Below are positions 1 to 64,000 of a stretch of 64,000 nt of DNA, in pieces (position 1 is the stretch's first letter; every line of letters starts with the position of its first letter). Under the pieces are notes generated by a model. The model saw only the letters and a program-made list of their open reading frames with translations, ran no database searches and was not told the origin of the DNA. This DNA comes from Chryseolinea serpens (GTDB lineage: Bacteria > Bacteroidota > Bacteroidia > Cytophagales > Cyclobacteriaceae), in the NCBI RefSeq assembly GCF_900129725.1, contig NZ_FQWQ01000001.1, positions 2,728,001 through 2,792,000 of the forward strand. Direction: 5' to 3'. The position numbers and the translations under genes were made by a program.

Positions 1-58
1 CAACGAGAAGAAGCACTGTCGCCACAACCCAAACCCTATACTTCTGCAGGCGTTTCAT
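1..58 (-). CDS. N-terminus of a membrane protein, possibly penicillin-binding protein 1C (partial)
   Basis: A frame opens with ATG at 58 and runs out of the window leftwards. The 19 visible residues start with a basic stretch (MKRLQKYR) followed by a hydrophobic run (VWVVATVLLLV), typical of an N-terminal membrane anchor. Bacterial alpha-2-macroglobulins are often followed by pbpC, and this frame begins 63 nt after the macroglobulin stop, so PbpC is the likely identity. That is inference from context: no catalytic domain is visible here. A strong terminator lies between the two genes. Confidence 0.5.
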   Translation of the reverse strand, partial: MKRLQKYRVWVVATVLLLV

Positions 59-65
59 TTCTTTT

Positions 66-115
66 GATAAAAAAGGTCCGCAGGCCGGCCGTGGGAAACA
101 GCAAACCTGCGGACC
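66..115 (-). terminator. Intrinsic terminator after the alpha-2-macroglobulin gene
   Basis: Read leftwards, GGTCCGCAGG (115-106) pairs perfectly with CCTGCGGACC (84-75) and is followed by a run of six U and an AU-rich tail. It starts 6 nt beyond the macroglobulin stop and ends 8 nt before the next ATG, so the downstream gene needs readthrough or its own promoter. Confidence 0.8.
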
Positions 116-121
116 GGAATG

Positions 122-3100
122 TTATTGCGTTACGCGTTTTGTCACCTCTACCTCCATACCTTTCTTGCGGGAGTAGATACTGTGATCATACATGGCCTCG
201 CAGGACACGGCCGGCAAATAATACGTTCCACCATAGCTGGCGGTGAGCAATACCCGGAAGGTTTTGTGTTGGCCTGCTTTGAGATCGAAGTATGTGTAAA
301 CGCGGTCGTCGCGGATGTCCTGATACGTTGGCTTGTCGCTCTTGAGGCGGTCTTCGGCTTCGTCGAGGCGCAGGTTGTTGATCTCCCAGCCCGAGGGGAA
401 GATCTGGTTGAGGGCCAGGTTTTCGTATGGGCCGCGCATACCGGGATTGGTCACGGTCACGGTCGCGATGAATTCCGTGCCTTGCTCGAGATGTGCCGGA
501 TCGATAGTGCCTCCATCGGTATCGGTGTAGGCTACGTTGACGGAGAGATTATTTTCCGCTTCCTCTTCGGTTCCACGCGCCGGGGTTCCATCGGTGATCA
601 GCCGGAGGAACAAGGTCCCCTTGCTGGAGCTCACGACACTTACGGCCCGTGACTTAACCCCATCCACCGGCAACTGCACTTGGGCAACGGTGAGATCGGT
701 CTGCGCTTCCAAGGTCTTGCCGTTGTAGGTGTACGTAAACTTGATCGGACCTTTCTTTTCAGAACCGGCAAAGGTTCCCACCGACTTGAGACACCACGCC
801 ACGGTTTGTGTGCTCATCCAATACGATCCGTTGCTCAACGAGGCGGAGATATCTTTTACCAGCTCGAAGCCTTTCACCCGATCGTTCAACAGCAGCAGCG
901 TCTCCAGGATGATCGCTTCGTCGCGCAGGTCAGAACCATAGGAGTAGGCCATTTCCTGGTAGGGCTTCACCTTGGTGGGCAGGTTCGCGATCAGCTTTTT
1001 CGCAGCTTCGGGTTGTCCTGCTTTCGCATAGGAGGCGGCCAGCATCCACTTGGCGGTTGCCGGCAGCGACGGCAGTTCGCGCAGGCGGTTCATGGCTCCC
1101 ATTTCAGGATCGCCCGCCAGGGCCAGCGAATACAAGCGATAGGCCTGGATCAATTCACTGCTGTAGAGGTCCTGGTTCTTGCGCCAGCCTTGCGCTTTAT
1201 TGCGTTGGTATTTTTTCCAACGCTTCAACATATCCGCCGGAACAAAATAGCCTTTTGCCTCCGCTTCCAGGAGGAAGTGGCCGGCATAGGTCGACGCCCA
1301 ACTCTGTGAGTCATCGTCGCCGGGCCAGTAGCCAAAACCGCCGTCGCGCGTCACAAACGACTTCAGCCGTTCGATGCCGGCCTTCACGTTGGTTTGGATT
1401 GCCGTCTTCTCGCCGTTGTTGAGTGTTTTTACCTGGTCGAGGTATAGTTGAGGGAAAACCGAAGACGTGGTTTGCTCGATACAACCATAAGGATATTGGA
1501 GGAGGTATTTCAAACGCTGGCCCAGGTTGATCGGCGGCAACGACGACAATTCCAGTGTGGCCGAGTTGGTGCCCGTCATGCCGATCGCGTCGACCGTGCC
1601 GTTCCAGGTCTTTCCGGCCTCCACCAGCGCTTCCGTTGCTTTGGAGATGGGCGGGTTGGCGTTGCGCACGTCGATCTCGATAACATCGGTGGCGGAATAT
1701 TTTCCGGACGAAGCCGTTACTTCTACCTTGCCCACACCGGTGGCACTCTTCACGGTCAGATCAAAATCCACCGTCATGTCGGCGCCAGCCATTGTCACGC
1801 TTTGTGTTGGGTTGGCCACTTGCAGCGGGCTGGAGGCTTTCACGGTGATCTTTATGTCACGGATACTTTTCTCCATGGTGAATAGCGTGATGGGCAGCTT
1901 GAGCTTTTCTTCCGGGCCCAGCACGCGCGGCAACGTGGCCAACACCATGAGGGGCTTGCGCACCGGTGTGGCCTTCTCTGCTTTTCCATACGCGCCTTCA
2001 TAGCCAGCCACCAGCATGGTCTTCACCGAACCGATGTATTGAGGCATGATAAATTTATGCTCCTGGCTGCCGCCACTCATCGTGAACGGTCCCATGAATT
2101 TGACCACGGGTTTGAAGCGGTTGGCTTTGGCGTCGTCTTCCTTGCCGCCCTCCATGTCGCCGCCGATGGCCAGCAGTCTTTCGACGCGCGATCCAAAGGC
2201 GCCCATCACATCGTCGTAGACGTCCCATGTTTTAACGCCCAGTGCCTCGCGGGCATAGAAGCGGCTCCAGGCATCCGGTGTTTTAAAGCGCGTAAGATCC
2301 AACAAGCCTTCGTCTACAACGGCCAGGGTATACGTCATTTTGCGGTTTGTCTTTTCCGATACTTTGATCGTCACTTCTTTGCCAGGCTCCAGCACGTCGG
2401 GCATGGCCAGGATGGGGTCCAGGTGCGTTTGGGCATCTTCCACGCCGATCGGTATGACGCCATACAAGCGCATGGGCAGGTCGTTGGTGGTTTGTGCATG
2501 AGGCTGGACCAGCGTGACATGCGCAAAAATGTTGGGGGTCATTTCTTTGGTGATCTCGAAAGTGAAAGGTGTGTCGCCTTTCTTGGTTTCCACCCAATAG
2601 GTTTGCAACACACTGCTGCCGTTCTCGATGCTGACCAACGCCCTCGCCTGGTCGCTGCCCGGGATGGTCAGCGTTGCCTTCTCTCCGATGGAGTAGGATG
2701 GTTTGTCGGACGAGAACGAAAGCATGGTGGCGCCTTCATTGCCGCCACGCGATCTGCCAGCCCAGCCCGGCCAATCGATGTACACGACTTTACCGGTAGT
2801 GTGACCCGATACGGGATCATATGCCTTCACATAGAACCGTCCCCATTCAGGATATTTGATCTTGAAGGTCCACGCCCCTTTTCCATTTACCGTACGGATC
2901 GTGCCCGTAGCCATCTCCTGGTTTGTTGTGGACGACATAAAATCGGCGTTCGAGCCTTCCGAGCTCCACCACCAACGCCAATCCAGTTTGTGGATTGACA
3001 TTTGAATGCCGTCGTGTGACACGGGCTTGCCGTCGGCATCAACGGTGACCACGTCTACGCGGTGGGTCGTGTCGGTCAATAGCATGCCGCGCGCTTTGTC

Positions 3101-5695
3101 ACCGAGGGGTAGCCGGATGCCGGTGAACGAACTGTAAGGATAATAAGGAATAGAGAAGCGATCGATGCTGAAGTTGCCGCTTTCCTCGTACACTTTGCCA
3201 CGGAACACGGCGTTGAGCATACCGGGAGCATTTTCGGAGGGCTCCAGCGTGGTGTTCACCACAGCATTGCCCTCGTCGTCGGTGTTGCCTTCAAAGATGG
3301 GTTTCGCCTCACTGGAAAACGCGCGCGATGGGTCTTCAAATGTATAGTCCGGGTAGCGTTGGAATTTTGTTTCCGCTTTGGTGAGCAGCACTTCAAACTC
3401 CGCGCGCAGGTTGCGGCCCGGGGCGCCGTGCAACCATTTCACATTGAGCTTGCCCGATACATTGCTGTTGCCGGCCGTGATCTTTTCTACGCCAAAGTCC
3501 AGGTTAATTTTCAGACGGTTGGGCTTCACGGTCTCGATCTTTATGGGCTGCGAAAATTCCGCGCCTCCCACTTTCACACGTGCCGTCCAATTGCCGGTGG
3601 GCGCATCGGCCGCGGTGTTGGTGGCAAAAGAATAGAATCCGTTCTCGCCCGTGGAACGCACCAGCCGGTTGGTGACCTGTCCCTGCGGATTTTGGAGTTC
3701 CAACACCACGGGATGGGTGGCGGGCAGCAGCTTCATTTTATCTTCGAGGATGAAGGTCAGGTAGAGCGAATCACCCGGGCGCCATACGCCGCGCTCGCCA
3801 TAAAGCAAGCCTTTCAATCCCTTGCTCACGCGTTCGCCACCCACATCGAAGTTGCTGATGGATAGCGATTCGCCATCCTGCATTTTCAGGTAGCCGCGTT
3901 GCGCGCCGTTTCTGGCCAGCAACACAAAAGGCGTCTCCTTTGATTTGATCACCGCCTTGCCATCCGAACCCGACGTGGCCGTGCCGATGGACATTTGTTG
4001 ATAGTCGTATAGTTCGAGGATCACGCCCGAAAGCGGCTGCGTCGTTTTCAGGTCGCTGACGAGAATGGTGGTGTTGCCGTCGCTGCCACGTTTGGCCAGC
4101 AAGCCTAGATCGGATGCCAGCACATTGCGGCGGATGGTTTTGTCGCCGGTGTAATAGGAGCTGTTGCACGGATTGTCGCGTTGGTTCCAATCGTAGTCTT
4201 CCTCGTAATAGTATTCTTCGTAGGAATCCCAGTAGCTATTCTCATCTCCAGATTGCGCTTCCCAATCTTCGCCGCCCACGCCTTGCAGGTCGTTGGCGGA
4301 AGCGGTCTCTTCGCCGCCCTCACACACATAGGCCAGGTAGGAGCGCTTGAAGCCGATGCGCACCTGGTAGATGGCGCCGGGTTCGGTGTTGATCATTTTG
4401 GAAAGGTCGAGCGTGAAGCGGTTCCATTTGCCCAGGTCGGTCACGCCAGCGTTTTCCAGCGAGATCGTTTTGCGTAACATGGGCCGACCCACACGTTGCA
4501 GTTCCTGGCTACCTTCGTAGTCGTTGACCTGGAAGAATTGAAGAACGTTCTTTTCATAGATCTTCACGATCTCGACGTCCACCGACTTCAGGTTCACGGC
4601 TTCGAAGGGCATGATCAGTCCATCGGTGCCGGGAAGAATAGAGCCTTTGCCGGTGAAGCGCACGGCAGGATTCAGTTGCTCAAAGACGACATCCACGGTG
4701 GTGTCTTCCTTCATCTTATAATCCAGCACGTTGCGTATACCGGCTTCGAGCTTCAGGGTTTTGGAACCGGCCTGGCGAACGGGCGGATAGACGCGGATCT
4801 CGTTGTCTTTAATATCAAAGTCGAGTGTGCCTACGTCGTTGAGGGTGACCAGGCCGTCGAGGTTTTGTTTTTCATTGAGGGGATCGGAGAATTGGATGAT
4901 GACATGCTGGCTGGAGCTTTGGTCCACGCGCACGTTCATCACTTTAAAGTCGCCCAAGGCGGGGATCTCCACTTCGCGGGTATCGCCCTGGCTGATGCCC
5001 AGGGGCTGGCCGTCCAGGGCGAGTTTCACAATGCTGGAGGTCTCTTTGCGGGCCACGTCTTCGATCACAAAGGGGTGTTGTTTGCCTTCGGCGGTGTGGG
5101 TCCACGTCACCTTCAGGGCTTTGCCTTCCTGGGAGGCTGCCATGATCTTTTCCACCGCAGCCGCGTCGGCCACGTCGGCGGTTACCAGGGTGCCCTCGAC
5201 GCGTTGGCGTTTGAGTTCCGTTTTTACATAAGGTTTTACATTCTCGATGGAGACTTCGAAGTTTTGAGGAATGACCTGGAAGGAATATACAAAGGTCTTC
5301 AGCTCCTGCGGCACCTCCAGGAGTCGCGACAGCGCGAAGCTCACTTCATAGGTTTGGCCGGAGGTGAGACGGGCTTCGGGTTTGAACTCTACCGTACGGC
5401 GGTCAAGCCAAGTGGTCTTTCCCTTTACCGAGGGGCTAAAGGAGAAAAGGTTGACGGAAGTTTCCTGACCAACGGCCAGGGAGTCCACGGCGTCGGCGGC
5501 CAGGATGATCCGGAAGGTTGAACCGGAGCCAACCACACCCGCGGTGTAGGAAGAGATGTACTCGCCGAAGGCGGGATTGACGAAGGCTTGTGCAGGCTTG
5601 GTACCTTTGCTGGTGGTCGCATAAAATATACCTACGGCCAGGACCACAACGGTGACGATGCCGATGGCAACTTTCTTCCAGGGGATGTTTTGCAT
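122..5695 (-). CDS. Bacterial alpha-2-macroglobulin with thioester motif
   Basis: Encodes about 1857 residues, in the size range of large bacterial alpha-2-macroglobulins (MG domains, bait region, thioester domain). These trap proteases in the periplasm. The chosen start (MQNIPWKK) is followed at once by one hydrophobic segment (about residues 8-24), an uncleaved anchor without a lipobox; earlier in-frame starts would add low-complexity residues. The thioester sequence GCIEQ is intact, with Cys near residue 1405, followed by the alpha-alpha toroid region. A tyrosine/acidic-rich insertion near residues 480-520 may be a variable or bait-like loop. The upstream untranslated region is long and carries terminator-like hairpins. 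Family assignment is firm; protease trapping is family knowledge. Confidence 0.93.
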   Translation of the reverse strand: MQNIPWKKVAIGIVTVVVLAVGIFYATTSKGTKPAQAFVNPAFGEYISSYTAGVVGSGSTFRIILAADAVDSLAVGQETSVNLFSFSPSVKGKTTWLDRRTVEFKPEARLTSGQTYEVSFALSRLLEVPQELKTFVYSFQVIPQNFEVSIENVKPYVKTELKRQRVEGTLVTADVADAAAVEKIMAASQEGKALKVTWTHTAEGKQHPFVIEDVARKETSSIVKLALDGQPLGISQGDTREVEIPALGDFKVMNVRVDQSSSQHVIIQFSDPLNEKQNLDGLVTLNDVGTLDFDIKDNEIRVYPPVRQAGSKTLKLEAGIRNVLDYKMKEDTTVDVVFEQLNPAVRFTGKGSILPGTDGLIMPFEAVNLKSVDVEIVKIYEKNVLQFFQVNDYEGSQELQRVGRPMLRKTISLENAGVTDLGKWNRFTLDLSKMINTEPGAIYQVRIGFKRSYLAYVCEGGEETASANDLQGVGGEDWEAQSGDENSYWDSYEEYYYEEDYDWNQRDNPCNSSYYTGDKTIRRNVLASDLGLLAKRGSDGNTTILVSDLKTTQPLSGVILELYDYQQMSIGTATSGSDGKAVIKSKETPFVLLARNGAQRGYLKMQDGESLSISNFDVGGERVSKGLKGLLYGERGVWRPGDSLYLTFILEDKMKLLPATHPVVLELQNPQGQVTNRLVRSTGENGFYSFATNTAADAPTGNWTARVKVGGAEFSQPIKIETVKPNRLKINLDFGVEKITAGNSNVSGKLNVKWLHGAPGRNLRAEFEVLLTKAETKFQRYPDYTFEDPSRAFSSEAKPIFEGNTDDEGNAVVNTTLEPSENAPGMLNAVFRGKVYEESGNFSIDRFSIPYYPYSSFTGIRLPLGDKARGMLLTDTTHRVDVVTVDADGKPVSHDGIQMSIHKLDWRWWWSSEGSNADFMSSTTNQEMATGTIRTVNGKGAWTFKIKYPEWGRFYVKAYDPVSGHTTGKVVYIDWPGWAGRSRGGNEGATMLSFSSDKPSYSIGEKATLTIPGSDQARALVSIENGSSVLQTYWVETKKGDTPFTFEITKEMTPNIFAHVTLVQPHAQTTNDLPMRLYGVIPIGVEDAQTHLDPILAMPDVLEPGKEVTIKVSEKTNRKMTYTLAVVDEGLLDLTRFKTPDAWSRFYAREALGVKTWDVYDDVMGAFGSRVERLLAIGGDMEGGKEDDAKANRFKPVVKFMGPFTMSGGSQEHKFIMPQYIGSVKTMLVAGYEGAYGKAEKATPVRKPLMVLATLPRVLGPEEKLKLPITLFTMEKSIRDIKITVKASSPLQVANPTQSVTMAGADMTVDFDLTVKSATGVGKVEVTASSGKYSATDVIEIDVRNANPPISKATEALVEAGKTWNGTVDAIGMTGTNSATLELSSLPPINLGQRLKYLLQYPYGCIEQTTSSVFPQLYLDQVKTLNNGEKTAIQTNVKAGIERLKSFVTRDGGFGYWPGDDDSQSWASTYAGHFLLEAEAKGYFVPADMLKRWKKYQRNKAQGWRKNQDLYSSELIQAYRLYSLALAGDPEMGAMNRLRELPSLPATAKWMLAASYAKAGQPEAAKKLIANLPTKVKPYQEMAYSYGSDLRDEAIILETLLLLNDRVKGFELVKDISASLSNGSYWMSTQTVAWCLKSVGTFAGSEKKGPIKFTYTYNGKTLEAQTDLTVAQVQLPVDGVKSRAVSVVSSSKGTLFLRLITDGTPARGTEEEAENNLSVNVAYTDTDGGTIDPAHLEQGTEFIATVTVTNPGMRGPYENLALNQIFPSGWEINNLRLDEAEDRLKSDKPTYQDIRDDRVYTYFDLKAGQHKTFRVLLTASYGGTYYLPAVSCEAMYDHSIYSRKKGMEVEVTKRVTQ

Positions 5696-5824
5696 ATGGA
5701 TTGGGGAGATTTGTTGAAAAGATCGAAAAAAAACCGCTACCGAAATCGGTGGTACGAAAAAATAAAAAAACAGGAAGCGGGATGGAAAGAACGGCCTGCA
5801 GCAGGCGGCTTGTATGCGGCTGAC

Positions 5825-5862
5825 CAAAAAAATAAAGCCTCCTATAAAAGATAAGAGGCTTT
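5825..5862 (-). terminator. Terminator-like hairpin in the macroglobulin leader
   Basis: Read leftwards, AAAGCCTC (5862-5855) pairs with GAGGCTTT (5841-5834) and is followed by UAUUUUUUU. It lies about 130 nt upstream of the macroglobulin ATG, on the same strand. It may terminate leftward transcription before the gene or act conditionally. Confidence 0.65.
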
Positions 5863-5875
5863 TCCAGAATTATGC

Positions 5876-5906
5876 CAACGATATTTCAAAAATGGATTCC
5901 GCTCAA
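5876..5906 (-). promoter_or_regulatory. Possible promoter for the macroglobulin gene
   Basis: On the minus strand a TTG (5906-5904) is followed after 20 bp by TATCGTTG (5883-5876), one mismatch from the Bacteroidota TAnnTTTG box. The predicted start near 5869 would put the hairpin at 5862-5834 within the first tens of nucleotides of the transcript, which is odd. The call is tentative. Confidence 0.35.
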
Positions 5907-6212
5907 GTTTTCCTTCTACTGATGAACGCTTCGAAATGATCATTCATAAGATATAATGAATGTATCGAAGGAAAGTAAACCTTATTTGGAGCCCAAGGTA
6001 TCCACCCCGAAAAAGCAAAGCTCGCGATGAATCCATTCTTAACTTTTTAAAGATAGTCGAACCCTTATGTACAAGGCAATAGCGTTCAAAAAAACCCCCG
6101 GAAGCAGGGGGGTTATTGGTGGAGGTCAAACCAAAATTTTACAGCGGCTGTTCTCCATAAAAAGGGCCGAAACAGCGGTAAAAACGCATTGAAAAACCCC
6201 CGGAAGTAGGGG
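5907..6212. other. Intergenic region between macroglobulin and response regulator
   Basis: I see no convincing gene in these 306 bases. The region holds a short inverted repeat (CATTCAT/ATGAATG, 5941-5962) and two similar GC-rich hairpins listed separately. A 61-codon frame on the minus strand (5944-6129) runs through one of these hairpins and has no recognisable character. Confidence 0.6.
6090..6119 (-). terminator. Terminator-like hairpin, copy 1 of 2
   Basis: Read leftwards, a run of C pairs with CGGGGG around a CTGCTTC-type loop and is followed by a run of seven U. It shares its loop-side sequence (CCCCCGGAAG on the plus strand) with the hairpin at 6190-6216. No gene on the minus strand immediately upstream obviously needs it. 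Confidence 0.6.
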
Positions 6213-6216
6213 TTGA
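6190..6216 (-). terminator. Terminator-like hairpin, copy 2 of 2
   Basis: Read leftwards, AACCCC pairs with GGGGTT around a short loop, followed by UUUUC. It is nearly identical in its core to 6090-6119 and overlaps the upstream edge of the response-regulator promoter. It may insulate the divergent macroglobulin gene from leftward readthrough. Confidence 0.5.
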
Positions 6217-6242
6217 TGGCTTGCAAAGGGTCGGTATCTTTG
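6213..6242 (+). promoter_or_regulatory. Bacteroidota-type promoter for the response regulator
   Basis: TTG at 6213-6215, a 19 bp spacer, then TATCTTTG at 6235-6242, an exact match to TAnnTTTG. A second exact box, TAAGTTTG, lies at 6254-6261. The predicted start of transcription near 6249 is about 34 nt from the chosen GTG start. Confidence 0.75.
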
Positions 6243-6282
6243 AAGTTGTCTAATAAGTTTGTACTTTCTAATACTGCAAATT

Positions 6283-6927
6283 GTGAAGAGTAGTATCTCC
6301 GTACTTGTGGCTGATGATCAGTTATTTATGCGTGAAAGCCTCCGGGCCATGCTGGAAAAGACCGCGTTTGTAAAAAAGATCTACGAAGCCGAAAACGGCC
6401 AAAAGGCCATGGAATTGATGGCCGAGAACGCTGTCGACGTGGCCTTGTTGGACATCCGCATGCCCGTTGTCGATGGATTTGAGGTGATCGAATATGTGCA
6501 CAAGCTAAAACTGTCGACGCGCATCATCGCGCTGACGGCCTTTGATGAAGAGGCCATGATCCTGAACCTGATGCGGATGGGCATTTCGGGCATTCTTTTC
6601 AAGAAGACCACCCACATGCAGGAGATCTATACCGCCATCATCACGGTGTTGGAGGGCAAGCATTTCTATAACGAGAAAGTCAGCATCGTGCTGCACTCCA
6701 AGCCCGACGGCATTCACCATCCACCCCGAATCAAACTGACGGCCCGCGAATTCGAGATCATCGTTTTGCTCTGCCATGGCAACGGCACGAAAGATATCGC
6801 CGAGAAGCTTTTCCTGAGTGAGTACACCATCGAGGATTACCGGAAGGAGATCATCAAAAAGACGAACACCAAGAACACCTACGAGTTGATCCACTACGCG
6901 TTGAGCAACGGTATTGTCACTTTGTAG
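6283..6927 (+). CDS. NarL/LuxR-type response regulator
   Basis: About 214 residues: an N-terminal receiver domain and a C-terminal LuxR-type helix-turn-helix. The receiver has the acidic pair DD near residue 10, the phosphorylation Asp57 in ALLDIRMP, and a conserved Thr and Lys further on (ALTAFDE, FKK). The C-terminus (LTAREFEIIVLLCHG...KDIAEKLFLSEYTIEDYR) is a typical GerE/LuxR domain. I chose GTG at 6283, which gives the usual receiver N-terminus (KSSISVLVADDQ); a TTG at 6259 is a less likely start. It converges with the histidine kinase gene and overlaps it by 34 bp, so the two are probably cognate. Target genes are unknown. Confidence 0.9.
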   Translation: MKSSISVLVADDQLFMRESLRAMLEKTAFVKKIYEAENGQKAMELMAENAVDVALLDIRMPVVDGFEVIEYVHKLKLSTRIIALTAFDEEAMILNLMRMGISGILFKKTTHMQEIYTAIITVLEGKHFYNEKVSIVLHSKPDGIHHPPRIKLTAREFEIIVLLCHGNGTKDIAEKLFLSEYTIEDYRKEIIKKTNTKNTYELIHYALSNGIVTL

Positions 6928-7688
6928 GGGTAGGTCACGACGAACAGTGTTCCTTTTTCGATGGGCTCGGTGACCACGGTGGCGCCGATGAGTTCGGCTC
7001 TTCGTTTCATGCCGGGCAGGCCCCGTCCACGGGCGGCGGCCCGTCGTTCGCCCACCGCGCGGTCTTTGCCGATGCCATCGTCTTTCACTTCGATGCGAAG
7101 GGATGTATCGGACCAGCGCATTTTCATGTTGATATTCCAGGCCAGCGAATGCCGCATGGCGTTGTTCACGATCTCCTGTACGATGCGGAAGAGCGTCACC
7201 TCCACCTCGTCGGGCATGCGCGTGACGTTGCCGGTCTCGAAGAACTCGATGTGAAAGGAGCGCAGCTCTTTGAGGTGGTCGCACATTTTCCAGAGCACAT
7301 ACGACAATCCCTTTTCGCGAAGGGATTCGGGCGCCAGGTTCCAGATAATATTTTGCACGCGGTTGAGCAGGTCGTTCAAATCGTGGTCGATGCGCAGCAA
7401 CAGGCTTTTGTTACGTCCCGAAAGCGTGGGCTCCAGGCGCAGGTTCTCCAGCGCCAGGCGCGTGCCCGCCAACAGTTGGGCCAGGTCGTCGTGGAGATCG
7501 TGACCAATGCGTTTGCGTTCTTCTTCCAGCGACTCCTGTTGATCTTTCAGGGTCTGTCGCAGTTGCTCGTTTTCCTTTGCCAGCAATTCTTCACGCACTT
7601 GTTTTCTTGCGGAATGCAGGAAATACATCGACACCAGCACCACCAGCAGGGCGATGAGCGAGATCATCATGAAAATATTGTATCCCAT
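6894..7688 (-). CDS. HisKA_3-type sensor histidine kinase
   Basis: About 264 residues. One N-terminal transmembrane helix (about residues 7-24) leads directly into a coiled coil (about 25-60) and the HisKA_3 dimerisation box RIGHDLHDDLAQ, with the probable phosphoacceptor His66. The HATPase_c domain follows with an N box (EIVNNAMRH), G1 (DDGIGKD) and G2 (GRGLPGMKRRAELIGA). There is no periplasmic sensor domain, so the signal probably comes through the membrane helix, the coiled coil or a partner. I chose the ATG at 7688 (MGYNIF); an upstream in-frame start would add 18 residues. The 3' end overlaps that of the response regulator. Confidence 0.9.
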   Translation of the reverse strand: MGYNIFMMISLIALLVVLVSMYFLHSARKQVREELLAKENEQLRQTLKDQQESLEEERKRIGHDLHDDLAQLLAGTRLALENLRLEPTLSGRNKSLLLRIDHDLNDLLNRVQNIIWNLAPESLREKGLSYVLWKMCDHLKELRSFHIEFFETGNVTRMPDEVEVTLFRIVQEIVNNAMRHSLAWNINMKMRWSDTSLRIEVKDDGIGKDRAVGERRAAARGRGLPGMKRRAELIGATVVTEPIEKGTLFVVTYPYKVTIPLLNA

Positions 7689-7871
7689 TTCTTCGCCAAC
7701 GTTTTGATACCGGAAGGTAGGCGTTATCGGCCGACTCTTCAAAAAAGTATAATTACAAAATTTTTTCGCTGGGGTGTGTTGGCGGAAACTTTTTTGTCTA
7801 ACGCTGGTTTAGGGTGACTCGGGCTGATAAAATCTTTACTTTTACGGCATCGGAAAATTCACCCCGCCTGT

Positions 7872-8936
7872 ATGGAAGACCTGCTTAACCAGAACTATTT
7901 CGGCAACACCGTAAAGGATTATCTCATTGCCGCCGGTGTCATCCTGTTGGGGATGTCGCTCATGGCCGTCTTTAAAAAGATCATTTTGGGCCGGCTCAAA
8001 AAATGGTCGGAGAAGACCGAGACCACCCTCGACAACTACGCCGTGGCGGGGCTCGAAAAATTCGGGTTGCCGATCTTCAATTTCATTGTCATCTATGCGG
8101 GGCTAAACTACCTGACCTTTTCTCCCAAGGCATCGCGTGTGCTGGAAATCGCCATTGCCGTAGTGATCACTTTTTTCGTATTGCGCCTCATCTCCACCAC
8201 CGTGCTGCTGACGCTGCAGACGCGGGTGCGAAAACAGGAACAAGGCGAGGAAAAAGTGAAGCAGCTTGGCGGCATCATGCTCATCCTCAACATCGTGATC
8301 TGGGCGTTGGGGATCCTGGTGCTGTTCGACAACCTGGGCTATAACGTCACCACCATCATTGCCGGTCTGGGCATTGGGGGTATTGCCATCGCCCTGGCCG
8401 CCCAAAATATTCTCGGCGACCTTTTCAACTATTTCGTGATCTTCTTCGACCGCCCCTTCGAGATCGGCGACTACATCGTGATCGACGACAAGAAAGGCAA
8501 CGTAGAGCATATTGGCATCAAGACCACCCGGCTAAAAAGTTTAACCGGCGAACAACTGGTGTTCTCCAACAGCGACCTGTCGAAGTCGCGGATCCACAAT
8601 TTCAAACGCATGGAACGGCGGCGGATTGCTTTTGTGCTGGGCGTGGTGTATGAAACGTCGCCTTCGTTGTTGCGCGAGATCCCGGGGATCATTAAAAAAA
8701 TCGTGGAGGCACAAAAAGAAACGACGCTGGATCGCGTTCATTTTCTTACGTATGGCGAATACAGTCTGAAGTATGAGATCGTTTATTTTGTGGAGAATAG
8801 CGACTATAACCGATACGCGGATATTCAACAGGAAATCAATCTCCAGATCTACGATGCTTTCCTCGCGAAAGGCATCCAATTTGCATATCCATCGCAGACG
8901 ATCTTTATGGCAAAAGACGTTCCTTCCGTATCATGA
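7872..8936 (+). CDS. MscS-family mechanosensitive channel
   Basis: 354 residues. Four hydrophobic segments (near residues 18-36, 60-78, 92-112 and 135-150) precede the Gly/Ala-rich pore helix (TIIAGLGIGGIAIALAAQNILGD) and the cytoplasmic beta domain (DRPFEIGDYIVIDDKKGNVEHIGIKTTRL), both diagnostic of MscS. It gates ion and solute release on osmotic downshock at the inner membrane. The stop overlaps the start of the L,D-transpeptidase gene by 4 bp (ATGA), so the two are co-transcribed. Family certain; whether it is the main osmotic valve is unknown. Confidence 0.92.
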   Translation: MEDLLNQNYFGNTVKDYLIAAGVILLGMSLMAVFKKIILGRLKKWSEKTETTLDNYAVAGLEKFGLPIFNFIVIYAGLNYLTFSPKASRVLEIAIAVVITFFVLRLISTTVLLTLQTRVRKQEQGEEKVKQLGGIMLILNIVIWALGILVLFDNLGYNVTTIIAGLGIGGIAIALAAQNILGDLFNYFVIFFDRPFEIGDYIVIDDKKGNVEHIGIKTTRLKSLTGEQLVFSNSDLSKSRIHNFKRMERRRIAFVLGVVYETSPSLLREIPGIIKKIVEAQKETTLDRVHFLTYGEYSLKYEIVYFVENSDYNRYADIQQEINLQIYDAFLAKGIQFAYPSQTIFMAKDVPSVS

Positions 8937-9658
8937 AATTATCCTTGCTCCTGTTCATGGCCGCACTGCTCCCGGTATCTTTCAAAGAAACCCAACTTCA
9001 ATTCCCGAGGGTGCGGGCGGCGTATGATGAGAAGGAAAGCGTGGTCAAAAAGTATTTCGCGGATAAGAAAATCTCGTTCCCCGGTTTTCAATTGTTCATC
9101 CGCGCCTTCAAGCGCGAACAAACCGTAGAAGTTTGGGTGAAGGAAAAAGGAAAGACCACCTTCACGTTGCTGCACACCTATCCGTTTTGTGCCAGCTCGG
9201 GCACATTAGGGCCCAAGCGCAAAGAAGGCGACCTGCAAATTCCGGAGGGTCTATACGTCATCGAACATTTTAATCCTTCCAGCAACTTTCATTTATCCCT
9301 GGGGATTGATTATCCCAATACATCCGACAAAATTCTTGGCGACCGGAAGCATCCGGGTGGGGAGATCTACCTTCATGGAAACTGCGTCACCGTGGGCTGT
9401 ATCCCGTTGACGGACGATAAAATAAAAGAGTTGTATGTGTTGGCTGTAGAAGCGCGCCATTCGGGCCAGGACAAAATTCCGGTACACATCTTTCCCACCA
9501 AACTTTCGGACGCCTCGTTGCAAGGCTTGAAACAAGAATTCGACAACGCCACCACGCAGTCGTTCTGGGGCAATCTAAAAATGATGTACGACGATTTCGA
9601 GAAAACAAAAAAACTTAAAACGGTACACGTCACCGCTGCCGGCCGGTACTCGTTTTAA
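8933..9658 (+). CDS. L,D-transpeptidase (YkuD/YafK-type) catalytic-domain protein
   Basis: 241 residues with an N-terminal hydrophobic segment (KLSLLLFMAALLPVS), probably a signal peptide. The catalytic domain carries the strand VEVWVKEKGKTTFTLLHTY and the signature HGNCVTVGCIPLTD, with His148 and the presumed nucleophile Cys156. The order and spacing resemble YafK/DpaA-type proteins, which cut or form links between peptidoglycan and lipoprotein in proteobacteria. Whether this one links, swaps or hydrolyses cannot be told from sequence. Translational coupling to an MscS channel suggests an envelope-stress unit, which is inference. Confidence 0.85.
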   Translation: MKLSLLLFMAALLPVSFKETQLQFPRVRAAYDEKESVVKKYFADKKISFPGFQLFIRAFKREQTVEVWVKEKGKTTFTLLHTYPFCASSGTLGPKRKEGDLQIPEGLYVIEHFNPSSNFHLSLGIDYPNTSDKILGDRKHPGGEIYLHGNCVTVGCIPLTDDKIKELYVLAVEARHSGQDKIPVHIFPTKLSDASLQGLKQEFDNATTQSFWGNLKMMYDDFEKTKKLKTVHVTAAGRYSF

Positions 9659-9683
9659 GTTTGCATGATCGGGTTCGGGGAGA

Positions 9684-11639
9684 CTACGATCGTTTCTCCA
9701 ACACCAGCGTGATCTTGTTAAAATCCGCCGCCGCGTTCACCACTTTCCGGAAATCTTCATAGCGCGACAGGGGCGCGTAGATCTCTTTGTAGTATTCGAC
9801 AATGGTGACCTCCACCACATCGTCCTTCACCGTGTATTCGGACTTGAACATGTAGGGCACATAGTCGCGGTCATGGTAGGCGATGTCAACTTTCAGGTCG
9901 TCGAGGTTTTTCACCTGATAGCCTTTCGGGATGTGGACGCGGATCTTGCGATCGTATTTGCGATTGTATTCATTCTCCACCACGGTGGTGCGTTCGTCGT
10001 CGCGGTACATCTCGACTTGGGGACCGATCAGTTCGCCCACTTTGAACAAAATGCGGGGACCGGCTTTTTCCACGAAGTGATTGGAGAGAAAATCGACGTC
10101 AACCAGGAAGTTGCCTGCATTTTCGCCGGGCACCGGGGTGGCGGTCCAGGTCTTTATGGAAGCATCGGGCGCGGTTTGCTTGGTGAGTTCTTCGATCATC
10201 TTAATGCGATCGGCCGCCGGGATCAATTCATAATAAGGCGTGAAAAGTGCTGCGTTGTAGCCTCCAAAGTCGCGCTTCTGACGGATTTGGTTGGCACCGA
10301 GATCATCCGTGAACGTGACATCGATGTCGAGGTTATCCTGGTTGATGGCGTAGTCTGTCGGGGGAATTTCACCAATCGATGACAGCGCCGATTTCACATC
10401 GCCCGTCACGAACGGCTCCAGGAACAGGCCTTGGGTGGCCGTGAAGTCGGGTTGGATGAGCGGGTAGCGGAATTCGAAGGTGTAGGGCTCCAGGAACTTG
10501 CGGGTGTCCGGGAAGAACAACACGTAGTCGTCCAGGAAAGACCAGGAATCGAACGAACCATCGAACTTGATATTCTCGCGGCTGCAGGTGATGACGGGTT
10601 GGCAATTTATTTTCAGCCTGTCGAACACGGCTACGAAGAGGCGGGTCATGCCCTGGTGCGAGGCCAGCTTATATTTCAGGATACTCTCCACCTGGTTCAG
10701 CGATTCGTTGTCGCCTTCTTTGTTCACCTGGATAGAAGTTTTGATCTTGGTTTCAACGTTACGGATGCGTTCGTCCAAGCTGGCGGTGGGTTTGTCGCCG
10801 ATGGTCTTCACGAATTTGTCAATGGCCTTGTCGTCTTCCTTCGAAAGGGTGACGAGCAGTTTGTAGAAAGTCTTTGCGGCTTCGTCCCAGGTGTAGAGGC
10901 GTGCCGGTGAGCGACCCACGTTGTAGGCCAGTTTGAATTCAATGCGTTTGCGGTTGGGTGAAAAATAAGAGAAGGGCTCCTTCTTCAATGCGGGCACGTC
11001 CTTGGCTTCTGTGCTGTATGTATTTTGATTTTCCTTCTCATCCTTTTTTACATCCGGGAAACCGTTGTAGGATTTGAAATCGAATCGCAGGTGCCCGGGG
11101 CTGGTGAGCAAAAAGGAATTGTTTTTTACGGGCGCATCAAATTGCATGAAGGCGCGGTCGAAAAGGGTTGCCGTCATTTTTCGGGTGTAGTAGTATTCGA
11201 TCTCACTTCCCATTTCAATCCCTTCGATGGCAAAGATCTTGTAGGCATTGCCGCTGTTCTCGTCCTTTAACTCTTTCAGGTTGGTCTTATCAAAATACAC
11301 CGCCTTGCCGGCCTTGTTGATGGCGCGGGCCTTCACGTCCAGCAGCTCCAGGGTGTTGTTCATGGAGATGACGATGCGGTTGTGTTTCTGCACGGCCTCG
11401 TTGTTGTTCACATACACAATGCGGTGAACCGTGGAATACAATACGAATTCATTGTCCTTCAACACATAGTCGTATTGCGCGTGTTGTTTGAGGATAAGCT
11501 CCGAAAGCGCTGCATCTTTTTCCGGCAACACATAGCGGGCGCGGTCCTTCTCCCATTCGTAGGGTTTATAATCGTTTGCCCGGGCGCCGAGGCTTACCAG
11601 GGTAAGAACCGTGAGGATACAGGTGCGGATCAATTTCAT
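9684..11639 (-). CDS. DUF3857 / transglutaminase-like protein lacking the catalytic Cys
   Basis: 651 residues with a signal peptide (MKLIRTCILTVLTLVSLGARA). An N-terminal DUF3857-like beta domain (about 40-250) is followed by a transglutaminase-like region. There, the place where active members have G-x-C-x-D reads KLASHQGMTRLF, so the nucleophilic Cys is missing; two Cys about 20 residues later (NCQPVITC) are not in the motif position. A beta-rich C-terminal part follows (about 420-650). It is third in a leftward operon, 120 bp after an intact paralogue. It is probably a non-catalytic, periplasmic or surface partner; the substrate is unknown. Confidence 0.85.
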   Translation of the reverse strand: MKLIRTCILTVLTLVSLGARANDYKPYEWEKDRARYVLPEKDAALSELILKQHAQYDYVLKDNEFVLYSTVHRIVYVNNNEAVQKHNRIVISMNNTLELLDVKARAINKAGKAVYFDKTNLKELKDENSGNAYKIFAIEGIEMGSEIEYYYTRKMTATLFDRAFMQFDAPVKNNSFLLTSPGHLRFDFKSYNGFPDVKKDEKENQNTYSTEAKDVPALKKEPFSYFSPNRKRIEFKLAYNVGRSPARLYTWDEAAKTFYKLLVTLSKEDDKAIDKFVKTIGDKPTASLDERIRNVETKIKTSIQVNKEGDNESLNQVESILKYKLASHQGMTRLFVAVFDRLKINCQPVITCSRENIKFDGSFDSWSFLDDYVLFFPDTRKFLEPYTFEFRYPLIQPDFTATQGLFLEPFVTGDVKSALSSIGEIPPTDYAINQDNLDIDVTFTDDLGANQIRQKRDFGGYNAALFTPYYELIPAADRIKMIEELTKQTAPDASIKTWTATPVPGENAGNFLVDVDFLSNHFVEKAGPRILFKVGELIGPQVEMYRDDERTTVVENEYNRKYDRKIRVHIPKGYQVKNLDDLKVDIAYHDRDYVPYMFKSEYTVKDDVVEVTIVEYYKEIYAPLSRYEDFRKVVNAAADFNKITLVLEKRS

Positions 11640-11759
11640 GTTTTCAGAGTTAACAAATCACAGGCCGAATTTACGACAGTCTCCCGTCAATTTCCTTCAT
11701 AGGAACATACAAAAAAGGGGCTTTGTTGCGGCGATGCGGTCGTATTATTTTTCCGGGGC

Positions 11760-13691
11760 CTATTTTTTCTTTAGAATAAGGGATTCTTTGTAGGCTTCGC
11801 TCAACGATTTCACGGCCTCATTCCATTTATCGAACTGGTTGGTCTGCATGAGCAGGTAGTTGATGTATAATTTTTTCGAGAATACGATCTTGCCGTCCTT
11901 TTTCTCATAGCGTGTTTCGAAACCCAGCAAGTCGCCATCCTGTTTGGCGCCGGGGGGCAGGTATTCGACCACGTACCCGTCAGGGATGGTGAGCTCGCTA
12001 TATTCCAACGACTCATACCGGTAGTCGTTCTCTTTTGGCGTTTGCCGGAGGGCGGTGTTGATGAAGGCGTTGTAATAGTCTTTGTTGAGGTTCAGGTTGA
12101 TGTAGAGCTCGTCGCCAATCTTTTGAAAATAATCGCCGATGCGGAACGTGTAGTTGATCCGGGTGGGTTTGTCGCGGTCATTTTCGTTGGCCACCTTGAA
12201 GTCGTCGAGGTAAAATTTATTGCTGCCTTTGCCGATGAGCCGGGTGACATAGCGTTTCACGTCGTCCTTTTCGGCGCGATCCAGTTCATAGCCACCGAAT
12301 ACTTTTGCATAGCCGGTCAACGCGCTCGCGCCTTTGCCCACGATCTGGTTGCCATCCAGTTTGATCGCGATCGAATCCGTCATCAGGTTCCGCTCTTTCG
12401 GGATCTCGGGAACGGTCTTCACCACATAGTGATCCTTGTCCAACCCGATCAATGCCTCCTTGCCCTGGATCATCGACGATGGCAGGCCGAACGGCGTGTG
12501 ATCGCTGGTGGCATCCAGATAATAATACTGGCCATCGGCAGCGATGTAGGTGGCGATCATGTGATTGTCGACCAACGGGGTGGGCACCTGCGAATATTTG
12601 TAAGGCAGGTCGCGCGTGCCGATCCACGTGCGGTAGGATTTTACGCCGGCGATATTGAGCATGCTCACAATAAGGCTGGCCATGTCTTTGCAATCGCCAT
12701 AGCGCTTCTCACAAACATAGGTGCCGTTGTGCGGGATGAGCCCGCGCATGCCCTCTTCGAAAGCGATGTATTGAATATTCTCCTGCACCCAATAGAAAAC
12801 GTTCCGGACGATTTCCGTTTCATTCTTGCTTTGGCTTTTTATTTTTTCCACTACGCCCTTGAGCTCAGGCGAAGGTGCGTCCTTGTCGAGACCGTCCACG
12901 AAGCTGTAGTACCAGTGATAGAGATCGTCGAGGTTGCTCAGCACGTTCACCTTTCCCTTTTTTGTCTCATACGATTTCACGTAGGTGATCACGTGCGGAA
13001 CGTAATAGCGAATGGATGGGCTGCTGTCTTCGCTCCGGCGGGAGGGCAGGTTGGTGGCGGTCCACTCATAATATTTGAAGCCTCCTTTTTCGAACTTCCG
13101 GAATTTTATGAGGCCCGTGGCATCGTTCAGCACTTCATAGAACAAATCCACTTGCGGGCTGGTCTTGATCGTATAGGATGTTTTTCCTTGCGGCAAGTAG
13201 GTGGAGAAGATGAAGCCGGGGATGAACTTCACATCCTTTTGAAAGGAACGATACTCCAGTTGGGTGCGGTTGCCATTGGAGACCGACGGGTAGTTGAAGG
13301 AATAATAGTAAGAGTCGTCGTAGAAAATGCCGGCATCGCGGTCGCTGTTCTTCTTGAAATCGGAGACACTCATTTCCTTGTAGCGGCTCTTATCCCAGAT
13401 CAACGTTTTTGCCTTGATGTCTTTCACCTGGTTGAAATGCGAGCCGTACACACGACCCGAAGCGTAGGCTTCGCTTTGTTCTTTCAAATGCAATATATCT
13501 TCCGACACATCGGTGAACACCTGCAATGAGTCGTCCTTGAGCTGGATGGTGAGCACTTCCGAACGCTCCACAAATACAGCAGGGTCGTCCGGGAATTTCT
13601 GCTTCAGTGTTTTATATAGATCACTTTGCGCGCTTGCCCCCGTGAAGCCGCAAACTGCGATGATCAGGCTTGCAAAAGAAATTCTAGTCAT
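11760..13691 (-). CDS. DUF3857 / transglutaminase-like protein, catalytic triad intact
   Basis: 643 residues. The start at 13691 gives a clean signal peptide (MTRISFASLIIAVCGFTGASAQ) and overlaps the 3' end of the upstream MORN gene by 8 bp; earlier in-frame starts lie inside that gene. An N-terminal DUF3857 domain is followed by a transglutaminase core with RYGDCKDM (Cys334), DNHMIATYI (His) and YYYLDATSD (Asp). It could act as a papain-fold peptidase or transglutaminase in the envelope; the reaction is not known for this family. Translational coupling to the MORN protein and the adjacent inactive paralogue suggest one complex. Confidence 0.88.
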   Translation of the reverse strand: MTRISFASLIIAVCGFTGASAQSDLYKTLKQKFPDDPAVFVERSEVLTIQLKDDSLQVFTDVSEDILHLKEQSEAYASGRVYGSHFNQVKDIKAKTLIWDKSRYKEMSVSDFKKNSDRDAGIFYDDSYYYSFNYPSVSNGNRTQLEYRSFQKDVKFIPGFIFSTYLPQGKTSYTIKTSPQVDLFYEVLNDATGLIKFRKFEKGGFKYYEWTATNLPSRRSEDSSPSIRYYVPHVITYVKSYETKKGKVNVLSNLDDLYHWYYSFVDGLDKDAPSPELKGVVEKIKSQSKNETEIVRNVFYWVQENIQYIAFEEGMRGLIPHNGTYVCEKRYGDCKDMASLIVSMLNIAGVKSYRTWIGTRDLPYKYSQVPTPLVDNHMIATYIAADGQYYYLDATSDHTPFGLPSSMIQGKEALIGLDKDHYVVKTVPEIPKERNLMTDSIAIKLDGNQIVGKGASALTGYAKVFGGYELDRAEKDDVKRYVTRLIGKGSNKFYLDDFKVANENDRDKPTRINYTFRIGDYFQKIGDELYINLNLNKDYYNAFINTALRQTPKENDYRYESLEYSELTIPDGYVVEYLPPGAKQDGDLLGFETRYEKKDGKIVFSKKLYINYLLMQTNQFDKWNEAVKSLSEAYKESLILKKK

Positions 13692-16600
13692 GTGGTAACC
13701 CTTCGTAAAAGTGATATGTTTTCGATTTCCCGTCTTTGCTATAGTATGTGGCATCCCCGTTGAGCACTCCCATTTGATAGGTCTCGCGGACAAACGGCGT
13801 GCCATTCGGATAGAATTTCTCATAGACACCGTCCAACTCATCAAATTTATAGTTCCCCCGCTCTTCTACCTTGCCATCGGGGAAATAAACCGTGTACGGC
13901 CCCTGGTAATCGCCCAGCGCGAAATGGTACTCAAAGTGGAGCTGGCCATTGCTGAAATATATTTTTCGAGCACCGTCGATCATTCCGTTCGCAAGTTTCT
14001 CCTCATACGCCGTCTTTCCGTTGGCATAGGTTGCCGTAATAGTTTGGTTTCCGGTGAAGGCCGTCCAATCCTCTTGTTTTTCGTGTGGGGCAATTTTGCG
14101 GAATGCTACGAGCTTGTTGTTGTAGTAGAGCTTTTCTACCAGTGGTGTGCCGTCGGGCGCAAAGATGCGCACGATGCCATTCGCTTCATCGTTCTTGTAT
14201 TCGCGGGTGTAGTATACATTCCCGTTGAAGTAGTTGAACGTCCAGGTGCTGTCGTGTTCATCCTGGAGGTAGAGGCCAGAATAATCGGCGGAACCATCGG
14301 TCTCGAAGCCTTTCCACAGGCCCTCTGCTTTCCCGTCGCGGTAGTACCCTTCCCTTGTCTGTTGTCCGTTCATGGCGTATTGTCTGAACAGGCCTTCACG
14401 CTTGCCACTGAGCGAAGACCAATCGTAAAACGTTTTTCCATCGGGAAACATTTTACCGATGTAAGTATATTCACCACAATTCGTTTCAAAAACAATCTGG
14501 GGCGTGCCGTTCTTATATCGTGACTCGAAGGTTACGTGGCCGGTCTTGTCTTTCTCCACGCGTTTGGTCAAAGGTTTTTCGTCGGGACCCATGTCAACGA
14601 TGTCCGTCATCCGGTCGCCTTCGTAGGTAGACACCTCGGCCACTTTGCCATTGACGGCATATTCCGTGGCGGCACCCGAGAGGTCGCCATGAATGTAGTA
14701 GTAATCGGACGCCAGCTTGCCGTCGGGATGATAGGTGTACCAGTGTTGTTCGCGTTGGCCGGCCGCGTAGTAGCCGCGTTGTTTCAATTGGCCGTGCACA
14801 AAAAACTCCTCGAACACGCCTTCCCGTTCATCATCCACATAATGCGAAACATACATTTTCTGGCCCGTGTGAAAATACTCGATAGATTCTCCCTGCGTCT
14901 GGCCATCGTTGTAGGTCAGCTCGCTTTCCACGGTCCCTTCCGGGTAATAGTATTTCCAGTGGCCGTCGCGACGACCTTTTTTATAGGCGCCCTCCGCGAA
15001 GCGTTGGCCGGTGGGGTAATAGAATTTTACCGGAAATGTTCCGTCGTTCTTTCCGAAACTGCCAACCACCTTGCCGCTTGGATCATAGTAAGTCACTTTT
15101 ATCAGCAGGTCGTTTTTATACGTTTCGGTGTAGTAGAGCTTGCCATCGTGATAGGTATTATCTTCACCGGTGATGTTACCCTTTTCATTCAGGGTTCTTT
15201 TCCCATACAGATTTCCCCGGACATCGTAGAAGGTCCACTCGCCGGTGGCCGTGCCGTTGGTGAAATTGCCGGTACGGTTCAGCCTCCCGTTGGCGTGATA
15301 ATATTTCCAGATGCCGTTCACTTCACCGTTTTTGTAGCTGCCCGTGCTACTCACTTTTCCGTTGGCATAATATTCCACATAGACACCTTCCGCTTTGCCT
15401 TGCGCATACGCGACCTTGTTCCGGACGGTGCCGGTCTCATAATAGTTTGTGAACGTGCCGGAAAGCTGGTCGGTATCGTAGTTGTATTCCTGCATCACTT
15501 TTCCGCTGCTAAAGTAAGAGGCACCCTTGCCGTGTCGTTTGCCGTTGGCGTAGCCCAGTTTTTCCCGCAGCGCGCCGCAGGCATTGTACAACTCCACGGG
15601 GCCCTCGATCTCGTCATTTTTCAGGAAGAAATATTCGACTTGAACGCCGTGTTTATAGAGCCTCGTTTCACCGGACTCATAGTTCTCGGTGCTGGAGAGA
15701 ACACCGTCGTCGCCATAATATTTCCAGACGCCAATTTTTTTCCCGGCATCCGAATAGCTGCCTTCGGCTATGCGCACGGAGTTGGTGAAGTACACCCAGT
15801 GTCCCTGCTTTCCTTTCGCTTCATCTTTTTTACCCAGCGCCTCCAGTCCATTGTTGTCGTTGTACCAGGCTTGTACGGGCTCGGAAAATCCCAGTTGGGG
15901 TGCCGTTACCAGCACGCGCTTCCTGGTCAACTCTGTATTGGTGGCAGAATAAAATACCTTCAGTCGGTCGTCATTTTTCTTTGTCCACTTGTGCACCTGG
16001 TCGTTGTCGATCGAACCGAGGATGTGATACACGAAGGGTTCGGTCAGATCACGGTCTTTTAACATCTGATAGATAGGCATATAAAATGCATACCAGGGAT
16101 CGTTCGGTTTGTTCTCGACTTTGGAGAGTTGCTCGAAGAACATCTGGTACTGTCGCACGATGGCGGCGTCGACCGGGATCTTCAGTTTGTAGTTTTTATC
16201 CATCGCGATGCCGGCCTTTAGGATCTGATCCGTTTTGTCAAACGCATTCTCGCCCGCAAAGGGAAGGGATCCGTCGTCGGCGAATTGATTGGACATCACT
16301 TTTTCCAACAGCACCAGGCGGTCGTGGTCTTTGTTGTTCACCCCCATGTACATGCCCAGCGACAACAGGGCATGCGTTCTTTTGCCCTGGCCTGCCGCCA
16401 TCCGGCCCAGGTTCAAATGGCTCCCGGGGTGAAAGGGGTCGATGGCCAGGATCTTGAAAAACTGTGTGGTGGCTTTGTCGTAGTCCTTGTGATTGTAGTA
16501 GGCAAGCCCCAGGTTGAACATGATCGCATAGTTGAACGGATAGGATTCGAGGGCTTTCTCAAAATATGAGACCGCCTTGTCGAAATCTCCTTTGCGTTCG

Positions 16601-16920
16601 TAGGCCACCCCCCGCAGCCGCATGAATTCCGGCTGGTAGATAGATGGCTTTTGCAGACCCTCTTCGCTCGCGGCAATGGCCTTGTCGTATTCCTTGTTGG
16701 CCACATAGGCTTGTGCCATCTCGGCCAGGGCCAGGGTGTAGGCGGTGTCGCGTTTGGAGATGACCTGGTATTTTTCAATAGCCTTGTCATATTTCCCGGA
16801 GTCATACAATTCCTTTGCCTGGCTAAGCACGTCGGCTACGGGAACATACGGAGGGGGGAGGGTTTGTGAATAGCTGGTGAGACTAATCAGCAGGCAGGCA
16901 GCCAACAGAAGACGAATCAT
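13684..16920 (-). CDS. Exported TPR and MORN-repeat protein
   Basis: About 1078 residues. The start at 16920 gives a signal peptide (MIRLLLAACLLISLTSYSQ); an in-frame ATG six codons upstream is also possible. Residues about 30-210 are tetratricopeptide repeats (AIEKYQVISKRDTAY, KAVSYFEKALESYPFNYAIMFNLGLAYY). From about residue 360 to the end there are some two dozen MORN_2-type repeats with the pattern G-x-W-K-Y-Y...G-x-x-x-x-x-x-Y-x-N-G. Such proteins are common in Bacteroidota and of unknown function; the repeats form an elongated beta solenoid suited to binding or scaffolding. It is the first gene of the leftward operon with the two DUF3857 proteins. Confidence 0.9.
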   Translation of the reverse strand: MIRLLLAACLLISLTSYSQTLPPPYVPVADVLSQAKELYDSGKYDKAIEKYQVISKRDTAYTLALAEMAQAYVANKEYDKAIAASEEGLQKPSIYQPEFMRLRGVAYERKGDFDKAVSYFEKALESYPFNYAIMFNLGLAYYNHKDYDKATTQFFKILAIDPFHPGSHLNLGRMAAGQGKRTHALLSLGMYMGVNNKDHDRLVLLEKVMSNQFADDGSLPFAGENAFDKTDQILKAGIAMDKNYKLKIPVDAAIVRQYQMFFEQLSKVENKPNDPWYAFYMPIYQMLKDRDLTEPFVYHILGSIDNDQVHKWTKKNDDRLKVFYSATNTELTRKRVLVTAPQLGFSEPVQAWYNDNNGLEALGKKDEAKGKQGHWVYFTNSVRIAEGSYSDAGKKIGVWKYYGDDGVLSSTENYESGETRLYKHGVQVEYFFLKNDEIEGPVELYNACGALREKLGYANGKRHGKGASYFSSGKVMQEYNYDTDQLSGTFTNYYETGTVRNKVAYAQGKAEGVYVEYYANGKVSSTGSYKNGEVNGIWKYYHANGRLNRTGNFTNGTATGEWTFYDVRGNLYGKRTLNEKGNITGEDNTYHDGKLYYTETYKNDLLIKVTYYDPSGKVVGSFGKNDGTFPVKFYYPTGQRFAEGAYKKGRRDGHWKYYYPEGTVESELTYNDGQTQGESIEYFHTGQKMYVSHYVDDEREGVFEEFFVHGQLKQRGYYAAGQREQHWYTYHPDGKLASDYYYIHGDLSGAATEYAVNGKVAEVSTYEGDRMTDIVDMGPDEKPLTKRVEKDKTGHVTFESRYKNGTPQIVFETNCGEYTYIGKMFPDGKTFYDWSSLSGKREGLFRQYAMNGQQTREGYYRDGKAEGLWKGFETDGSADYSGLYLQDEHDSTWTFNYFNGNVYYTREYKNDEANGIVRIFAPDGTPLVEKLYYNNKLVAFRKIAPHEKQEDWTAFTGNQTITATYANGKTAYEEKLANGMIDGARKIYFSNGQLHFEYHFALGDYQGPYTVYFPDGKVEERGNYKFDELDGVYEKFYPNGTPFVRETYQMGVLNGDATYYSKDGKSKTYHFYEGLPHD

Positions 16921-16983
16921 ATAACTTTTACCATTCAATTCATAAAGTAAAAAAAAACGCGTTACGCTTTTCGATAGAGAATA

Positions 16984-17020
16984 AAAAATAAAACCCCTCT
17001 GTAAGAAAAGAGGGGTTTTT
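16984..17020 (-). terminator. Terminator of the aromatic amino acid operon
   Basis: AAACCCCTC (16991-16999) pairs with GAGGGGTTT (17010-17018) around a 10 nt A-rich loop. Read leftwards it is followed by UUUUAUUUUUUAUU. It lies 28 nt after the DAHP synthase stop. A T-run on the plus side means it could work in both directions. Confidence 0.85.
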
Positions 17021-17047
17021 GTTTAAAAAGCATATCGCAAAAGAAGT

Positions 17048-18151
17048 CTACACGCGTTCTTCCACCTTGTTCATCACCTTGGTCTGGATCTGGATGGACT
17101 CCTGGTGAATGAGCTTCAGCAGGTCGCTGGTGAAGTCGGCATTGAGGCCCATGGCCTTGCCCAGCGTGATGCGGGTTTGGATGATCTCTTCCCACCGTGC
17201 CACTTGCAGGATGGTGACGCCGTTTTCTTTTTTGTATTGACCGATCTTCTCGGATATTTTCATACGGGCCGCCATTTTGGACATGATCTCGTCGTCCAAC
17301 TGGTCGATCTGTTCGCGCAAAATGCTGAGGGTATCCTTGAAGGTCTTGTTGTCGGACGACACCGTGCGCACCACCAGGCCGTCGATGATCTTGCCGAGGT
17401 TTGCGGGAGTCACTTGTTGTTTGGCATCGCTCCAGGCAGCATCGGGGTTGATGTGGCTTTCGATCATGAGACCGGCCATGTCGAGGTCGAGTGCTTTCTG
17501 GGAGATGAACGAAATAAGCTCGCGGTTACCCGAGATGTGGCTGGGATCGCAGATGATGTCCAGTTCGGGGATGCGGGTCTTCAGCTCGATGGCCATGTCC
17601 CACATGGGCGCATTGCGGAAAGGTCCTTTTTCGAAGGAGGAGAATCCGCGGTGAATGGCGGCCAGCTTGGTGAGACCGGCTTTGTTGAGACGCTCGAGGG
17701 CGCCGATCCACAACTCCAGGTCGGGGTTGATGGGGTTCTTCACCATCACGGGGATGTCTACGCCTTTCAGCGAGTCGGCCACCTCCTGCACGGAGAAGGG
17801 GTTCACCGTGGTGCGGGCACCTACCCAAAGGATGTCGACACCGGCCTTGAGACAGGCTTCCACGTGGGCGGCGTTGGCCACTTCGGTGGTAACGGGCAAG
17901 CCAGTTTCTTTTTTAGCGGCGATGAGCCATTTCAATCCTTCTTCGCCAGCGCCTTCATATTGGCCGGGGCGTGTGCGGGGTTTCCAGATGCCGGCGCGCA
18001 GAGCGTGCACTTTGCCGGTGGCGGCCAGTTGTTTGGCGGTGGCGATGGTCTGTTCTTCGGTTTCCGCGCTGCAAGGTCCGCTAATGATGATGGGCTTACT
18101 GGCGGTGGGGAGCCATTTCGAAATTGATTCCAGTTGCAATGTATGCTTCAT
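17048..18151 (-). CDS. Bifunctional DAHP synthase / chorismate mutase
   Basis: 367 residues. The N-terminal about 265 residues are a type I beta (KDO8PS-like) 3-deoxy-D-arabino-heptulosonate 7-phosphate synthase: GPCSAETEEQ, AGIWKPRTRPGQYEGAGEEGL, WVGARTTVNPFSVQE, the IHRGFSS segment and DPSHISGNR are visible. The C-terminal about 90 residues form an AroQ-type chorismate mutase (LREQIDQLDDEIMSKMAARMKISEKIGQYKKE). The enzyme thus covers both the entry into the shikimate pathway and the branch-point step to prephenate; in related fusions the mutase domain also mediates feedback inhibition by prephenate or chorismate. It is the last gene of the pheA-led operon, 12 nt after tyrA. Confidence 0.95.
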   Translation of the reverse strand: MKHTLQLESISKWLPTASKPIIISGPCSAETEEQTIATAKQLAATGKVHALRAGIWKPRTRPGQYEGAGEEGLKWLIAAKKETGLPVTTEVANAAHVEACLKAGVDILWVGARTTVNPFSVQEVADSLKGVDIPVMVKNPINPDLELWIGALERLNKAGLTKLAAIHRGFSSFEKGPFRNAPMWDMAIELKTRIPELDIICDPSHISGNRELISFISQKALDLDMAGLMIESHINPDAAWSDAKQQVTPANLGKIIDGLVVRTVSSDNKTFKDTLSILREQIDQLDDEIMSKMAARMKISEKIGQYKKENGVTILQVARWEEIIQTRITLGKAMGLNADFTSDLLKLIHQESIQIQTKVMNKVEERV

Positions 18152-18163
18152 ATGCGTGTGTTT

Positions 18164-19045
18164 TTATTTTGCGATCTGTTGTTTTGTTTGTTTGTGTTCT
18201 ATTCCGTTTAAAATTTCTCTGATGCGGTTGGCGTCGGCCATGATGCGATGAAGTTCTTTGGCATCGCGTTTCATGAGGTAATACTGAAACTTTTGCAGGT
18301 GCATGATGTATTCCAGCAGGGCCTGGCTCAGGTATTCGGCGTTTTGCTCGAAGATGGGCGCCCACATGTCGGGCGAGCTTTTCGCCAGGCGCACCGTGGA
18401 AGCAAAACCGCTACCGGCCAGCGCGAAAATATTCTTCTCATCCCGTTCGATGTCCAACACCGTTTGCCCCAGCAAAAAGGAGCTCACGTGCGAGAGGTGC
18501 GACACGTAGGCCACGTGTTTGTCGTGTTCTTCGGGTTCCATGAAGATGGTGTTCATGCCCAGGGCGTCGAACACCTGGCCCACCACATCCAATGCGTGTG
18601 CAGAGGACTTGTCGCGTTCGCAGATGATGTTGGTCTTGTTGCGGAACAGTCCTTCGAAGGCGGCTTCGGGTCCTGAGTTTTCCGTACCGGCAATGGGGTG
18701 CGCAGCTACAAATTGGTTGCGTTTCGGGTGGTGGGCGATGGCGCGGCAGATCAAACTTTTGGTCGAACCGGCATCCATCACCACGGCATCTTTGTGCACT
18801 TTGTCCAACACCGAAGGCAGCAATTTGCCCAAGGCGTTTACCGGGATGGCCAGGATGATCAGATCGGACGTTGTCAGGGCTTCTTCTTTTTCTCCGATGC
18901 GATCGACCAATCCCAACTCCACGGCCCGGGCCGCGTGGGCGGCATTTTGTTCCAGCCCGATCACCTCCGACGCGAGACCTGCTTTTTTCAGATCCAACGC
19001 GATGGAACCTCCAATCAACCCCAGACCGATAACCGTTGTCTTCAT
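18164..19045 (-). CDS. tyrA: Prephenate dehydrogenase
   Basis: 293 residues. The N-terminal Rossmann motif (MKTTVIGLGLIGGSIALDLK) binds NAD(P). SDLIILAIPV, DAGSTKS, and the active-site stretch AAHPIAGTENSG with its His follow, then the helical dimerisation domain (HDKHVAYVSHLSHVSSFLLG). It converts prephenate to 4-hydroxyphenylpyruvate for tyrosine synthesis. No ACT domain is attached. It is third of four structural genes, 15 nt after the aminotransferase. Confidence 0.95.
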   Translation of the reverse strand: MKTTVIGLGLIGGSIALDLKKAGLASEVIGLEQNAAHAARAVELGLVDRIGEKEEALTTSDLIILAIPVNALGKLLPSVLDKVHKDAVVMDAGSTKSLICRAIAHHPKRNQFVAAHPIAGTENSGPEAAFEGLFRNKTNIICERDKSSAHALDVVGQVFDALGMNTIFMEPEEHDKHVAYVSHLSHVSSFLLGQTVLDIERDEKNIFALAGSGFASTVRLAKSSPDMWAPIFEQNAEYLSQALLEYIMHLQKFQYYLMKRDAKELHRIMADANRIREILNGIEHKQTKQQIAK

Positions 19046-19060
19046 TTTCTTTTTTTAAAC

Positions 19061-20260
19061 TTATGCGTTTACCGAGGCCTTTGACGAAACCGCGGCCTTA
19101 TCGCCTAAAAACTTTTGAATGCGTTGCACGGCCTCTGTGAGCATCGTTGTGGTGCAGCAGAGGGAAATGCGGATATATCTTCTTCCGGCTTCTCCAAAAA
19201 TGAAACCGGGTGTGATGAACACTTTTGTGCCGTAGAGGATCTCGTCGATCCATTTCTCCACATCCTGGATTTGGTCGGGCGCTTTCGCCCAAACGAACAA
19301 GCCGGATTGCTTGGCCGAATAGCTGCAACCGAGCAGGTCGAGCAACTGCATGGCTACGCGCTTGCGGTCGGCGTACACCGCGTTGAGCGACGTGAACCAT
19401 TCTGCTCCATTTTTCAAAGCTTCCACGGCGGCGTGTTGCAAACCAAGGAACATGCCGGAGTCCATGTTGCTCTTCACTTTCAATACGGCTTCTATATATT
19501 CTTTGCGGCCGGCCACCCACCCGATGCGCCACCCGGCCATGTTGTGTGACTTGCTGAGGGAATTCAACTCCAGCGCCACTTCATCAGCTCCTTCGATGGA
19601 AAGAATGCTCATGGGTTCATCGTTCAGGATGAGGCTGTAGGGATTGTCGTTCACGATCAGGAATTGATTTTTGCGGGCCAGGTCCACCAGCTCCTTCAAT
19701 TCTTCGCGCGACGCGGTTCGGCCGGTGGGCATGTGGGGAAAGTTCACCCACATGATCTTCACTTTCGAAAGATCGCGTTTCTTCAGCGCCTCCATATCGA
19801 TGCCCCAATTGGAATCTTCACGCAACGCGTAAGGACTAAGCTTTGCTCCCACCAGGTTGGCCACCGACGAATAAGTGGGATATCCCGGGTTGGGGATGAG
19901 CACTTCATCGCCTTCGTTCACAAAAGCCATCGCGATGTGCATGATACCTTCTTTAGAGCCCATGAGGGGAAGGATCTGCGTTTCGGGATTCAGCGAAACC
20001 TGGTATGTATTTTTATAAAAGTCGGCAATGGCATTGCGCAGTTGGGGAATGCCTTTGTAGTTCTGGTAGCCGTGGTTGGCAGGATTTTTTGCAGAGACCG
20101 TCAGCGCTTCTATGGTAGAAGCCGATGGCGCCTGGTCGGGGCTGCCGATGCCCAGGTTGATCACCCGCAATTCGGGGGTGTCGAGCCCGCGTACTTCGGC
20201 CAGCTTGCGGCTGAAGTAGTATTCTTCTACCTGGGCAATTCGGTTGGCTGTTGTGATCAT
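19061..20260 (-). CDS. PLP-dependent class I/II aminotransferase (probably aromatic)
   Basis: 399 residues of fold-type I aminotransferase: YQNYKGIPQLRNAIADFY, the PNPGYP substrate-binding stretch, NDNPYS with the PLP-contacting Asp/Asn and Tyr, and SLSKSHNMAGWRIGW with the Schiff-base Lys237. Position between pheA and tyrA implies transamination of phenylpyruvate and 4-hydroxyphenylpyruvate to Phe and Tyr. Sequence alone would also allow a broader aspartate/DapL-like specificity. Spacing to both neighbours is 15 nt, so one transcript is very likely. Confidence 0.9.
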   Translation of the reverse strand: MITTANRIAQVEEYYFSRKLAEVRGLDTPELRVINLGIGSPDQAPSASTIEALTVSAKNPANHGYQNYKGIPQLRNAIADFYKNTYQVSLNPETQILPLMGSKEGIMHIAMAFVNEGDEVLIPNPGYPTYSSVANLVGAKLSPYALREDSNWGIDMEALKKRDLSKVKIMWVNFPHMPTGRTASREELKELVDLARKNQFLIVNDNPYSLILNDEPMSILSIEGADEVALELNSLSKSHNMAGWRIGWVAGRKEYIEAVLKVKSNMDSGMFLGLQHAAVEALKNGAEWFTSLNAVYADRKRVAMQLLDLLGCSYSAKQSGLFVWAKAPDQIQDVEKWIDEILYGTKVFITPGFIFGEAGRRYIRISLCCTTTMLTEAVQRIQKFLGDKAAVSSKASVNA

Positions 20261-20275
20261 CGCTCGCGTCTTTTA

Positions 20276-21118
20276 TTATTTGTATTCGATCTTTCCTTTT
20301 TTATACTCTCCCAACACGTTGAGATTTTTTACCTGCAGCAACACCTGGTGCATGGCATCGTCGTATTGCTTGCGGCGTTTCCATTCCACGTCGATGTGAA
20401 TGGAGTATTCGCTGGGCTTTCCAATGATCGGTATCGATTGGATCTTGGTCAGGTTGATGCTGTTGTTCTTGAAGGTCATGAGCGCGTCGGCCAGGCTGCC
20501 CACTTCGTTGGCCACCTCGAAACTGAGGGAGGCTTTGTTGCTTTCCTTTTTGTCGTGGCTGCGCTTGGTGAGCACCAGGAAGCGGGTGAAGTTCTTCTTA
20601 TGGGTCTCGATGCGTTTCTCCAGGATCTGCAAGCCATATTTTTTGGCGGCATGCTCATTGGCGATGGCCGCGGTGGTCTTCAGCTTCATTTCCTTTACGC
20701 GCTTGGCCGAAAGGGCCGTGTCGTCGCTTTCGCGGATCTCGACGTTTTTCAGGGCGTGGAGGTATTCGGCGCACTGGCGGATGGCCATGGGATGCGACTC
20801 GATGGTGGTGATCTCGCTCAACTTCACCCCCGGCAACGTGAGCAGGTGCATGTGGATGGGGAGGTAGAGCTCGCCAATGATGCTGAAATGATATTCCTGT
20901 AAAAGAAAGTAGTTCGGCAAAATGCTTCCGGCAATGGAATTCTCGATGGCCATCACGGCATAGTCGGCCTCGCCGTTCTTCAGGCTTTCGCAAAGACGAT
21001 GAAAGGACAGGCACTCGATGGTGTCGATGGGCTCGTTGAAATAGGTGAGCGCGGCCACTTCGTGAAAGCTGGTGGCTATCCCTTGAATTGCAATGCTGAG
21101 TTTTTTCTTCTTTGCCAT
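20276..21118 (-). CDS. pheA: Prephenate dehydratase
   Basis: 280 residues. A periplasmic-binding-protein-like catalytic domain (IAIQGIATSFHEVAALTYF, AIENSIAGSILPNYFLL, ESHPMAIRQCAEYL, FTRFLVL) is followed by a C-terminal ACT domain (NEVGSLADALMTFKNNSINLTKIQSIPI, SEYSIHIDVEW) that should bind Phe for feedback inhibition. There is no fused chorismate mutase; that activity sits on the DAHP synthase in the same operon. I chose the ATG at 21118; a TTG eight codons earlier would place the start inside the attenuator hairpin's tail. It is the first structural gene of the operon and lies directly behind the leader-peptide attenuator. Confidence 0.95.
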   Translation of the reverse strand: MAKKKKLSIAIQGIATSFHEVAALTYFNEPIDTIECLSFHRLCESLKNGEADYAVMAIENSIAGSILPNYFLLQEYHFSIIGELYLPIHMHLLTLPGVKLSEITTIESHPMAIRQCAEYLHALKNVEIRESDDTALSAKRVKEMKLKTTAAIANEHAAKKYGLQILEKRIETHKKNFTRFLVLTKRSHDKKESNKASLSFEVANEVGSLADALMTFKNNSINLTKIQSIPIIGKPSEYSIHIDVEWKRRKQYDDAMHQVLLQVKNLNVLGEYKKGKIEYK

Positions 21119-21134
21119 TTTTACACTATGTCCA

Positions 21135-21167
21135 TAAAACAAAAAGTCCCGGGGTTCCGGGACTTTT
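21135..21167 (-). terminator. Attenuator terminator of the pheA operon
   Basis: Read leftwards, AAAAGTCCCGG (21167-21157) pairs perfectly with CCGGGACTTTT (21152-21142) around a 4 nt loop. The stem is followed by U-rich sequence (UGUUUU). It ends about 20 nt before the pheA ATG. Its 5' arm can instead pair over 9 bp with CGGGACTTT at 21218-21210, the last codons of the leader peptide, giving an antiterminator. Confidence 0.88.
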
Positions 21168-21207
21168 CTGAGTTTTTCGTTATCGTTTAGTCAACAACAC
21201 ACTGCTC

Positions 21208-21270
21208 TTAAAGTCCCGTTGGGGTACTAAAAAAGTAGTAAAAGTAAAAGCTTGTGCGGTTGATGGTCAT
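21208..21270 (-). CDS. Phe/Tyr-rich attenuator leader peptide
   Basis: An ATG at 21270 opens a 20-codon frame ending in TAA at 21210-21208. Residues 8-14 are FYFYYFF, seven consecutive aromatic codons (four Phe, three Tyr), the hallmark of an amino-acid-sensing leader. A purine-rich AAGAAGA lies just before the ATG. The frame sits about 15 nt after the predicted transcription start and 90 nt before pheA. A local hairpin (AGU, CCC with GGG, ACU) can form right after the aromatic codons. Its 3' strand is the segment that alternatively pairs with the terminator. A ribosome stalled on the Phe/Tyr codons would free this segment and allow readthrough. This is inferred from layout; no homologous leader was searched. 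Confidence 0.88.
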   Translation of the reverse strand: MTINRTSFYFYYFFSTPTGL

Positions 21271-21290
21271 ATCTTCTTGTTGAAGTGGTT

Positions 21291-21322
21291 CAAAGATAAA
21301 ATGTTTTTTTTTAGTGTTGCAA
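21291..21322 (-). promoter_or_regulatory. Promoter of the pheA operon
   Basis: On the minus strand TTG (21322-21320), a 21 bp spacer containing nine A in a row, then TATCTTTG (21298-21291), an exact TAnnTTTG box. The predicted start near 21285 leaves a leader of about 165 nt before pheA, which fully contains the leader peptide and attenuator. Confidence 0.85.
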
Positions 21323-21557
21323 GTTTGCATGCCACCTTTCGCAAAATATTTTATGGTAACTAATGGTTGTTAGCGAAGAAAATGCTGCCGAACCCGTTTG
21401 CTTGAACCACCTGCGTGGTATTGTCCATCCTATATTCTAGTCAACGGGTCAGAAAATCTGTCTCATACCGGCCGGTCACCCACAGCACCCGAATGTCCTC
21501 TCCGCACCGCTTGTCGAAATGGGTTCCCGGGCCTATGGTTCATTGCAGGCTGCGCAT

Positions 21558-21565
21558 TACCTTTG
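21558..21565 (+). promoter_or_regulatory. Probable -7 box for the His-rich lipoprotein gene
   Basis: TACCTTTG matches TAnnTTTG and lies 20 nt before the ATG at 21586. No TTG is seen at the expected -33 distance, so this is a partial match. The preceding bases 21323-21557 hold no other feature I can support. Confidence 0.45.
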
Positions 21566-21585
21566 GCGCTCAACCCTAGCAACCC

Positions 21586-22035
21586 ATGAAAAAAACTTCC
21601 CTATCCTTTCTTATCCCCGTCTTTTTTGCACTGGCCTGTGGCCATAAAGCACACGAACATGAAGGACACGATGAAGCGACGGCACCGGATGCCACCGAAG
21701 CCACCGGCAACCAACTGCTCTACGAGAAAGTGATGAAAGTGCACGACGAAGTCATGCCCAAGCTCAACGATATCTATACCCTGAAAGAGGCGCTGAAAGA
21801 TAAAATAGCCAACACCCCCTCGATGGCCGAAGCCAAGAAAAAAGAGATCGAACAGACCATTGTTCAACTCGACTCGGCCAGCGAGAACATGATGGTGTGG
21901 ATGCGCGCCTTCAACGCCCCGCCCGACAGCCTGGGTGAAGAAAAGGCACGGGAGTACCTGGAAGGACAAATGGAAAAAGTCCAAAAGGTGAAAACCGACA
22001 TTCTCGAATCCATCGAGAAGGCAAAGGCACAGTAA
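21586..22035 (+). CDS. Small His-rich lipoprotein, unknown function
   Basis: 149 residues. The N-terminus is a lipoprotein signal (KKTSLSFLIPVFFALACG) with the lipid-carrying Cys near residue 18. The mature protein begins with a His/Glu cluster (GHKAHEHEGHDE) that could bind a metal ion. The rest is almost entirely helical and charged (heptad-like, about 45-149). Similar Bacteroidota proteins carry the uninformative name viral A-type inclusion protein. No catalytic motif is visible. It stands alone between the aromatic operon and the adhesin gene. Confidence 0.8.
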   Translation: MKKTSLSFLIPVFFALACGHKAHEHEGHDEATAPDATEATGNQLLYEKVMKVHDEVMPKLNDIYTLKEALKDKIANTPSMAEAKKKEIEQTIVQLDSASENMMVWMRAFNAPPDSLGEEKAREYLEGQMEKVQKVKTDILESIEKAKAQ

Positions 22036-22120
22036 TCCCCAAACCTGCGGGCTACGGATAAGAACGACCTTGGGGACGTGTAGACTCCGTGTGTTAAAGG
22101 CTGTTGGCCATTGAATGCGG

Positions 22121-22163
22121 GGTACGGATACTAAAGGCCGGCAGGCCACCGTTGTATCCGTAC
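22121..22163. repeat. Inverted repeat upstream of the adhesin gene
   Basis: GGTACGGATAC (22121-22131) and GTATCCGTACC (22153-22163) are perfect inverted repeats 21 bp apart, 16 bp before the adhesin ATG. There is no U-run, so it is unlikely to be a terminator. It may be an operator or an RNA hairpin near the ribosome binding site. Confidence 0.55.
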
Positions 22164-22178
22164 CTAAAACACCCTCCC

Positions 22179-24935
22179 ATGAAATCGTTTACCGCCGGTT
22201 TCTGTTTCCTGTTGCTGTTGACAGGAACCCGTTTGCATGCCAGCCATATCCGCTCCGTGGAAATTCAGGCGTTGCAGCAAAATTGCAGTTCACCCACCTA
22301 TACGATCGTGATCATCGGCTACATCAATTACGGCACGGCCGTTGCCTTCGGCGGCGACGGAAGCCTGCTGAATTTTGGGAACGGCACCACCCTCGTGTTG
22401 CCGGAACTGGTGGAGATCGACACCATCGATGCCGTGTTAAAGGTTGGCCGCGTGCGATTCGAGACCGCCGCCACCTTCATGCCGGGCGCTTATACGATCT
22501 CTTACACAGAAGCCAACCGAAATGAGGGCGTGTTGAATTTTACGGGCTCGGGGGCCACCGTCTTTTACACGGAGATCTCGCTACGGGTACAACCCGGCCA
22601 CTGCAATTCCTTGCCGGAGCTCACCGTCCCGCCCATTGATCGTGCATGCCCGGGATTGGCATTCTATCACGCGATCGGCGCCGTCGATCGGGATGGCGAC
22701 AGCTTATCCTATGGCTTGTCCGTGCCGCTGTCGACATCCAACACGCCCGTCTCTAACTATAAGCATCCAAATGATATCGCCTTTTACACCGGCGTCGACT
22801 ACAACCATGCCACAGAGGCGCACAGTGGCCCGCCGACTTTCTCCATCGACCCGGTAACCGGCTTGCTGACCTGGGATGCTCCCAATGCCATTGGTGAGTA
22901 CACGGTTTCTATCAAGATCTATGAATGGAGACGTTCGCCGAATGACAGCGTTTGGTATCTCACGGGCTATGTGCTGCGCGACATGCAGATCATTGTGGAG
23001 GATTGTATGAACCGCCGGCCAGAGATAAGCGTCCCGCAAGACGTGTGCGTAATTGCCGGCACGCCGGTGAACGTACACCTGAAGGGTTCGGATCCCGATG
23101 GGGATCCCGTGATCATGGAGGCCTTCTCGGATGTGTTTTCACTGGACGAAAACCCGGCCATTGTTCAAAACGACGGCGAACTGCAATCGACATCGCCGCC
23201 ATACGACACCGCCTCGCTTTCTTTCTCGTGGAAACCGGCCTGTACCCACGTACGGGAGCAGTCCTATTCCATTGTTTTTAAGATCACAGACCGCCCGCGC
23301 TCAGGGGCACCGTTGGTTCGATTTCAGACGCTGTTTGTGAAGGTGATGGCTTCGGCGCCTGCGTACGAGCGCGTGACCGTTAACCCCGTGAACAAGGTTC
23401 TCACCTTGCAATGGAAATCGCCCGCGTGCGCAAACACCAAAGCTGTGCAGGTGTGGCGGCGGGTGGCTCGTTATGCATACGATGTCCCCGAATGTGCCAC
23501 TGGAATGCCGAAGGCGTTGCGCTACCGGTTGCTGGCGGAGCTGCCCGGGGATGCTGTCAGCTACACCGATGCCGCAATAGCCGTTGGCGCACAATATTGT
23601 TACCGGATCGTGTCGCTCGTGGGCGATGCCAAGGTTCCCAGCCGGATCTCTTTGGATACTTGTCTTATTCCAAAACCGCCTGAAGCGCCGGTGATCACCA
23701 CCGTGAGCGTAACAAAAACCAATGCCATCAACGGCCACACGTTGGTGCGATGGACGTCGCCCTTTGCCCTGGATAAAAACCAGTATCCTCCACCCTACTC
23801 GTATAAAGTCTATCGCAGCGACGGGCTGACGGATCCTGATTTTGTTTTTGTGCGGGGGCCTTTGCAGGACACGGTTTTCACCGATACGTTGAACACACAA
23901 GATCTTGCGCATCGCTACCGGATCGAACTGTACGTGCCAGCCCTCACCGCGGCACCGGTGGACACATCGGATGCGGCTTCGTCAGTATATCTCGCCCAGC
24001 CGTCCAACACGAAAGAACTATCCCTGACCTGGGATGCGGAAACACCGTGGTATAATTTCACGCAGGCATATCCGTATCATCTTATTTACAGAAATGAAAC
24101 CGGCCCCGACGGCGCCTTCACGCTGTTGGATAGCGTGGACGTAAATGAGAATGGATTTATGTATATCGACCCGAAGGCGCAACCGGACATCGTCTATTAT
24201 TATAAAGTGCTCACACGAGGTTCGTATGGGAACCCCGACCTCCCGCAACCCCTGGAAAATTACTCGCAAGTCTTGCGCGCCGCAAAACCCGATACGATAC
24301 CGCCATGCGCTCCCGTGGCCATGATGGAGACCATGGACTGCCGTTCTTTTTCGTGCCGGGGGAATAACTATGCCAACAAAATTACCTGGAGCATGCCCGC
24401 ATCGTGCTCCGAGGAGATTGAAAGCTACCAAGTCTTTGTGTCGGACGATGAGGTGACCTATACACCGTTGGGCCGCGTGAAGGGGAATTCCTTTCTGCAC
24501 GGCGGGCTTCCGACAATGGCGAAATGCTACACCGTGGCAGCCATCGACCGCGCCGGCAATATGAGCCCCCCAAGCCAGCCCGTTTGCAACGACAACTGCG
24601 GCTTTGTGGCCTTTGCAAACGTGATCACTCCCTATAACGCCGATGGACGAAATGATTATTTTGAGGCCTTTACCGATGTGACCGATGAGGCTTCGTGCCT
24701 CCGTTTTGTAAAGTCCATTGCCCTGAGGATCTACGACCGCTGGGGAAAGGAAGTTTTTACATGGGATGCCCCGCCGGGCGAAGGAAATAATTATGTTTTC
24801 TGGAATGGGCTGGACCCGGCCGGCAAGAAGGTGAGTAGTGGCGTGTATTTTTACTCAGCCGACGTACATTTCGATATGCGCGACCCCAAAGCAGAGCACC
24901 GGGTGGTGAAAGGTTGGGTGCAGGTTATTGATTGA
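22179..24935 (+). CDS. Large secreted protein with gliding-motility-associated C-terminal domain
   Basis: 918 residues with a signal peptide (KSFTAGFCFLLLLTGTRLHA). The body is beta-rich, with a calcium/Ig-like DRDGDSLSYGLSVP segment near residue 170, another SDPDGDPV near 310, and fibronectin-III-like repeats from about 400 to 760. The last about 90 residues (ANVITPYNADGRNDYFEAF...LRIYDRWGKEVF...WNGLDPAGKKVSSGVYFY) are the gliding-motility-associated (CHU_C, type B) domain, which directs export by the type IX secretion system and surface attachment. It is likely an adhesin or matrix protein. I chose ATG 22179 because it starts the signal peptide. Confidence 0.9.
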   Translation: MKSFTAGFCFLLLLTGTRLHASHIRSVEIQALQQNCSSPTYTIVIIGYINYGTAVAFGGDGSLLNFGNGTTLVLPELVEIDTIDAVLKVGRVRFETAATFMPGAYTISYTEANRNEGVLNFTGSGATVFYTEISLRVQPGHCNSLPELTVPPIDRACPGLAFYHAIGAVDRDGDSLSYGLSVPLSTSNTPVSNYKHPNDIAFYTGVDYNHATEAHSGPPTFSIDPVTGLLTWDAPNAIGEYTVSIKIYEWRRSPNDSVWYLTGYVLRDMQIIVEDCMNRRPEISVPQDVCVIAGTPVNVHLKGSDPDGDPVIMEAFSDVFSLDENPAIVQNDGELQSTSPPYDTASLSFSWKPACTHVREQSYSIVFKITDRPRSGAPLVRFQTLFVKVMASAPAYERVTVNPVNKVLTLQWKSPACANTKAVQVWRRVARYAYDVPECATGMPKALRYRLLAELPGDAVSYTDAAIAVGAQYCYRIVSLVGDAKVPSRISLDTCLIPKPPEAPVITTVSVTKTNAINGHTLVRWTSPFALDKNQYPPPYSYKVYRSDGLTDPDFVFVRGPLQDTVFTDTLNTQDLAHRYRIELYVPALTAAPVDTSDAASSVYLAQPSNTKELSLTWDAETPWYNFTQAYPYHLIYRNETGPDGAFTLLDSVDVNENGFMYIDPKAQPDIVYYYKVLTRGSYGNPDLPQPLENYSQVLRAAKPDTIPPCAPVAMMETMDCRSFSCRGNNYANKITWSMPASCSEEIESYQVFVSDDEVTYTPLGRVKGNSFLHGGLPTMAKCYTVAAIDRAGNMSPPSQPVCNDNCGFVAFANVITPYNADGRNDYFEAFTDVTDEASCLRFVKSIALRIYDRWGKEVFTWDAPPGEGNNYVFWNGLDPAGKKVSSGVYFYSADVHFDMRDPKAEHRVVKGWVQVID

Positions 24936-24963
24936 CCAGGGTTTCTGCTTTTGGGAAATCTCT

Positions 24964-24971
24964 TACCTTTG
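24964..24971 (+). promoter_or_regulatory. Probable -7 box for gcvT
   Basis: TACCTTTG matches TAnnTTTG and lies 18 nt upstream of the gcvT ATG. No good -33 TTG is present. The short leader leaves no room for a glycine riboswitch. Confidence 0.5.
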
Positions 24972-24989
24972 TGCACCTAAAATTGCACC

Positions 24990-26075
24990 ATGGAGATAAA
25001 GAACATTCCCTTGCATCAGCTTCACGTTTCATTGGGTGGAAAGATCGTTCCCTTTGCGGGGTACAATATGCCCGTCCGCTATTCATCGGATATCGAAGAG
25101 CACATGACCGTGCGGAACGGCGTGGGCGTTTTCGACGTATCGCACATGGGCGAATTTCTTTTGAAGGGCCCCAACGCGCTCGACCTCATCCAACGGGTGA
25201 CCAGCAACGACGCCGCCACCCTCGTGGATGGCCAGGCGCAATATTCCTGTCTGCCCAACCAAACCGGCGGCATCGTGGACGATCTCATCGTCTATAAAAT
25301 AGAAGACGAAGGCTACATGCTGGTGGTGAACGCCTCCAACATCGACAAGGACTGGAATTGGATCAGCCAGTTCAATACCAAGGGCGTGGACATGAAAAAT
25401 GTTTCGGACGACACGTGCCTGTTCGCCGTGCAAGGCCCAAAGGCCGTCGCCACCCTGCAGAAACTGACCACCACAGACCTTAGCGCCGTTAAATACTACC
25501 ACTTTACGGTCGGCGAATTTGCTGGCGTAAAGAACGTGATCATGTCCAACACGGGCTATACCGGTGCGGGCGGTTTTGAGATCTATGTGGACAAAGCCTA
25601 CGCCGAAAAGATCTGGAAAGCCATCTTTGAAGCCGGCAAAGAATTCGACATCAAACCGATCGGCCTGGGCGCCCGCGACACGCTGCGCCTGGAAATGGGT
25701 TTCTGTCTCTACGGCAACGACATCGACGACACCACGTCGCCGCTCGAAGGAGGATTGGGATGGATCACCAAATTCAAAAAAGATTTCACCAACTCCGCGG
25801 CCCTCAAAAAGCAAAAAGAAGAAGGCGTCACCCGCAAACTGGTGGGCTTTAAAATGGTAGACAAGGGCATTTCCCGTCACGACTATGTTATTAAGAATGC
25901 TGCCGGCGAGGTGATTGGAAAAGTTACTTCCGGCACGATGTCTCCTTTGCTGGGCATCGGCATTGGGTTGGGCTATGTGACCAACGCAAACTCCGCGGTA
26001 GGTTCCGAGATCTTCATCGATGTTCGCGGCAAGGCCTTGAAAGCGCAAGTGAGCAAGACCCCACTGATTGGCTAG
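24990..26075 (+). CDS. gcvT: Glycine cleavage system T protein (aminomethyltransferase)
   Basis: 361 residues, full length for GcvT. Family signatures: [29 protein letters not shown], the folate-binding region with [35 protein letters not shown] with the catalytic Asp-rich loop, and the C-terminal barrel ([25 protein letters not shown]). It transfers the methylene group from aminomethyl-H protein to tetrahydrofolate, releasing ammonia. The H and P protein genes are not nearby. comB follows 27 bp later on the same strand and may share the transcript. Confidence 0.96.
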
Positions 26076-26102
26076 TCCATCGTCTCTTTCTCCATCGCAT
26101 TT

Positions 26103-26816
26103 ATGAAGACTATCGACGTTTGCCTCAGTCCCGACCTGATGCACTTGTACAAAGTGCACGACCGCACCGTCGTGGTGGTCGACATCTTCCGGGCCACTTC
26201 ATGCATGACCACCGCGCTGGCCCACGGCATCGAAAGCATCACACCATTTGCCTCGCTGGATGATTGCCGGGCCATGAAAGCAAAAGGCTACTTCACCGCA
26301 GGAGAGCGCGACGGAAAAAAAGTGGACGGCTTCGACCTCGGAAATTCCCCCTTCGAATACATGGCCGGATCGCTCAAGGGCGCGAAGATCGCATTCACCA
26401 CGACCAATGGCACACAGGCCATTGCCAAATCGGCAGGGGCGAAAGAAATTATCATCGGCTCCTTCCTCAACCTTTCGGCCGTCGCGAAGTATTTGCGCCA
26501 TGGCGACAACAACGTGTTGGTGGTGTGTGCAGGATGGAAAGGAAAAGTGAATTTAGAGGATACGCTTTTTGCAGGCGCATTGGTTGAACTCTTAAAGGAT
26601 CACATCGAACCGGATTGTGATGCGCCGATTGCTGCACAGCATCTGTACAACCAGGCAAAAAATGACCTGGAAGGATTTCTCAAAAATGCGAGTCACGTGA
26701 AGCGACTGGCCAGGCTCAATGTATTCAAGGACATCACGTTTTGCCTCACGCCGGATCAGTTTAACGTGATCCCGGTGTTAAAGGAAAATGTGCTGGTGCC
26801 CCACGTCGTCTCGTAG
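26103..26816 (+). CDS. ComB-family 2-phosphosulfolactate phosphatase-like protein
   Basis: 237 residues. The family signature is clear: VVVVDIFRATSCMTTALAHG, FDLGNSPFEY, IAFTTTNGTQAI and VCAGWKGKVNLEDTLFAGALV. In methanogens ComB removes phosphate from 2-phosphosulfolactate in coenzyme M synthesis. Bacteroidota generally do not make coenzyme M, so the true substrate here is probably different or part of sulfolactate metabolism. No other coenzyme M gene is in the window. Its stop lies 5 bp from that of the convergent acyltransferase gene. Confidence 0.85.
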   Translation: MKTIDVCLSPDLMHLYKVHDRTVVVVDIFRATSCMTTALAHGIESITPFASLDDCRAMKAKGYFTAGERDGKKVDGFDLGNSPFEYMAGSLKGAKIAFTTTNGTQAIAKSAGAKEIIIGSFLNLSAVAKYLRHGDNNVLVVCAGWKGKVNLEDTLFAGALVELLKDHIEPDCDAPIAAQHLYNQAKNDLEGFLKNASHVKRLARLNVFKDITFCLTPDQFNVIPVLKENVLVPHVVS

Positions 26817-26821
26817 GTTTG

Positions 26822-27940
26822 CTACACCCTGATATAGATCTTTCGCTTGTCCAGCACATAGCCCACAGCCCAGCACGTTAGCATAAAGAAAAATGCAAAC
26901 AGGAACGAGGCGTTGATAGGGCTGAAGATCTTTTCAAATCCCAAATAAACCGAATGTTGCAGATTCTCGGATTTTGTCGGGATCATGTACATGATAATGA
27001 TCAACAACTCCGAAAGCAGGTAGATGAACAATGGATTTTTTCCAAACACCAAAAAGAAGGGTGTCCACTTTGTGCGGTGGAGGATTTCCAGCACATAGAT
27101 CAGCAACGACAACACCATGAGGTCGATGCCCACCGTGAGCAGCACGAAGGAGCTGGTCCACAACTTTTTGTTGATCGGGAAAACCATATCCCACGTGAGG
27201 GCCACAAAGACCAGCAACGCACCGGCTAACATGAGCTTGGCGATGGTTTCGTATTTATTTCCATACCGCCGGATAAAATCGCCGGCGAGGTATCCAAAGA
27301 TCACATTCACAATCGACGGCAAGGTGCTCAACAATCCTTCGGGTTCGAATGGCACGCCTTCTCCATGATACAGGTGTTGCTCACCAAACAGCCACAGATC
27401 GATCTTTGATCCTGCATTTCCCGCCAGGCTATAGGGATCATTGGCATCGCCATACGCATAGCTCACGATCCAATACAGCAGTAAGGCAAACGCACTAAAC
27501 CAAACCGCAAAGCGCTTTGAACCATAGTGTAGGATGATCGACGCAAAGAAATAACACAACGCGATGCGTTGCAGCACGCCCAGGATCCGGGTGGTCGTGA
27601 TCGACTTGAACGCCCAGTCACCGTGCTCATCGGGCCGGTAAAACGGGAACCAGTACATTAAAAATCCCAACAGGAAAATGATGGCCGTCCGCTTCAACGT
27701 CTTCCGCCAGAAAACACCCTCGCCTTGCAACTCGTATTTATGGAGTGAGAACGCCATGGCATTGCCCACGGCAAAAAGAAAGGAAGGAAACACAAGGTCG
27801 GTGGGTGTAAAGCCATGCCACGAGGCATGCAGCAGGGGCGCGTAGTTGATGGGACCACCGCCGGTGTTGACAATGATCATAAAACAAACGGTCATCCCCC
27901 GGAATACATCAAGGGAGAGGTAGCGCTGATTCTCGGACAT
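26822..27940 (-). CDS. DUF5009 / heparan-alpha-glucosaminide N-acetyltransferase-like membrane protein
   Basis: 372 residues with about ten hydrophobic segments. The N-terminus (RYLSLDVFRGMTVCFMIIVNTGG) and HASWHGFTPTDLVFPSFLFAVG are the conserved motifs of this family, whose eukaryotic members acetylate glucosamine across the lysosomal membrane. The bacterial role is probably acylation of a cell-wall or outer sugar; the substrate is unknown. It is transcribed alone, leftwards, and converges with the ComB-like gene. Confidence 0.85.
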   Translation of the reverse strand: MSENQRYLSLDVFRGMTVCFMIIVNTGGGPINYAPLLHASWHGFTPTDLVFPSFLFAVGNAMAFSLHKYELQGEGVFWRKTLKRTAIIFLLGFLMYWFPFYRPDEHGDWAFKSITTTRILGVLQRIALCYFFASIILHYGSKRFAVWFSAFALLLYWIVSYAYGDANDPYSLAGNAGSKIDLWLFGEQHLYHGEGVPFEPEGLLSTLPSIVNVIFGYLAGDFIRRYGNKYETIAKLMLAGALLVFVALTWDMVFPINKKLWTSSFVLLTVGIDLMVLSLLIYVLEILHRTKWTPFFLVFGKNPLFIYLLSELLIIIMYMIPTKSENLQHSVYLGFEKIFSPINASFLFAFFFMLTCWAVGYVLDKRKIYIRV

Positions 27941-28049
27941 AGGTGTTCAGGATTTAACGAAAGCTCCAGGATTTTTTCCAGCCGTGCAAGGGGAAGTACA
28001 CGAAATCGAAGACACACCGCGCACACTGAAAAAAAAATTTCGACGCGTC

Positions 28050-29690
28050 CTACTTTTGATAGACTACTTTCCCTCCTACCCAGGTTGTCAACACCTTCAC
28101 GTCTCTGATCTCGGGAGGCGGAATGACCGTGATGTCCTTCTCCAGCCGCACCATATCGGCCAGCATGCCGGGTGCCAGCATGCCTTTGATGTTTTCTTCA
28201 AACGATGCGTAGGCGGCATTTGCCGTGTAGGCTTGCAAAGCTTCTTCCACGGTGATCTTCTGTTCCGGGATCCATCCGTTATCATTTTTACCGTCCAGTG
28301 TGCGGCGCGTCACGGCAGCGTAGATGCCTTCTAACGGTGTGGGTGGCGCTACGAACCAGTCGCTGCCAAAGGCTAGCTTGGCGTGGGCGTCCAGCAGCGA
28401 GCGAAAAGCGTAAGTCGTCTTCGAGCGTTCGTGACCGATCACTCTCTCGGCCCAGCGGCCGTCGTCGATGGCGTGGTAGGGCTGCATGCTGGGGATGATC
28501 ATCTGGGCGGCGAAGCGCTTGATGTCGTCCGGGGCAATGTGTTGGGCGTGTTCAATGCGAAAGCGGCGGTCGCGGTTGCCATTCTCGGCGGCCACTTGTT
28601 CGAAGGTATTCAGCAAGGTATGAATGGCTTTGTCGCCGATGGCGTGCACCGTCACCTGGAGCCCGGCGCTATCGGCGGATTTGATGAGGCGGTGGAGTTC
28701 TTGCTCGCGGATCACAAAGAAGCCTGAATCTTTCGGCGTGTCGTCGAAAGGCTTGAAGAAGGCAGCGGTGTGTGATCCGAGCGATCCGTCTACGAATTCT
28801 TTCAGCACGCCCCTGCGCAGCCAGACATCGCCGCGTCCTTTTTGTTGTATTTTATCGGCAAGTGCCTTCCAATCCCTCAACATCATACCGGAATAGATGC
28901 GTGTGGTGAGGGCGTGGCGGTCGTGCGCCCGCTCAAATACGTCCTGGTAGCCCATCATATTGTGCGTGGAGGTTACGCCGCGCGCGGCCACATAAGCCAT
29001 GGCCGCTTCCAGGGCCTTGTCCTCCTGGTCTGGGGTGGGCGGGGGCACGGCCTTGGAGATCATGCCCATGGCATTGTCTTTAAAGATGCCGGTGAGTTTG
29101 CCCGCTTTGTCGCGCACGATAGAACCGCCGGCAACGTCTTTCACCTGGTCCGTAATGCCGGCAGCTTTCAGTGCGGCCGTGTTGGCCAGGCACATGTGAC
29201 CGTCGAGTCGGTTGATCCATAGCGGGTGGCCTGCTGTAACCGAGTCGATCCATGCGCGCGTGGGCAACTCGCCGCCCCAGTTCTCATGGTCCCAATCGCC
29301 CTCGGTGATCCACACGCCTTTCGGGAGCGTTAGCGCGTAGGCTTTTATGCGTGAAATAAATTCATCTGGTGTTTTTGCGTCGCGCAACTGCACGGATGAA
29401 AGTGCGAAACCACCTTCGATGAAGTGTGTATGGCAATCGATGAAGCCGGGGGTTAACAACTCCCCTTGGTTTAGGGTGATCACCTCGGTTTTTTCCCCTT
29501 GCCATTTCTTTATCTCGCCGGCGTCGCCAACCGCGGCAACGGTATCGCCGCTCACGGCAACACCCTCGGCCCAGGGTTGTGACGGGTTGCCGGTCCAGAT
29601 GCGGCCGAGGATAATTTTATCCGCTGCGGGATGCTGGCTGCAGGCGACCAGCAAGCATGCTGCCATCGCGGTGCCGAAAATTCTTTTCAT
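28050..29690 (-). CDS. Amidohydrolase family 3 (YtcJ-like) lipoprotein
   Basis: 546 residues. A lipoprotein signal (KRIFGTAMAACLLVACS) precedes the composite beta-sandwich/TIM-barrel amidohydrolase fold. Metal-binding motifs include GFIDCHTHFIEGG near residue 80, HAIGDKAIH and RIEHAQHIAPDD in the barrel, and FGSDWFVAPPTPLEGIYAAVTR near the end. Such enzymes hydrolyse amide or ester-like bonds; substrate unknown. Its ATG overlaps the MazG gene's stop by 4 bp, so it is the last gene of a five-gene leftward operon. Confidence 0.9.
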   Translation of the reverse strand: MKRIFGTAMAACLLVACSQHPAADKIILGRIWTGNPSQPWAEGVAVSGDTVAAVGDAGEIKKWQGEKTEVITLNQGELLTPGFIDCHTHFIEGGFALSSVQLRDAKTPDEFISRIKAYALTLPKGVWITEGDWDHENWGGELPTRAWIDSVTAGHPLWINRLDGHMCLANTAALKAAGITDQVKDVAGGSIVRDKAGKLTGIFKDNAMGMISKAVPPPTPDQEDKALEAAMAYVAARGVTSTHNMMGYQDVFERAHDRHALTTRIYSGMMLRDWKALADKIQQKGRGDVWLRRGVLKEFVDGSLGSHTAAFFKPFDDTPKDSGFFVIREQELHRLIKSADSAGLQVTVHAIGDKAIHTLLNTFEQVAAENGNRDRRFRIEHAQHIAPDDIKRFAAQMIIPSMQPYHAIDDGRWAERVIGHERSKTTYAFRSLLDAHAKLAFGSDWFVAPPTPLEGIYAAVTRRTLDGKNDNGWIPEQKITVEEALQAYTANAAYASFEENIKGMLAPGMLADMVRLEKDITVIPPPEIRDVKVLTTWVGGKVVYQK

Positions 29691-30013
29691 TTCAACTTTG
29701 GATTTTGATGATGACGGTCTTTATCGCGTTGGCTTTTCTTTTCCAGGTTGCGGGCAAACGCTTCCGTAAGGTTCACACCCGTTTGATTGGCCAGGCAAAT
29801 CAGTACCCACAACACATCCGCCATCTCATCGCCAAGGTCTTTGTGTTTGTCGGATTCCTTTTCCGACTGCTCTCCATATCGTCGCGCCATGATGCGCGCA
29901 ACCTCGCCCACCTCTTCGGTGAGCATGGCCATGTTGGTCAGTTCATTGAAGTAGCGTACACCGTGTGTCTTTATCCACTCATCCACTTGTTGTTGGGCTT
30001 GTTCAAGAGTCAT
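29687..30013 (-). CDS. MazG-like nucleotide pyrophosphohydrolase
   Basis: 108 residues, one all-alpha MazG domain. The metal-binding glutamates sit in LTEEVGEVARIMARRYG (near residue 32) and the ExxD pair in GDEMADVLWVLICLAN (near residue 63). It should hydrolyse NTP or dNTP to the monophosphate, cleaning non-canonical or excess nucleotides. It starts 5 nt after the thioesterase stop and overlaps the amidohydrolase start by 4 bp. It lies in the same operon as an AlkA-like glycosylase, consistent with a nucleotide or DNA sanitation role, which is inference. Confidence 0.9.
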   Translation of the reverse strand: MTLEQAQQQVDEWIKTHGVRYFNELTNMAMLTEEVGEVARIMARRYGEQSEKESDKHKDLGDEMADVLWVLICLANQTGVNLTEAFARNLEKKSQRDKDRHHQNPKLK

Positions 30014-30018
30014 GCGAT

Positions 30019-30450
30019 TCAGGATTGAAGTTTTGACAAAAATGCAGGAGGCAACGGAGCGATCTTTCTGACCGCATAATCGAATGTGATGATCGCCAGC
30101 TTCGCCAACGCCACTTCCTTGCCCGATGCTTTTTGCGTGACGCGATACAACATATCAAACCCCACGCGATGAAAATCAGAAACGCCTAACTGAAAGAAAA
30201 GCTCGTCACCAAGAAAAGCCTCCGACTTATACACAACGCCCACATCGGCGATCACCTGCCCGATGGTTCCATCCAAATGCAATTCGTTTTCTATGCCCCG
30301 CGTGCGATAGAACTCTACCCGCACATCCTGCATCAGGGTCAGTATCCGATCATGTCCCACATGCGCCCCGTAGTTCAGATCCGACGCGCGAACCGTCAGG
30401 GTGGTCTCGTAAATAAATTTCTCTGGTAATTGTATTTGTATGCGGGACAT
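30019..30450 (-). CDS. 4HBT-type acyl-CoA thioesterase
   Basis: 143 residues, the size of a single hotdog fold. The active-site-type segment DLNYGAHVGHDRILTLMQDVRVEFY near residue 24 matches the 4-hydroxybenzoyl-CoA thioesterase class. It probably hydrolyses a short- or medium-chain acyl-CoA; the natural substrate cannot be told. It is flanked at 33 nt by the DNA glycosylase and at 5 nt by MazG in the same operon. Confidence 0.85.
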   Translation of the reverse strand: MSRIQIQLPEKFIYETTLTVRASDLNYGAHVGHDRILTLMQDVRVEFYRTRGIENELHLDGTIGQVIADVGVVYKSEAFLGDELFFQLGVSDFHRVGFDMLYRVTQKASGKEVALAKLAIITFDYAVRKIAPLPPAFLSKLQS

Positions 30451-30483
30451 AGGCTTCAGGAAATTACGGAGATCCGGCGTGGA

Positions 30484-31365
30484 TCACAAGCTCTTCCACA
30501 AGTACAAGGTAGCATAAGCTTCCCAGCCTTTGTACTTTTTGAATACCTTTTTCATTTCATCGGGCGTGGGCTTGCGGTCGAGCTTCTTGTATTTTTTTAC
30601 CACGTTGTATAAACCCGCATCCTCCAGAGGAAAAGCGTCGGGGTAGCGAAAGGTTTTCATGAGGGCGTAGTTGGCCGTCCAGTTGCCGACGCCTTTTATT
30701 TTCATGAGGCGTTCTTTGGCTTCCTGCAACGGCAGACCTTTCAGGCTTTCTTTGGAAACGGTTCCACTGGCAAAGGCCTCGGCGATCGTGATGGTGTAGG
30801 CCGCCTTCTGGCGCGAGTACTGCAGGGGCATCAACACGTCGGGCGACAACACTGCCACAGCTTCGGGGACAGGAAACAAATAGTATTTCTTGTCCATCAT
30901 CTGCAACGATGCACCAAAGTGTTCCACAAATCTTTGTTTCAACGTATACGCAAACGCCACATTGATCTGCTGGCCCAGCATGGCCCACGTGACGGCCTCG
31001 TAGAGATCGGGCTGGCCCACGATGCGGTAGCCGTAATATTGCTGGACGAGGTCTTTCAGCAACTTATCTTTTTCCGCCATCGCGTAGAACGGCTTGAGGT
31101 CGGTGTCGAGGTCAAACCATTCGCGCACGTAGGCGATCACTTCTTCTTGCTGGGTTGGGGTGAGGCTCTCCGCCAAAACGTCGATCCGGACTTTCTTTTT
31201 TTCGAACGATACGGCGATGGCAACCACGTCATCGTCGACGCGCAAGGCTTTGTGCACGGTTCCGCCGTCCACCTGGTGCAGCAACTCGCGGGGCGAGCGC
31301 TTCAGGAAAGACAAGGCCTGGTCGAAACTGAATTCTTTGGGAACGGGAACCGTGAGGGTGATCAT
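30484..31365 (-). CDS. AlkA/HhH-type DNA-3-methyladenine glycosylase
   Basis: 293 residues. An N-terminal AlkA_N-like beta domain (about 1-85) is followed by the helix-hairpin-helix glycosylase domain: WAMLGQQINVAFAYTLKQRFVEHFG, the hairpin LMKIKGVGNWTANYALM, and FPLEDAGL with the catalytic Asp249. It should excise alkylated bases in base-excision repair. Its ATG overlaps the stop of the DUF1080 gene by 4 bp. An AraC-Ogt fusion about 4.5 kb away also deals with alkylation damage but is in a different transcription unit. Confidence 0.92.
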   Translation of the reverse strand: MITLTVPVPKEFSFDQALSFLKRSPRELLHQVDGGTVHKALRVDDDVVAIAVSFEKKKVRIDVLAESLTPTQQEEVIAYVREWFDLDTDLKPFYAMAEKDKLLKDLVQQYYGYRIVGQPDLYEAVTWAMLGQQINVAFAYTLKQRFVEHFGASLQMMDKKYYLFPVPEAVAVLSPDVLMPLQYSRQKAAYTITIAEAFASGTVSKESLKGLPLQEAKERLMKIKGVGNWTANYALMKTFRYPDAFPLEDAGLYNVVKKYKKLDRKPTPDEMKKVFKKYKGWEAYATLYLWKSL

Positions 31366-32261
31366 TTATAGCGGCACTGGGTGTTGTCGGATTTTATGAA
31401 ATACGATTTATAATTCAGCGCCTTCGGGTCGGTGCAGCCTTTCAGGTTCATCAGTTGCACTTTACGGAATTCCAGTGGATGACTTTCGGCTTGCAACGCG
31501 ATATAACCTTCCTTCAACGGTGTGCCCTGCCTGTCCATCCATTGGAGCGAGTCGGCAAAACCACCGCGCGTCCAGTTCATGTTGCCGCCCACAAAACCAC
31601 CTCCAACACGGGGATGTTCATAGGTAAGCACGGTATCTTTTCCCAAAATGTGATGAACGATCGAGTCGCCCAACACCACGGCCTCGATGGTGACCCATTC
31701 GTTCTCGTCGTAGTTCCTCGAATTCGAGTCGATGCAATGGCCAGGAAAGAGGCTTCCTTTTTGAAAAACTTCGGTGCCGGGGGTGCACAGATTGCCAGTG
31801 GTTCGTTTCACCGAATCGTTGCTGGCCAGGAACTGCATTTCAAGGGATACAGGAAATGTCTGATTCTTGGTCAACGTAGAGGCTGCCTGCGAATGCAGCA
31901 TAACACCGCTGTTCAGGTAAGCGTAGTCAGGCCCCCCGCGCAACTGTTTTCCCCTGAAGCGATACTCCAGCCGAATTCTGTAATAGGAAAAGGGTTGGTT
32001 GTAATAAAGGTGCCCAAACTCGCCGTCAAACTTGTCGTAACGACTGTAGTCGATCTCCAGGATGCTGTCTTTTACATAAAAGGTGTTGTTGAAGTTATCG
32101 TTCAGATCGTGTTTGGCGATCTTGATGTCCCACCCCGTAAGGTCCTTGTTGTTGAACAGGTCTATCCATTCCTCGCGGGTGGCATCGGGGTTGCTTTTTG
32201 TAGCGCAGGCACTTATCAAAAATAACAGGGCCAGGGAAAACAGGAAATTGAAATGCTTCAT
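31362..32261 (-). CDS. DUF1080 (3-keto-disaccharide hydrolase-like) lipoprotein
   Basis: 299 residues. The start at 32261 gives a lipoprotein signal (KHFNFLFSLALLFLISAC). The concanavalin-like DUF1080 domain follows at once (EEWIDLFNNKDLTGWDIKI, then FRGKQLRGGPDYAYLNSGVMLHSQ and EGYIALQAESHPLEFRKVQLMNL). Such proteins bind or cleave oxidised glycosides at the outer membrane; activity here is not shown. The C-terminal extension (CTDPKALNYKSYFIKSDNTQC) resembles the short Cys-containing repeats seen at the ends of many Bacteroidota surface proteins. First gene of the operon with alkA-like, thioesterase, mazG and amidohydrolase. Confidence 0.88.
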   Translation of the reverse strand: MKHFNFLFSLALLFLISACATKSNPDATREEWIDLFNNKDLTGWDIKIAKHDLNDNFNNTFYVKDSILEIDYSRYDKFDGEFGHLYYNQPFSYYRIRLEYRFRGKQLRGGPDYAYLNSGVMLHSQAASTLTKNQTFPVSLEMQFLASNDSVKRTTGNLCTPGTEVFQKGSLFPGHCIDSNSRNYDENEWVTIEAVVLGDSIVHHILGKDTVLTYEHPRVGGGFVGGNMNWTRGGFADSLQWMDRQGTPLKEGYIALQAESHPLEFRKVQLMNLKGCTDPKALNYKSYFIKSDNTQCRYK

Positions 32262-32377
32262 GCAGCGAAAGTACGGAATCGGTCTGGTAATTTCTGCGGG
32301 TTTTCCGCTGACGGTCTTCAAAATCGTAGCATACCCCTGCCGATAACGGCGGATTATCGAGCTTGAAATTTTTCCGA

Positions 32378-33964
32378 TTATACTTTAATGCTTTGGAGCT
32401 CCTTCGCGATAGCCGCTGCCACGTCGTCCTGCTTTAACATTTTCGCCGCCTCCATCTTTCCTTTGAGCGACAGCACGCGACGTGGTGCGCGTTTCAGGGA
32501 GGTGTCGAAATATTGCATGGCTTCGCGGGGCTGGTTTTGGCTGAGCAGAAACTCGCCGTAGAGTTCGGATGACGGCTTCGCCACCGGGGGACCATAACCA
32601 AAGGCAATGCGATCCTCGAACGAAGCGGCTTCTTTCAGCCAACGGTCGGCCGCGGTCAGGTCTTTCTGTTGCCAGGCTTTCATGCCCTGAAGTTCCATCT
32701 CCATCAGGTGCAGGAGATCGACATCGGTTTTCGTTGTGTTTTCACGACTCGCACCACTGCCACACAGCGCGATGCCGTCGCCATCGATCTTCGCGGTCTC
32801 GCGCAGGCGGTCCTGCTCCATCGTGGCGATAACTTTTTCCATCGTCGGGATGTCGGCCATCGCATAGGCCCGCATGCCTTTAACAAAACTTTCCAAGCCC
32901 TGGGTGGCGACGTTCAATCCTTTGGCGTCGGTCTCGTGCGCAGCAAAGGACGATTTCCAGTCATTGGTTTCCACGGCGTAGGACGATTTCAAAAAGATCT
33001 CATGGGTGCGGGCTTTGATGGAAGGCAGTGCCGCGCAATAGGTCATCATGTCTTGCAAAAGTTTTTGAGCGTCCTGGACGCGGCCTTGTTGGAGATAGCC
33101 ATACTCCAGCCAGTGAAAAGAGTGATACCCCAGCGCATCGTTGGGCAAATTTCTTTTTTGTTTCCGGTTCACACTGGCTTGCCACGACACTTCGTTGGAA
33201 CTCACCACACGGTCCCACATGCCGAGGGCAAGATAGATGTGCGTAGGCATGTGCAGGGCATGCGTGGCATCGTGGGCCACGACGGAATATTCATCGGCCG
33301 CGTGGAGCGCATCACGCGCATGACCCGGGTCGTCGTTGGCGTGAATAAAATAATGCAAGGCTCCGGGGTGATTGGGATTCTCTTTCAAGATCTGCGCCGA
33401 GATGCGCGCACTCTCCCGGTACAGCTCTTCGCTGCGCCCCACCGGCTCTTCGCCGAGCAGCGCCAATGCATACAGGGAAGCCACCTCATGATTGCCGGGA
33501 TATTTGTTGTAAAGCTCGCCCATAAATTTGGCGTACGCCCGATCGCGTTCCGTTTTTGTTCCCGTTCCGTAGAGCACATTCACGGCCTGCAAAAAATCTT
33601 TCTCCAAAGGTGTTGCACCTTTTGCCACCCGCGCTTCCGGCGTCGCTGCGAGCCGCTTTAATGTGGCTACGGCTTTTTCATAATCCTGTTCCTGCCAGAT
33701 GGCATGATTGTAGGTCATCGCTTCTCCCCAGAAGGCCATCGCACAAGTAGGGTCCAGCGTTTGCGCTTCGCGGAAGGCTTCCGCAGCGTCCATGAACTCA
33801 AAGCTGTGCATCAGCAAATGGCCTTTCAGAAAAGCCTGCTGGGCGGCATCCGTGCCCGCCACCTCGAACGTGACGGTACCGAGCGTGTAGTTGGACTTCG
33901 TTGGTTGTTTGCAGGAGAGCACCGTGGCGCAGAGAAACAACGCGGAGAGGAAGAGCCTTTTCAT
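32378..33964 (-). CDS. TPR-repeat lipoprotein
   Basis: 528 residues. The start at 33964 gives a lipoprotein signal (KRLFLSALFLCATVLSC). The rest is helical with tetratricopeptide-type repeats (FEFMDAAEAFREAQTLDPTCAMAFWGEAMTY; HPGALHYFIHANDD; QPREAMQYFDTSLKRAPRR). The HYFIHANDD and DATHALHMPTHIYLALGMWD segments contain clustered His residues, a known but unexplained feature of this family. No catalytic role can be assigned. It has its own promoter and ends 116 bp upstream of the DUF1080 gene on the same strand. Confidence 0.85.
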   Translation of the reverse strand: MKRLFLSALFLCATVLSCKQPTKSNYTLGTVTFEVAGTDAAQQAFLKGHLLMHSFEFMDAAEAFREAQTLDPTCAMAFWGEAMTYNHAIWQEQDYEKAVATLKRLAATPEARVAKGATPLEKDFLQAVNVLYGTGTKTERDRAYAKFMGELYNKYPGNHEVASLYALALLGEEPVGRSEELYRESARISAQILKENPNHPGALHYFIHANDDPGHARDALHAADEYSVVAHDATHALHMPTHIYLALGMWDRVVSSNEVSWQASVNRKQKRNLPNDALGYHSFHWLEYGYLQQGRVQDAQKLLQDMMTYCAALPSIKARTHEIFLKSSYAVETNDWKSSFAAHETDAKGLNVATQGLESFVKGMRAYAMADIPTMEKVIATMEQDRLRETAKIDGDGIALCGSGASRENTTKTDVDLLHLMEMELQGMKAWQQKDLTAADRWLKEAASFEDRIAFGYGPPVAKPSSELYGEFLLSQNQPREAMQYFDTSLKRAPRRVLSLKGKMEAAKMLKQDDVAAAIAKELQSIKV

Positions 33965-33983
33965 GTGTTCGGATTTGAGTATA

Positions 33984-34014
33984 GAAAGGTAGTCCTTTTT
34001 ATGGCGATGATCAA
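33984..34014 (-). promoter_or_regulatory. Promoter of the TPR lipoprotein gene
   Basis: On the minus strand TTG (34014-34012), a 20 bp spacer, then TACCTTTC (33991-33984), one mismatch from TAnnTTTG. It lies 20 nt upstream of the chosen ATG, which supports that start. Confidence 0.55.
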
Positions 34015-34094
34015 CGAAAATCCACCCGGTGGTCATTCCGCAAGTTTCGGGTTGAGCCGGGCCTGTAGTTCCCCGATCTTTACAGAAAAAAAAT

Positions 34095-34793
34095 ATGGAG
34101 GATATTGTCGCTATGCCTTGGGAATCGATCTATACAGCACTCAATGAAAAAGGGTATGCCCTGCTGCCGCAGGTGCTCTCGGCCGACGAGTGCCGGCACC
34201 TTTCCGGATTGTATGCCGACCCGGATCTTTACCGGAACACGATCAACATGCAGCGTTACCGCTTTGGCAAAGGGGAGTACAAATATTTCAATTACCCCTT
34301 GCCACCGACCATCCAAGTCCTGCGGGAAATGCTGTACACGCCGTTGGCCAAGCTCGCCAATGCGTGGATGCAAAAGTTGGGGATGGACATTACGTATCCC
34401 GGCGATCACAAAGCCCTGGTCGCGCACTGTCATGATCACGACCAACCCAGGCCAACGCCGTTGATCCTGCGGTATGAGGCGGGGGGATTCAATACGCTTC
34501 ACCAGGATCTTTATGGGGCGGTGTATTTTCCCTTTCAGGTGGTGTTTGTGTTGAGCCAGGCGGGGAAGGATCACGAGGGTGGCGAGTTCGTGCTCACGGA
34601 GCAGGTGCCGCGCGCGCAATCCAAGGCGGAAGTGTTGCAGCCGAATCAGGGGGATGCGCTCATCTTCACTACCAACTTCCGGCCGGTGAAAGGTTCGCGG
34701 GGATATTACCGGGCTACGATGAAGCACGGGGTGAGTGAAGTGAAATCAGGGGTGCGGTATTCGTTGGGGATTATTTTTCATGATGCGGCTTGA
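34095..34793 (+). CDS. Fe(II)/2-oxoglutarate-dependent dioxygenase
   Basis: 232 residues with a double-stranded beta-helix core. The iron ligands are visible as TLHQDLYG (HxD near residue 137) and a distal His in MKHGVSEVKSGVRYSLGIIFHD, whose Arg would hold 2-oxoglutarate. It could hydroxylate a protein side chain or a small molecule; PKHD-type proteins look like this. An alternative start at 34125 would remove the first ten residues. It stands alone and its 3' end faces a large hairpin shared with the convergent metallo-beta-lactamase gene. Confidence 0.85.
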   Translation: MEDIVAMPWESIYTALNEKGYALLPQVLSADECRHLSGLYADPDLYRNTINMQRYRFGKGEYKYFNYPLPPTIQVLREMLYTPLAKLANAWMQKLGMDITYPGDHKALVAHCHDHDQPRPTPLILRYEAGGFNTLHQDLYGAVYFPFQVVFVLSQAGKDHEGGEFVLTEQVPRAQSKAEVLQPNQGDALIFTTNFRPVKGSRGYYRATMKHGVSEVKSGVRYSLGIIFHDAA

Positions 34794-34809
34794 AGCTGCG
34801 GAAATCATG

Positions 34810-34894
34810 TTGAACCGCAGAGACGCAAAGAGCGCAAAGGAATACAGAGAATACTTTGCATTTCCTTTGCGCTCTTTGCGTCTCTGCGGTTCAA
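34810..34894. repeat. 33-bp perfect hairpin between convergent genes
   Basis: Left arm 34810-34842 and right arm 34862-34894 are exact reverse complements, with a 19 nt loop. The arms read like the GCAGAGACGCAAAGAGCGC-type intergenic palindrome I recall from many bacterial genomes. It fills the space between the dioxygenase stop and the hydrolase stop, so it can serve as a bidirectional terminator or an mRNA 3' end stabiliser. Confidence 0.9.
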
Positions 34895-34895
34895 G

Positions 34896-35801
34896 TTATT
34901 TCTTCGGAGCGATCGCAATATTATCCGCCACCAACATCACAAAATCCTTTCCTTTCAAAAATCCTTTCCCCCACTCGGCATCATATTTATCCGTGATGCC
35001 CAGATTCGGTAAATCTTCTTTCTTCTTTCCCTTCTTCAACGCCGCAGCCACCTGATCGCGAATATCCGCCAACCGATCGCGAAACACTTTCACATCGGCC
35101 TTTGTGCTCAATTCGCCGTGACCGGGAATCACTTTGGCTTGGTCATCCATCAACGCAAGGATCTTATCCAGGGCAGCGATCATGCCATTCACAGAACCAC
35201 CGCTGGAAACGTCTATAAACGGATAGCCATACGTGACAAACATATCGCCCATGTGATACACATTCGCTTTCTTAAAATGAACGATCACGTCACCGTCGGT
35301 GTGGCCGGGATCGAAGTGGATCAATTCGATGTCTTCGTCGTTGATGTGCACGTTCAGCTTGTCGGCAAAAGTGATGTCGGGCAAGGCGTCTTTGGCACGC
35401 GGTGGCACTTTTTCATTCTGACGATTCACGGTTTCCTTGGTCATGCGCTCGCGCACCTGGTCCTGGGCCAGGATGGTGATGCCCATCTTTTTGAAGTTAT
35501 CGTTGCCGCCGGTGTGGTCGCCATGGATGTGGGTGTTGATGAGGAACTTTATCTCGCCCGGGCTGAGGGTCTTGATAGCGCCATTGATCTTGTTGGAGAG
35601 GGGAGCAAACTGGTCGTCGATCATCAGCGTACCGTCGTTTCCGATGAGCACCCCGATGTTGCCACCGGAACCTTTTAAGAAATACAGGTTGTTACTCACC
35701 AGCACGGGGCGGATCCTCACCGTGTCGTAGTTGGGTTGTTGCGCCACGGCAACTGCCAGAGCGGCCATAATAAAAAAGAAGGACAGTAGAGATCTTTTCA
35801 T
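34896..35801 (-). CDS. Exported metallo-beta-lactamase-fold hydrolase
   Basis: 301 residues with a signal peptide (KRSLLSFFFIMAALAVAVAQ). The zinc motif HIHGDH (in NTHIHGDHTGGNDNF), the later His in PGHTDGDVIVHF and the terminal VIPGHGELSTKADV match the class B/SoxH-like metallo-beta-lactamase superfamily. Substrate unknown; many such exported proteins are lactonases or quinoprotein-relay hydrolases, and some B-type enzymes cleave beta-lactams. Start chosen at 35801 to give the signal peptide. It is transcribed alone, divergent from the AraC-Ogt gene. Confidence 0.9.
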   Translation of the reverse strand: MKRSLLSFFFIMAALAVAVAQQPNYDTVRIRPVLVSNNLYFLKGSGGNIGVLIGNDGTLMIDDQFAPLSNKINGAIKTLSPGEIKFLINTHIHGDHTGGNDNFKKMGITILAQDQVRERMTKETVNRQNEKVPPRAKDALPDITFADKLNVHINDEDIELIHFDPGHTDGDVIVHFKKANVYHMGDMFVTYGYPFIDVSSGGSVNGMIAALDKILALMDDQAKVIPGHGELSTKADVKVFRDRLADIRDQVAAALKKGKKKEDLPNLGITDKYDAEWGKGFLKGKDFVMLVADNIAIAPKK

Positions 35802-35937
35802 GATTGTGGGTTTTGTTAAAAATAAGGAAAAGCTCAAAGAATACGTCAACCCCTCATCAAAAATGAAGTCAGCAAGAAACAGGTTGAGTAATCCCCCCCA
35901 CGGTGGCAATTTTGAGTCAACAAAAAATCATAGTTTT

Positions 35938-36801
35938 ATGTTGTTGATGACAAACGAAACCCATATCAATTACCAGCGTATCGAAGAAGCTATTCTTTAC
36001 CTGGAAAAAAATTTCCAACGCCAACCCGAACTCGACGAGGTGGCCGAAAAAGTTCATCTTTCACCCTTTCACTTTCAGCGCATCTTCACGGAATGGGCGG
36101 GCATCAGTCCCAAGCGGTTCCTGCAGTTCCTGACGGTCGATTTCCTGAAAGAGAAACTGGAACAGTCGCGCAACCTGGTGGAAGCCGCCGAATCGGCCGG
36201 GCTCTCCAGCCAATCGCGGGTGTATGATCTGTTCACAACGCTGGAGGGTGTGACGCCCCAGGAGTACAAACTGCACGGCTCGGGGCTGCGCATTCACTAT
36301 GGCATCCATGAAACACCGTTCGGCGCTTGCCTGCTGGCCGTGACCGACCGCGGCATCTGCTGGCTGTCGTTCCTGGCCACCGACGAGGATCCCAAGGGCC
36401 ACATCGAGGCCATGAAAGAACATTGGCACAATTCACTCTTCCACCAGGACCAGGCGCTCACCGCGTCCTTTGCTGAACGGATCTTTCATCCGGGCGCGAC
36501 GCCCGCGACGGGACGGCTCCATGTGTTTGTGAAGGGCACAAACTTCCAGCTCAAGGTGTGGGAAGCCCTGTTAAAGATCCCCATGGGCAACGTGACCACC
36601 TACCAGGGCATTGCCGCCAACATCCAAAATCCAAACGCCCTGCAGGCCGTGGGATCGGCGGTAGGCGCCAACCACATCGCCTATCTCATCCCCTGCCATC
36701 GCGTGATCCGCAAAGACGGCATCCTGGGTGAGTACCGCTGGAGCCCGGCCCGAAAGAAGAGCATCATCGGCTGGGAAATGGCCAAAACAGAAACGAAATG
36801 A
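35938..36801 (+). CDS. AraC-type HTH fused to O6-alkylguanine-DNA alkyltransferase
   Basis: 287 residues. An N-terminal AraC helix-turn-helix (INYQRIEEAILYLEKNF...LDEVAEKVHLSPFHFQRIFTEWAGISPKRFLQ) is fused to the Ogt catalytic domain with VWEALLKIPMGNVTTYQGIA and the acceptor cysteine in PCHRVI (Cys253). The Zn-binding methyl-phosphotriester domain of E. coli Ada (with its acceptor Cys38) is absent, so it cannot sense backbone methylation that way. It repairs O6-methylguanine and may regulate its own or other genes. I chose ATG 35938; a second in-frame ATG lies at 35947. Confidence 0.93.
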   Translation: MLLMTNETHINYQRIEEAILYLEKNFQRQPELDEVAEKVHLSPFHFQRIFTEWAGISPKRFLQFLTVDFLKEKLEQSRNLVEAAESAGLSSQSRVYDLFTTLEGVTPQEYKLHGSGLRIHYGIHETPFGACLLAVTDRGICWLSFLATDEDPKGHIEAMKEHWHNSLFHQDQALTASFAERIFHPGATPATGRLHVFVKGTNFQLKVWEALLKIPMGNVTTYQGIAANIQNPNALQAVGSAVGANHIAYLIPCHRVIRKDGILGEYRWSPARKKSIIGWEMAKTETK

Positions 36802-36978
36802 GCCCTGCCAGCCGGCTTCGCGATCAACAAAAACGTTGACACCGGCGCTGTAGGAAGTCAGGACCTTGACAAAGAACAGGACATAATTTTTTGTCTTCCA
36901 CGTTTTTTGAGATACTTTACCGTTACATTTTGGAGCTGCTCCATGCTGCCAAGGTCCTAACTTTCGAAAGCTGTGAAA

Positions 36979-38688
36979 ATGTTATTGGGTTACATCAAAA
37001 GACGCCTGGGGGTCTTCCTATTGTTTATGCTGCCCGCCTTTGCGGTACGGGCGCAGGATTCGTTGATCACGGTCCTCGAGGCAGAACTGGCCCGGAGTTT
37101 TACCGAGCTAAAAAAAGCAACTGTCCCCGCCTACTACATCGACTATCGCGTCGACGATGTAGCGAACCTTCACCTGAATACTTCCTTTGGCAGTCTTGTG
37201 CGTGCGGGCAGCGACAAAAGCCGCGTGCTGGTGTCGCGGGTGAAAGTGGGCAGCTATGAATTTGACAACACCCATCCACAGGGACCCGACGATTTCGAGA
37301 TGCACGAGGGATCCGACCCCACGGAACTTCCCTATGAAAATGAGAAGATCGCGCTTCGCATGGGCATCTGGATGACCACGCAAAATGAATACAAACAAGC
37401 CCTGCGCGGATTCAAAGCCGCCCGCCAGGCACGCGAGCGGACCACCACACCCGTGACCACCGCACCGACCAACGATTTCTCGAAGGAGACCCCAACCCGC
37501 TATTATGAACCACCCCAGGCCGACCTGATCACGGCTTTCAACGGCGGTGTCTGGAAAGAAAAACTCAAAAAATACTCCGCCCTTTTTCTGAAAAATGGCG
37601 ATCTCGTAGAAGGGGATGTGTCGCTTCAATTTTCCCAGGAACGAAAATATTTCATCACCACCGAACAAACCCAGGTCGTTCAAAACAACACCTCGGCCTA
37701 CATCCACGTGAACGGTAGCATCCGCGCCAGCGACGGCGACGTGATCCCGCTCCACCTCTCCTACTATGCCGTGACCCCGGATGGATTTCCCGCGGATGAA
37801 AAAATCATGGGCGATATTGAAAAGATGATCGCGTCGCTGGAGAAGTTAAAAACTGCGCCACTGGCAGAACCGTATAGTGGCCCGGCTATTTTGCTGGCAC
37901 CCGCCGCCGGTGTTTTCTTCCACGAAATTTTTGGTCATCGTGTGGAAGGCCATCGCATGAAAAAAGAATACGACGGCCACACCTTCAAAGCCAAGATCGG
38001 CGAATATGTGTTGCCCAAGACCCTTCAAGTATATTTCGACCCCACCCTGACGGCCATCGATGGCAAACCCATCAACGGCGGCTACAAATACGACGACGAA
38101 GGCATCAAAGGCGAACGGGTGACGGTGGTGGACAAGGGCATGCTGAAAACTTTCCTCATGTCGCGCACACCGCTGGAGAATCTCGCACGCTCCAATGGCC
38201 ACGGCCGGGCGTCGATCGGCATGGAGCCTGTTTCGCGTCAGTCAAATTTGATCGTGGAAACAACCAAGGGGGTACCCATGGAAGATTTGCGAAAAATGTT
38301 GTTGAAGGAATGTAAGCGGCAGGGCAAGCCCTACGGCTACCTGTTCCGTGATGTTGTCGGTGGATTTACGGTGACGGATCGCTACAATCCCAACGCCTTC
38401 AACATTTTCCCCACGATGGTCTATCGCATTTATGTTGATGGCCGTGCCGATGAACTGGTGCGCGGTGTAGACCTGATCGGCACGCCGCTGGCGATGTTTG
38501 CCGAAATACAAGCCACGGGCAACGACCGTGATACATTCATCGGATTTTGTGGCGCCGAGTCGGGCTACGTACCCGTGAGCGCCGCTTCGCCGTCTTTGTT
38601 TGTGCGAAGAATCGAAACCCAAAAGAAACCCCGTCAACACCAGGAGGCCACCCTGTTGAGCCGCCCGGGATCACAACCTCAACCATAA
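36979..38688 (+). CDS. Exported TldD-like metallopeptidase
   Basis: 569 residues from ATG 36979 (a GTG lies two codons earlier). A hydrophobic signal segment (RLGVFLLFMLPAFAVRAQ) precedes the TldD/PmbA domain. The family zinc motif HExxxH is present as HEIFGH (His315, Glu316, His320) in VFFHEIFGHRVEGHRM, and the TldD-type GYKYDDEG(I)KGERVTVVDKG and MSRTPLENLARSNGHGR stretches follow. TldD with TldE forms a cytoplasmic protease that trims peptides such as microcin B17 and CcdA; this version is exported. The next gene, 4 bp downstream, is a paralogue without the zinc site, as in TldD/TldE. Confidence 0.88.
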   Translation: MLLGYIKRRLGVFLLFMLPAFAVRAQDSLITVLEAELARSFTELKKATVPAYYIDYRVDDVANLHLNTSFGSLVRAGSDKSRVLVSRVKVGSYEFDNTHPQGPDDFEMHEGSDPTELPYENEKIALRMGIWMTTQNEYKQALRGFKAARQARERTTTPVTTAPTNDFSKETPTRYYEPPQADLITAFNGGVWKEKLKKYSALFLKNGDLVEGDVSLQFSQERKYFITTEQTQVVQNNTSAYIHVNGSIRASDGDVIPLHLSYYAVTPDGFPADEKIMGDIEKMIASLEKLKTAPLAEPYSGPAILLAPAAGVFFHEIFGHRVEGHRMKKEYDGHTFKAKIGEYVLPKTLQVYFDPTLTAIDGKPINGGYKYDDEGIKGERVTVVDKGMLKTFLMSRTPLENLARSNGHGRASIGMEPVSRQSNLIVETTKGVPMEDLRKMLLKECKRQGKPYGYLFRDVVGGFTVTDRYNPNAFNIFPTMVYRIYVDGRADELVRGVDLIGTPLAMFAEIQATGNDRDTFIGFCGAESGYVPVSAASPSLFVRRIETQKKPRQHQEATLLSRPGSQPQP

Positions 38689-38692
38689 GGCT

Positions 38693-40357
38693 ATGCGCAT
38701 ACTCCGTGTTATACGACCCGTTGTTCTCTTTGCCGGATGGATCGCCATCGCCCAGCCGCTGTGCGCACAAGAACGGGAGTCCGTCATCCTGAAAGCTATG
38801 AAGGACGAAATGAAGCGAACGATGACCGACGCCAAATATGAAGGCCACGACAAACCGTTCTACATCAGCTATGGCATCAACGACCGTCACGTGTTCTCGG
38901 CCCACGCCACGCTTGGCGCCCTTGTCCGATCCGATATGTTTCAAAGCCGGAACAAGTCTGTGCGGCTCCTGGTGGGCAACTATACCTTCAACGACGAAAG
39001 CCTCGACAACAACCTGACCAGTCCACCCAACGCCAACGACCTGTCCGTTCCCCTCGACGACGATTATTACGGTATCCGGCGCGCACTGTGGGCTTCGACC
39101 GACGTGGTCTACAAGGGCGCAGCGCAGAAATACAAAAAACACCAGCTCACGCTGAAAGAAGAAAATAAAAAACTGGAAGACCTTCCCCACCGTGAATTTG
39201 CCACCGTGCCCGTGGTCACAAAAATCGATTTTGCGAAACCGCTCAACCTGGGCCAGGAACGCTGGAACAACTATGTAAAAGAACTGTCCGCCGTCTTCAA
39301 ATCGTTTCCCGACATCGAAGGCTCCGCCGCAGCGCTCACCATTACGTATGGCGACGAATATTTTGTGAACAGCGAAGGCACCACGATCGTGAAACCCTTC
39401 ACCACGGTCTACCTGCAGTGCGGTGCCTACATGGAAACCGAAAAGGGCGAGCCATTCTTCGACAACCTGGTTCGCTACGCCCGCACACCGGAAGAACTCC
39501 CCAGCCTCGCCGACATGAAAGCCGAAGTGGAAAAGATGGCCCGCAAGCTCATCACTGCCAAAGACAACGTGGCCCTGGAAGAAGAGTATAATGGCCCCGT
39601 GCTGTTTCTCGGTCCCGCGGTCGCCGAAGTTTTCTCCAACGCCTTTTTCTCTTATCGCGACAACCTCGTCGCCTCCAATACACTCGCCAGCACAATGGAC
39701 CGCAGCGAAGGCAGCAGCGGCATGGACGCCAAGGTTGGAAAGCTTTTCATCGACAACACCTTCACTGTCACTGCCCGCACATCGCTGCAGAAATTCAACA
39801 ACATTTCACTCCTCGGTAGCTATGACATTGATGACGAAGGCGTGGTGCCGCAAGAAAATCTTGTGCTGATCGAAAAAGGCATTCTGAAAAATCAACTGAA
39901 CGATCGCTCCCTCACCAAAACAGGCCAGGTTGCCAACGGCCATGCGAGCGGCCCTGGCGTTCTCGAAATTTCCACCAGCAACGGCCAATCAACGCAAGCC
40001 TTGAAGCAGGCCCTCATCGATGCCGCCAAGAAAGACGGTCTCGAATTCGCCCTCATTGCCCGCAAAATTTCTTCAGGCGGCGACGGCGTTCCGGAGATCT
40101 ATAAAGTGAATCTTGAGACGGGGAAAGAGGAATTGCTTCGCTCGGCCAGGATGGGTTCGGGTGGTTTGAAAAATTTGAAGCGCGTGCCTGCGGTGGGCAA
40201 AGAAAAACAAGTCGTGAACCTTCCCACTTCAGGGGGTAATCTTGTATCGTTCATTGTTCCCGACGCGTTGTTGCTGGACAATATGGATGCGGCACCGCTG
40301 AGAATTCCTTATCAGGAGGAGAATAAGATTTACATTTCGAGCCCGTTGAAGAACTAG
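38693..40357 (+). CDS. Exported TldE/PmbA-like partner lacking the zinc motif
   Basis: 554 residues with an N-terminal signal (RILRVIRPVVLFAGWIAIAQPLCAQ). The fold follows its neighbour (GSYDIDDEGVVPQENLVLIEKGILKNQLNDRSLTKTGQVANGHA), but where the first protein has HEIFGH this one has AEVFSNAF, so no zinc can be held in that way. This matches the active/inactive pairing of TldD and TldE. The two genes are separated by 4 bp and must be co-transcribed. A periplasmic heterodimeric peptidase is the natural inference; its substrate is unknown. Confidence 0.86.
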   Translation: MRILRVIRPVVLFAGWIAIAQPLCAQERESVILKAMKDEMKRTMTDAKYEGHDKPFYISYGINDRHVFSAHATLGALVRSDMFQSRNKSVRLLVGNYTFNDESLDNNLTSPPNANDLSVPLDDDYYGIRRALWASTDVVYKGAAQKYKKHQLTLKEENKKLEDLPHREFATVPVVTKIDFAKPLNLGQERWNNYVKELSAVFKSFPDIEGSAAALTITYGDEYFVNSEGTTIVKPFTTVYLQCGAYMETEKGEPFFDNLVRYARTPEELPSLADMKAEVEKMARKLITAKDNVALEEEYNGPVLFLGPAVAEVFSNAFFSYRDNLVASNTLASTMDRSEGSSGMDAKVGKLFIDNTFTVTARTSLQKFNNISLLGSYDIDDEGVVPQENLVLIEKGILKNQLNDRSLTKTGQVANGHASGPGVLEISTSNGQSTQALKQALIDAAKKDGLEFALIARKISSGGDGVPEIYKVNLETGKEELLRSARMGSGGLKNLKRVPAVGKEKQVVNLPTSGGNLVSFIVPDALLLDNMDAAPLRIPYQEENKIYISSPLKN

Positions 40358-40392
40358 GGGGGAGCTCGTGCTTGCGCCTATTGAAGCACCTC

Positions 40393-40918
40393 AAAGCCTT
40401 CCGACAGCGCACGTCATTCCGCAGGCACGCACGTCATCTGGCTTCGCGCGTTTTCAAGGAATCCCGTGGACACCGCATTCGATCCGTGTGGTGATGCATT
40501 TTGAATACGGTGGGTGCGCGCACCGTGTTCACCTGATTTCGTTTCACTCCATGCGAAGTATATCCAAGTTCCGTGCTCTCGAAATTCGGGATGTCTTGAA
40601 CTTCTGGCGTAGTTCCTTAACTCCCTTGTGCCTGCGACATGACGTGCGAACCCACAAAGCCTTCCGACAGCGTGCGTCATTCCGCAGGCACGCACGTCAT
40701 CTGGCTTCGCACGTTTTCAAGGAATCCCGTGGACACCGCATTCGATCCGTGTGGTGATGCATTTTGAATGTGAGGGGACGCCCTCGGTGTTCACCGGGTT
40801 TCGTTTCACCCGGTGCGAAGTATATCCAAGTTCCGTACTCTCGAAATTCGGGATGTCTTGAATTTCTGGCGGAGTTCTTTAGCTAGCGTGTGCCTGCGAC
40901 ATGACGTTCGGGCCGCGC
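40393..40918. repeat. Two tandem copies of a ~262 bp palindrome-ended repeat
   Basis: Copy 1 is about 40393-40655 and copy 2 about 40656-40918; most positions are identical. Each copy begins with CGTCATTCCGCAGGCAC and ends with the imperfect reverse complement GTGCCTGCGACATGACG. Inner segments (TCAAGGAATCCC near the start, GGGATGTCTTGA near the end) are also inverted. The centre of each copy forms a short hairpin whose sequence differs between copies while pairing is kept. No open reading frame shared by both copies looks coding. The element fills the whole gap between two genes and looks like a MITE or structured intergenic element. Confidence 0.8.
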
Positions 40919-40933
40919 CCTTTCAAAAGTCTT

Positions 40934-41536
40934 TTACGTCGCCCAAGCCTTCCCCACCTCTGCCAGTGGCACACATCCATGATACGGCCCCGGAACCTGC
41001 TTGTATTGCAACACTTCAGTAGCTCCCGGCTGACTCGTAAAAAATCCTAACAACGTAAGCTCCTTTACTTTCAGCACAAAAGGCTTGTCCCCATCCTTCC
41101 CAGCATTCCACCAACCGGTAGGACCTCCTTTGCCGGCCGCGCTTAGCGCTTCGTCATGATGCTTCTTGAAATGAGCAACACGCTGCTCAGGTTTCAAATC
41201 CATGAAGCCGTCTCCTAAAGTTTTTTTAGCATCTTCTTCAAAAGCGTTAAGCCCTTCGATGAATTTCTCCTGGGCTTCTTTGCCGTAGACTTCTTTCAGC
41301 ATGCTATCGATAAACCCTGGTACGCCCGCGTCCTTCGCGCCGGGAGTAGTTGTTTTCGGAAGAATGATCTCAGAAAGTTCCGCGATGGTCTGAGCCTGTG
41401 GTTCTGTGAAAAACACAGGCTTGAATGCAAGCTCCGGCGAGGGTTTGCACCCATTGAGCACACCCATCATAGCAGGTGCGGATATGGCATAGCCCAAGGC
41501 GAGGGCGGTGCGTTGAATGGCTTCTCTTCTGTTCAT
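40934..41536 (-). CDS. Tat-exported gluconate 2-dehydrogenase subunit 3-like protein
   Basis: 200 residues. A twin-arginine signal (MNRREAIQRTALALGYAISAP) is followed by a helical domain typical of the small (gamma) subunit of membrane-bound sugar dehydrogenases (PQAQTIAELSEIILPKTTTPGAKDAGVPGFIDSML). Start chosen at 41536 so that RR follows directly; five residues upstream is also possible. It follows the GMC oxidoreductase gene by a few bases on the same strand, so the two proteins act together. The subunit typically chaperones Tat export of the partner flavoprotein. Confidence 0.9.
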   Translation of the reverse strand: MNRREAIQRTALALGYAISAPAMMGVLNGCKPSPELAFKPVFFTEPQAQTIAELSEIILPKTTTPGAKDAGVPGFIDSMLKEVYGKEAQEKFIEGLNAFEEDAKKTLGDGFMDLKPEQRVAHFKKHHDEALSAAGKGGPTGWWNAGKDGDKPFVLKVKELTLLGFFTSQPGATEVLQYKQVPGPYHGCVPLAEVGKAWAT

Positions 41537-41554
41537 TGTAGGGTAATTCAATTG

Positions 41555-43264
41555 TTACAGATTTCCTTTTTTCAATTCGTTCACGGCGTATTCGGCGGCG
41601 CGGGCGGTGAGCGCCATGTAGGTCAGCGACGGGTTTTGACAGGCCGATGACGTCATGGCTGCACCGTCGGTAACAAATACATTAGGAGCTTCGTGTACGG
41701 CATTCCACTTGTTCAGCACCGAGGTCTTGGGGTCTTTGCCCATGCGGGCGGTTCCCATTTCGTGGATGCCAAGGCCGATGTTGTCGGGGTTGTCATACGT
41801 GGTCACGTTTTTGAAGCCGGCGGCCTCCAGCATTTCGGCGGCGCTGTCTTTCATATCTTTGCGCATAGCCTTTTCGTTGGGTCCCCATTCGGCGTCGAAG
41901 CTCAGGGTGGGCAAGCCATAGATGTCGGTCTTGTCCTTATTCAGGGTCACGTGGTTGCTGTGACTGGGGAGGCATTCGCCAAAGCCGGTGATGCCGATAC
42001 TCCATCCGCCGGGTTCCATGAGTGAATTCTTTAAATCCTCTCCAAAAGACATTTCCCTCACACCACGCTGCCACTCCGTGCGGCTGGCGGCGCCTTGATA
42101 GCCAAAGCCGCGGAGATAGTCGGTGCGCTTGTCGTCGCCTACGTTGCGGAAGCGGGGGATATAGATACCGTTGGGGCGGCGGCCGACGTAGTACTTGTCT
42201 TCATAGCCTTCCACAAGGGCCGTTGCACCCGCGCGATATTGGTGATCCATGATGTTGTGGCCCAACTCGCCACTGCCATTACCCAGTCCGTTGGGGAAAC
42301 GGTTGGAGATGGAGTTCATCAAAATAAATGTACTGCCCAGGGTGGAAGCATTCAGGAAAATAATTTTTGCGAAATAGTCCACCTCTTGTTTAGTCTCCGC
42401 ATCCAGCACTTTCACACCGATCGCCTTGCCTTTCTTTTCGTCATATATAATAGAATGAACGATGGCGTTTGGCTTCAGCGTCATGTTGCCGGTTTTGGCT
42501 GCTGCAGGCAAAGTAGAAGCGTTGCTGCTGAAATAGGCTCCATAGGGGCAACCTCTGTCGCACATGTTCCGCGACTGACATACGCCGCGACTCGGATCGT
42601 GCGGCAACGGCGCCGTGAGATGCGCCACGCGCCCGATGGTGATCTTGCGGCCGTTGAATTTTTCGGCCACTTTATCGCGAAATGTTTCTTCCACGCAATT
42701 CAACTCCATGGGAGGCAGGAATTTTCCGTCGGGCAGGTGTGGTATGCCTTCTGCGCGACCGCTCACACCGATAAAGGTTTCTACATAATCATACCACGGC
42801 GCCAGGTCGGCATAGCGAATGGGCCAATCCACGCCCACACCATCTTTGGCATTGGCTGTGAAATCCAGGTCCGACAGGCGGTAGGTTTGCTTGCCCCACA
42901 TGATGGAGCGACCGCCAGTGTGATAGCCTCGGATCCAGTCGAAGGGTTTTACTTCGGTATAGGGATTTTCGGTGTCTTTCACCCACCAGTGCTTGTTGGC
43001 CTGGCTCACCCAGTTGGTGCGCGATTGCACGGGGTAAAATTTCAGTTCTTCTTCCGTCAGCTTGTTGCCGTGGGGGAGCTGCCACGGGTCTTTGGTCATG
43101 GTGGGATAGTCCACAACGTGTTTCACATCGCGGCCGCGCTCCAGTACGAGGGTTTTCAGTCCTTTTTGGGTAAGCTCCTTGGCGGCCCATCCACCGCTGA
43201 TGCCGGTGCCCACGACGATGGCGTCGTAGGTTTGTTGTTTTTGTGCGTCGATATTGAGGTTCAT
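41555..43264 (-). CDS. GMC-family FAD oxidoreductase
   Basis: 569 residues. The N-terminal FAD motif VVGTGISGGWAAKELTQKGLKTLVLERG and the C-terminal DGAAMTSSACQNPSLTYMALTARAAEYAV are characteristic of the GMC family (glucose/gluconate/sorbitol dehydrogenases). A Cys cluster (CQSRNMCDRGCPYGAYFSS) near residue 225 resembles that of the membrane-bound dehydrogenase subgroup. It oxidises an alcohol or sugar and passes electrons to a membrane carrier; the substrate is unknown. It has no signal peptide and is probably exported with its Tat partner encoded next. Confidence 0.93.
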   Translation of the reverse strand: MNLNIDAQKQQTYDAIVVGTGISGGWAAKELTQKGLKTLVLERGRDVKHVVDYPTMTKDPWQLPHGNKLTEEELKFYPVQSRTNWVSQANKHWWVKDTENPYTEVKPFDWIRGYHTGGRSIMWGKQTYRLSDLDFTANAKDGVGVDWPIRYADLAPWYDYVETFIGVSGRAEGIPHLPDGKFLPPMELNCVEETFRDKVAEKFNGRKITIGRVAHLTAPLPHDPSRGVCQSRNMCDRGCPYGAYFSSNASTLPAAAKTGNMTLKPNAIVHSIIYDEKKGKAIGVKVLDAETKQEVDYFAKIIFLNASTLGSTFILMNSISNRFPNGLGNGSGELGHNIMDHQYRAGATALVEGYEDKYYVGRRPNGIYIPRFRNVGDDKRTDYLRGFGYQGAASRTEWQRGVREMSFGEDLKNSLMEPGGWSIGITGFGECLPSHSNHVTLNKDKTDIYGLPTLSFDAEWGPNEKAMRKDMKDSAAEMLEAAGFKNVTTYDNPDNIGLGIHEMGTARMGKDPKTSVLNKWNAVHEAPNVFVTDGAAMTSSACQNPSLTYMALTARAAEYAVNELKKGNL

Positions 43265-43448
43265 GCCTTCCGGGTAAATTTCGGGTGTTTAACTTAGCCA
43301 GGGCCTGGTCCATTTCCAAGGGAGAACCGTTTTTTCTTGTCACTTCAATCGATCGAAGCGGCATTTCTCCCGGCGAAAAATAGGGTGTATCGGGGGATAA
43401 CCCGGCAGCCGACAAAATGCGTTCTTAGAGGAACCAACCCTATACACC

Positions 43449-45929
43449 ATGCTGCGCAATTACTGGCTGATCACCCTCCGGAATTTCCAACGGCAAAAAA
43501 TGTTTGCCCTCCTCAACATGTCTGGCCTTGCCTTGGGATTGGCCAGCGCCATTCTCATCTTTCTCTATGTGAGCGACGAACTGCAGTACGACACAATGCA
43601 TCCCTATTTCCACAACACCTACCGCATCGGCTGCCGCTTCACCAACCGCGAAGGCCGGGTGTTCGACAACACCACCTCCCCCGGGTTCTGGTTGAAGCAA
43701 CTCAAAGAAACGCGCAGCGAAGTGATCAGCGGCACACGCATCGACTATATTGGTTATCCCACATCGCTTCATCACAAAGCCAAAGACAAGATCATCCTCA
43801 CCGAAGAAATCAAATGGGCAGAACCCCATTTCGACCAGATCCTCGATTTCAAACTGGTGCAAGGCAACCAGGAGAAGATGTTCGACGACCACAACACGAT
43901 GGTGTTGAGTGAAACGGGTGCCCGACGCCTGTTCGGCGACCAGGATCCGATCGGCGAAACGATCACCTTAAAACACAACTTCGCCACGCAAGGACGCGAG
44001 ATCGACGTGGTGGTGACCGGCGTATTCAAAGACTATCCTGCCAATTCACATTTCAAGCCCAAATACATCATCAACGTCAACGCCTTCCGCACCATTATGG
44101 GCGACGGCTTCAACAACTACATGGAGGGCCTGCGTTTCCGCGACAACATCGAGTTCTTCGAAAACTACCTGGTGATGAAGCCCGGCGCCGACATGAAACC
44201 CATCGAAGCCGAACTGCAACGCATGTCGGACCAACTCACCCAGGCCGACTCCAACTTCGTGGCCAACGGTTTTAAACTGACACCCTTCATCGTAAAAATG
44301 GAAGACATGCATTTTGACGAGAAGATCTTGTGGGAGGAAGACAACACGCAAGGCAACAAAAGCTACCTCGCCATTTTCAGCACCGTGGCCATCCTCATCC
44401 TGCTCATCGCGTGTATCAACTACATGAACCTGGCCACGGCCCGCTCGGCGCGGCGTGCCAAGGAAGTGGGCTTGCGCAAATCGCTGGGCAGCAAACGCCG
44501 CGAGATCGCCAAACAATTCTTTTTCGAGTCAGCATTGATGACCGTGGCGGCGCTGGTCCTGGCCGTATTGCTGGTGATCGCCTTCCTGCAGCCCTTCAAC
44601 CAGCTGGCGCACAAAACCTTTACGGTGGCCTCGTTGCTCAATCCCTACATGATCGCCATCGTGTTGCTCATCGTCCTTTTCATGGCCTTTATCTCCGGAA
44701 GCTATCCCGCCATCTATCTCTCCGGCTTCAGACCCTCCGAAGTATTGAAGGGCCAAGTGGTGAAAGGACGTGGCGCTGAATTGTTTCGCAAAAGTCTTGT
44801 CACCGCGCAGTATGCCGTGGCACTCGTCCTCATCATCTCCACGTTCACGATCGTCAGGCAGATGAGCTTCATGCAAAACACAAAACTGAACGAGCAGGGC
44901 AGCCAGCTGCTTTCCATCCGCTATGGTGGCAATGCGCCGCAGGATAAATTTCTCGCCTTCAAGCAGGCCGTGTTGCAAGACAAGGATATCGAGCACGTGA
45001 CCATGGCCAACCACCTGCCACGCCTCAACTACTTTGGCTTCATCGGCGCCACCGTGCGGTTCCCCGGATTGCACGAAGAAGAAATGCAGTGGAACCAACT
45101 GAATGTGGATTTCGATTTCCCCAAAACATACGACCTCGAATTTATCGCCGGTCGCGATTTTGACGCCGCCAATATCAACGACTCATCGTCGGTGATCCTG
45201 AACGAAGCGGCGGTGAAAGCTTTGAATCAACCGATCGAGAAAGTGATGGGTTCCTCGGTCACCCTCAGAAGCAATCGCGGCGACGGCACCTTTTCCTCGT
45301 TCAGAGTGATCGGCATTGTAAAAGATTTTCCGTTCCGCTCCATGCACCAGGCCATCGAGCCCCTCATGCTCAACCCGCACGTCCACTTCATCGATCGCAT
45401 CGCCTATATCAAACTCCCGCCTGGAAAATTCCAGGAGAAGATCGCTTCCATCGAAAAGAAATGGAGAGAGATCATGCCCGGCGTGGGTTTCGATTACTGG
45501 TTTGTGAGCGACGAATTCAACCGGATGTACCTCGAGGAAGGGCGGGTGTCGTCGCTGGCGAAAAGTTTTGCCGTGCTGGCCATTCTCATCACCGTGCTCG
45601 GCGTCTTTGGACTGGCCTCCTACACCGCCGAGCAAAAGACCAAAGAGGTGGGCATCCGCAAAGTGTTGGGCGCCGTGGTGAAGCAAGTGGTGGGTATGTT
45701 CTTGTGGGTGTTTGTGAAGATCTTTCTCGTATCCGCGGTCATTGCCGTGCCGGCGGCGTATTTCATTGCGCGGTATTGGCTCGAGGGATTTACATACCGA
45801 TCGTCGATCAGTCCGCTGATCTTCGGGGTGAGCTTGCTGGGACTTTTATTGGTCACGCTGATCACCATCAGCTACGAGACCTGGAAAGCTGCGCGAACCA
45901 ATCCCGTGAACGCGTTGCGCAGCGAATAA
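43449..45929 (+). CDS. MacB/FtsX-type ABC transporter permease, large form
   Basis: 826 residues. One N-terminal transmembrane helix (KMFALLNMSGLALGLASAILIFLYV), a periplasmic MacB_PCD domain (about 45-280), then three helices, a second periplasmic domain and a final set of three helices with the FtsX signature (TAEQKTKEVGIRKVLGA). This eight-helix layout is a duplicated FtsX unit common in Bacteroidota. No ABC ATPase is nearby, so it must borrow one or work without. Likely substrates in this family are lipoproteins or signals for envelope stress; none can be named. A paralogue is encoded at 46554-48956. Confidence 0.9.
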   Translation: MLRNYWLITLRNFQRQKMFALLNMSGLALGLASAILIFLYVSDELQYDTMHPYFHNTYRIGCRFTNREGRVFDNTTSPGFWLKQLKETRSEVISGTRIDYIGYPTSLHHKAKDKIILTEEIKWAEPHFDQILDFKLVQGNQEKMFDDHNTMVLSETGARRLFGDQDPIGETITLKHNFATQGREIDVVVTGVFKDYPANSHFKPKYIINVNAFRTIMGDGFNNYMEGLRFRDNIEFFENYLVMKPGADMKPIEAELQRMSDQLTQADSNFVANGFKLTPFIVKMEDMHFDEKILWEEDNTQGNKSYLAIFSTVAILILLIACINYMNLATARSARRAKEVGLRKSLGSKRREIAKQFFFESALMTVAALVLAVLLVIAFLQPFNQLAHKTFTVASLLNPYMIAIVLLIVLFMAFISGSYPAIYLSGFRPSEVLKGQVVKGRGAELFRKSLVTAQYAVALVLIISTFTIVRQMSFMQNTKLNEQGSQLLSIRYGGNAPQDKFLAFKQAVLQDKDIEHVTMANHLPRLNYFGFIGATVRFPGLHEEEMQWNQLNVDFDFPKTYDLEFIAGRDFDAANINDSSSVILNEAAVKALNQPIEKVMGSSVTLRSNRGDGTFSSFRVIGIVKDFPFRSMHQAIEPLMLNPHVHFIDRIAYIKLPPGKFQEKIASIEKKWREIMPGVGFDYWFVSDEFNRMYLEEGRVSSLAKSFAVLAILITVLGVFGLASYTAEQKTKEVGIRKVLGAVVKQVVGMFLWVFVKIFLVSAVIAVPAAYFIARYWLEGFTYRSSISPLIFGVSLLGLLLVTLITISYETWKAARTNPVNALRSE

Positions 45930-46014
45930 AGCCCATCCGAAGTCAAAAAAGTCGCGCCTGGATACGGATGCAAACGCGTGAGTCGTGCTTACCTGGGCAG
46001 ATCTTTCCGCCGGG

Positions 46015-46044
46015 TTGATGCTTCCCCGTTTTTTAGTAGGTTTG
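46015..46044 (+). promoter_or_regulatory. Promoter of the TonB-C-domain gene
   Basis: TTG at 46015-46017, a 19 bp spacer, then TAGGTTTG at 46037-46044, an exact TAnnTTTG match. The predicted transcription start near 46051 leaves a leader of about 54 nt. Confidence 0.75.
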
Positions 46045-46104
46045 TAGAGCAAGGTTGATCGCCCAAACAAACGGCGCTCAACCCAAACCGAATCGCGCCC
46101 ACGC

Positions 46105-46521
46105 ATGAAAGCACTCCCTACGCTCCTCTTATTGATCCTGGCCGCTGCCGCCTATGGGCAGGCCACCGACACCGTCAAACAAAAAACCGTTGTCCGGGTC
46201 GACACGGTGACCAAGATCATCTACATGGCTGCCGACACCCCTGCCGAATTTCCCGGCGGCCCCAGCGGCATGACCAAGTTCTTTCGCAAGAATTTTAAAT
46301 GGAAACAACCCCACAACATCGTCGTGGGCAAAGTCTTCGTAGAGTTCTGGGTGGACACCAACGGAAAAATTGTGGACGAGCATATCGAACGGGGCTTGTG
46401 CACGTCGTGCGACAAGGAAGCTTTGCGCCTGGTCAAGATCATGCCCGATTGGAAGCCGGCCACGCATTTGGGCAAGCCCATCAAGGCAAGACAATTGGTT
46501 CCTATACCTTTTACGCTTTAA
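46105..46521 (+). CDS. Small exported protein with a TonB C-terminal-like domain
   Basis: 138 residues. A signal peptide (KALPTLLLLILAAAAYGQ) is followed by a short linker and a TonB-C-like domain (FPGGPSGMTKFFRKNFKWKQ... VGKVFVEFWVDTNGKIVDEHIERGLCTSCDKEALRLVKIMPDWKPATHLGKPIKARQLVPIPF). There is no transmembrane anchor for energy transduction, so it is periplasmic or surface located. Such stand-alone domains are common in Bacteroidota and poorly understood. It sits between two convergent-flanking FtsX permease genes. Confidence 0.82.
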   Translation: MKALPTLLLLILAAAAYGQATDTVKQKTVVRVDTVTKIIYMAADTPAEFPGGPSGMTKFFRKNFKWKQPHNIVVGKVFVEFWVDTNGKIVDEHIERGLCTSCDKEALRLVKIMPDWKPATHLGKPIKARQLVPIPFTL

Positions 46522-46553
46522 CCGGCAATCTCCAGAGACCGTCCACCCCTGCC

Positions 46554-48956
46554 CTACTCGGTTCGCAGGATTTTCACCGGGTTGCTCCGCGCCGCCGAAA
46601 TGGATTGGTATCCCACGGTGATCAGCGCGATGAGGGTGATGAACACCACGGCGATCAGGTAAGGCATCACCCCAATGTCGATGCGGTAGGCAAACTCGTT
46701 AAGCCATCGATTAAAAAAGTAGTACGCCAGCGGGCTGGCCACAACGAAGGAGATCAGGATAAGGACAAGAAATTCTTTGTACAACAAAGCCACCAGCCCG
46801 ATCTCGGAAGCCCCCAACACTTTGCGCACACCGATCTCTTTCAACCGGCGCTCGGCACTGAAGCTGGCGAGTGCAAACAAACCCAGGGACGCTACAAAAA
46901 TGGCGAGGCCACAAAAATATTTGAACACCAGCGCAAGGTTCTCTTCCGCCACATAGGTTTTGGCCAACCCTTCGTCGAGAAAATAAAAAGCAAAAGGTTT
47001 CTCCGTTTCGATCTCACCCCAGGCCTTCTCCACGGCAGCCACCGTGCGTTGATAATCGCCCGGTTTTATTTTCACGGCCACGTTGCCTTGCACGGGTGAA
47101 AAATTCATCACCAACGGTCCCACCTTGTTGCGCAGGGGATCGAAGTTAAAATCCTTTACCACGCCGATCACCACGCTGTTCGGATTTCCACCTACGCCAA
47201 ACGACATCTTCCGCCCGATGGGATCAGACCAGTTCAATGCCTTGGCGGCCGATTCATTGATCACAAAAGCCTGCGTGCTGTCCGTGTTATGCTCCACATC
47301 GAAAAATCTTCCATTCAGCATTTCAATATCGAACGTCTCCAGGAAATCATATCCCACGGTCATCGTCGGCAGCATTTGTTCTTCTTCTTTGCCCTCTACA
47401 AACAGGGGCAGATAGGGCAACGTTTCCTGTCCCAGGTTGTGCGAGATGTGGGTGACGGCGGCTATCGATTCCTGTTGTTTGAGCTTATTTTTGAAGGTGG
47501 CAAAGTCTCGCGCCAGCGCCTGGCTGCTCGTCGGGATCATCATGATCTGGTCCTTGCTAAATCCAAGATCTTTGCTGCGCATGAAGTCCAGTTGGTTGGA
47601 GATCACCAACGTCCCAATCAGCAGGATGAGCGACACGGTGAACTGACCGATCACCAACACCTTGCGCAGATTGATCTTCTGATGTCCCGCTTTGTGCAGG
47701 CCCTTTAATACTTTCACCGGCTGAAAGGCCGCCATGACCACCGCCGGATAAATGCCCGCCAGCAAACCCGTAAACAAAATGATGGCAAGGATCACCAGGA
47801 GATTGAACGGCTTCACCATTTCCATCGCATCCAACTGCACATTGGCCAGCGCATTAAAAACCGGCATCGACAAGCGCACCAGCACCAGCGACACGACACC
47901 GGCCATCAAGGCGATGAGCACCGATTCTCCCAAAAATTGGAAGACCAGGTTTTGTTTCTCCGCCCCCATCACCTTGCGCATCCCCACTTCTTTGCCCCGG
48001 TTAGAGAAGCGCGCTATGGACAGGTTCATAAAATTGATACAGGCAATCAACAACACCAGCACGGCGATGGACCCAAGGGTGTAGATGTATTGAATATTAC
48101 CACCCACCGACATTTCTCCACCGGTGAAGTCAGAATACAAGTGAATGTCTTTGATGTTTTGAAGCGTGAGGCGGGCATTGTTGTCTGTATAGCGCGGAGG
48201 ATAATATTTTTTTACAAAGGCCGGAAGTTTCGATTCCAATGCCGCTGGCGAACTGCCCGGTTGCAGCACGACATAGCAATAATACCACAGGCCCACATAG
48301 GCGTGATCTACGCGAAAGCCAATGAACTGGTTGAGATAAGGTTTGGCGTTTGCCAGGAAATCAAATTCAAGATGCGTTTTTCCTTTTATCGGCTTTAGCA
48401 CGCCCGTCACTTTCAAGGCCACGGTATCCTGCAGCTGTAGCAGCTTGCCCATGGGATTGGTGTCGCCAAAATATTTTTTTGCCATGGCGTCTGTCAACAC
48501 CACCGAATTGGTGTTCTCCAAGGCCTTGGCAGCGTTGCCATATTGAAATTCAAAATTGAACACGGTAAAGAAGCTGGAGTCCACCAGGTAGAATTTTGTT
48601 TCTTCAAACTCGGCATCGCCATAGCGGACCTTGGGGACGGCGTTGCTGAGAAAGAACATGCGGTACATCGTTGTGGCATTCACCGCTTCCGGATAATCCT
48701 GCACCATGTCGAACACCGCCGGGTAGTGGGCGGAGGGGTACACGTTAGAGGCGCCGTTCACGTCTACGTGCGTGTTGATGCGGTAGATATTGTCGGCGTT
48801 GTCGTAGATCGTATCAAACCCGGTCTCGTGGTGGATGTACAACGCGATCAGGATAAAGCACGCCAACCCAATGGCTAAACCCGAAATGTTGATGAGGGTG
48901 TAGACCCTGTTTTTTACAAGGTTGCGAAAGCCGATCTTGATATAGTTGCGGAACAT
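46554..48956 (-). CDS. MacB/FtsX-type ABC transporter permease, large form (paralogue)
   Basis: 800 residues with the same eight-helix layout as the permease at 43449-45929: an N-terminal helix (NRVYTLINISGLAIGLACFILIALYI), MacB_PCD domain, middle helices after CINFMNLSIARFSNRGKEVGMRKVMGAEKQ, a second periplasmic domain, and a terminal block with FSAERRLKEIGVRKVLGASE. No ATPase gene is adjacent. It converges on the TonB-C gene from the opposite strand. Conserved IRKVLGA-type coupling helices suggest that it does engage an ATPase made elsewhere. Confidence 0.9.
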   Translation of the reverse strand: MFRNYIKIGFRNLVKNRVYTLINISGLAIGLACFILIALYIHHETGFDTIYDNADNIYRINTHVDVNGASNVYPSAHYPAVFDMVQDYPEAVNATTMYRMFFLSNAVPKVRYGDAEFEETKFYLVDSSFFTVFNFEFQYGNAAKALENTNSVVLTDAMAKKYFGDTNPMGKLLQLQDTVALKVTGVLKPIKGKTHLEFDFLANAKPYLNQFIGFRVDHAYVGLWYYCYVVLQPGSSPAALESKLPAFVKKYYPPRYTDNNARLTLQNIKDIHLYSDFTGGEMSVGGNIQYIYTLGSIAVLVLLIACINFMNLSIARFSNRGKEVGMRKVMGAEKQNLVFQFLGESVLIALMAGVVSLVLVRLSMPVFNALANVQLDAMEMVKPFNLLVILAIILFTGLLAGIYPAVVMAAFQPVKVLKGLHKAGHQKINLRKVLVIGQFTVSLILLIGTLVISNQLDFMRSKDLGFSKDQIMMIPTSSQALARDFATFKNKLKQQESIAAVTHISHNLGQETLPYLPLFVEGKEEEQMLPTMTVGYDFLETFDIEMLNGRFFDVEHNTDSTQAFVINESAAKALNWSDPIGRKMSFGVGGNPNSVVIGVVKDFNFDPLRNKVGPLVMNFSPVQGNVAVKIKPGDYQRTVAAVEKAWGEIETEKPFAFYFLDEGLAKTYVAEENLALVFKYFCGLAIFVASLGLFALASFSAERRLKEIGVRKVLGASEIGLVALLYKEFLVLILISFVVASPLAYYFFNRWLNEFAYRIDIGVMPYLIAVVFITLIALITVGYQSISAARSNPVKILRTE

Positions 48957-49151
48957 GGCAGTTGGTTTTGGTCGGTTAGTTCAGAGAAGTAAAATGCTAC
49001 GGAAGATAATGATTTGAAACGTGTTTTTATGAGAAAGGTATAAAACCGGGGTGACCAAAAAAGCTACACCATCCTCCTACCCCGCCGCGGGTGAGATATT
49101 TTTTTCGCGACTCCACATTGTTTCCTACCTTACCATCCCAATCCATCGCCC

Positions 49152-49775
49152 ATGGCTTCGAACGAAATCCTCACCCTCATCCAACGCATAAAATCCATCG
49201 CCGACGTCGGCCTGCTCTACGCCAAAGACGACTACGACCGCGAGCGCTACCACGAGCTGCAAGACATCACGCACAGTTTCCACCACCTTCTTTCCGGCAC
49301 CGACCTGGAAACCATCAAACAGCTCTACACCCCCGCCAAGGATTATCCCACCGCCAAAGTCGACATCCGCGGATTGCTGCTGTCGCCCGAGGGCAAAGTG
49401 CTGCTCGTCAAAGAGAGTGCTGATCAAAAATGGTCGCTGCCCGGTGGCTGGGCCGACATCGGGTATAGTCCCTCGGAAGTGATCGTAAAAGAATTCAAAG
49501 AAGAGACCGGCCTCGATGTGGCCGCAGAAAAACTGCTGGCCGTGTTCGATAAAAAAATGCACCCCCATCCTTCACAACCGTTCTATGTCTACAAGATCGC
49601 GTTCCTTTGCCGTGCACTGTCAAGCGAATTGAAGAAGGGATTTGATGTGCTCGATGTACAATACTTCGACATCCATGAACTGCCCGAACTTTCGGGCGAC
49701 CGGATCCTGCCATCCCAGGTTGCTATTCTCTATAAAAAAGCCGTAACCTTGAACAGCTTCCCGTATTTCGATTAG
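49152..49775 (+). CDS. NUDIX hydrolase with N-terminal helical domain
   Basis: 207 residues. The first about 65 residues are helical (ILTLIQRIKSIADVGLLYAKDDYDRERYHELQDI), the NUDIX_N-type leader typical of a subgroup of bacterial ADP-ribose-like pyrophosphatases. The NUDIX box is complete: GGWADIGYSPSEVIVKEFKEETG near residue 97, with the Glu pairs of REx2EExGU. It hydrolyses a nucleoside diphosphate derivative. An alpha/beta hydrolase follows 9 bp downstream. Exact substrate unknown. Confidence 0.92.
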   Translation: MASNEILTLIQRIKSIADVGLLYAKDDYDRERYHELQDITHSFHHLLSGTDLETIKQLYTPAKDYPTAKVDIRGLLLSPEGKVLLVKESADQKWSLPGGWADIGYSPSEVIVKEFKEETGLDVAAEKLLAVFDKKMHPHPSQPFYVYKIAFLCRALSSELKKGFDVLDVQYFDIHELPELSGDRILPSQVAILYKKAVTLNSFPYFD

Positions 49776-49784
49776 GCCTTTACT

Positions 49785-50420
49785 ATGAAAGAACTTTTTT
49801 TATTCAGCGGCCTGGGTGCCGACAAGCGCGTGTACGAATACCTGGACTTGAGCGCCTATAAAGTCAACCACGTGGATTGGATCGATCCGTTGCCGAACGA
49901 ATCCATCGAAGAATATGCCGGGCGGCTTTCAGGAAAAATTGGAAAGAACAATCCTATTCTCGTGGGGGTCTCGTTTGGTGGCATGGTCGCCGTTGAAATT
50001 GCCAAGCTCATTCCCGTTGAAAAGATCATCCTCATTTCCTCTGCAAAATCACGGAAGGACATTCCCGCCCCGCGGTTCGATTTCATGCGCAAACTCCAGT
50101 TGCACCGGTTCATTCCCACGCGCCTCGTAAAAAATCCCAACCGGATCGTGTTCTGGTTTTTCGGAGTTGAAAAGAAATGGGAAAAGGACTTGCTCCGTGC
50201 CATCATGCGCGACACGAACATCGCCTTCTTCCGGTGGGCCATCGACCGGATCGTGACCTGGCCAAACGAAACGGTGTTGGACAACGCCATCCATATTCAC
50301 GGCACCAACGACAGATTGATCCCGTTCACGACGGCAGACTATAAGATTGAGGGTGGTGGGCACTTGATGATCATTAACCGGGCGCAGGAAATTGATCAAA
50401 TAATAAAAGTTTGCTGCTAA
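49785..50420 (+). CDS. Alpha/beta-hydrolase-like protein
   Basis: 211 residues, a compact alpha/beta hydrolase: an N-terminal strand (ELFLFSGLGADKRVYEYLDL), nucleophile elbow GVSFGG near residue 63 (Ser), and the C-terminal acid-His region (IHGTNDRLIPF with Asp, GGGHLMI with His). It starts 9 nt after the NUDIX gene and is probably co-transcribed. Substrate unknown. It converges with the first MORN-TonB gene. Confidence 0.86.
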   Translation: MKELFLFSGLGADKRVYEYLDLSAYKVNHVDWIDPLPNESIEEYAGRLSGKIGKNNPILVGVSFGGMVAVEIAKLIPVEKIILISSAKSRKDIPAPRFDFMRKLQLHRFIPTRLVKNPNRIVFWFFGVEKKWEKDLLRAIMRDTNIAFFRWAIDRIVTWPNETVLDNAIHIHGTNDRLIPFTTADYKIEGGGHLMIINRAQEIDQIIKVCC

Positions 50421-50460
50421 GCATTGGAAGCGGGAGCGTTGAAAAGACGGTCATCCAACG

Positions 50461-51540
50461 TCAAAGTGACAACTTGAATTTTACCGGCAATACGCTTTCC
50501 GACTGAACGGGCTTGCCCGCTTTCATAGCCGGGTTCCAGGCCGGAAGCTTTTTCACGACGCGAACAGCCTCCGCATCCAGGGACGGGTATACGGACTGGA
50601 TAACCGTAACCGACCCCTGATCAATCGCGCCATCGGCTTTAACAATAAAAGTAACGATTACAGTGCCTTGCTTACCCTTGTTGCGTGCATCTGGCGGATA
50701 GTGAAGATTTCTTCCAACGAAAGCGCTCATCGCCGGGAGTCCCCCTTTGAATGAGGCTGGCATCTCATCAACATCCTCGACGAGAAATGGAAGATAGGGA
50801 TACTCCTTCCGTGAGGCATAGGGCGTGACCTCCCATTTACCCCAGTTCTTCATTCTCGTCAATTCCGGGTAAACAAACATATGAGGGGCATCCATCCGTT
50901 GGCCACGTTTGTTTTCTGCATACATTTTTCCAGACGTAAACTTTCCATTCTCAAAAGTCTCCGTGCAGTAAAGTGTTGAGTCGCCGTGAGCCTTATCGAT
51001 CAATTGATAGGTCCACACGCCGCTACGACGCCCATCGACTAAAGCGCCTTTTATCGCGAGCATTTTTGCAGGTTCCACATCGTACGCGGTCTTCCACTTA
51101 CCATTCCCATCGATAACTTTGTGAGTACCATTCTTATCGTAATAGTCTTTAACGGTCACAAATACGTTATCAAACTCCAGCCTTTCCCTGACGCTTCCGG
51201 ATTCGTAATAGTTCGTCCAGATCCCCTTTCGAACATTGTTTTGATAGACGCCCTTGGTCTCCAACTGGCCGCTGGGATAATAAAAATAGAACGTATCCTG
51301 TTTTATGCTCGCCTTAAAATTACCCCGCATCAGGCGCTTACCGTTTTTGTAGAATTCAGCCACCTCGCCATAGTATTGATAGCGCAGCGTATCAATAATG
51401 CCCACCCGATAATAAACCCCACGTTCTTTAGACGTAAGCGCCCAGGCGCTGTCATAAAACGTAACCGCTCTCTTCTGAGAATGGGCTTGATAAGAAATGC
51501 TGACAACGAAAAGAAAGAGCAGCACATACTTTATTGACAT
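50461..51540 (-). CDS. MORN-repeat protein with TonB C-terminal domain (copy 1)
   Basis: 359 residues from the ATG at 51540, which gives the signal peptide (SIKYVLLFLFVVSISYQAHSQ); an upstream ATG would add ten residues. The middle carries MORN_2 repeats (GEVAEFYKNGKRLMRGNFKA; TFYFYYPSGQLETKGVYQNN; GIWTNYYESGSVRERL). The C-terminus is a TonB-C domain (FKGGLPAMSAFVGRNLHYPPDARNKGKQGTVIVTFIVKADGAIDQ). No membrane anchor beyond the signal is present. It is a close paralogue of the upstream gene at 51693-52811. Confidence 0.88.
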   Translation of the reverse strand: MSIKYVLLFLFVVSISYQAHSQKRAVTFYDSAWALTSKERGVYYRVGIIDTLRYQYYGEVAEFYKNGKRLMRGNFKASIKQDTFYFYYPSGQLETKGVYQNNVRKGIWTNYYESGSVRERLEFDNVFVTVKDYYDKNGTHKVIDGNGKWKTAYDVEPAKMLAIKGALVDGRRSGVWTYQLIDKAHGDSTLYCTETFENGKFTSGKMYAENKRGQRMDAPHMFVYPELTRMKNWGKWEVTPYASRKEYPYLPFLVEDVDEMPASFKGGLPAMSAFVGRNLHYPPDARNKGKQGTVIVTFIVKADGAIDQGSVTVIQSVYPSLDAEAVRVVKKLPAWNPAMKAGKPVQSESVLPVKFKLSL

Positions 51541-51692
51541 CACAGAACGGCCACAAAATTTCATGAGCAACAGGTTTTAATTCGACGGGAAACTACTGTA
51601 CTTTAATCACACATCCAATAACCCACTCTTGCGTATCTTTCGGCAAAAGTCGACGATATCATCAGGACATGCGTTGGCAAAAAAAAGAGCGC

Positions 51693-52811
51693 TCAATAAG
51701 GCCTGAACATCACCGGTAACACAAATCGACACCGTACGGCCTTTCCGTTTTGGGTGCCCGGGTTCCAGGGTGGAAAACTTTTGACCAATCGAATAGCTTC
51801 CTCATCCAGCGAAGGGTGATCCGACCGCACAACCGTGACCGACTCCTGATTGATGGTTCCATCCCTATCAATGACGAAAGAAACGTCCACCTTTTTTTTC
51901 ATACCATCCCTGGGTGCGCCTTTCGGATAATGAAGATTCTTATTGACGAAAGCGGCCATTGCACTAAGGCCACCTTTAAATTCGGCTGGCTTTTCTACGG
52001 TCACCATCACCACTTCGGTGCTATCCTTGGCCAGGAATTTAAGATACGGATAGTCTTGCTGCGTAGGATAAGCAGACCGCTTCCACATTCCCCACTGCGC
52101 AAACCTGGCAAATTCAGGAAAGACAATCTTCCGGGGTTGCGATATTTTTTCGGGAGACCGGTTCGCTGTATATACTTTTCCAGTCACAAATTTGCCGTCC
52201 TTATAGGTTTCGGTGCACTCCAGCGTAGTGTCACCTTTTGTCACGTCCACCAGCCAATAGGTCCACGTACCCTGTCGTTGACCGTTTTTAAATGCGCCTT
52301 CCACAACCTGCGAAAGGGTTGGCGTGACCAGGTAATCGGTCCGCCACAACCCCGTTCCGTTCACAACATTCGGCTCGCCGTTCCCGTCAAAGGAATCCAA
52401 GGTCCTTACAAATGCCTTGTCAAAAATCACTTTTTCTTTTACAGCTCCCGACGCATAATAGTTTGTCCACGTTCCTTTGCGGATGTCATCACGATACAAT
52501 CCCTTGGTTTCGAGTTTGCCGCTGGGATAGTAAAAATAAAATGTATCCTGCTTGATGTTGGCACGAAACGTACCCTTCATCAGCGGCTTTCCGCTTCTAT
52601 AAAATTCATTCACCGGGCCGTGGAACTTGTACGCCACTGTATCTACGATGCCCGTGCGGTAGTATACCGCATGCTTCCGCGTGGTCAGTAGCCAGGCGCT
52701 GTCATAAAAAGTGATCATGCTTCGCTGAGCATGTAACGGAGAAAAATAGATCAGGAGAAAAAGGAGTAAAACATTTCTGCGGACGACGGCAGAAAAAAGG
52801 CAGCCATGCAT
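51693..52811 (-). CDS. MORN-repeat protein with TonB C-terminal domain (copy 2)
   Basis: 372 residues from the ATG at 52811, preceding a hydrophobic signal (NVLLLFLLIYFSPLHAQ). Architecture matches the next gene: opening SMITFYDSAWLLTTRKHAVYYRTGIVDTVAYKFHGPVNEFY, MORN_2 repeats (DTFYFYYPSGKLETKGLYRDDIRKGTWTNYYASGAVKEK), then TonB-C (FKGGLSAMAAFVNKNLHYPKGAPRDGMKKKVDVSFVIDRDGTINQ). The pair arose by tandem duplication. MORN plus TonB-C in one exported protein suggests a periplasmic binding or wall-linking role; that is inference. Confidence 0.88.
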   Translation of the reverse strand: MHGCLFSAVVRRNVLLLFLLIYFSPLHAQRSMITFYDSAWLLTTRKHAVYYRTGIVDTVAYKFHGPVNEFYRSGKPLMKGTFRANIKQDTFYFYYPSGKLETKGLYRDDIRKGTWTNYYASGAVKEKVIFDKAFVRTLDSFDGNGEPNVVNGTGLWRTDYLVTPTLSQVVEGAFKNGQRQGTWTYWLVDVTKGDTTLECTETYKDGKFVTGKVYTANRSPEKISQPRKIVFPEFARFAQWGMWKRSAYPTQQDYPYLKFLAKDSTEVVMVTVEKPAEFKGGLSAMAAFVNKNLHYPKGAPRDGMKKKVDVSFVIDRDGTINQESVTVVRSDHPSLDEEAIRLVKSFPPWNPGTQNGKAVRCRFVLPVMFRPY

Positions 52812-52881
52812 AGCAACGTGAGGGTTAGGTCTATACAGAAAGTTAATACACTTTGCTGTCAAATCAACGGGTACCCCAATA

Positions 52882-52925
52882 TTTAGCGTCTTTGCAGCCC
52901 TGTCACTGGCCGCAAAGACGCTAAA
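52882..52925. repeat. 14-bp palindromic hairpin
   Basis: TTTAGCGTCTTTGC (52882-52895) and GCAAAGACGCTAAA (52912-52925) are perfect inverted repeats with a 16 nt loop. A run of A precedes or follows, but on neither strand is the hairpin followed by U, so it is not a normal terminator. It shares the GCGTC-TTTGC theme with the element at 34810-34894. Confidence 0.65.
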
Positions 52926-52940
52926 AAAATAGTTCTGACA

Positions 52941-53336
52941 TTATTTACCGGCCCAGTAGTCCAGCACGGTCACTTTGTCGAGATGTGGTTTTAAGACTTC
53001 CACGAACGCCTGGTGATCGGGATGCACCAGGTAGGCATCGCGATCCTTGTCGCTGGCAAAGGTCACCAGGAAGACATGCGTCAAGCCCTGGTTGAGCCCC
53101 TCGGGGCTGGAGTTCTTGCCCCATTCAAAGTCCTTGATGAGTTTGATCTTGCCGGCGAGCGCACGAAAGGCATCCTCCACTTTTTTTACATCGCCCGGCG
53201 CAGCATCATCCTTGAACTTAAACATCACGACATGACGCAATACCGGTGCGGTAGGTTTGACTTGGGCTGATGCCTGTGTGCCGGCCAACGTGGCGAGCAA
53301 GGCGGCGGCGAAAAACATAAGCGTTATTTTCTTCAT
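52941..53336 (-). CDS. Exported Dabb (stress-responsive alpha/beta barrel) protein
   Basis: 131 residues. A signal peptide (KKITLMFFAAALLATLAGTQASA) is followed by a ferredoxin-like Dabb domain (LRHVVMFKFKDDAAPGDVKKVEDAFRALAGKIKLIKDFEWGKNSSPEGLNQGLTHVFLVTFASDKDRDAYLVHPDHQAFVEVLKP). The fold dimerises into a barrel; members include stress-induced plant proteins and cyclase-like enzymes. No specific activity can be read. It starts 11 nt after the stop of the upstream Tat protein, so the two form an operon. Confidence 0.86.
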   Translation of the reverse strand: MKKITLMFFAAALLATLAGTQASAQVKPTAPVLRHVVMFKFKDDAAPGDVKKVEDAFRALAGKIKLIKDFEWGKNSSPEGLNQGLTHVFLVTFASDKDRDAYLVHPDHQAFVEVLKPHLDKVTVLDYWAGK

Positions 53337-53347
53337 CGTCGTTCGTA

Positions 53348-54253
53348 TCAATAGCCCCACTTCTTCATGATCGCCAGATCTTCCTTCACCGAGTCGAGGG
53401 GTGTCTTGCCCTGGTAGGATTCCTGTTCAATAATAAACAGCGTCGTACCGCCCGACTTCCGTCCCAGGTCGATCACTTCCTTGGTGTTCACAATGCCCGC
53501 GCCCAAAATGGTGCTCTCATATTTTTCATGACCGCCAGAGGCCAGAATTTCATCCTTCACGTGCATGGATTCGAAACGGCCGGGATACTGGCGCACAATG
53601 TCGATCGCCTTCGCACCGCCGTTGTACAGGTTGCCAATGTCCAGCTGTTGCATCACCAGCTTGGGATCCGTACTTTGGAGAATGACGTCATACATGGTCT
53701 TGCCGTCCATCTTCACACTAAACTCAAAGTCGTGGTTGTGATAACCGAACTTCATGCCCGACTTCTGACAAAGCTCACCCGATTTGTTGAACACATCCAT
53801 AAAATGCTTCAGATCCTCTGCCGATTGGCGAAGGCCTTCTTCCAGCGAGGGGCTGATCACATATTTTTGTCCCACGGTGGCGGCATCTTCCACGGTGTAC
53901 TTCCACGCATCCGTGAAATCTTTTTTCGCATCGTCCCAGTGTTTTTTACCCATCACGGTGTGGCCGCTGGGCATTTTAAGACCCAGGTCGTCGAGCACTT
54001 TCTTGAAGTCCTTTGCCGAATGTCCGTAGAATTTGCGCTCCACGTAGTTGGCGTGTTCCACATACTTGTATCCATAGGAAGCCAGTTGTTTCAATGTGCC
54101 CAGCGGGTCGGCCTTCATCTGGTCGCGTATAGAATAGAGTTGAACGCCCGTCATCTCCACTTTGGCCTTGGCCAACAGGGTCTGCGAGAGCAGCGAGGTG
54201 CCGGCAAGGGCCAGCGCTCCTTTTTTAAGAAAATCTCTGCGTGAGGTTTGCAT
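53348..54253 (-). CDS. Tat-exported sugar phosphate isomerase/epimerase-like protein
   Basis: 301 residues. A twin-arginine signal (QTSRRDFLKKGALALAGTSLLSQTLLAKA) precedes an AP-endonuclease-2/xylose-isomerase-like TIM barrel. Visible metal/active-site elements include GYKYVEHANY, KFGYHNHDFEF, MQQLDIGNLYNGGA and FIIEQESYQG. Exported members of this group are typical of Bacteroidota sugar (keto-glycoside or inositol) utilisation. Substrate unknown. Start at 54253 chosen because it begins the Tat signal. Confidence 0.9.
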   Translation of the reverse strand: MQTSRRDFLKKGALALAGTSLLSQTLLAKAKVEMTGVQLYSIRDQMKADPLGTLKQLASYGYKYVEHANYVERKFYGHSAKDFKKVLDDLGLKMPSGHTVMGKKHWDDAKKDFTDAWKYTVEDAATVGQKYVISPSLEEGLRQSAEDLKHFMDVFNKSGELCQKSGMKFGYHNHDFEFSVKMDGKTMYDVILQSTDPKLVMQQLDIGNLYNGGAKAIDIVRQYPGRFESMHVKDEILASGGHEKYESTILGAGIVNTKEVIDLGRKSGGTTLFIIEQESYQGKTPLDSVKEDLAIMKKWGY

Positions 54254-54390
54254 AGTAATATTTTGGGTTTTGATCGTTGTGAAAGATAAGTTTTTTCTTC
54301 TTACGAATGGAGAAAATAGGATGAGTGGCCACAAAAGTTAAGACATAACATCGCCGCAAGAAAGGTCGCTGGCCGGGAAGGAATAAAGCG

Positions 54391-54969
54391 CTATTTTTTC
54401 ACCGCAATAATAATCCCCGTGGACCAAACCTGTTTCGTCAGGAAAAGATCCTGCAGTGCCTCCAGCGAAGCAATCAGCTTGGTCACTTTTTCGTGATGCC
54501 CCTCCGGCCAATTCGGCTGTCGCAACATATCGTCGATGATGTAAAAACCACCCTTGTTCAACATGGCCAGGGTCTCGTCCAGCATCAGGTACTTGCCATG
54601 CCACGTATCGGCAAAAATGAAATCAAACCGCAGACGGCTGTTGGCATCAATCCATTCGCCTCCATCAGCCGTCACCAGCGAAAGGCGCTTGTCGTCGCCG
54701 AGGAATTTTTCAGCAATAGCAATATACTTCGGATCATAGTCCACCGAGATCAGGGTGGCGTCCCGATCCATGCCGTTCAACAGCCACGAAGTAGAGAGTC
54801 CCGTGCCCGTACCCATCTCCAAAAATTTCCCACCGGGCTTCGACGCCGCCAGTGTCCCCAAAAGCGAGCCCGTAAGCAAATCGGAAGCCATCGTAAATCC
54901 CGATGCCTTGGTGGCTTCTTCAATCTGCGAATAAGCCTTCGGAAGAGGTTGCGAAAAAGATGTATTCAC
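54391..54969 (-). CDS. O-methyltransferase-like SAM-dependent methyltransferase
   Basis: 192 residues. The class I Rossmann core has motif I KFLEMGTGTGLSTSWLL near residue 48, followed by ATLISVDYDPKYIAIAEKFLGDDKRLSLVTADGG and FDFIFADTWHGKYLMLDETLAMLNKGGFYIIDDML, the layout of CmcI/catechol-type O-methyltransferases. It should transfer a methyl group from SAM to a small molecule; the acceptor is not evident. Transcribed alone. Confidence 0.87.
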   Translation of the reverse strand: MNTSFSQPLPKAYSQIEEATKASGFTMASDLLTGSLLGTLAASKPGGKFLEMGTGTGLSTSWLLNGMDRDATLISVDYDPKYIAIAEKFLGDDKRLSLVTADGGEWIDANSRLRFDFIFADTWHGKYLMLDETLAMLNKGGFYIIDDMLRQPNWPEGHHEKVTKLIASLEALQDLFLTKQVWSTGIIIAVKK

Positions 54970-55074
54970 ACGAACGTACGTTTAGTTTGACGATAAGGAA
55001 TGTCTGCAAGTGAAGGTGCTGTTTCTCCCAACGATTTCCAAGACCACCCAAAAAATTTCCCCACAACAACCGCC

Positions 55075-55099
55075 CTTGTTGGTGTTCTTCACCAACAAG
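55075..55099. repeat. Small palindromic hairpin
   Basis: CTTGTTGGTG (55075-55084) pairs with CACCAACAAG (55090-55099) around TTCTT. It lies in the 248 bp between the methyltransferase start and the VOC gene stop. That gap holds no gene I recognise; overlapping short frames on both strands here look like chance. Confidence 0.55.
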
Positions 55100-55217
55100 C
55101 GTCGCGGGGGATCAACGATAAGGTATCCCCCTTTTAATTCGACCTCCCTCGTCGGTATCCTCATCGATAAACATCTCACCGGCCAACGGCATGGATATAT
55201 ACAAATCCAAACAAAAC

Positions 55218-55628
55218 TCAATTCTTCGAATAATTAAACATCCAATTCATCCCAAACTTATCCGTCAGCTCCCCATACAAACTCCCCCAAAACGATTGAT
55301 GCAACGGCGTCCTCACCTTACCCCCGTTGCTTAGCTTGTCAAAAAAAGCATTGATCTCATCATCACTCCCACAATTCAAACACAGCGTCACCACGTTGCC
55401 ATTCACCAACCCGGCTCCCATCATGTCGGAGCCCATCAACACAATACTGTCGTGCGTGAGCATTCCGTGTAATATCTTGGCCCCTTCCTCCGAAGGCATT
55501 TGCGCCGCCATGGGCGATTCGGAGACCTTCTGCAAGAGGAGGTCGCCACCGAGGCAATCATGATAAAACGTCATCGCTTCACGGCACCGGCCGTTGAAGT
55601 TGAGATAGGCATTGATCTGTGTTTTCAT
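55218..55628 (-). CDS. VOC-family (PhnB/glyoxalase-like) protein
   Basis: 136 residues, one complete vicinal-oxygen-chelate pair of beta-alpha-beta-beta-beta modules: INAYLNFNGRCREAMTFYHDCLGGDLLLQKV and NVVTLCLNCGSDDEINAFFDKLSNGGKVRTPLHQSFWGSLYGELTDKFGMNWMFNY. This is the PhnB-like subgroup often labelled 3-demethylubiquinone methyltransferase, though no such activity is proven. It lies opposite a GlxA/AraC regulator across about 490 bp that holds two copies of a direct-repeat box. Confidence 0.9.
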   Translation of the reverse strand: MKTQINAYLNFNGRCREAMTFYHDCLGGDLLLQKVSESPMAAQMPSEEGAKILHGMLTHDSIVLMGSDMMGAGLVNGNVVTLCLNCGSDDEINAFFDKLSNGGKVRTPLHQSFWGSLYGELTDKFGMNWMFNYSKN

Positions 55629-55740
55629 CGTAATAGGTTTATTTCTTTTGTAGCGCTTTCATTTTTTTCAGACAAGAGCATCGCGTTTGTCCATCACGGT
55701 CGAAAAGAAATTTTCGCTTTTAAATCTCTCTTCAACAATA

Positions 55741-55748
55741 CAAACCTA
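55741..55748 (-). promoter_or_regulatory. Probable -7 box for the VOC gene
   Basis: On the minus strand TAGGTTTG is an exact TAnnTTTG match. No TTG is found at the -33 distance; instead the repeat box at 55771-55814 begins there. That arrangement is what an activator-dependent promoter would show. Confidence 0.5.
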
Positions 55749-55770
55749 CCGCCCGGAAATCTTCCCTGCT

Positions 55771-55814
55771 TAGTGTGAAAGCGACAATCTGAAGGGTCTA
55801 TTACGACAGCAGGA
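55771..55814. promoter_or_regulatory. Operator-like box, copy 1 (CGACA direct repeat)
   Basis: CGACA at 55782-55786 and again at 55804-55808 are 22 bp apart, two helical turns, the geometry of AraC-family sites. The full 44 bp matches the box at 56017-56060 at 34 positions by hand count. It lies immediately upstream of the VOC gene's -7 box. Confidence 0.6.
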
Positions 55815-56016
55815 TTGGGATGGAGATTTATTCACAGATCTTCCAAAAAAAATGTTTGCCAGCATCGCTCACGTGGACTCAAGATTTCTAAAGAGAAAAA
55901 AATGACAAGCCTCTGCCACTCACCATCCAAAAGGCGACCTGGCTAAACTTCTGCTCTCCAATTTTTTTTGCCAATCTCAGCTCCCAGCCCACTTTTTGTC
56001 AAAAAATGACTCCAAA

Positions 56017-56060
56017 TAGTGTAAATACGACAATCTAAAGGGTTGATTGCGACAAGATGA
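56017..56060. promoter_or_regulatory. Operator-like box, copy 2 (CGACA direct repeat)
   Basis: CGACA at 56028-56032 and 56050-56054, again 22 bp apart. The second half-site lies between the -33 and -7 elements of the regulator's own promoter, which suggests autorepression. Same orientation as copy 1, 246 bp away. Confidence 0.62.
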
Positions 56061-56073
56061 CATTTTACCTTTG
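56043..56073 (+). promoter_or_regulatory. Promoter of the GlxA/AraC regulator
   Basis: TTG at 56043-56045, a 20 bp spacer, then TACCTTTG at 56066-56073, an exact TAnnTTTG match. The predicted start near 56080 makes the ATG at 56082 nearly leaderless, favouring translation from the ATG at 56121. Confidence 0.75.
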
Positions 56074-56120
56074 GTTTAAGGATGAAGGATTATCCCCCAA
56101 AAACATTAAATGACAACCCC

Positions 56121-57107
56121 ATGAAAAATGTATGGATCCTGGTTCCCGAAACCGCCGTTTCGGCCGCCATCGTAGACCCGCGTTACATGTTCACGGCCGT
56201 GAACGAGTTCATCAAAAGCTCCGGCCAACCACCGCTCTTCAACGTGCAACTGGTGGGCCTCACCAAAGAAGTGAAGCTCAGCGATGGCCTCATCTCCATC
56301 CACACCGACGCCACACTCAAGACCGCCAAGCAAGCCGACCTCATCATCGTGCCCGCCATCAGCGGAAACCTGGCCAACGCCATTAAACTGAACCAGGAAT
56401 TTCTGCCGTGGATCACACAACAATATAAAAACGGTGCCGAAGTGGCCAGCCTCTGTCTGGGCGCCTTCCTCCTCGCCTCCACCGGGCTCCTCGATGGCAA
56501 GACCTGCTCAACCCATTGGCTATACGTCAACGAGTTCCGCGGGATGTTCCCCGAAGTAACCTTGGTCGATAACAAGATCATCACCGAACAAAACGGTCTC
56601 TATTCCAGCGGCGGCGCCAACTCCTATTGGAACCTCCTCCTCTACCTCGTCGAAAAATACACTAACCGCGAAATGGCCATCCTCGCCTCCAAATTCTTCG
56701 TGCTCGACATCAGCCGCGACAGCCAATCGCCCTTCAGCATCTTCAAAGGTCAAAAGATCCACGACGACCCCGAAATCGTCAAAGTGCAGGAATTCATCGA
56801 AGGCCACGTACCCGACAAGATCTCCATCGACCAGCTCTCCGAAGAATTTGGCATCGGCCGCCGGACGTTGGAGCGACGTTTCAAAAAAGCCACCAGCAAC
56901 ACCGTGGTGGAATACATCCAGCGGGTGAAGATCGAAGCTTCAAAAAAACAATTGGAGTCGGGAAGGAAAACGGTGAACGAGGTCATGTATGATGTGGGGT
57001 ATACGGACTCGAAAGCGTTTCGCGATGTGTTTAAGAAAGTAGCGGGGCTGTCGCCGGTGGATTATCGGAATAAATTTAATAGAGAGGTAGTGTTGCCGAG
57101 GACGTAG
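56121..57107 (+). CDS. GlxA-type AraC regulator with DJ-1/PfpI sensor domain
   Basis: 328 residues. The N-terminal about 195 residues are a class I glutamine-amidotransferase/DJ-1-like domain with the nucleophile-elbow region EVASLCLGAFLLASTGLLDG (Cys in SLCLG) and the CSTHWLYVNEF stretch. The C-terminal about 100 residues are an AraC double helix-turn-helix (ISIDQLSEEFGIGRRTLERRFKKATSNTVVEYIQRVKIEASKKQLE...VNEVMYDVGYTDSKAFRDVFKK). GlxA-type proteins regulate genes for small-molecule catabolism or stress. Start at 56121 (KNVWILVPE) chosen; an ATG 13 codons upstream is possible but near the transcription start. Candidate binding boxes flank its promoter and the divergent VOC gene. Confidence 0.93.
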   Translation: MKNVWILVPETAVSAAIVDPRYMFTAVNEFIKSSGQPPLFNVQLVGLTKEVKLSDGLISIHTDATLKTAKQADLIIVPAISGNLANAIKLNQEFLPWITQQYKNGAEVASLCLGAFLLASTGLLDGKTCSTHWLYVNEFRGMFPEVTLVDNKIITEQNGLYSSGGANSYWNLLLYLVEKYTNREMAILASKFFVLDISRDSQSPFSIFKGQKIHDDPEIVKVQEFIEGHVPDKISIDQLSEEFGIGRRTLERRFKKATSNTVVEYIQRVKIEASKKQLESGRKTVNEVMYDVGYTDSKAFRDVFKKVAGLSPVDYRNKFNREVVLPRT

Positions 57108-57108
57108 T

Positions 57109-57142
57109 CAGGAGCCAGAATCCAGGAGCCAGGAGCCAGAAT
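57109..57142. repeat. Short direct repeats of an AGGAGCCAG unit
   Basis: CAGGAGCCAGAATC-like units occur back to back in the gap after the regulator gene, with two weaker copies (CAGGAGTTAGAAAT, CAGGAGATGG) further on to about 57170. I recall similar runs between genes of other Bacteroidota. The 118 bp between the genes holds nothing else. Confidence 0.65.
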
Positions 57143-57225
57143 CTTTCAGGAGTTAGAAATCAGGAGATGGGGGCTTGGGTTCAGCAGTTAGTTAGCTTTT
57201 TATTGTCAATTAAAATTCAGGCATC

Positions 57226-57687
57226 ATGAGCAGGACGATGAAAACTGGGATTAAGACCGCCGATGAGTATTTGGATGGGTTGCCGGAGAATGTTCAGGTG
57301 ACGTTGGAGAAGCTTCGGCGGTCGATTCGGGCGGCGGCGCCGAAGGCGGAGGAGATCATTCGGTATGGGATTGTGGTGTATCGGCAAGTGGATTGGCTCG
57401 TTGGGTTTGGGGCGTTTAAGAATCATTGTGGGTTTTATGTGATGAGTAATTCTGTTTTGAAGCGCTTTGAAAAGGAAATAGCAGGATACGAGACGGCGAC
57501 GGGGACCATACGTTTTCCGTTGGACAAAGTGCTTCCTGCGGCGTTGGTGAAAAGCATTGTGAAGGCCCGGATGGAGGAGAATGAGGCGACAAGGGCTTTG
57601 AAGGAGGCAAAGGCTAGTGCGAAAAAACTGGCAGCGAAAAAAAATGGTCTTTCAGCGAGCAGGAATGGAGCAAAGACACAGAGATAA
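57226..57687 (+). CDS. DUF1801 (YdhG-like) protein
   Basis: 153 residues. The core (TADEYLDGLPENVQVTLEKLRRSIRAAAPKAEEIIRYGIVVYRQVDWLVGFGAFKNHCGFYVMS...TIRFPLDKVLPAALVKSIVKARMEEN) is the DUF1801/iron-regulated YdhG-like fold, followed by a lysine/alanine-rich tail (about 115-153). Function unknown; some family members are induced by stress. It is transcribed alone and converges with the glycogen synthase gene. Confidence 0.87.
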   Translation: MSRTMKTGIKTADEYLDGLPENVQVTLEKLRRSIRAAAPKAEEIIRYGIVVYRQVDWLVGFGAFKNHCGFYVMSNSVLKRFEKEIAGYETATGTIRFPLDKVLPAALVKSIVKARMEENEATRALKEAKASAKKLAAKKNGLSASRNGAKTQR

Positions 57688-57708
57688 AAACGGTTAAGGG
57701 GCCTCCAA

Positions 57709-59538
57709 TTAAGATTGGTTTTTCATGGCCAGCACGTAGGCTTCTTTGTAGTGTTTGATCAGGTTGGTCCAGTCAAAGATCGAGGAATTGTTTTCTACGT
57801 TGTTGCGCTGCATGATCCGTTCGCGCATGGATTGCATCAGGAAGCCGTACATCACATCGGTCAGTTGACCGGCCGACCAATCGAAGGTTCGCTTGCCGCG
57901 TTCGATCACAAACAATCCGTATTTCTCTGGTTCTTCAATGTGGTGTAGAATATAATCGCCAAAACCGGAAAGGTCGCTGGTCACCGAAGGTATTCCGCTG
58001 GCCATGCATTCCAGGGGCGTGTAGCCCCAAGGTTCATAGTAGCTTGGGAAAATTCCAAGGTGACATCCCCGGACGAACTGGTTGTAGTCCATTCCAAAGA
58101 GCGGGCTGCTCACGTTGATGAAATCGGGATGATAGACGACCTTCACCGGGTCGTCGGCGTTGTTCAAGAGTTTTTTTGCCTGAAGCGCTTGCAGCACTTC
58201 ATCCTGGTCTTCATTGATCAGCCGGTGGGTGACCACCAGCGGATTCTTTTTTGTTTTCCAGGCCTGCAGCGTACGCCGGTAGCGGAGCTTCCAATATTCA
58301 TCCACAAACGTATTCAGGTCGGGAAGATGGTTGTCCTCTTGTACGGTGCTTTGATAGAACAACCGCTTGCCTACTTGTTGCTGGATGGCCGCCGTGGTCT
58401 GGAAAATTTCCTGCATCATGGCTTTTGATTGCAGCACCTCGGGACGGATGTTGCTGAAGTCACGACGCGTGACAAAGAACATGACCACCGTAATGTCTGA
58501 CTTCTCTTTTTTCAGACGGGCATTCAAACGTTGCAAGGCCTCGATGGTGAGATCGAACCCTTTGTTCTTGTACTCATACCGGCCCGATGTAAAAAAGTAG
58601 AGCGTTTTGTCGAGGTCGAAGGAATAGGATTGGAAGAAGTGGGCCATCACAAAACGATGGATCTCCTCCTTGTTCATGACGTGCTGGTTTTGAAATTCAT
58701 GCAACGCTTCGAAACGCTCGATGTTGAGGCCGTTGGGCACCACCACCTCCGGTTTCCGGTGCAACAGGTGCCGGCATTCGCGGGCCGTTACTTCGCTCAC
58801 CGTGCTGAGCACATCGGCTTGTTGCGCGCAGCTCACTTCGATCTTGGCCTCCGTTTCGATGCCAAAGCGTTTCGCTTCTTCCTCCCATTTAAAAAATGGC
58901 AAGTGCGCATAGAACAAGGGCGAGTTAATGGCCAGGTGCCGGCCCAACTGTGTGGCGTGCGTGGTGAAGATCGTCTTGATGGGCATGCGCTCCTTCTTGA
59001 TGTCGAGGATGGGCAGACCCGCCATCCATTCGTGAAAGTGCGCGATGATGGGGTGCTCGGGATCGACAAGTTTCACCAACTCATCAAAAAAGAGCTTCAC
59101 CAGGTAGCCGAACAAGATCACCTGGTTGATCAACGCGTTGTCGGGTGGCGTGCTGATGCCGTGGTTTTTCCAAAGCAGGTATTTCACCACGTTGAGCGAT
59201 TTATCCTGCACGGCATTGGGATTGAGCAACACCACCCGGGGCTTACCCGTCACGAGCCATTCGGCATAGAGCACGTCGAATCCTTTTTTTCGCAGAATGG
59301 CCGCGGCCTGTCCAAATACATCCTGTGAATCGTCGAGTGGCTCTAACTCTGCCTGAATATTTTTGTTTACATAAGGACCGACCATACAATACGGGCCGTT
59401 GGCATGCTTCACCATGGCGGGCGCCTTCGAGCGGATAACGGTGTAGATCCCTCCCACCTGGTTGCAGACCTCCCACGACACTTCTGCGATACAGGCAGCG
59501 GGAAAATGGTTGGCTAATGTTGTAGAACGTTTTGACAT
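57709..59538 (-). CDS. GT3-type glycogen synthase
   Basis: 609 residues. The N-terminal SWEVCNQVGGIYTVIRSKAPAMVKHANGPYCMVGPYVNKN and the large middle and C-terminal Rossmann domains (FTTHATQLGRHLA; VVPNGLNIERFEALHEFQNQHVMNKEEIHRFVMAHF; FPSYYEPWGYTPLECMASGIPSVTSDLSGFGDYI) are those of eukaryote-like glycogen synthase (GT3), not the bacterial GlgA (GT5). It elongates alpha-1,4-glucan from UDP-glucose in the animal and fungal enzymes. Several Bacteroidota carry this type. The regulatory phosphorylation tails of the animal enzyme are absent. It diverges from clpB. Confidence 0.92.
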   Translation of the reverse strand: MSKRSTTLANHFPAACIAEVSWEVCNQVGGIYTVIRSKAPAMVKHANGPYCMVGPYVNKNIQAELEPLDDSQDVFGQAAAILRKKGFDVLYAEWLVTGKPRVVLLNPNAVQDKSLNVVKYLLWKNHGISTPPDNALINQVILFGYLVKLFFDELVKLVDPEHPIIAHFHEWMAGLPILDIKKERMPIKTIFTTHATQLGRHLAINSPLFYAHLPFFKWEEEAKRFGIETEAKIEVSCAQQADVLSTVSEVTARECRHLLHRKPEVVVPNGLNIERFEALHEFQNQHVMNKEEIHRFVMAHFFQSYSFDLDKTLYFFTSGRYEYKNKGFDLTIEALQRLNARLKKEKSDITVVMFFVTRRDFSNIRPEVLQSKAMMQEIFQTTAAIQQQVGKRLFYQSTVQEDNHLPDLNTFVDEYWKLRYRRTLQAWKTKKNPLVVTHRLINEDQDEVLQALQAKKLLNNADDPVKVVYHPDFINVSSPLFGMDYNQFVRGCHLGIFPSYYEPWGYTPLECMASGIPSVTSDLSGFGDYILHHIEEPEKYGLFVIERGKRTFDWSAGQLTDVMYGFLMQSMRERIMQRNNVENNSSIFDWTNLIKHYKEAYVLAMKNQS

Positions 59539-59662
59539 TTTTAAGGTCAGTATGGCCGATTTGCCGCGATTAAAGCTATTAATTAAATGTCAAAATTTCC
59601 GAAAATAGCAGTATCATTTATATGGTTAGCATTTTGATAAGCAAACGCGGAGACCTACGATT

Positions 59663-62278
59663 ATGAACTTCGAAAAATTTACCATAAAGTCCCAGGAGGC
59701 CCTGCAAAAGTCGGCAGAGATCGCCATGGCCAAACAGCAACAGGCCATCGAACCTGGGCACATTCTGAAAGCTATCCTGGAAACGGACGAAAACGTTTCC
59801 AATTATCTCTTTAAAAAACTAAACGTTAGCGAAACCATCCTGCACAACAAACTGGAGGACCTGTTGAATTCATACCCCCATGTTCAGGGGCAGCAACCCT
59901 ATTTGTCTTCGGCCAGCAACACGGTGTTGCAAAATGCCGAAAAGGAGCTGCGCGAGTTCAAGGATGAATTTATCGCCGTGGAGCACCTGTTGCTCGCTTT
60001 GCTGGGGTCTAAGGACAAAGTTTCGTCCGTGCTGAAAGATGCCGGATTGGAACGGTCGTCGTTGATCAAGGCCATCAAAGAACTGCGCGGTGGCGCCAGT
60101 GTGACCGACCAAAATGCGGAAGCAAAATACAAATCGCTGGAACGCTACTCCAAAAACCTGAACGACCTGGCCAAACGAGGCAAGATCGACCCGGTGATTG
60201 GCCGCGACGAAGAGATCCGCCGTGTGTTGCAGATCCTTTCCCGGCGCACAAAGAACAACCCCATCCTGCTGGGCGAACCCGGCGTGGGCAAAACCGCCAT
60301 CGTGGAAGGCATGGCCCAACGCATTGTAGACGGTGACGTCCCCGAAAACCTGAAAGACAAGATCCTCGTGTCGCTCGACATGGGCTTGCTGGTGGCGGGT
60401 GCAAAATACAAAGGCGAGTTTGAAGAACGCCTCAAGGCCGTGATCAAGGAAGTGACCGATGCCAACGGCCAGATCATTTTGTTCATCGACGAGATCCACA
60501 CCCTCATCGGTGCGGGCGGTGGCGAAGGCGCCATGGATGCGGCCAACCTGCTCAAACCCGCATTGGCCCGCGGCGAACTCCATGCGATCGGCGCCACGAC
60601 GTTAAAAGAGTATCAAAAATATATCGAAAAAGATAAGGCGCTGGAACGCCGCTTCCAATCGGTGATGGTAGACGAGCCCTCCGTGGAAGACTCTATCTCC
60701 ATCCTGCGCGGCATCAAGGATAAATACGAGCTTCACCACGGCGTGCGCATCAAAGACGACGCCGTCATCGCCGCGGTGGAACTGTCCAGCCGCTACATCA
60801 GCGACCGCTTCCTTCCCGACAAGGCCATCGACTTGATGGACGAAGCCGCATCGAAGCTACGCCTGGAAATGGATTCCCTTCCGGAAGAACTCGACGAACT
60901 CAATCGCAAGATCATGCAATTGGAAATCGAGCGTGAGGCCATCCGCCGTGAAAGAGATAAGGAAAAGGAACACTTGCTGAGCAAGGAAATTGCCGAGCTG
61001 TCGGAACAACGCAATTCGCTAAAAGCCCGGTGGGAAAGCGAAAAGCAAGTGGTACACGGCATCCAAAAGGAAAAAGAAAGTATAGACAAGCTGAAATTCG
61101 AGGCCGAACATGCCGAGAAAGCCGGCGACTATGGCAAGGTGGCCGAGATTCGCTATGGCAAGATCACGGAAGCCGAAAAGCGCCTGGTCGAAGCCGAAGA
61201 AAAGATGAAGGCCATGCAGGGTGAAAAAAACCTGCTGAAAGAAGAAGTCGACAGCGAAGACATTGCCGAGGTGGTGGCAAAATGGACGGGCATCCCCGTC
61301 TCGAAAATGCTGCAAAGCGAGCGCGAAAAATTGCTGCACCTCGAAGACGAGTTGAGCAAACGGGTGGCCGGTCAGGAAGAAGCCATTACGGCCCTCAGCG
61401 ACGCCGTGCGCAGAAGCCGCGCCGGTTTGCAAGATCCCAAGCGCCCCATCGGTTCGTTCATCTTCATGGGAACCACCGGTGTAGGCAAAACCGAATTGTC
61501 GAAAGCGCTGGCCGACTATTTGTTCAACGACGACAGCGCCATGGTGCGCATCGACATGAGCGAATACCAGGAACGCCACAGCGTGAGCCGTCTCATTGGC
61601 GCGCCTCCCGGCTACGTGGGCTATGATGAAGGTGGACAACTGACAGAGGCCGTTCGCAGAAAGCCGTATTCGGTGATCTTGCTGGACGAAATTGAAAAAG
61701 CACATCCCGATGTGTTCAACATCCTGCTGCAGGTTTTGGATGAAGGACGGTTAACCGACAACAAAGGTCGCGTGGCCAACTTCAAAAACACGATCATCAT
61801 CATGACTACAAACATCGGCTCGCAGCTGATCCAGGAAAACTTTGAAAAGATTACGCCCGAAAATTATTTCGACGTGCTCGAAGATACAAAAGACGAAGTG
61901 CTGGCGTTATTGCGGAAGTCTGTGCGCCCCGAGTTCGTGAACCGGATCGACGAGATCATCATGTTCCGGCCACTCAGTCAGAAAGATATTCGCAAGATCG
62001 TCGACATCCAGGTGGGATTGATCGTTAAACGCCTGGAAGAAGCCGGCGTGAAAATAGAGATTTCAGACAGCGCCCGCGACCGGATGGCCAAGTTGGGCTA
62101 CGACCCGCAATTTGGGGCACGGCCGCTAAAACGGGTGATGCAGCGTGAAATCCTGAATGAACTGTCCAAACAAATCCTGGCGGGCAAGGTTCAGAAAGAC
62201 TCGGTCATTTTTATTGACCTGAAAAACGAAACAGATTTCGTTTTTGAGAACCTTGAGGCCGCCGAAGTTGTTAAGTAA
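59663..62278 (+). CDS. clpB: ClpB disaggregase (AAA+ chaperone)
   Basis: 871 residues. Clp_N repeats ([30 protein letters not shown]), first AAA+ domain with Walker A GEPGVGKT (Gly204-Thr211) and Walker [17 protein letters not shown]-type motif, a middle coiled-coil domain with the ClpB insertion (about 405-525), and second AAA+ domain with Walker A GTTGVGKT (Gly603) and [13 protein letters not shown]. There is no ClpP-binding IGF loop obvious, so this is ClpB rather than ClpA/C. With DnaK it rescues aggregated proteins. The upstream region is short (124 bp) with no clear TAnnTTTG box; a heat-shock-type signal was not found. Confidence 0.97.
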
Positions 62279-62355
62279 TTGGTTTAAGGATTGGTGATTC
62301 CCTTCCCGGCTTCGGTCGGGATGCGGATGTGTTGGTTGAGGGGTTTGGTTTGAAG

Positions 62356-62386
62356 CCCCGGGGTGGTTCCCGGGGTTTTTTCTTTT
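62356..62386 (+). terminator. Intrinsic terminator of clpB
   Basis: CCCCGGG (62356-62362) pairs with CCCGGGG (62369-62375) around GTGGTT and is followed by TTTTTTCTTTTTT. It lies 78 nt after the clpB stop. Confidence 0.88.
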
Positions 62387-62725
62387 TTCCCAACAACGTC
62401 TTCCGTGACTGACTGGATACATGCGTTCTCACTCTATTCTTCCCTAACCACCCGCCGAAAAATTACATTATCTTCTGACAGACAACAACGGATTCAATCG
62501 TTGTAATCGCCGTCGAGCGGATCAAATGCCAGAAATAGATCAGATTTTTTATTAGGAATTCCTTATTAAGATTTCAAATCACAAAAAGAATTCGTTTTTT
62601 TGATCGTTGGCAATTCGCCGCCGCGATAGGCATTAGGATAAAATTTTAATCGGCGTTGCCAAACCTAGGTTCAATTTCAGTTTGTTACCAATCAGTTTAT
62701 TTTGTCCACAATACAATATCCTTTT
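62387..62725. other. Intergenic region before the surface-protein gene
   Basis: No gene or convincing promoter is seen in these 339 bases. Two short palindromes are present (ACAACG/CGTTGT near 62484-62503; AGGAATTCCT near 62555). A near-match to the -7 box (TATTTTG) lies near 62697, one base short of the consensus. Confidence 0.5.
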
Positions 62726-63637
62726 ATGAAAATTAATTTCAGCATTGTAAAATTGACCTTTTTGTGCTCGTTTCTTTGGGCCTCAAATCTCCAGGCTCAA
62801 CCCTACAGAAGTGCCCTACCCTCTCCCGGTGGCAGTGGTGACAGCGGCAACGGTGACTATGGCATCCTTCACTATCCCGCAACAGGTCAAGCCACCATCG
62901 GTGCAGAAGCACAAAGCGATAACTACGCTAATCTCAATCTCGCCAGTTTCTATGGTGGCATCCGTCGCATCTGGCAGTGGTCCAAGCGTCCATCCTCAGA
63001 CAATCACTTCCTCCGGCTCTACTATTATGGTGGAACAGGCTGGACCGGTCCATTCATAAGTGTTAATCCCACCACCAGCAGCACAGAATTCAGAGGTCAG
63101 ACAAGCTCGATCGGCGACGGCATTGTTAAGATAGCCAGCACCAACTCCAACACCTATCTGCAGATTGGCCTCAATACTGAGTATGCCTTTTTGCAAAGTC
63201 ACGTCGGAAGGCCCCTACGAATCAACGAATTGGGAAACAACGTCGTGTTGAACCTGACCGGCGGTTCAGTAGGCATTGGCACCGAAACCCTTGACGCAAA
63301 GCTCACCGTGAATGGAGACGTCCATGCAAAAGAAGTTAGGGTCAATTTGAATTCCCCAGGACCGGACTACGTGTTCGAAGAAAATTATGCCTTGCCGTCA
63401 CTAGGTGAAGTGGAGGCCTACATCACGGCCAACAAACACCTGGCCGAGGTCCCCTCCGCAGAACAAATGAAACAAAATGGCCTCAACGTGGGCGATATGA
63501 ATCTTCTCCTGCTGAAAAAAATGGAAGAAATGACCCTTTACATGATCGAAATGAAAAAAGAGATCAAGGCTTTACAAGAAGAAAACGAGAAGCTCAAAGA
63601 AGCCCCTGTGGAGAAAGTTAATAGCGCACATCATTAA
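62726..63637 (+). CDS. Secreted surface protein with C-terminal coiled coil
   Basis: 303 residues. A signal peptide (KINFSIVKLTFLCSFLWASNLQAQ) leads a beta-rich body with Gly/Ser-rich repeats (about 25-190). The segment GGSVGIGTETLDAKLTVNGDVHAKEVRVN is shared with many Bacteroidota proteins annotated as tail-fibre-like or hypothetical surface proteins. It is followed by PDYVFEENYALPSLGEVEAYITANKHLAEVPSAEQM and a C-terminal coiled coil (NLLLLKKMEEMTLYMIEMKKEIKALQEENEKLK). Probably trimeric and surface exposed. Start at 62726 (MKIN) chosen over a TTG eight codons upstream. A strong hairpin terminator follows. Confidence 0.82.
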   Translation: MKINFSIVKLTFLCSFLWASNLQAQPYRSALPSPGGSGDSGNGDYGILHYPATGQATIGAEAQSDNYANLNLASFYGGIRRIWQWSKRPSSDNHFLRLYYYGGTGWTGPFISVNPTTSSTEFRGQTSSIGDGIVKIASTNSNTYLQIGLNTEYAFLQSHVGRPLRINELGNNVVLNLTGGSVGIGTETLDAKLTVNGDVHAKEVRVNLNSPGPDYVFEENYALPSLGEVEAYITANKHLAEVPSAEQMKQNGLNVGDMNLLLLKKMEEMTLYMIEMKKEIKALQEENEKLKEAPVEKVNSAHH

Positions 63638-63775
63638 TCATCCCCCGAATCGCCAAATCGATATCGAATGTAAATTGATGGACAGTAAAATGTCCTAGCG
63701 TTCCTTTCGCAAAAAGCTTACTGTTCAACAGCTCCTAGCGATCTTTCATCCCCATTCGCCATGCATCTGGCGTCG

Positions 63776-63814
63776 AAAGTGCCCCACTGCAATGTTATTG
63801 CAGTGGGGCACTTT
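63776..63814. terminator. 18-bp perfect hairpin terminator
   Basis: AAAGTGCCCCACTGCAAT (63776-63793) and ATTGCAGTGGGGCACTTT (63797-63814) pair perfectly around a 3 nt loop, ending in TTTATCGTT on the plus strand and AAAG on the other. It lies 139 nt after the surface-protein stop and is symmetrical enough to stop transcription from both sides. Confidence 0.8.
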
Positions 63815-63839
63815 ATCGTTGTGTCTTATCCCAAAACTT

Positions 63840-64000
63840 ATGAAACCTGCAACATCACGGCTTGCCTACCGGCAAACAAAAGCTAAACTATGGCTTCCCT
63901 TTTGTACCCTGGTTATGCTTGCTCTATGGAATCAATGTTCTAAAGACCATGAGGAAATCGCCCCGCTCAGCATCGCCTCGCTATCGCCCGCACAAGGACC
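63840..64000 (+). CDS. Lipoprotein with an IPT/TIG-like domain (start only)
   Basis: An ATG at 63840 opens a frame that runs to the window edge (53 codons seen). The N-terminus is basic, then hydrophobic (KLWLPFCTLVMLALWNQC), with Cys near residue 33 as the likely lipid anchor. It is followed by KDHEE and the start IASLSPAQG, which resembles the opening strand of IPT/TIG immunoglobulin-like domains (P-x-I-x-S-x-S-P-x-x-G). Such lipoproteins in Bacteroidota often sit at SusCD-like loci. Function unknown. Confidence 0.55.
   Translation, partial: MKPATSRLAYRQTKAKLWLPFCTLVMLALWNQCSKDHEEIAPLSIASLSPAQG

Follow-up and report, generated by a model that had tools for sequence, protein, structure and literature searches.

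The attenuator of the enterobacterial pheA gene (pheL; Rfam RF01859) consists of a short Phe-rich ORF, a terminator and an alternative antiterminator, all located before pheA, and the ilvGMEDA leader of E. coli provides an example of a single leader that senses more than one amino acid made by a common pathway. Some attenuators were reportedly predicted in Bacteroidetes/Chlorobi by Vitreschak in 2004. For Flavobacterium psychrophilum, strong clues to leader-peptide attenuation before amino-acid operons were presented in 2021, together with a structured 5′ element upstream of pheA that is conserved in Flavobacteriaceae and has no Rfam match (PMC9723704). Table 1 of PMC2864571 gives Bacteroid-trp RNA (RF01692) as a Bacteroidetes cis-regulatory RNA, and leader-peptide-like sORFs are described in Bacteroides thetaiotaomicron (PMC7366714). 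Phe- and Tyr-coding uORFs at shikimate genes appear in the legend of Fig. 6 of PMC6429828, and a Phe uORF, uORFC-13-1, precedes aroF in Acholeplasma (PMC8632094). In Actinobacteria, neither phenylalanine nor tyrosine operons were found to have a conserved RNA structure upstream, according to the accessible text of PMC1262725, and the term leader peptide is absent from the accessible main text on the his genes of Bacteroidota (PMC8305728). In the openly searchable literature, which excludes subscription journals and supplements, we found no description of a Phe/Tyr peptide of Bacteroidota or of its antiterminator.

The window (the whole stretch of DNA analysed, 64,000 nucleotides of the Chryseolinea serpens genome) contains, on the minus strand, a pheA operon with the following features, listed in the direction of transcription.

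21320..21322, minus strand: TTG element (-33) of a Bacteroidota-type promoter, read from the sequence, with a 21-bp spacer to TATCTTTG
21291..21298, minus strand: -7 box TATCTTTG (TAnnTTTG), read from the sequence
21208..21270, minus strand: leader peptide ORF MTINRTSFYFYYFFSTPTGL, 20 codons, read as an ORF, with a similar ORF before pheA in 83 of 104 distinct regions
21229..21249, minus strand: aromatic codon run FYFYYFF (residues 8-14), the proposed sensor, read from the sequence, with homologous codon columns nearly all F, Y or W
21221..21224, minus strand: CCCC, able to pair with GGG at 21217-21215 (proposed anti-antiterminator), standard pairs conserved
21210..21218, minus strand: antiterminator strand CGGGACTTT, overlapping the leader stop codon, from alignment pairing and own-versus-swapped arm tests
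21179..21200, minus strand: small hairpin between the two antiterminator strands, predicted in truncated transcripts, its role putative
21157..21168, minus strand: terminator 5′ arm GAAAAGTCCCGG, from fold prediction, sequence and covariation
21141..21152, minus strand: terminator 3′ arm CCGGGACTTTTT and U-rich tail, from fold prediction, sequence and covariation
20276..21118, minus strand: pheA, prephenate dehydratase, ATG at 21118 (Pfam PF00800, E 8.8e-58)
19061..20260, minus strand: class I/II aminotransferase (Pfam PF00155)
18164..19045, minus strand: tyrA, prephenate dehydrogenase (Pfam PF02153, PF20463)
17048..18151, minus strand: DAHP synthase-chorismate mutase fusion (Pfam PF00793, PF01817)

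A preliminary description of this DNA had proposed a Phe/Tyr leader-peptide attenuator here, and all the elements that it named are present. The promoter it read as TTG, 21 bp and box is present on the minus strand at 21322-21291; the 20-codon frame starting at 21270 with FYFYYFF at residues 8-14 and the 9-bp pairing of CGGGACTTT with the terminator 5′ arm are confirmed, and its order of four genes is borne out by Pfam, with a weak match of PheA to the ACT domain (PF01842, 21.3 bits, under the cut-off of 27). The terminator that it placed at 21167-21142 as a perfect hairpin has the stem and U tail described, but the extent omitted a closing G-U pair: the stem occupies 21168-21141 and comprises 12 bp, 11 of them Watson-Crick and one the closing G-U, around a loop at 21156-21153, and lies 22 nt from the pheA ATG. 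TTG / TAnnTTTG is the consensus of Bacteroidota-type promoters, and from this promoter transcription would start ∼15 nt 5′ of the leader ATG. The gene beyond the promoter (21586-22035) is divergent from the pheA operon, and we rejected on this ground the possibility that the terminator is the end of an upstream gene.

The locus is like the enterobacterial pheL attenuator in that a Phe-rich ORF, a terminator and an antiterminator precede pheA, but differs in that Phe and Tyr codons are mixed, with Trp in some relatives, and in that the operon also holds tyrA and the DAHP synthase-chorismate mutase gene. The ilvGMEDA leader senses several amino acids, as we propose for this leader, but these are branched-chain amino acids. 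The best Rfam match at the leader is Phe_leader (RF01859), which aligns over the whole model (1-125) but falls below threshold (28.8 bits, E 0.18, compared to a gathering score of 55). No Rfam family reached its cut-off in the window, and we rejected a known riboswitch or T-box for this reason. Bacteroid-trp (RF01692; PMC2864571) is likewise a cis-regulatory RNA in Bacteroidetes, but nothing in the window reached its gathering cut-off, and the regions L248, L249 and L001 gave no match at E ≤1. The F. psychrophilum element concerns the same gene in the same phylum, but the main text of PMC9723704, to which this comparison is confined, names pheA once and gives no peptide, codons or sensed amino acid. 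The uORFs of PMC6429828 and PMC8632094 code for Phe, or Phe and Tyr, before aromatic-pathway genes, as here, but have other motifs; in the accessible parts of these papers none is given for Bacteroidota, and Tyr is named just in PMC6429828. The claim in the preliminary description that such a leader was new to Bacteroidota was therefore too strong, since the leader-peptide clues and the pheA element of PMC9723704 and the Phe/Tyr uORFs of PMC6429828 precede it.

We assembled PheA relatives from two sources, a search of 59 genomes including the window's own (48 with a match, 30 loci) and named genome contigs (the best 80 of 169 relatives); the resulting 110 pheA loci, minus 6 duplicates, gave 104 distinct upstream regions. 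The named relatives include Chryseolinea, Chryseosolibacter, Ohtaekwangia and Dawidia, and there are also many MAGs labelled Cyclobacteriaceae, Flammeovirgaceae, Cytophagales or Bacteroidetes. Defining a leader as a short ORF with at least 6 F/Y/W (Phe/Tyr/Trp) in 8 residues, we find such an ORF before pheA in 83 of the 104 regions, compared to none of the 104 in antisense and 0.77% of 2080 dinucleotide shuffles; the leader of the window folds with z = -5.3 relative to 200 shuffles. On these three measures we rejected a chance ORF. Nearly all regions with a PheA at least 65% identical have the leader ORF (80/81), while the leader adjoins pheA in just 3 of the 23 with a PheA <52% identical. Of the 83 leaders, 82 have a perfect-stem terminator after them, and in the sole miss (L090) the stem is present, but the U tract does not satisfy the rule used. 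Thus, the upstream alignment that the preliminary description had suggested as a check reveals the same aromatic short frame and terminator in relatives.

The homologous codons of the run are mostly F, Y or W and vary by T/C third-base changes and by exchange of F and Y, with TGG replacing TTY/TAY at the same codons in some leaders; Trp is also present in 23 of the 83 leaders. In 78 of 80 alignment rows, gaps within the aromatic run preserve the reading frame, their lengths being divisible by three. TTT accounts for 304 of the 670 aromatic codons in the 83 leaders. One region upstream of pheA (L087) retains the layout with no intact leader frame, its T run being frame-shifted relative to that of its neighbours, which could be a MAG assembly error. 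The exact promoter box is not retained in most relatives, as an exact TAnnTTTG lies 15-45 nt 5′ of the leader ATG in just 13 of 83 leaders (2.8% of shuffles) and one with at most one mismatch in 40 of 83 (34% of shuffles).

Covariation in a structure alignment of 80 sequences (L011, L015 and L022 left out) supports the terminator: 98.3% of cells are paired, 8 of 12 pairs changed on both sides, and the 57 double-change cells, compared to 10.5 in shuffles, were matched by 0 of 500 shuffles. In the same alignment, 91.9% of the antiterminator cells pair (columns 63-70 with 127-134), with modest column-wise covariation in which two of five measures were not above shuffles (240 and 130 of 500). We also compared, independently of any alignment, how strongly the sequence 3′ of the run pairs with the terminator arm of the same genome (own), with the arms of other genomes (swapped) and after scrambling. 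In a diverse set of 54 leaders, mostly from outside the order, the energies were -13.5 kcal/mol for the own arm, -8.6 for swapped arms and -6.5 after scrambling, and the own arm was better in 52/54 relative to swapped arms and 52/54 relative to scrambling (Wilcoxon P ∼2e-10, ignoring kinship). This set excludes 9 of 63 leader ORFs that have no perfect-stem terminator by the rule used, and retains L239 at -324, probably no leader, and L209 at -318, to which the wrong terminator was assigned. In the close set of 83 leaders, the corresponding values were -14.9, -13.2 and -7.2 kcal/mol; the own arm was better in 73/83 and 82/83, respectively, and was no better than the mean of the swapped arms in 10/83. 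The arm test is stronger support for the predicted antiterminator than column-wise covariation.

The spacing of the codons relative to the antiterminator strand is also conserved. The last aromatic codon lies 7-10 nt before the strand in 80 of 83 leaders, and more loosely, 5-18 nt before it, in 52 of 54 leaders of the diverse set. A ribosome with a codon in its A site covers ∼9-10 nt beyond that codon, and the 7-10 nt gap is where the front edge of a stalled ribosome would sit. At the other end, the distance from the start of the antiterminator strand to the end of the stop codon is 9-35 nt in 82 of 83 leaders, L015 being the exception. According to PMC4833913, ribosome coverage extends up to 12 nt beyond a stop codon. 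In 46 of the 83 leaders, the stop codon ends at least 26 nt past the strand start, such that a ribosome at the stop would hide less of the strand.

In a folding scan of the window leader, the antiterminator probability stays at 0.97-0.98 as long as the A site holds one of codons 4-14, drops to 0.60 at codon 15 and to 0.04 at codon 16, and is 0.00 at codon 17 and all later positions up to the stop. The run of codons 8-14 thus ends at the last codon that leaves the strand fully free, because the antiterminator declines from codon 15; the scan sets no 5′ limit, as codons 4-7 free the strand likewise. In equilibrium folding of the partial transcript, the antiterminator probability is 0.98 with no ribosome, and an untranslated leader is therefore predicted to read through; only a ribosome past the aromatic run, hiding CGGGACTTT, abolishes the antiterminator in this model. 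In the full transcript, the terminator has a probability of 0.97-0.98 even with a stalled ribosome and is favoured with no ribosome as well, so that the decision between the two structures has to be made kinetically, which is the usual situation in attenuators. Among 82 leaders (L015 left out), the antiterminator probability exceeds 0.5 in 81 with the ribosome stalled at the last aromatic codon, in 57, including that of the window, with no ribosome and in none with the ribosome at the stop; this zero is built into the model, which omits RNA behind the front edge. Stalling raises the antiterminator above the no-ribosome state in just 54 of the 82.

These folds bear on the detail that the preliminary description had added to the switch, a pairing of CCC with GGG inside the leader, which as an anti-antiterminator would trap the antiterminator strand when no ribosome is present. 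The three pairs can form in 78, 80 and 71 of 80 sequences, and the pairing is thus conserved; the equilibrium model lends no support to a role as anti-antiterminator, since the antiterminator wins there with no ribosome, which argues against a strong anti-antiterminator in the window. The other part of that folding check, that a stalled ribosome leaves the antiterminator free, did hold in the stall scan.

The pheA locus has three of the elements expected of a ribosome-mediated attenuator: a short ORF with codons for the end products, an intrinsic terminator between leader and first gene and, as judged from sequence and folding, a mutually exclusive antiterminator freed by a stall at the regulatory codons. 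In the mechanism that we propose, RNA polymerase would start ∼15 nt before the leader ATG and a ribosome translating the leader would trail it. If Phe-tRNA or Tyr-tRNA were scarce, the ribosome would wait on codons 8-14 with its front edge at or before CGGGACTTT, and the exposed CGGGACTTT could pair with AAAGTCCCG in the terminator 5′ arm, blocking the terminator and allowing transcription of the pheA-aminotransferase-tyrA-DAHP synthase/chorismate mutase operon. If Phe and Tyr were both plentiful, the ribosome would reach the stop codon inside CGGGACTTT and hide the strand, and the terminator would form, reducing read-through.

To determine how far the leader extends, we searched 291 genomes of the order with a covariance model at E ≤0.01, which matched 51. 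Among 30 of these loci that we read, a leader is present in 25, of which 14 have it in front of pheA and 11 in front of a gene that, by its protein sequence, encodes DAHP synthase; the other 5 have no leader, and matches near E 0.0004-0.0013 include false ones. Seven regions have DAHP synthase directly after the leader (tblastn) and pheA 3.6-4.7 kb downstream. With extended upstream sequence, the leader was found in 7 of 12 order regions, 2 of the 7 being among the 3 leader-bearing regions with a PheA <52% identical. Eight relatives whose PDT open frames are longer (361-406 aa; L193-L200) have no leader in the 4.5-5.2 kb upstream. The class of Chryseolinea is Bacteroidia by its GTDB placement, and a class-wide sample had PDT in 57 of 197 genomes. 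At class loci outside the order, a strict leader lies within ∼215 nt of the PDT match in 29 of 49, and DAHP synthase is downstream in all 29 of these compared to 9 of the 20 others; further class loci gave a strict match in 9 of 15. In other classes of the phylum, the leader adjoins pheA in 1 of 20 loci. Only strict cut-offs discriminate, as in 60 regions we counted 26 sense versus 1 antisense ORFs with at least 7 aromatic residues in 8, 45 versus 20 with at least 6, and 102 versus 146, no sense excess, with at least 5. When 31 loci with no strict match were re-read, a looser aromatic peptide of the RFYFSNNFYFFFSRS type was seen in eight and TYFWFYP in three. Judged from these sequences, the putative leader is widespread in the class; some genera have it in front of DAHP synthase, and it sometimes includes Trp codons.

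At three loci (L175, L176 and L209) the leader is doubled: two Phe/Tyr-rich ORFs lie in tandem ahead of a single pheA operon, no more than ∼360 nt from the PDT match. A terminator-like hairpin comes after each of the two, in L176 as found by stem scan. The tandem attenuators of Salmonella mgtCBR (PMC3641672) are likewise reported to have two leader ORFs in series before one operon, although that operon is of a different kind, whereas here both ORFs are Phe/Tyr-rich, each with a terminator-like hairpin. The leader of L192, L207 and L212 has a further DAHP synthase-chorismate mutase match immediately upstream of it, such that it is flanked by two copies. In a genome outside the class (L231), a short ORF, MFKRYYFYYFTRARDCALSLR, lies 1339 nt upstream of the PDT match and may be the leader of another operon head.

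Other leaders are found in the window's own genome. A His-rich leader, MRNAINNSNHHHHHVKHTMRGTAVS (L248, 1187-1264), precedes hisG (C10:1696008), is followed by a 14-bp terminator and is likely a his attenuator, and a Trp leader, MIKFTNIAWWWHRSGSDM (L249, 1308-1364), precedes trpE (C10:463191) and is followed by a 12-bp terminator. The trpE leader has no Bacteroid-trp match, its best Rfam match being a sub-threshold one to Thr_leader. Four further loci of this genome, with ilvD or homoserine dehydrogenase, showed no evident leader on visual inspection of 600 nt ahead of the domain match, a stretch placed by that match and not by the operon head.

The tract is strongly T-rich, as the share of TTT attests, and it might instead be a U-rich RNA or protein-binding element in which the frame is incidental and a protein or small molecule controls the terminator. 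An incidental frame would not be expected to keep its gaps to multiples of three in 78 of 80 rows, to show TAT/TAC and TTT/TTC exchange, or to accept TGG at the same codons, nor would it account for the His codons ahead of hisG and the Trp codons ahead of trpE elsewhere in this genome; known small-molecule control by a riboswitch or T-box finds no Rfam family at cut-off in the window. We consider this explanation extremely unlikely. A reading in which attenuation is real, but responds to general translation speed or a broad shortage of charged tRNA rather than to Phe and Tyr specifically, draws on the folding results, in which the antiterminator is likewise favoured with no ribosome or with a stall at any of codons 4-7, so that any early block of leader translation could raise read-through. 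The run is nearly all aromatic and ends at the last codon that leaves the strand free, and the operon makes Phe and Tyr, all of which argue against broad sensing, and we judge it very unlikely.

The 22 nt between the terminator and the pheA ATG would accommodate a view in which the terminator is part of an upstream transcript or a fixed road block, with the pheA promoter lying behind it. We give this almost no credence, since the next gene past the promoter is divergent and a leader with a matching antiterminator would be left unexplained. The locus is thus very probably a ribosome-mediated transcription attenuator, a real and conserved Phe/Tyr leader of classical anatomy, as sequence and folding models suggest; conservation, covariation and geometry uphold the central idea of the preliminary description, while its novelty claim goes too far and its CCC:GGG detail, though conserved, finds no support in equilibrium folding. 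Attenuation is further supported because His and Trp leaders precede hisG and trpE in the same genome, and because the leader also heads the operon where the first gene is DAHP synthase.

The leader is a well-resolved case of a known type of attenuation rather than a new mechanism. We lean towards the view that it is a switch of ancient origin common to the class Bacteroidia, which opens when any one of Phe, Tyr and, in some lineages, Trp is short, stays with the first gene of the aromatic operon, whether pheA or DAHP synthase, has the end of its run set by the front edge of the ribosome and is doubled in series in some lineages. Classical leader-peptide attenuation would then extend to the aromatic operon of many genomes in a major bacterial class, with sequence-level support for the alternative pairing, and the leader could become an Rfam family, since no existing family matches at cut-off. 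Start sites in Bacteroidota mostly have no Shine-Dalgarno sequences. If the class-wide switch is real, ribosomes that start without such sites trail RNA polymerase closely enough to control termination, and the leader would provide a natural test of how tightly transcription and translation are coupled in Bacteroidota.
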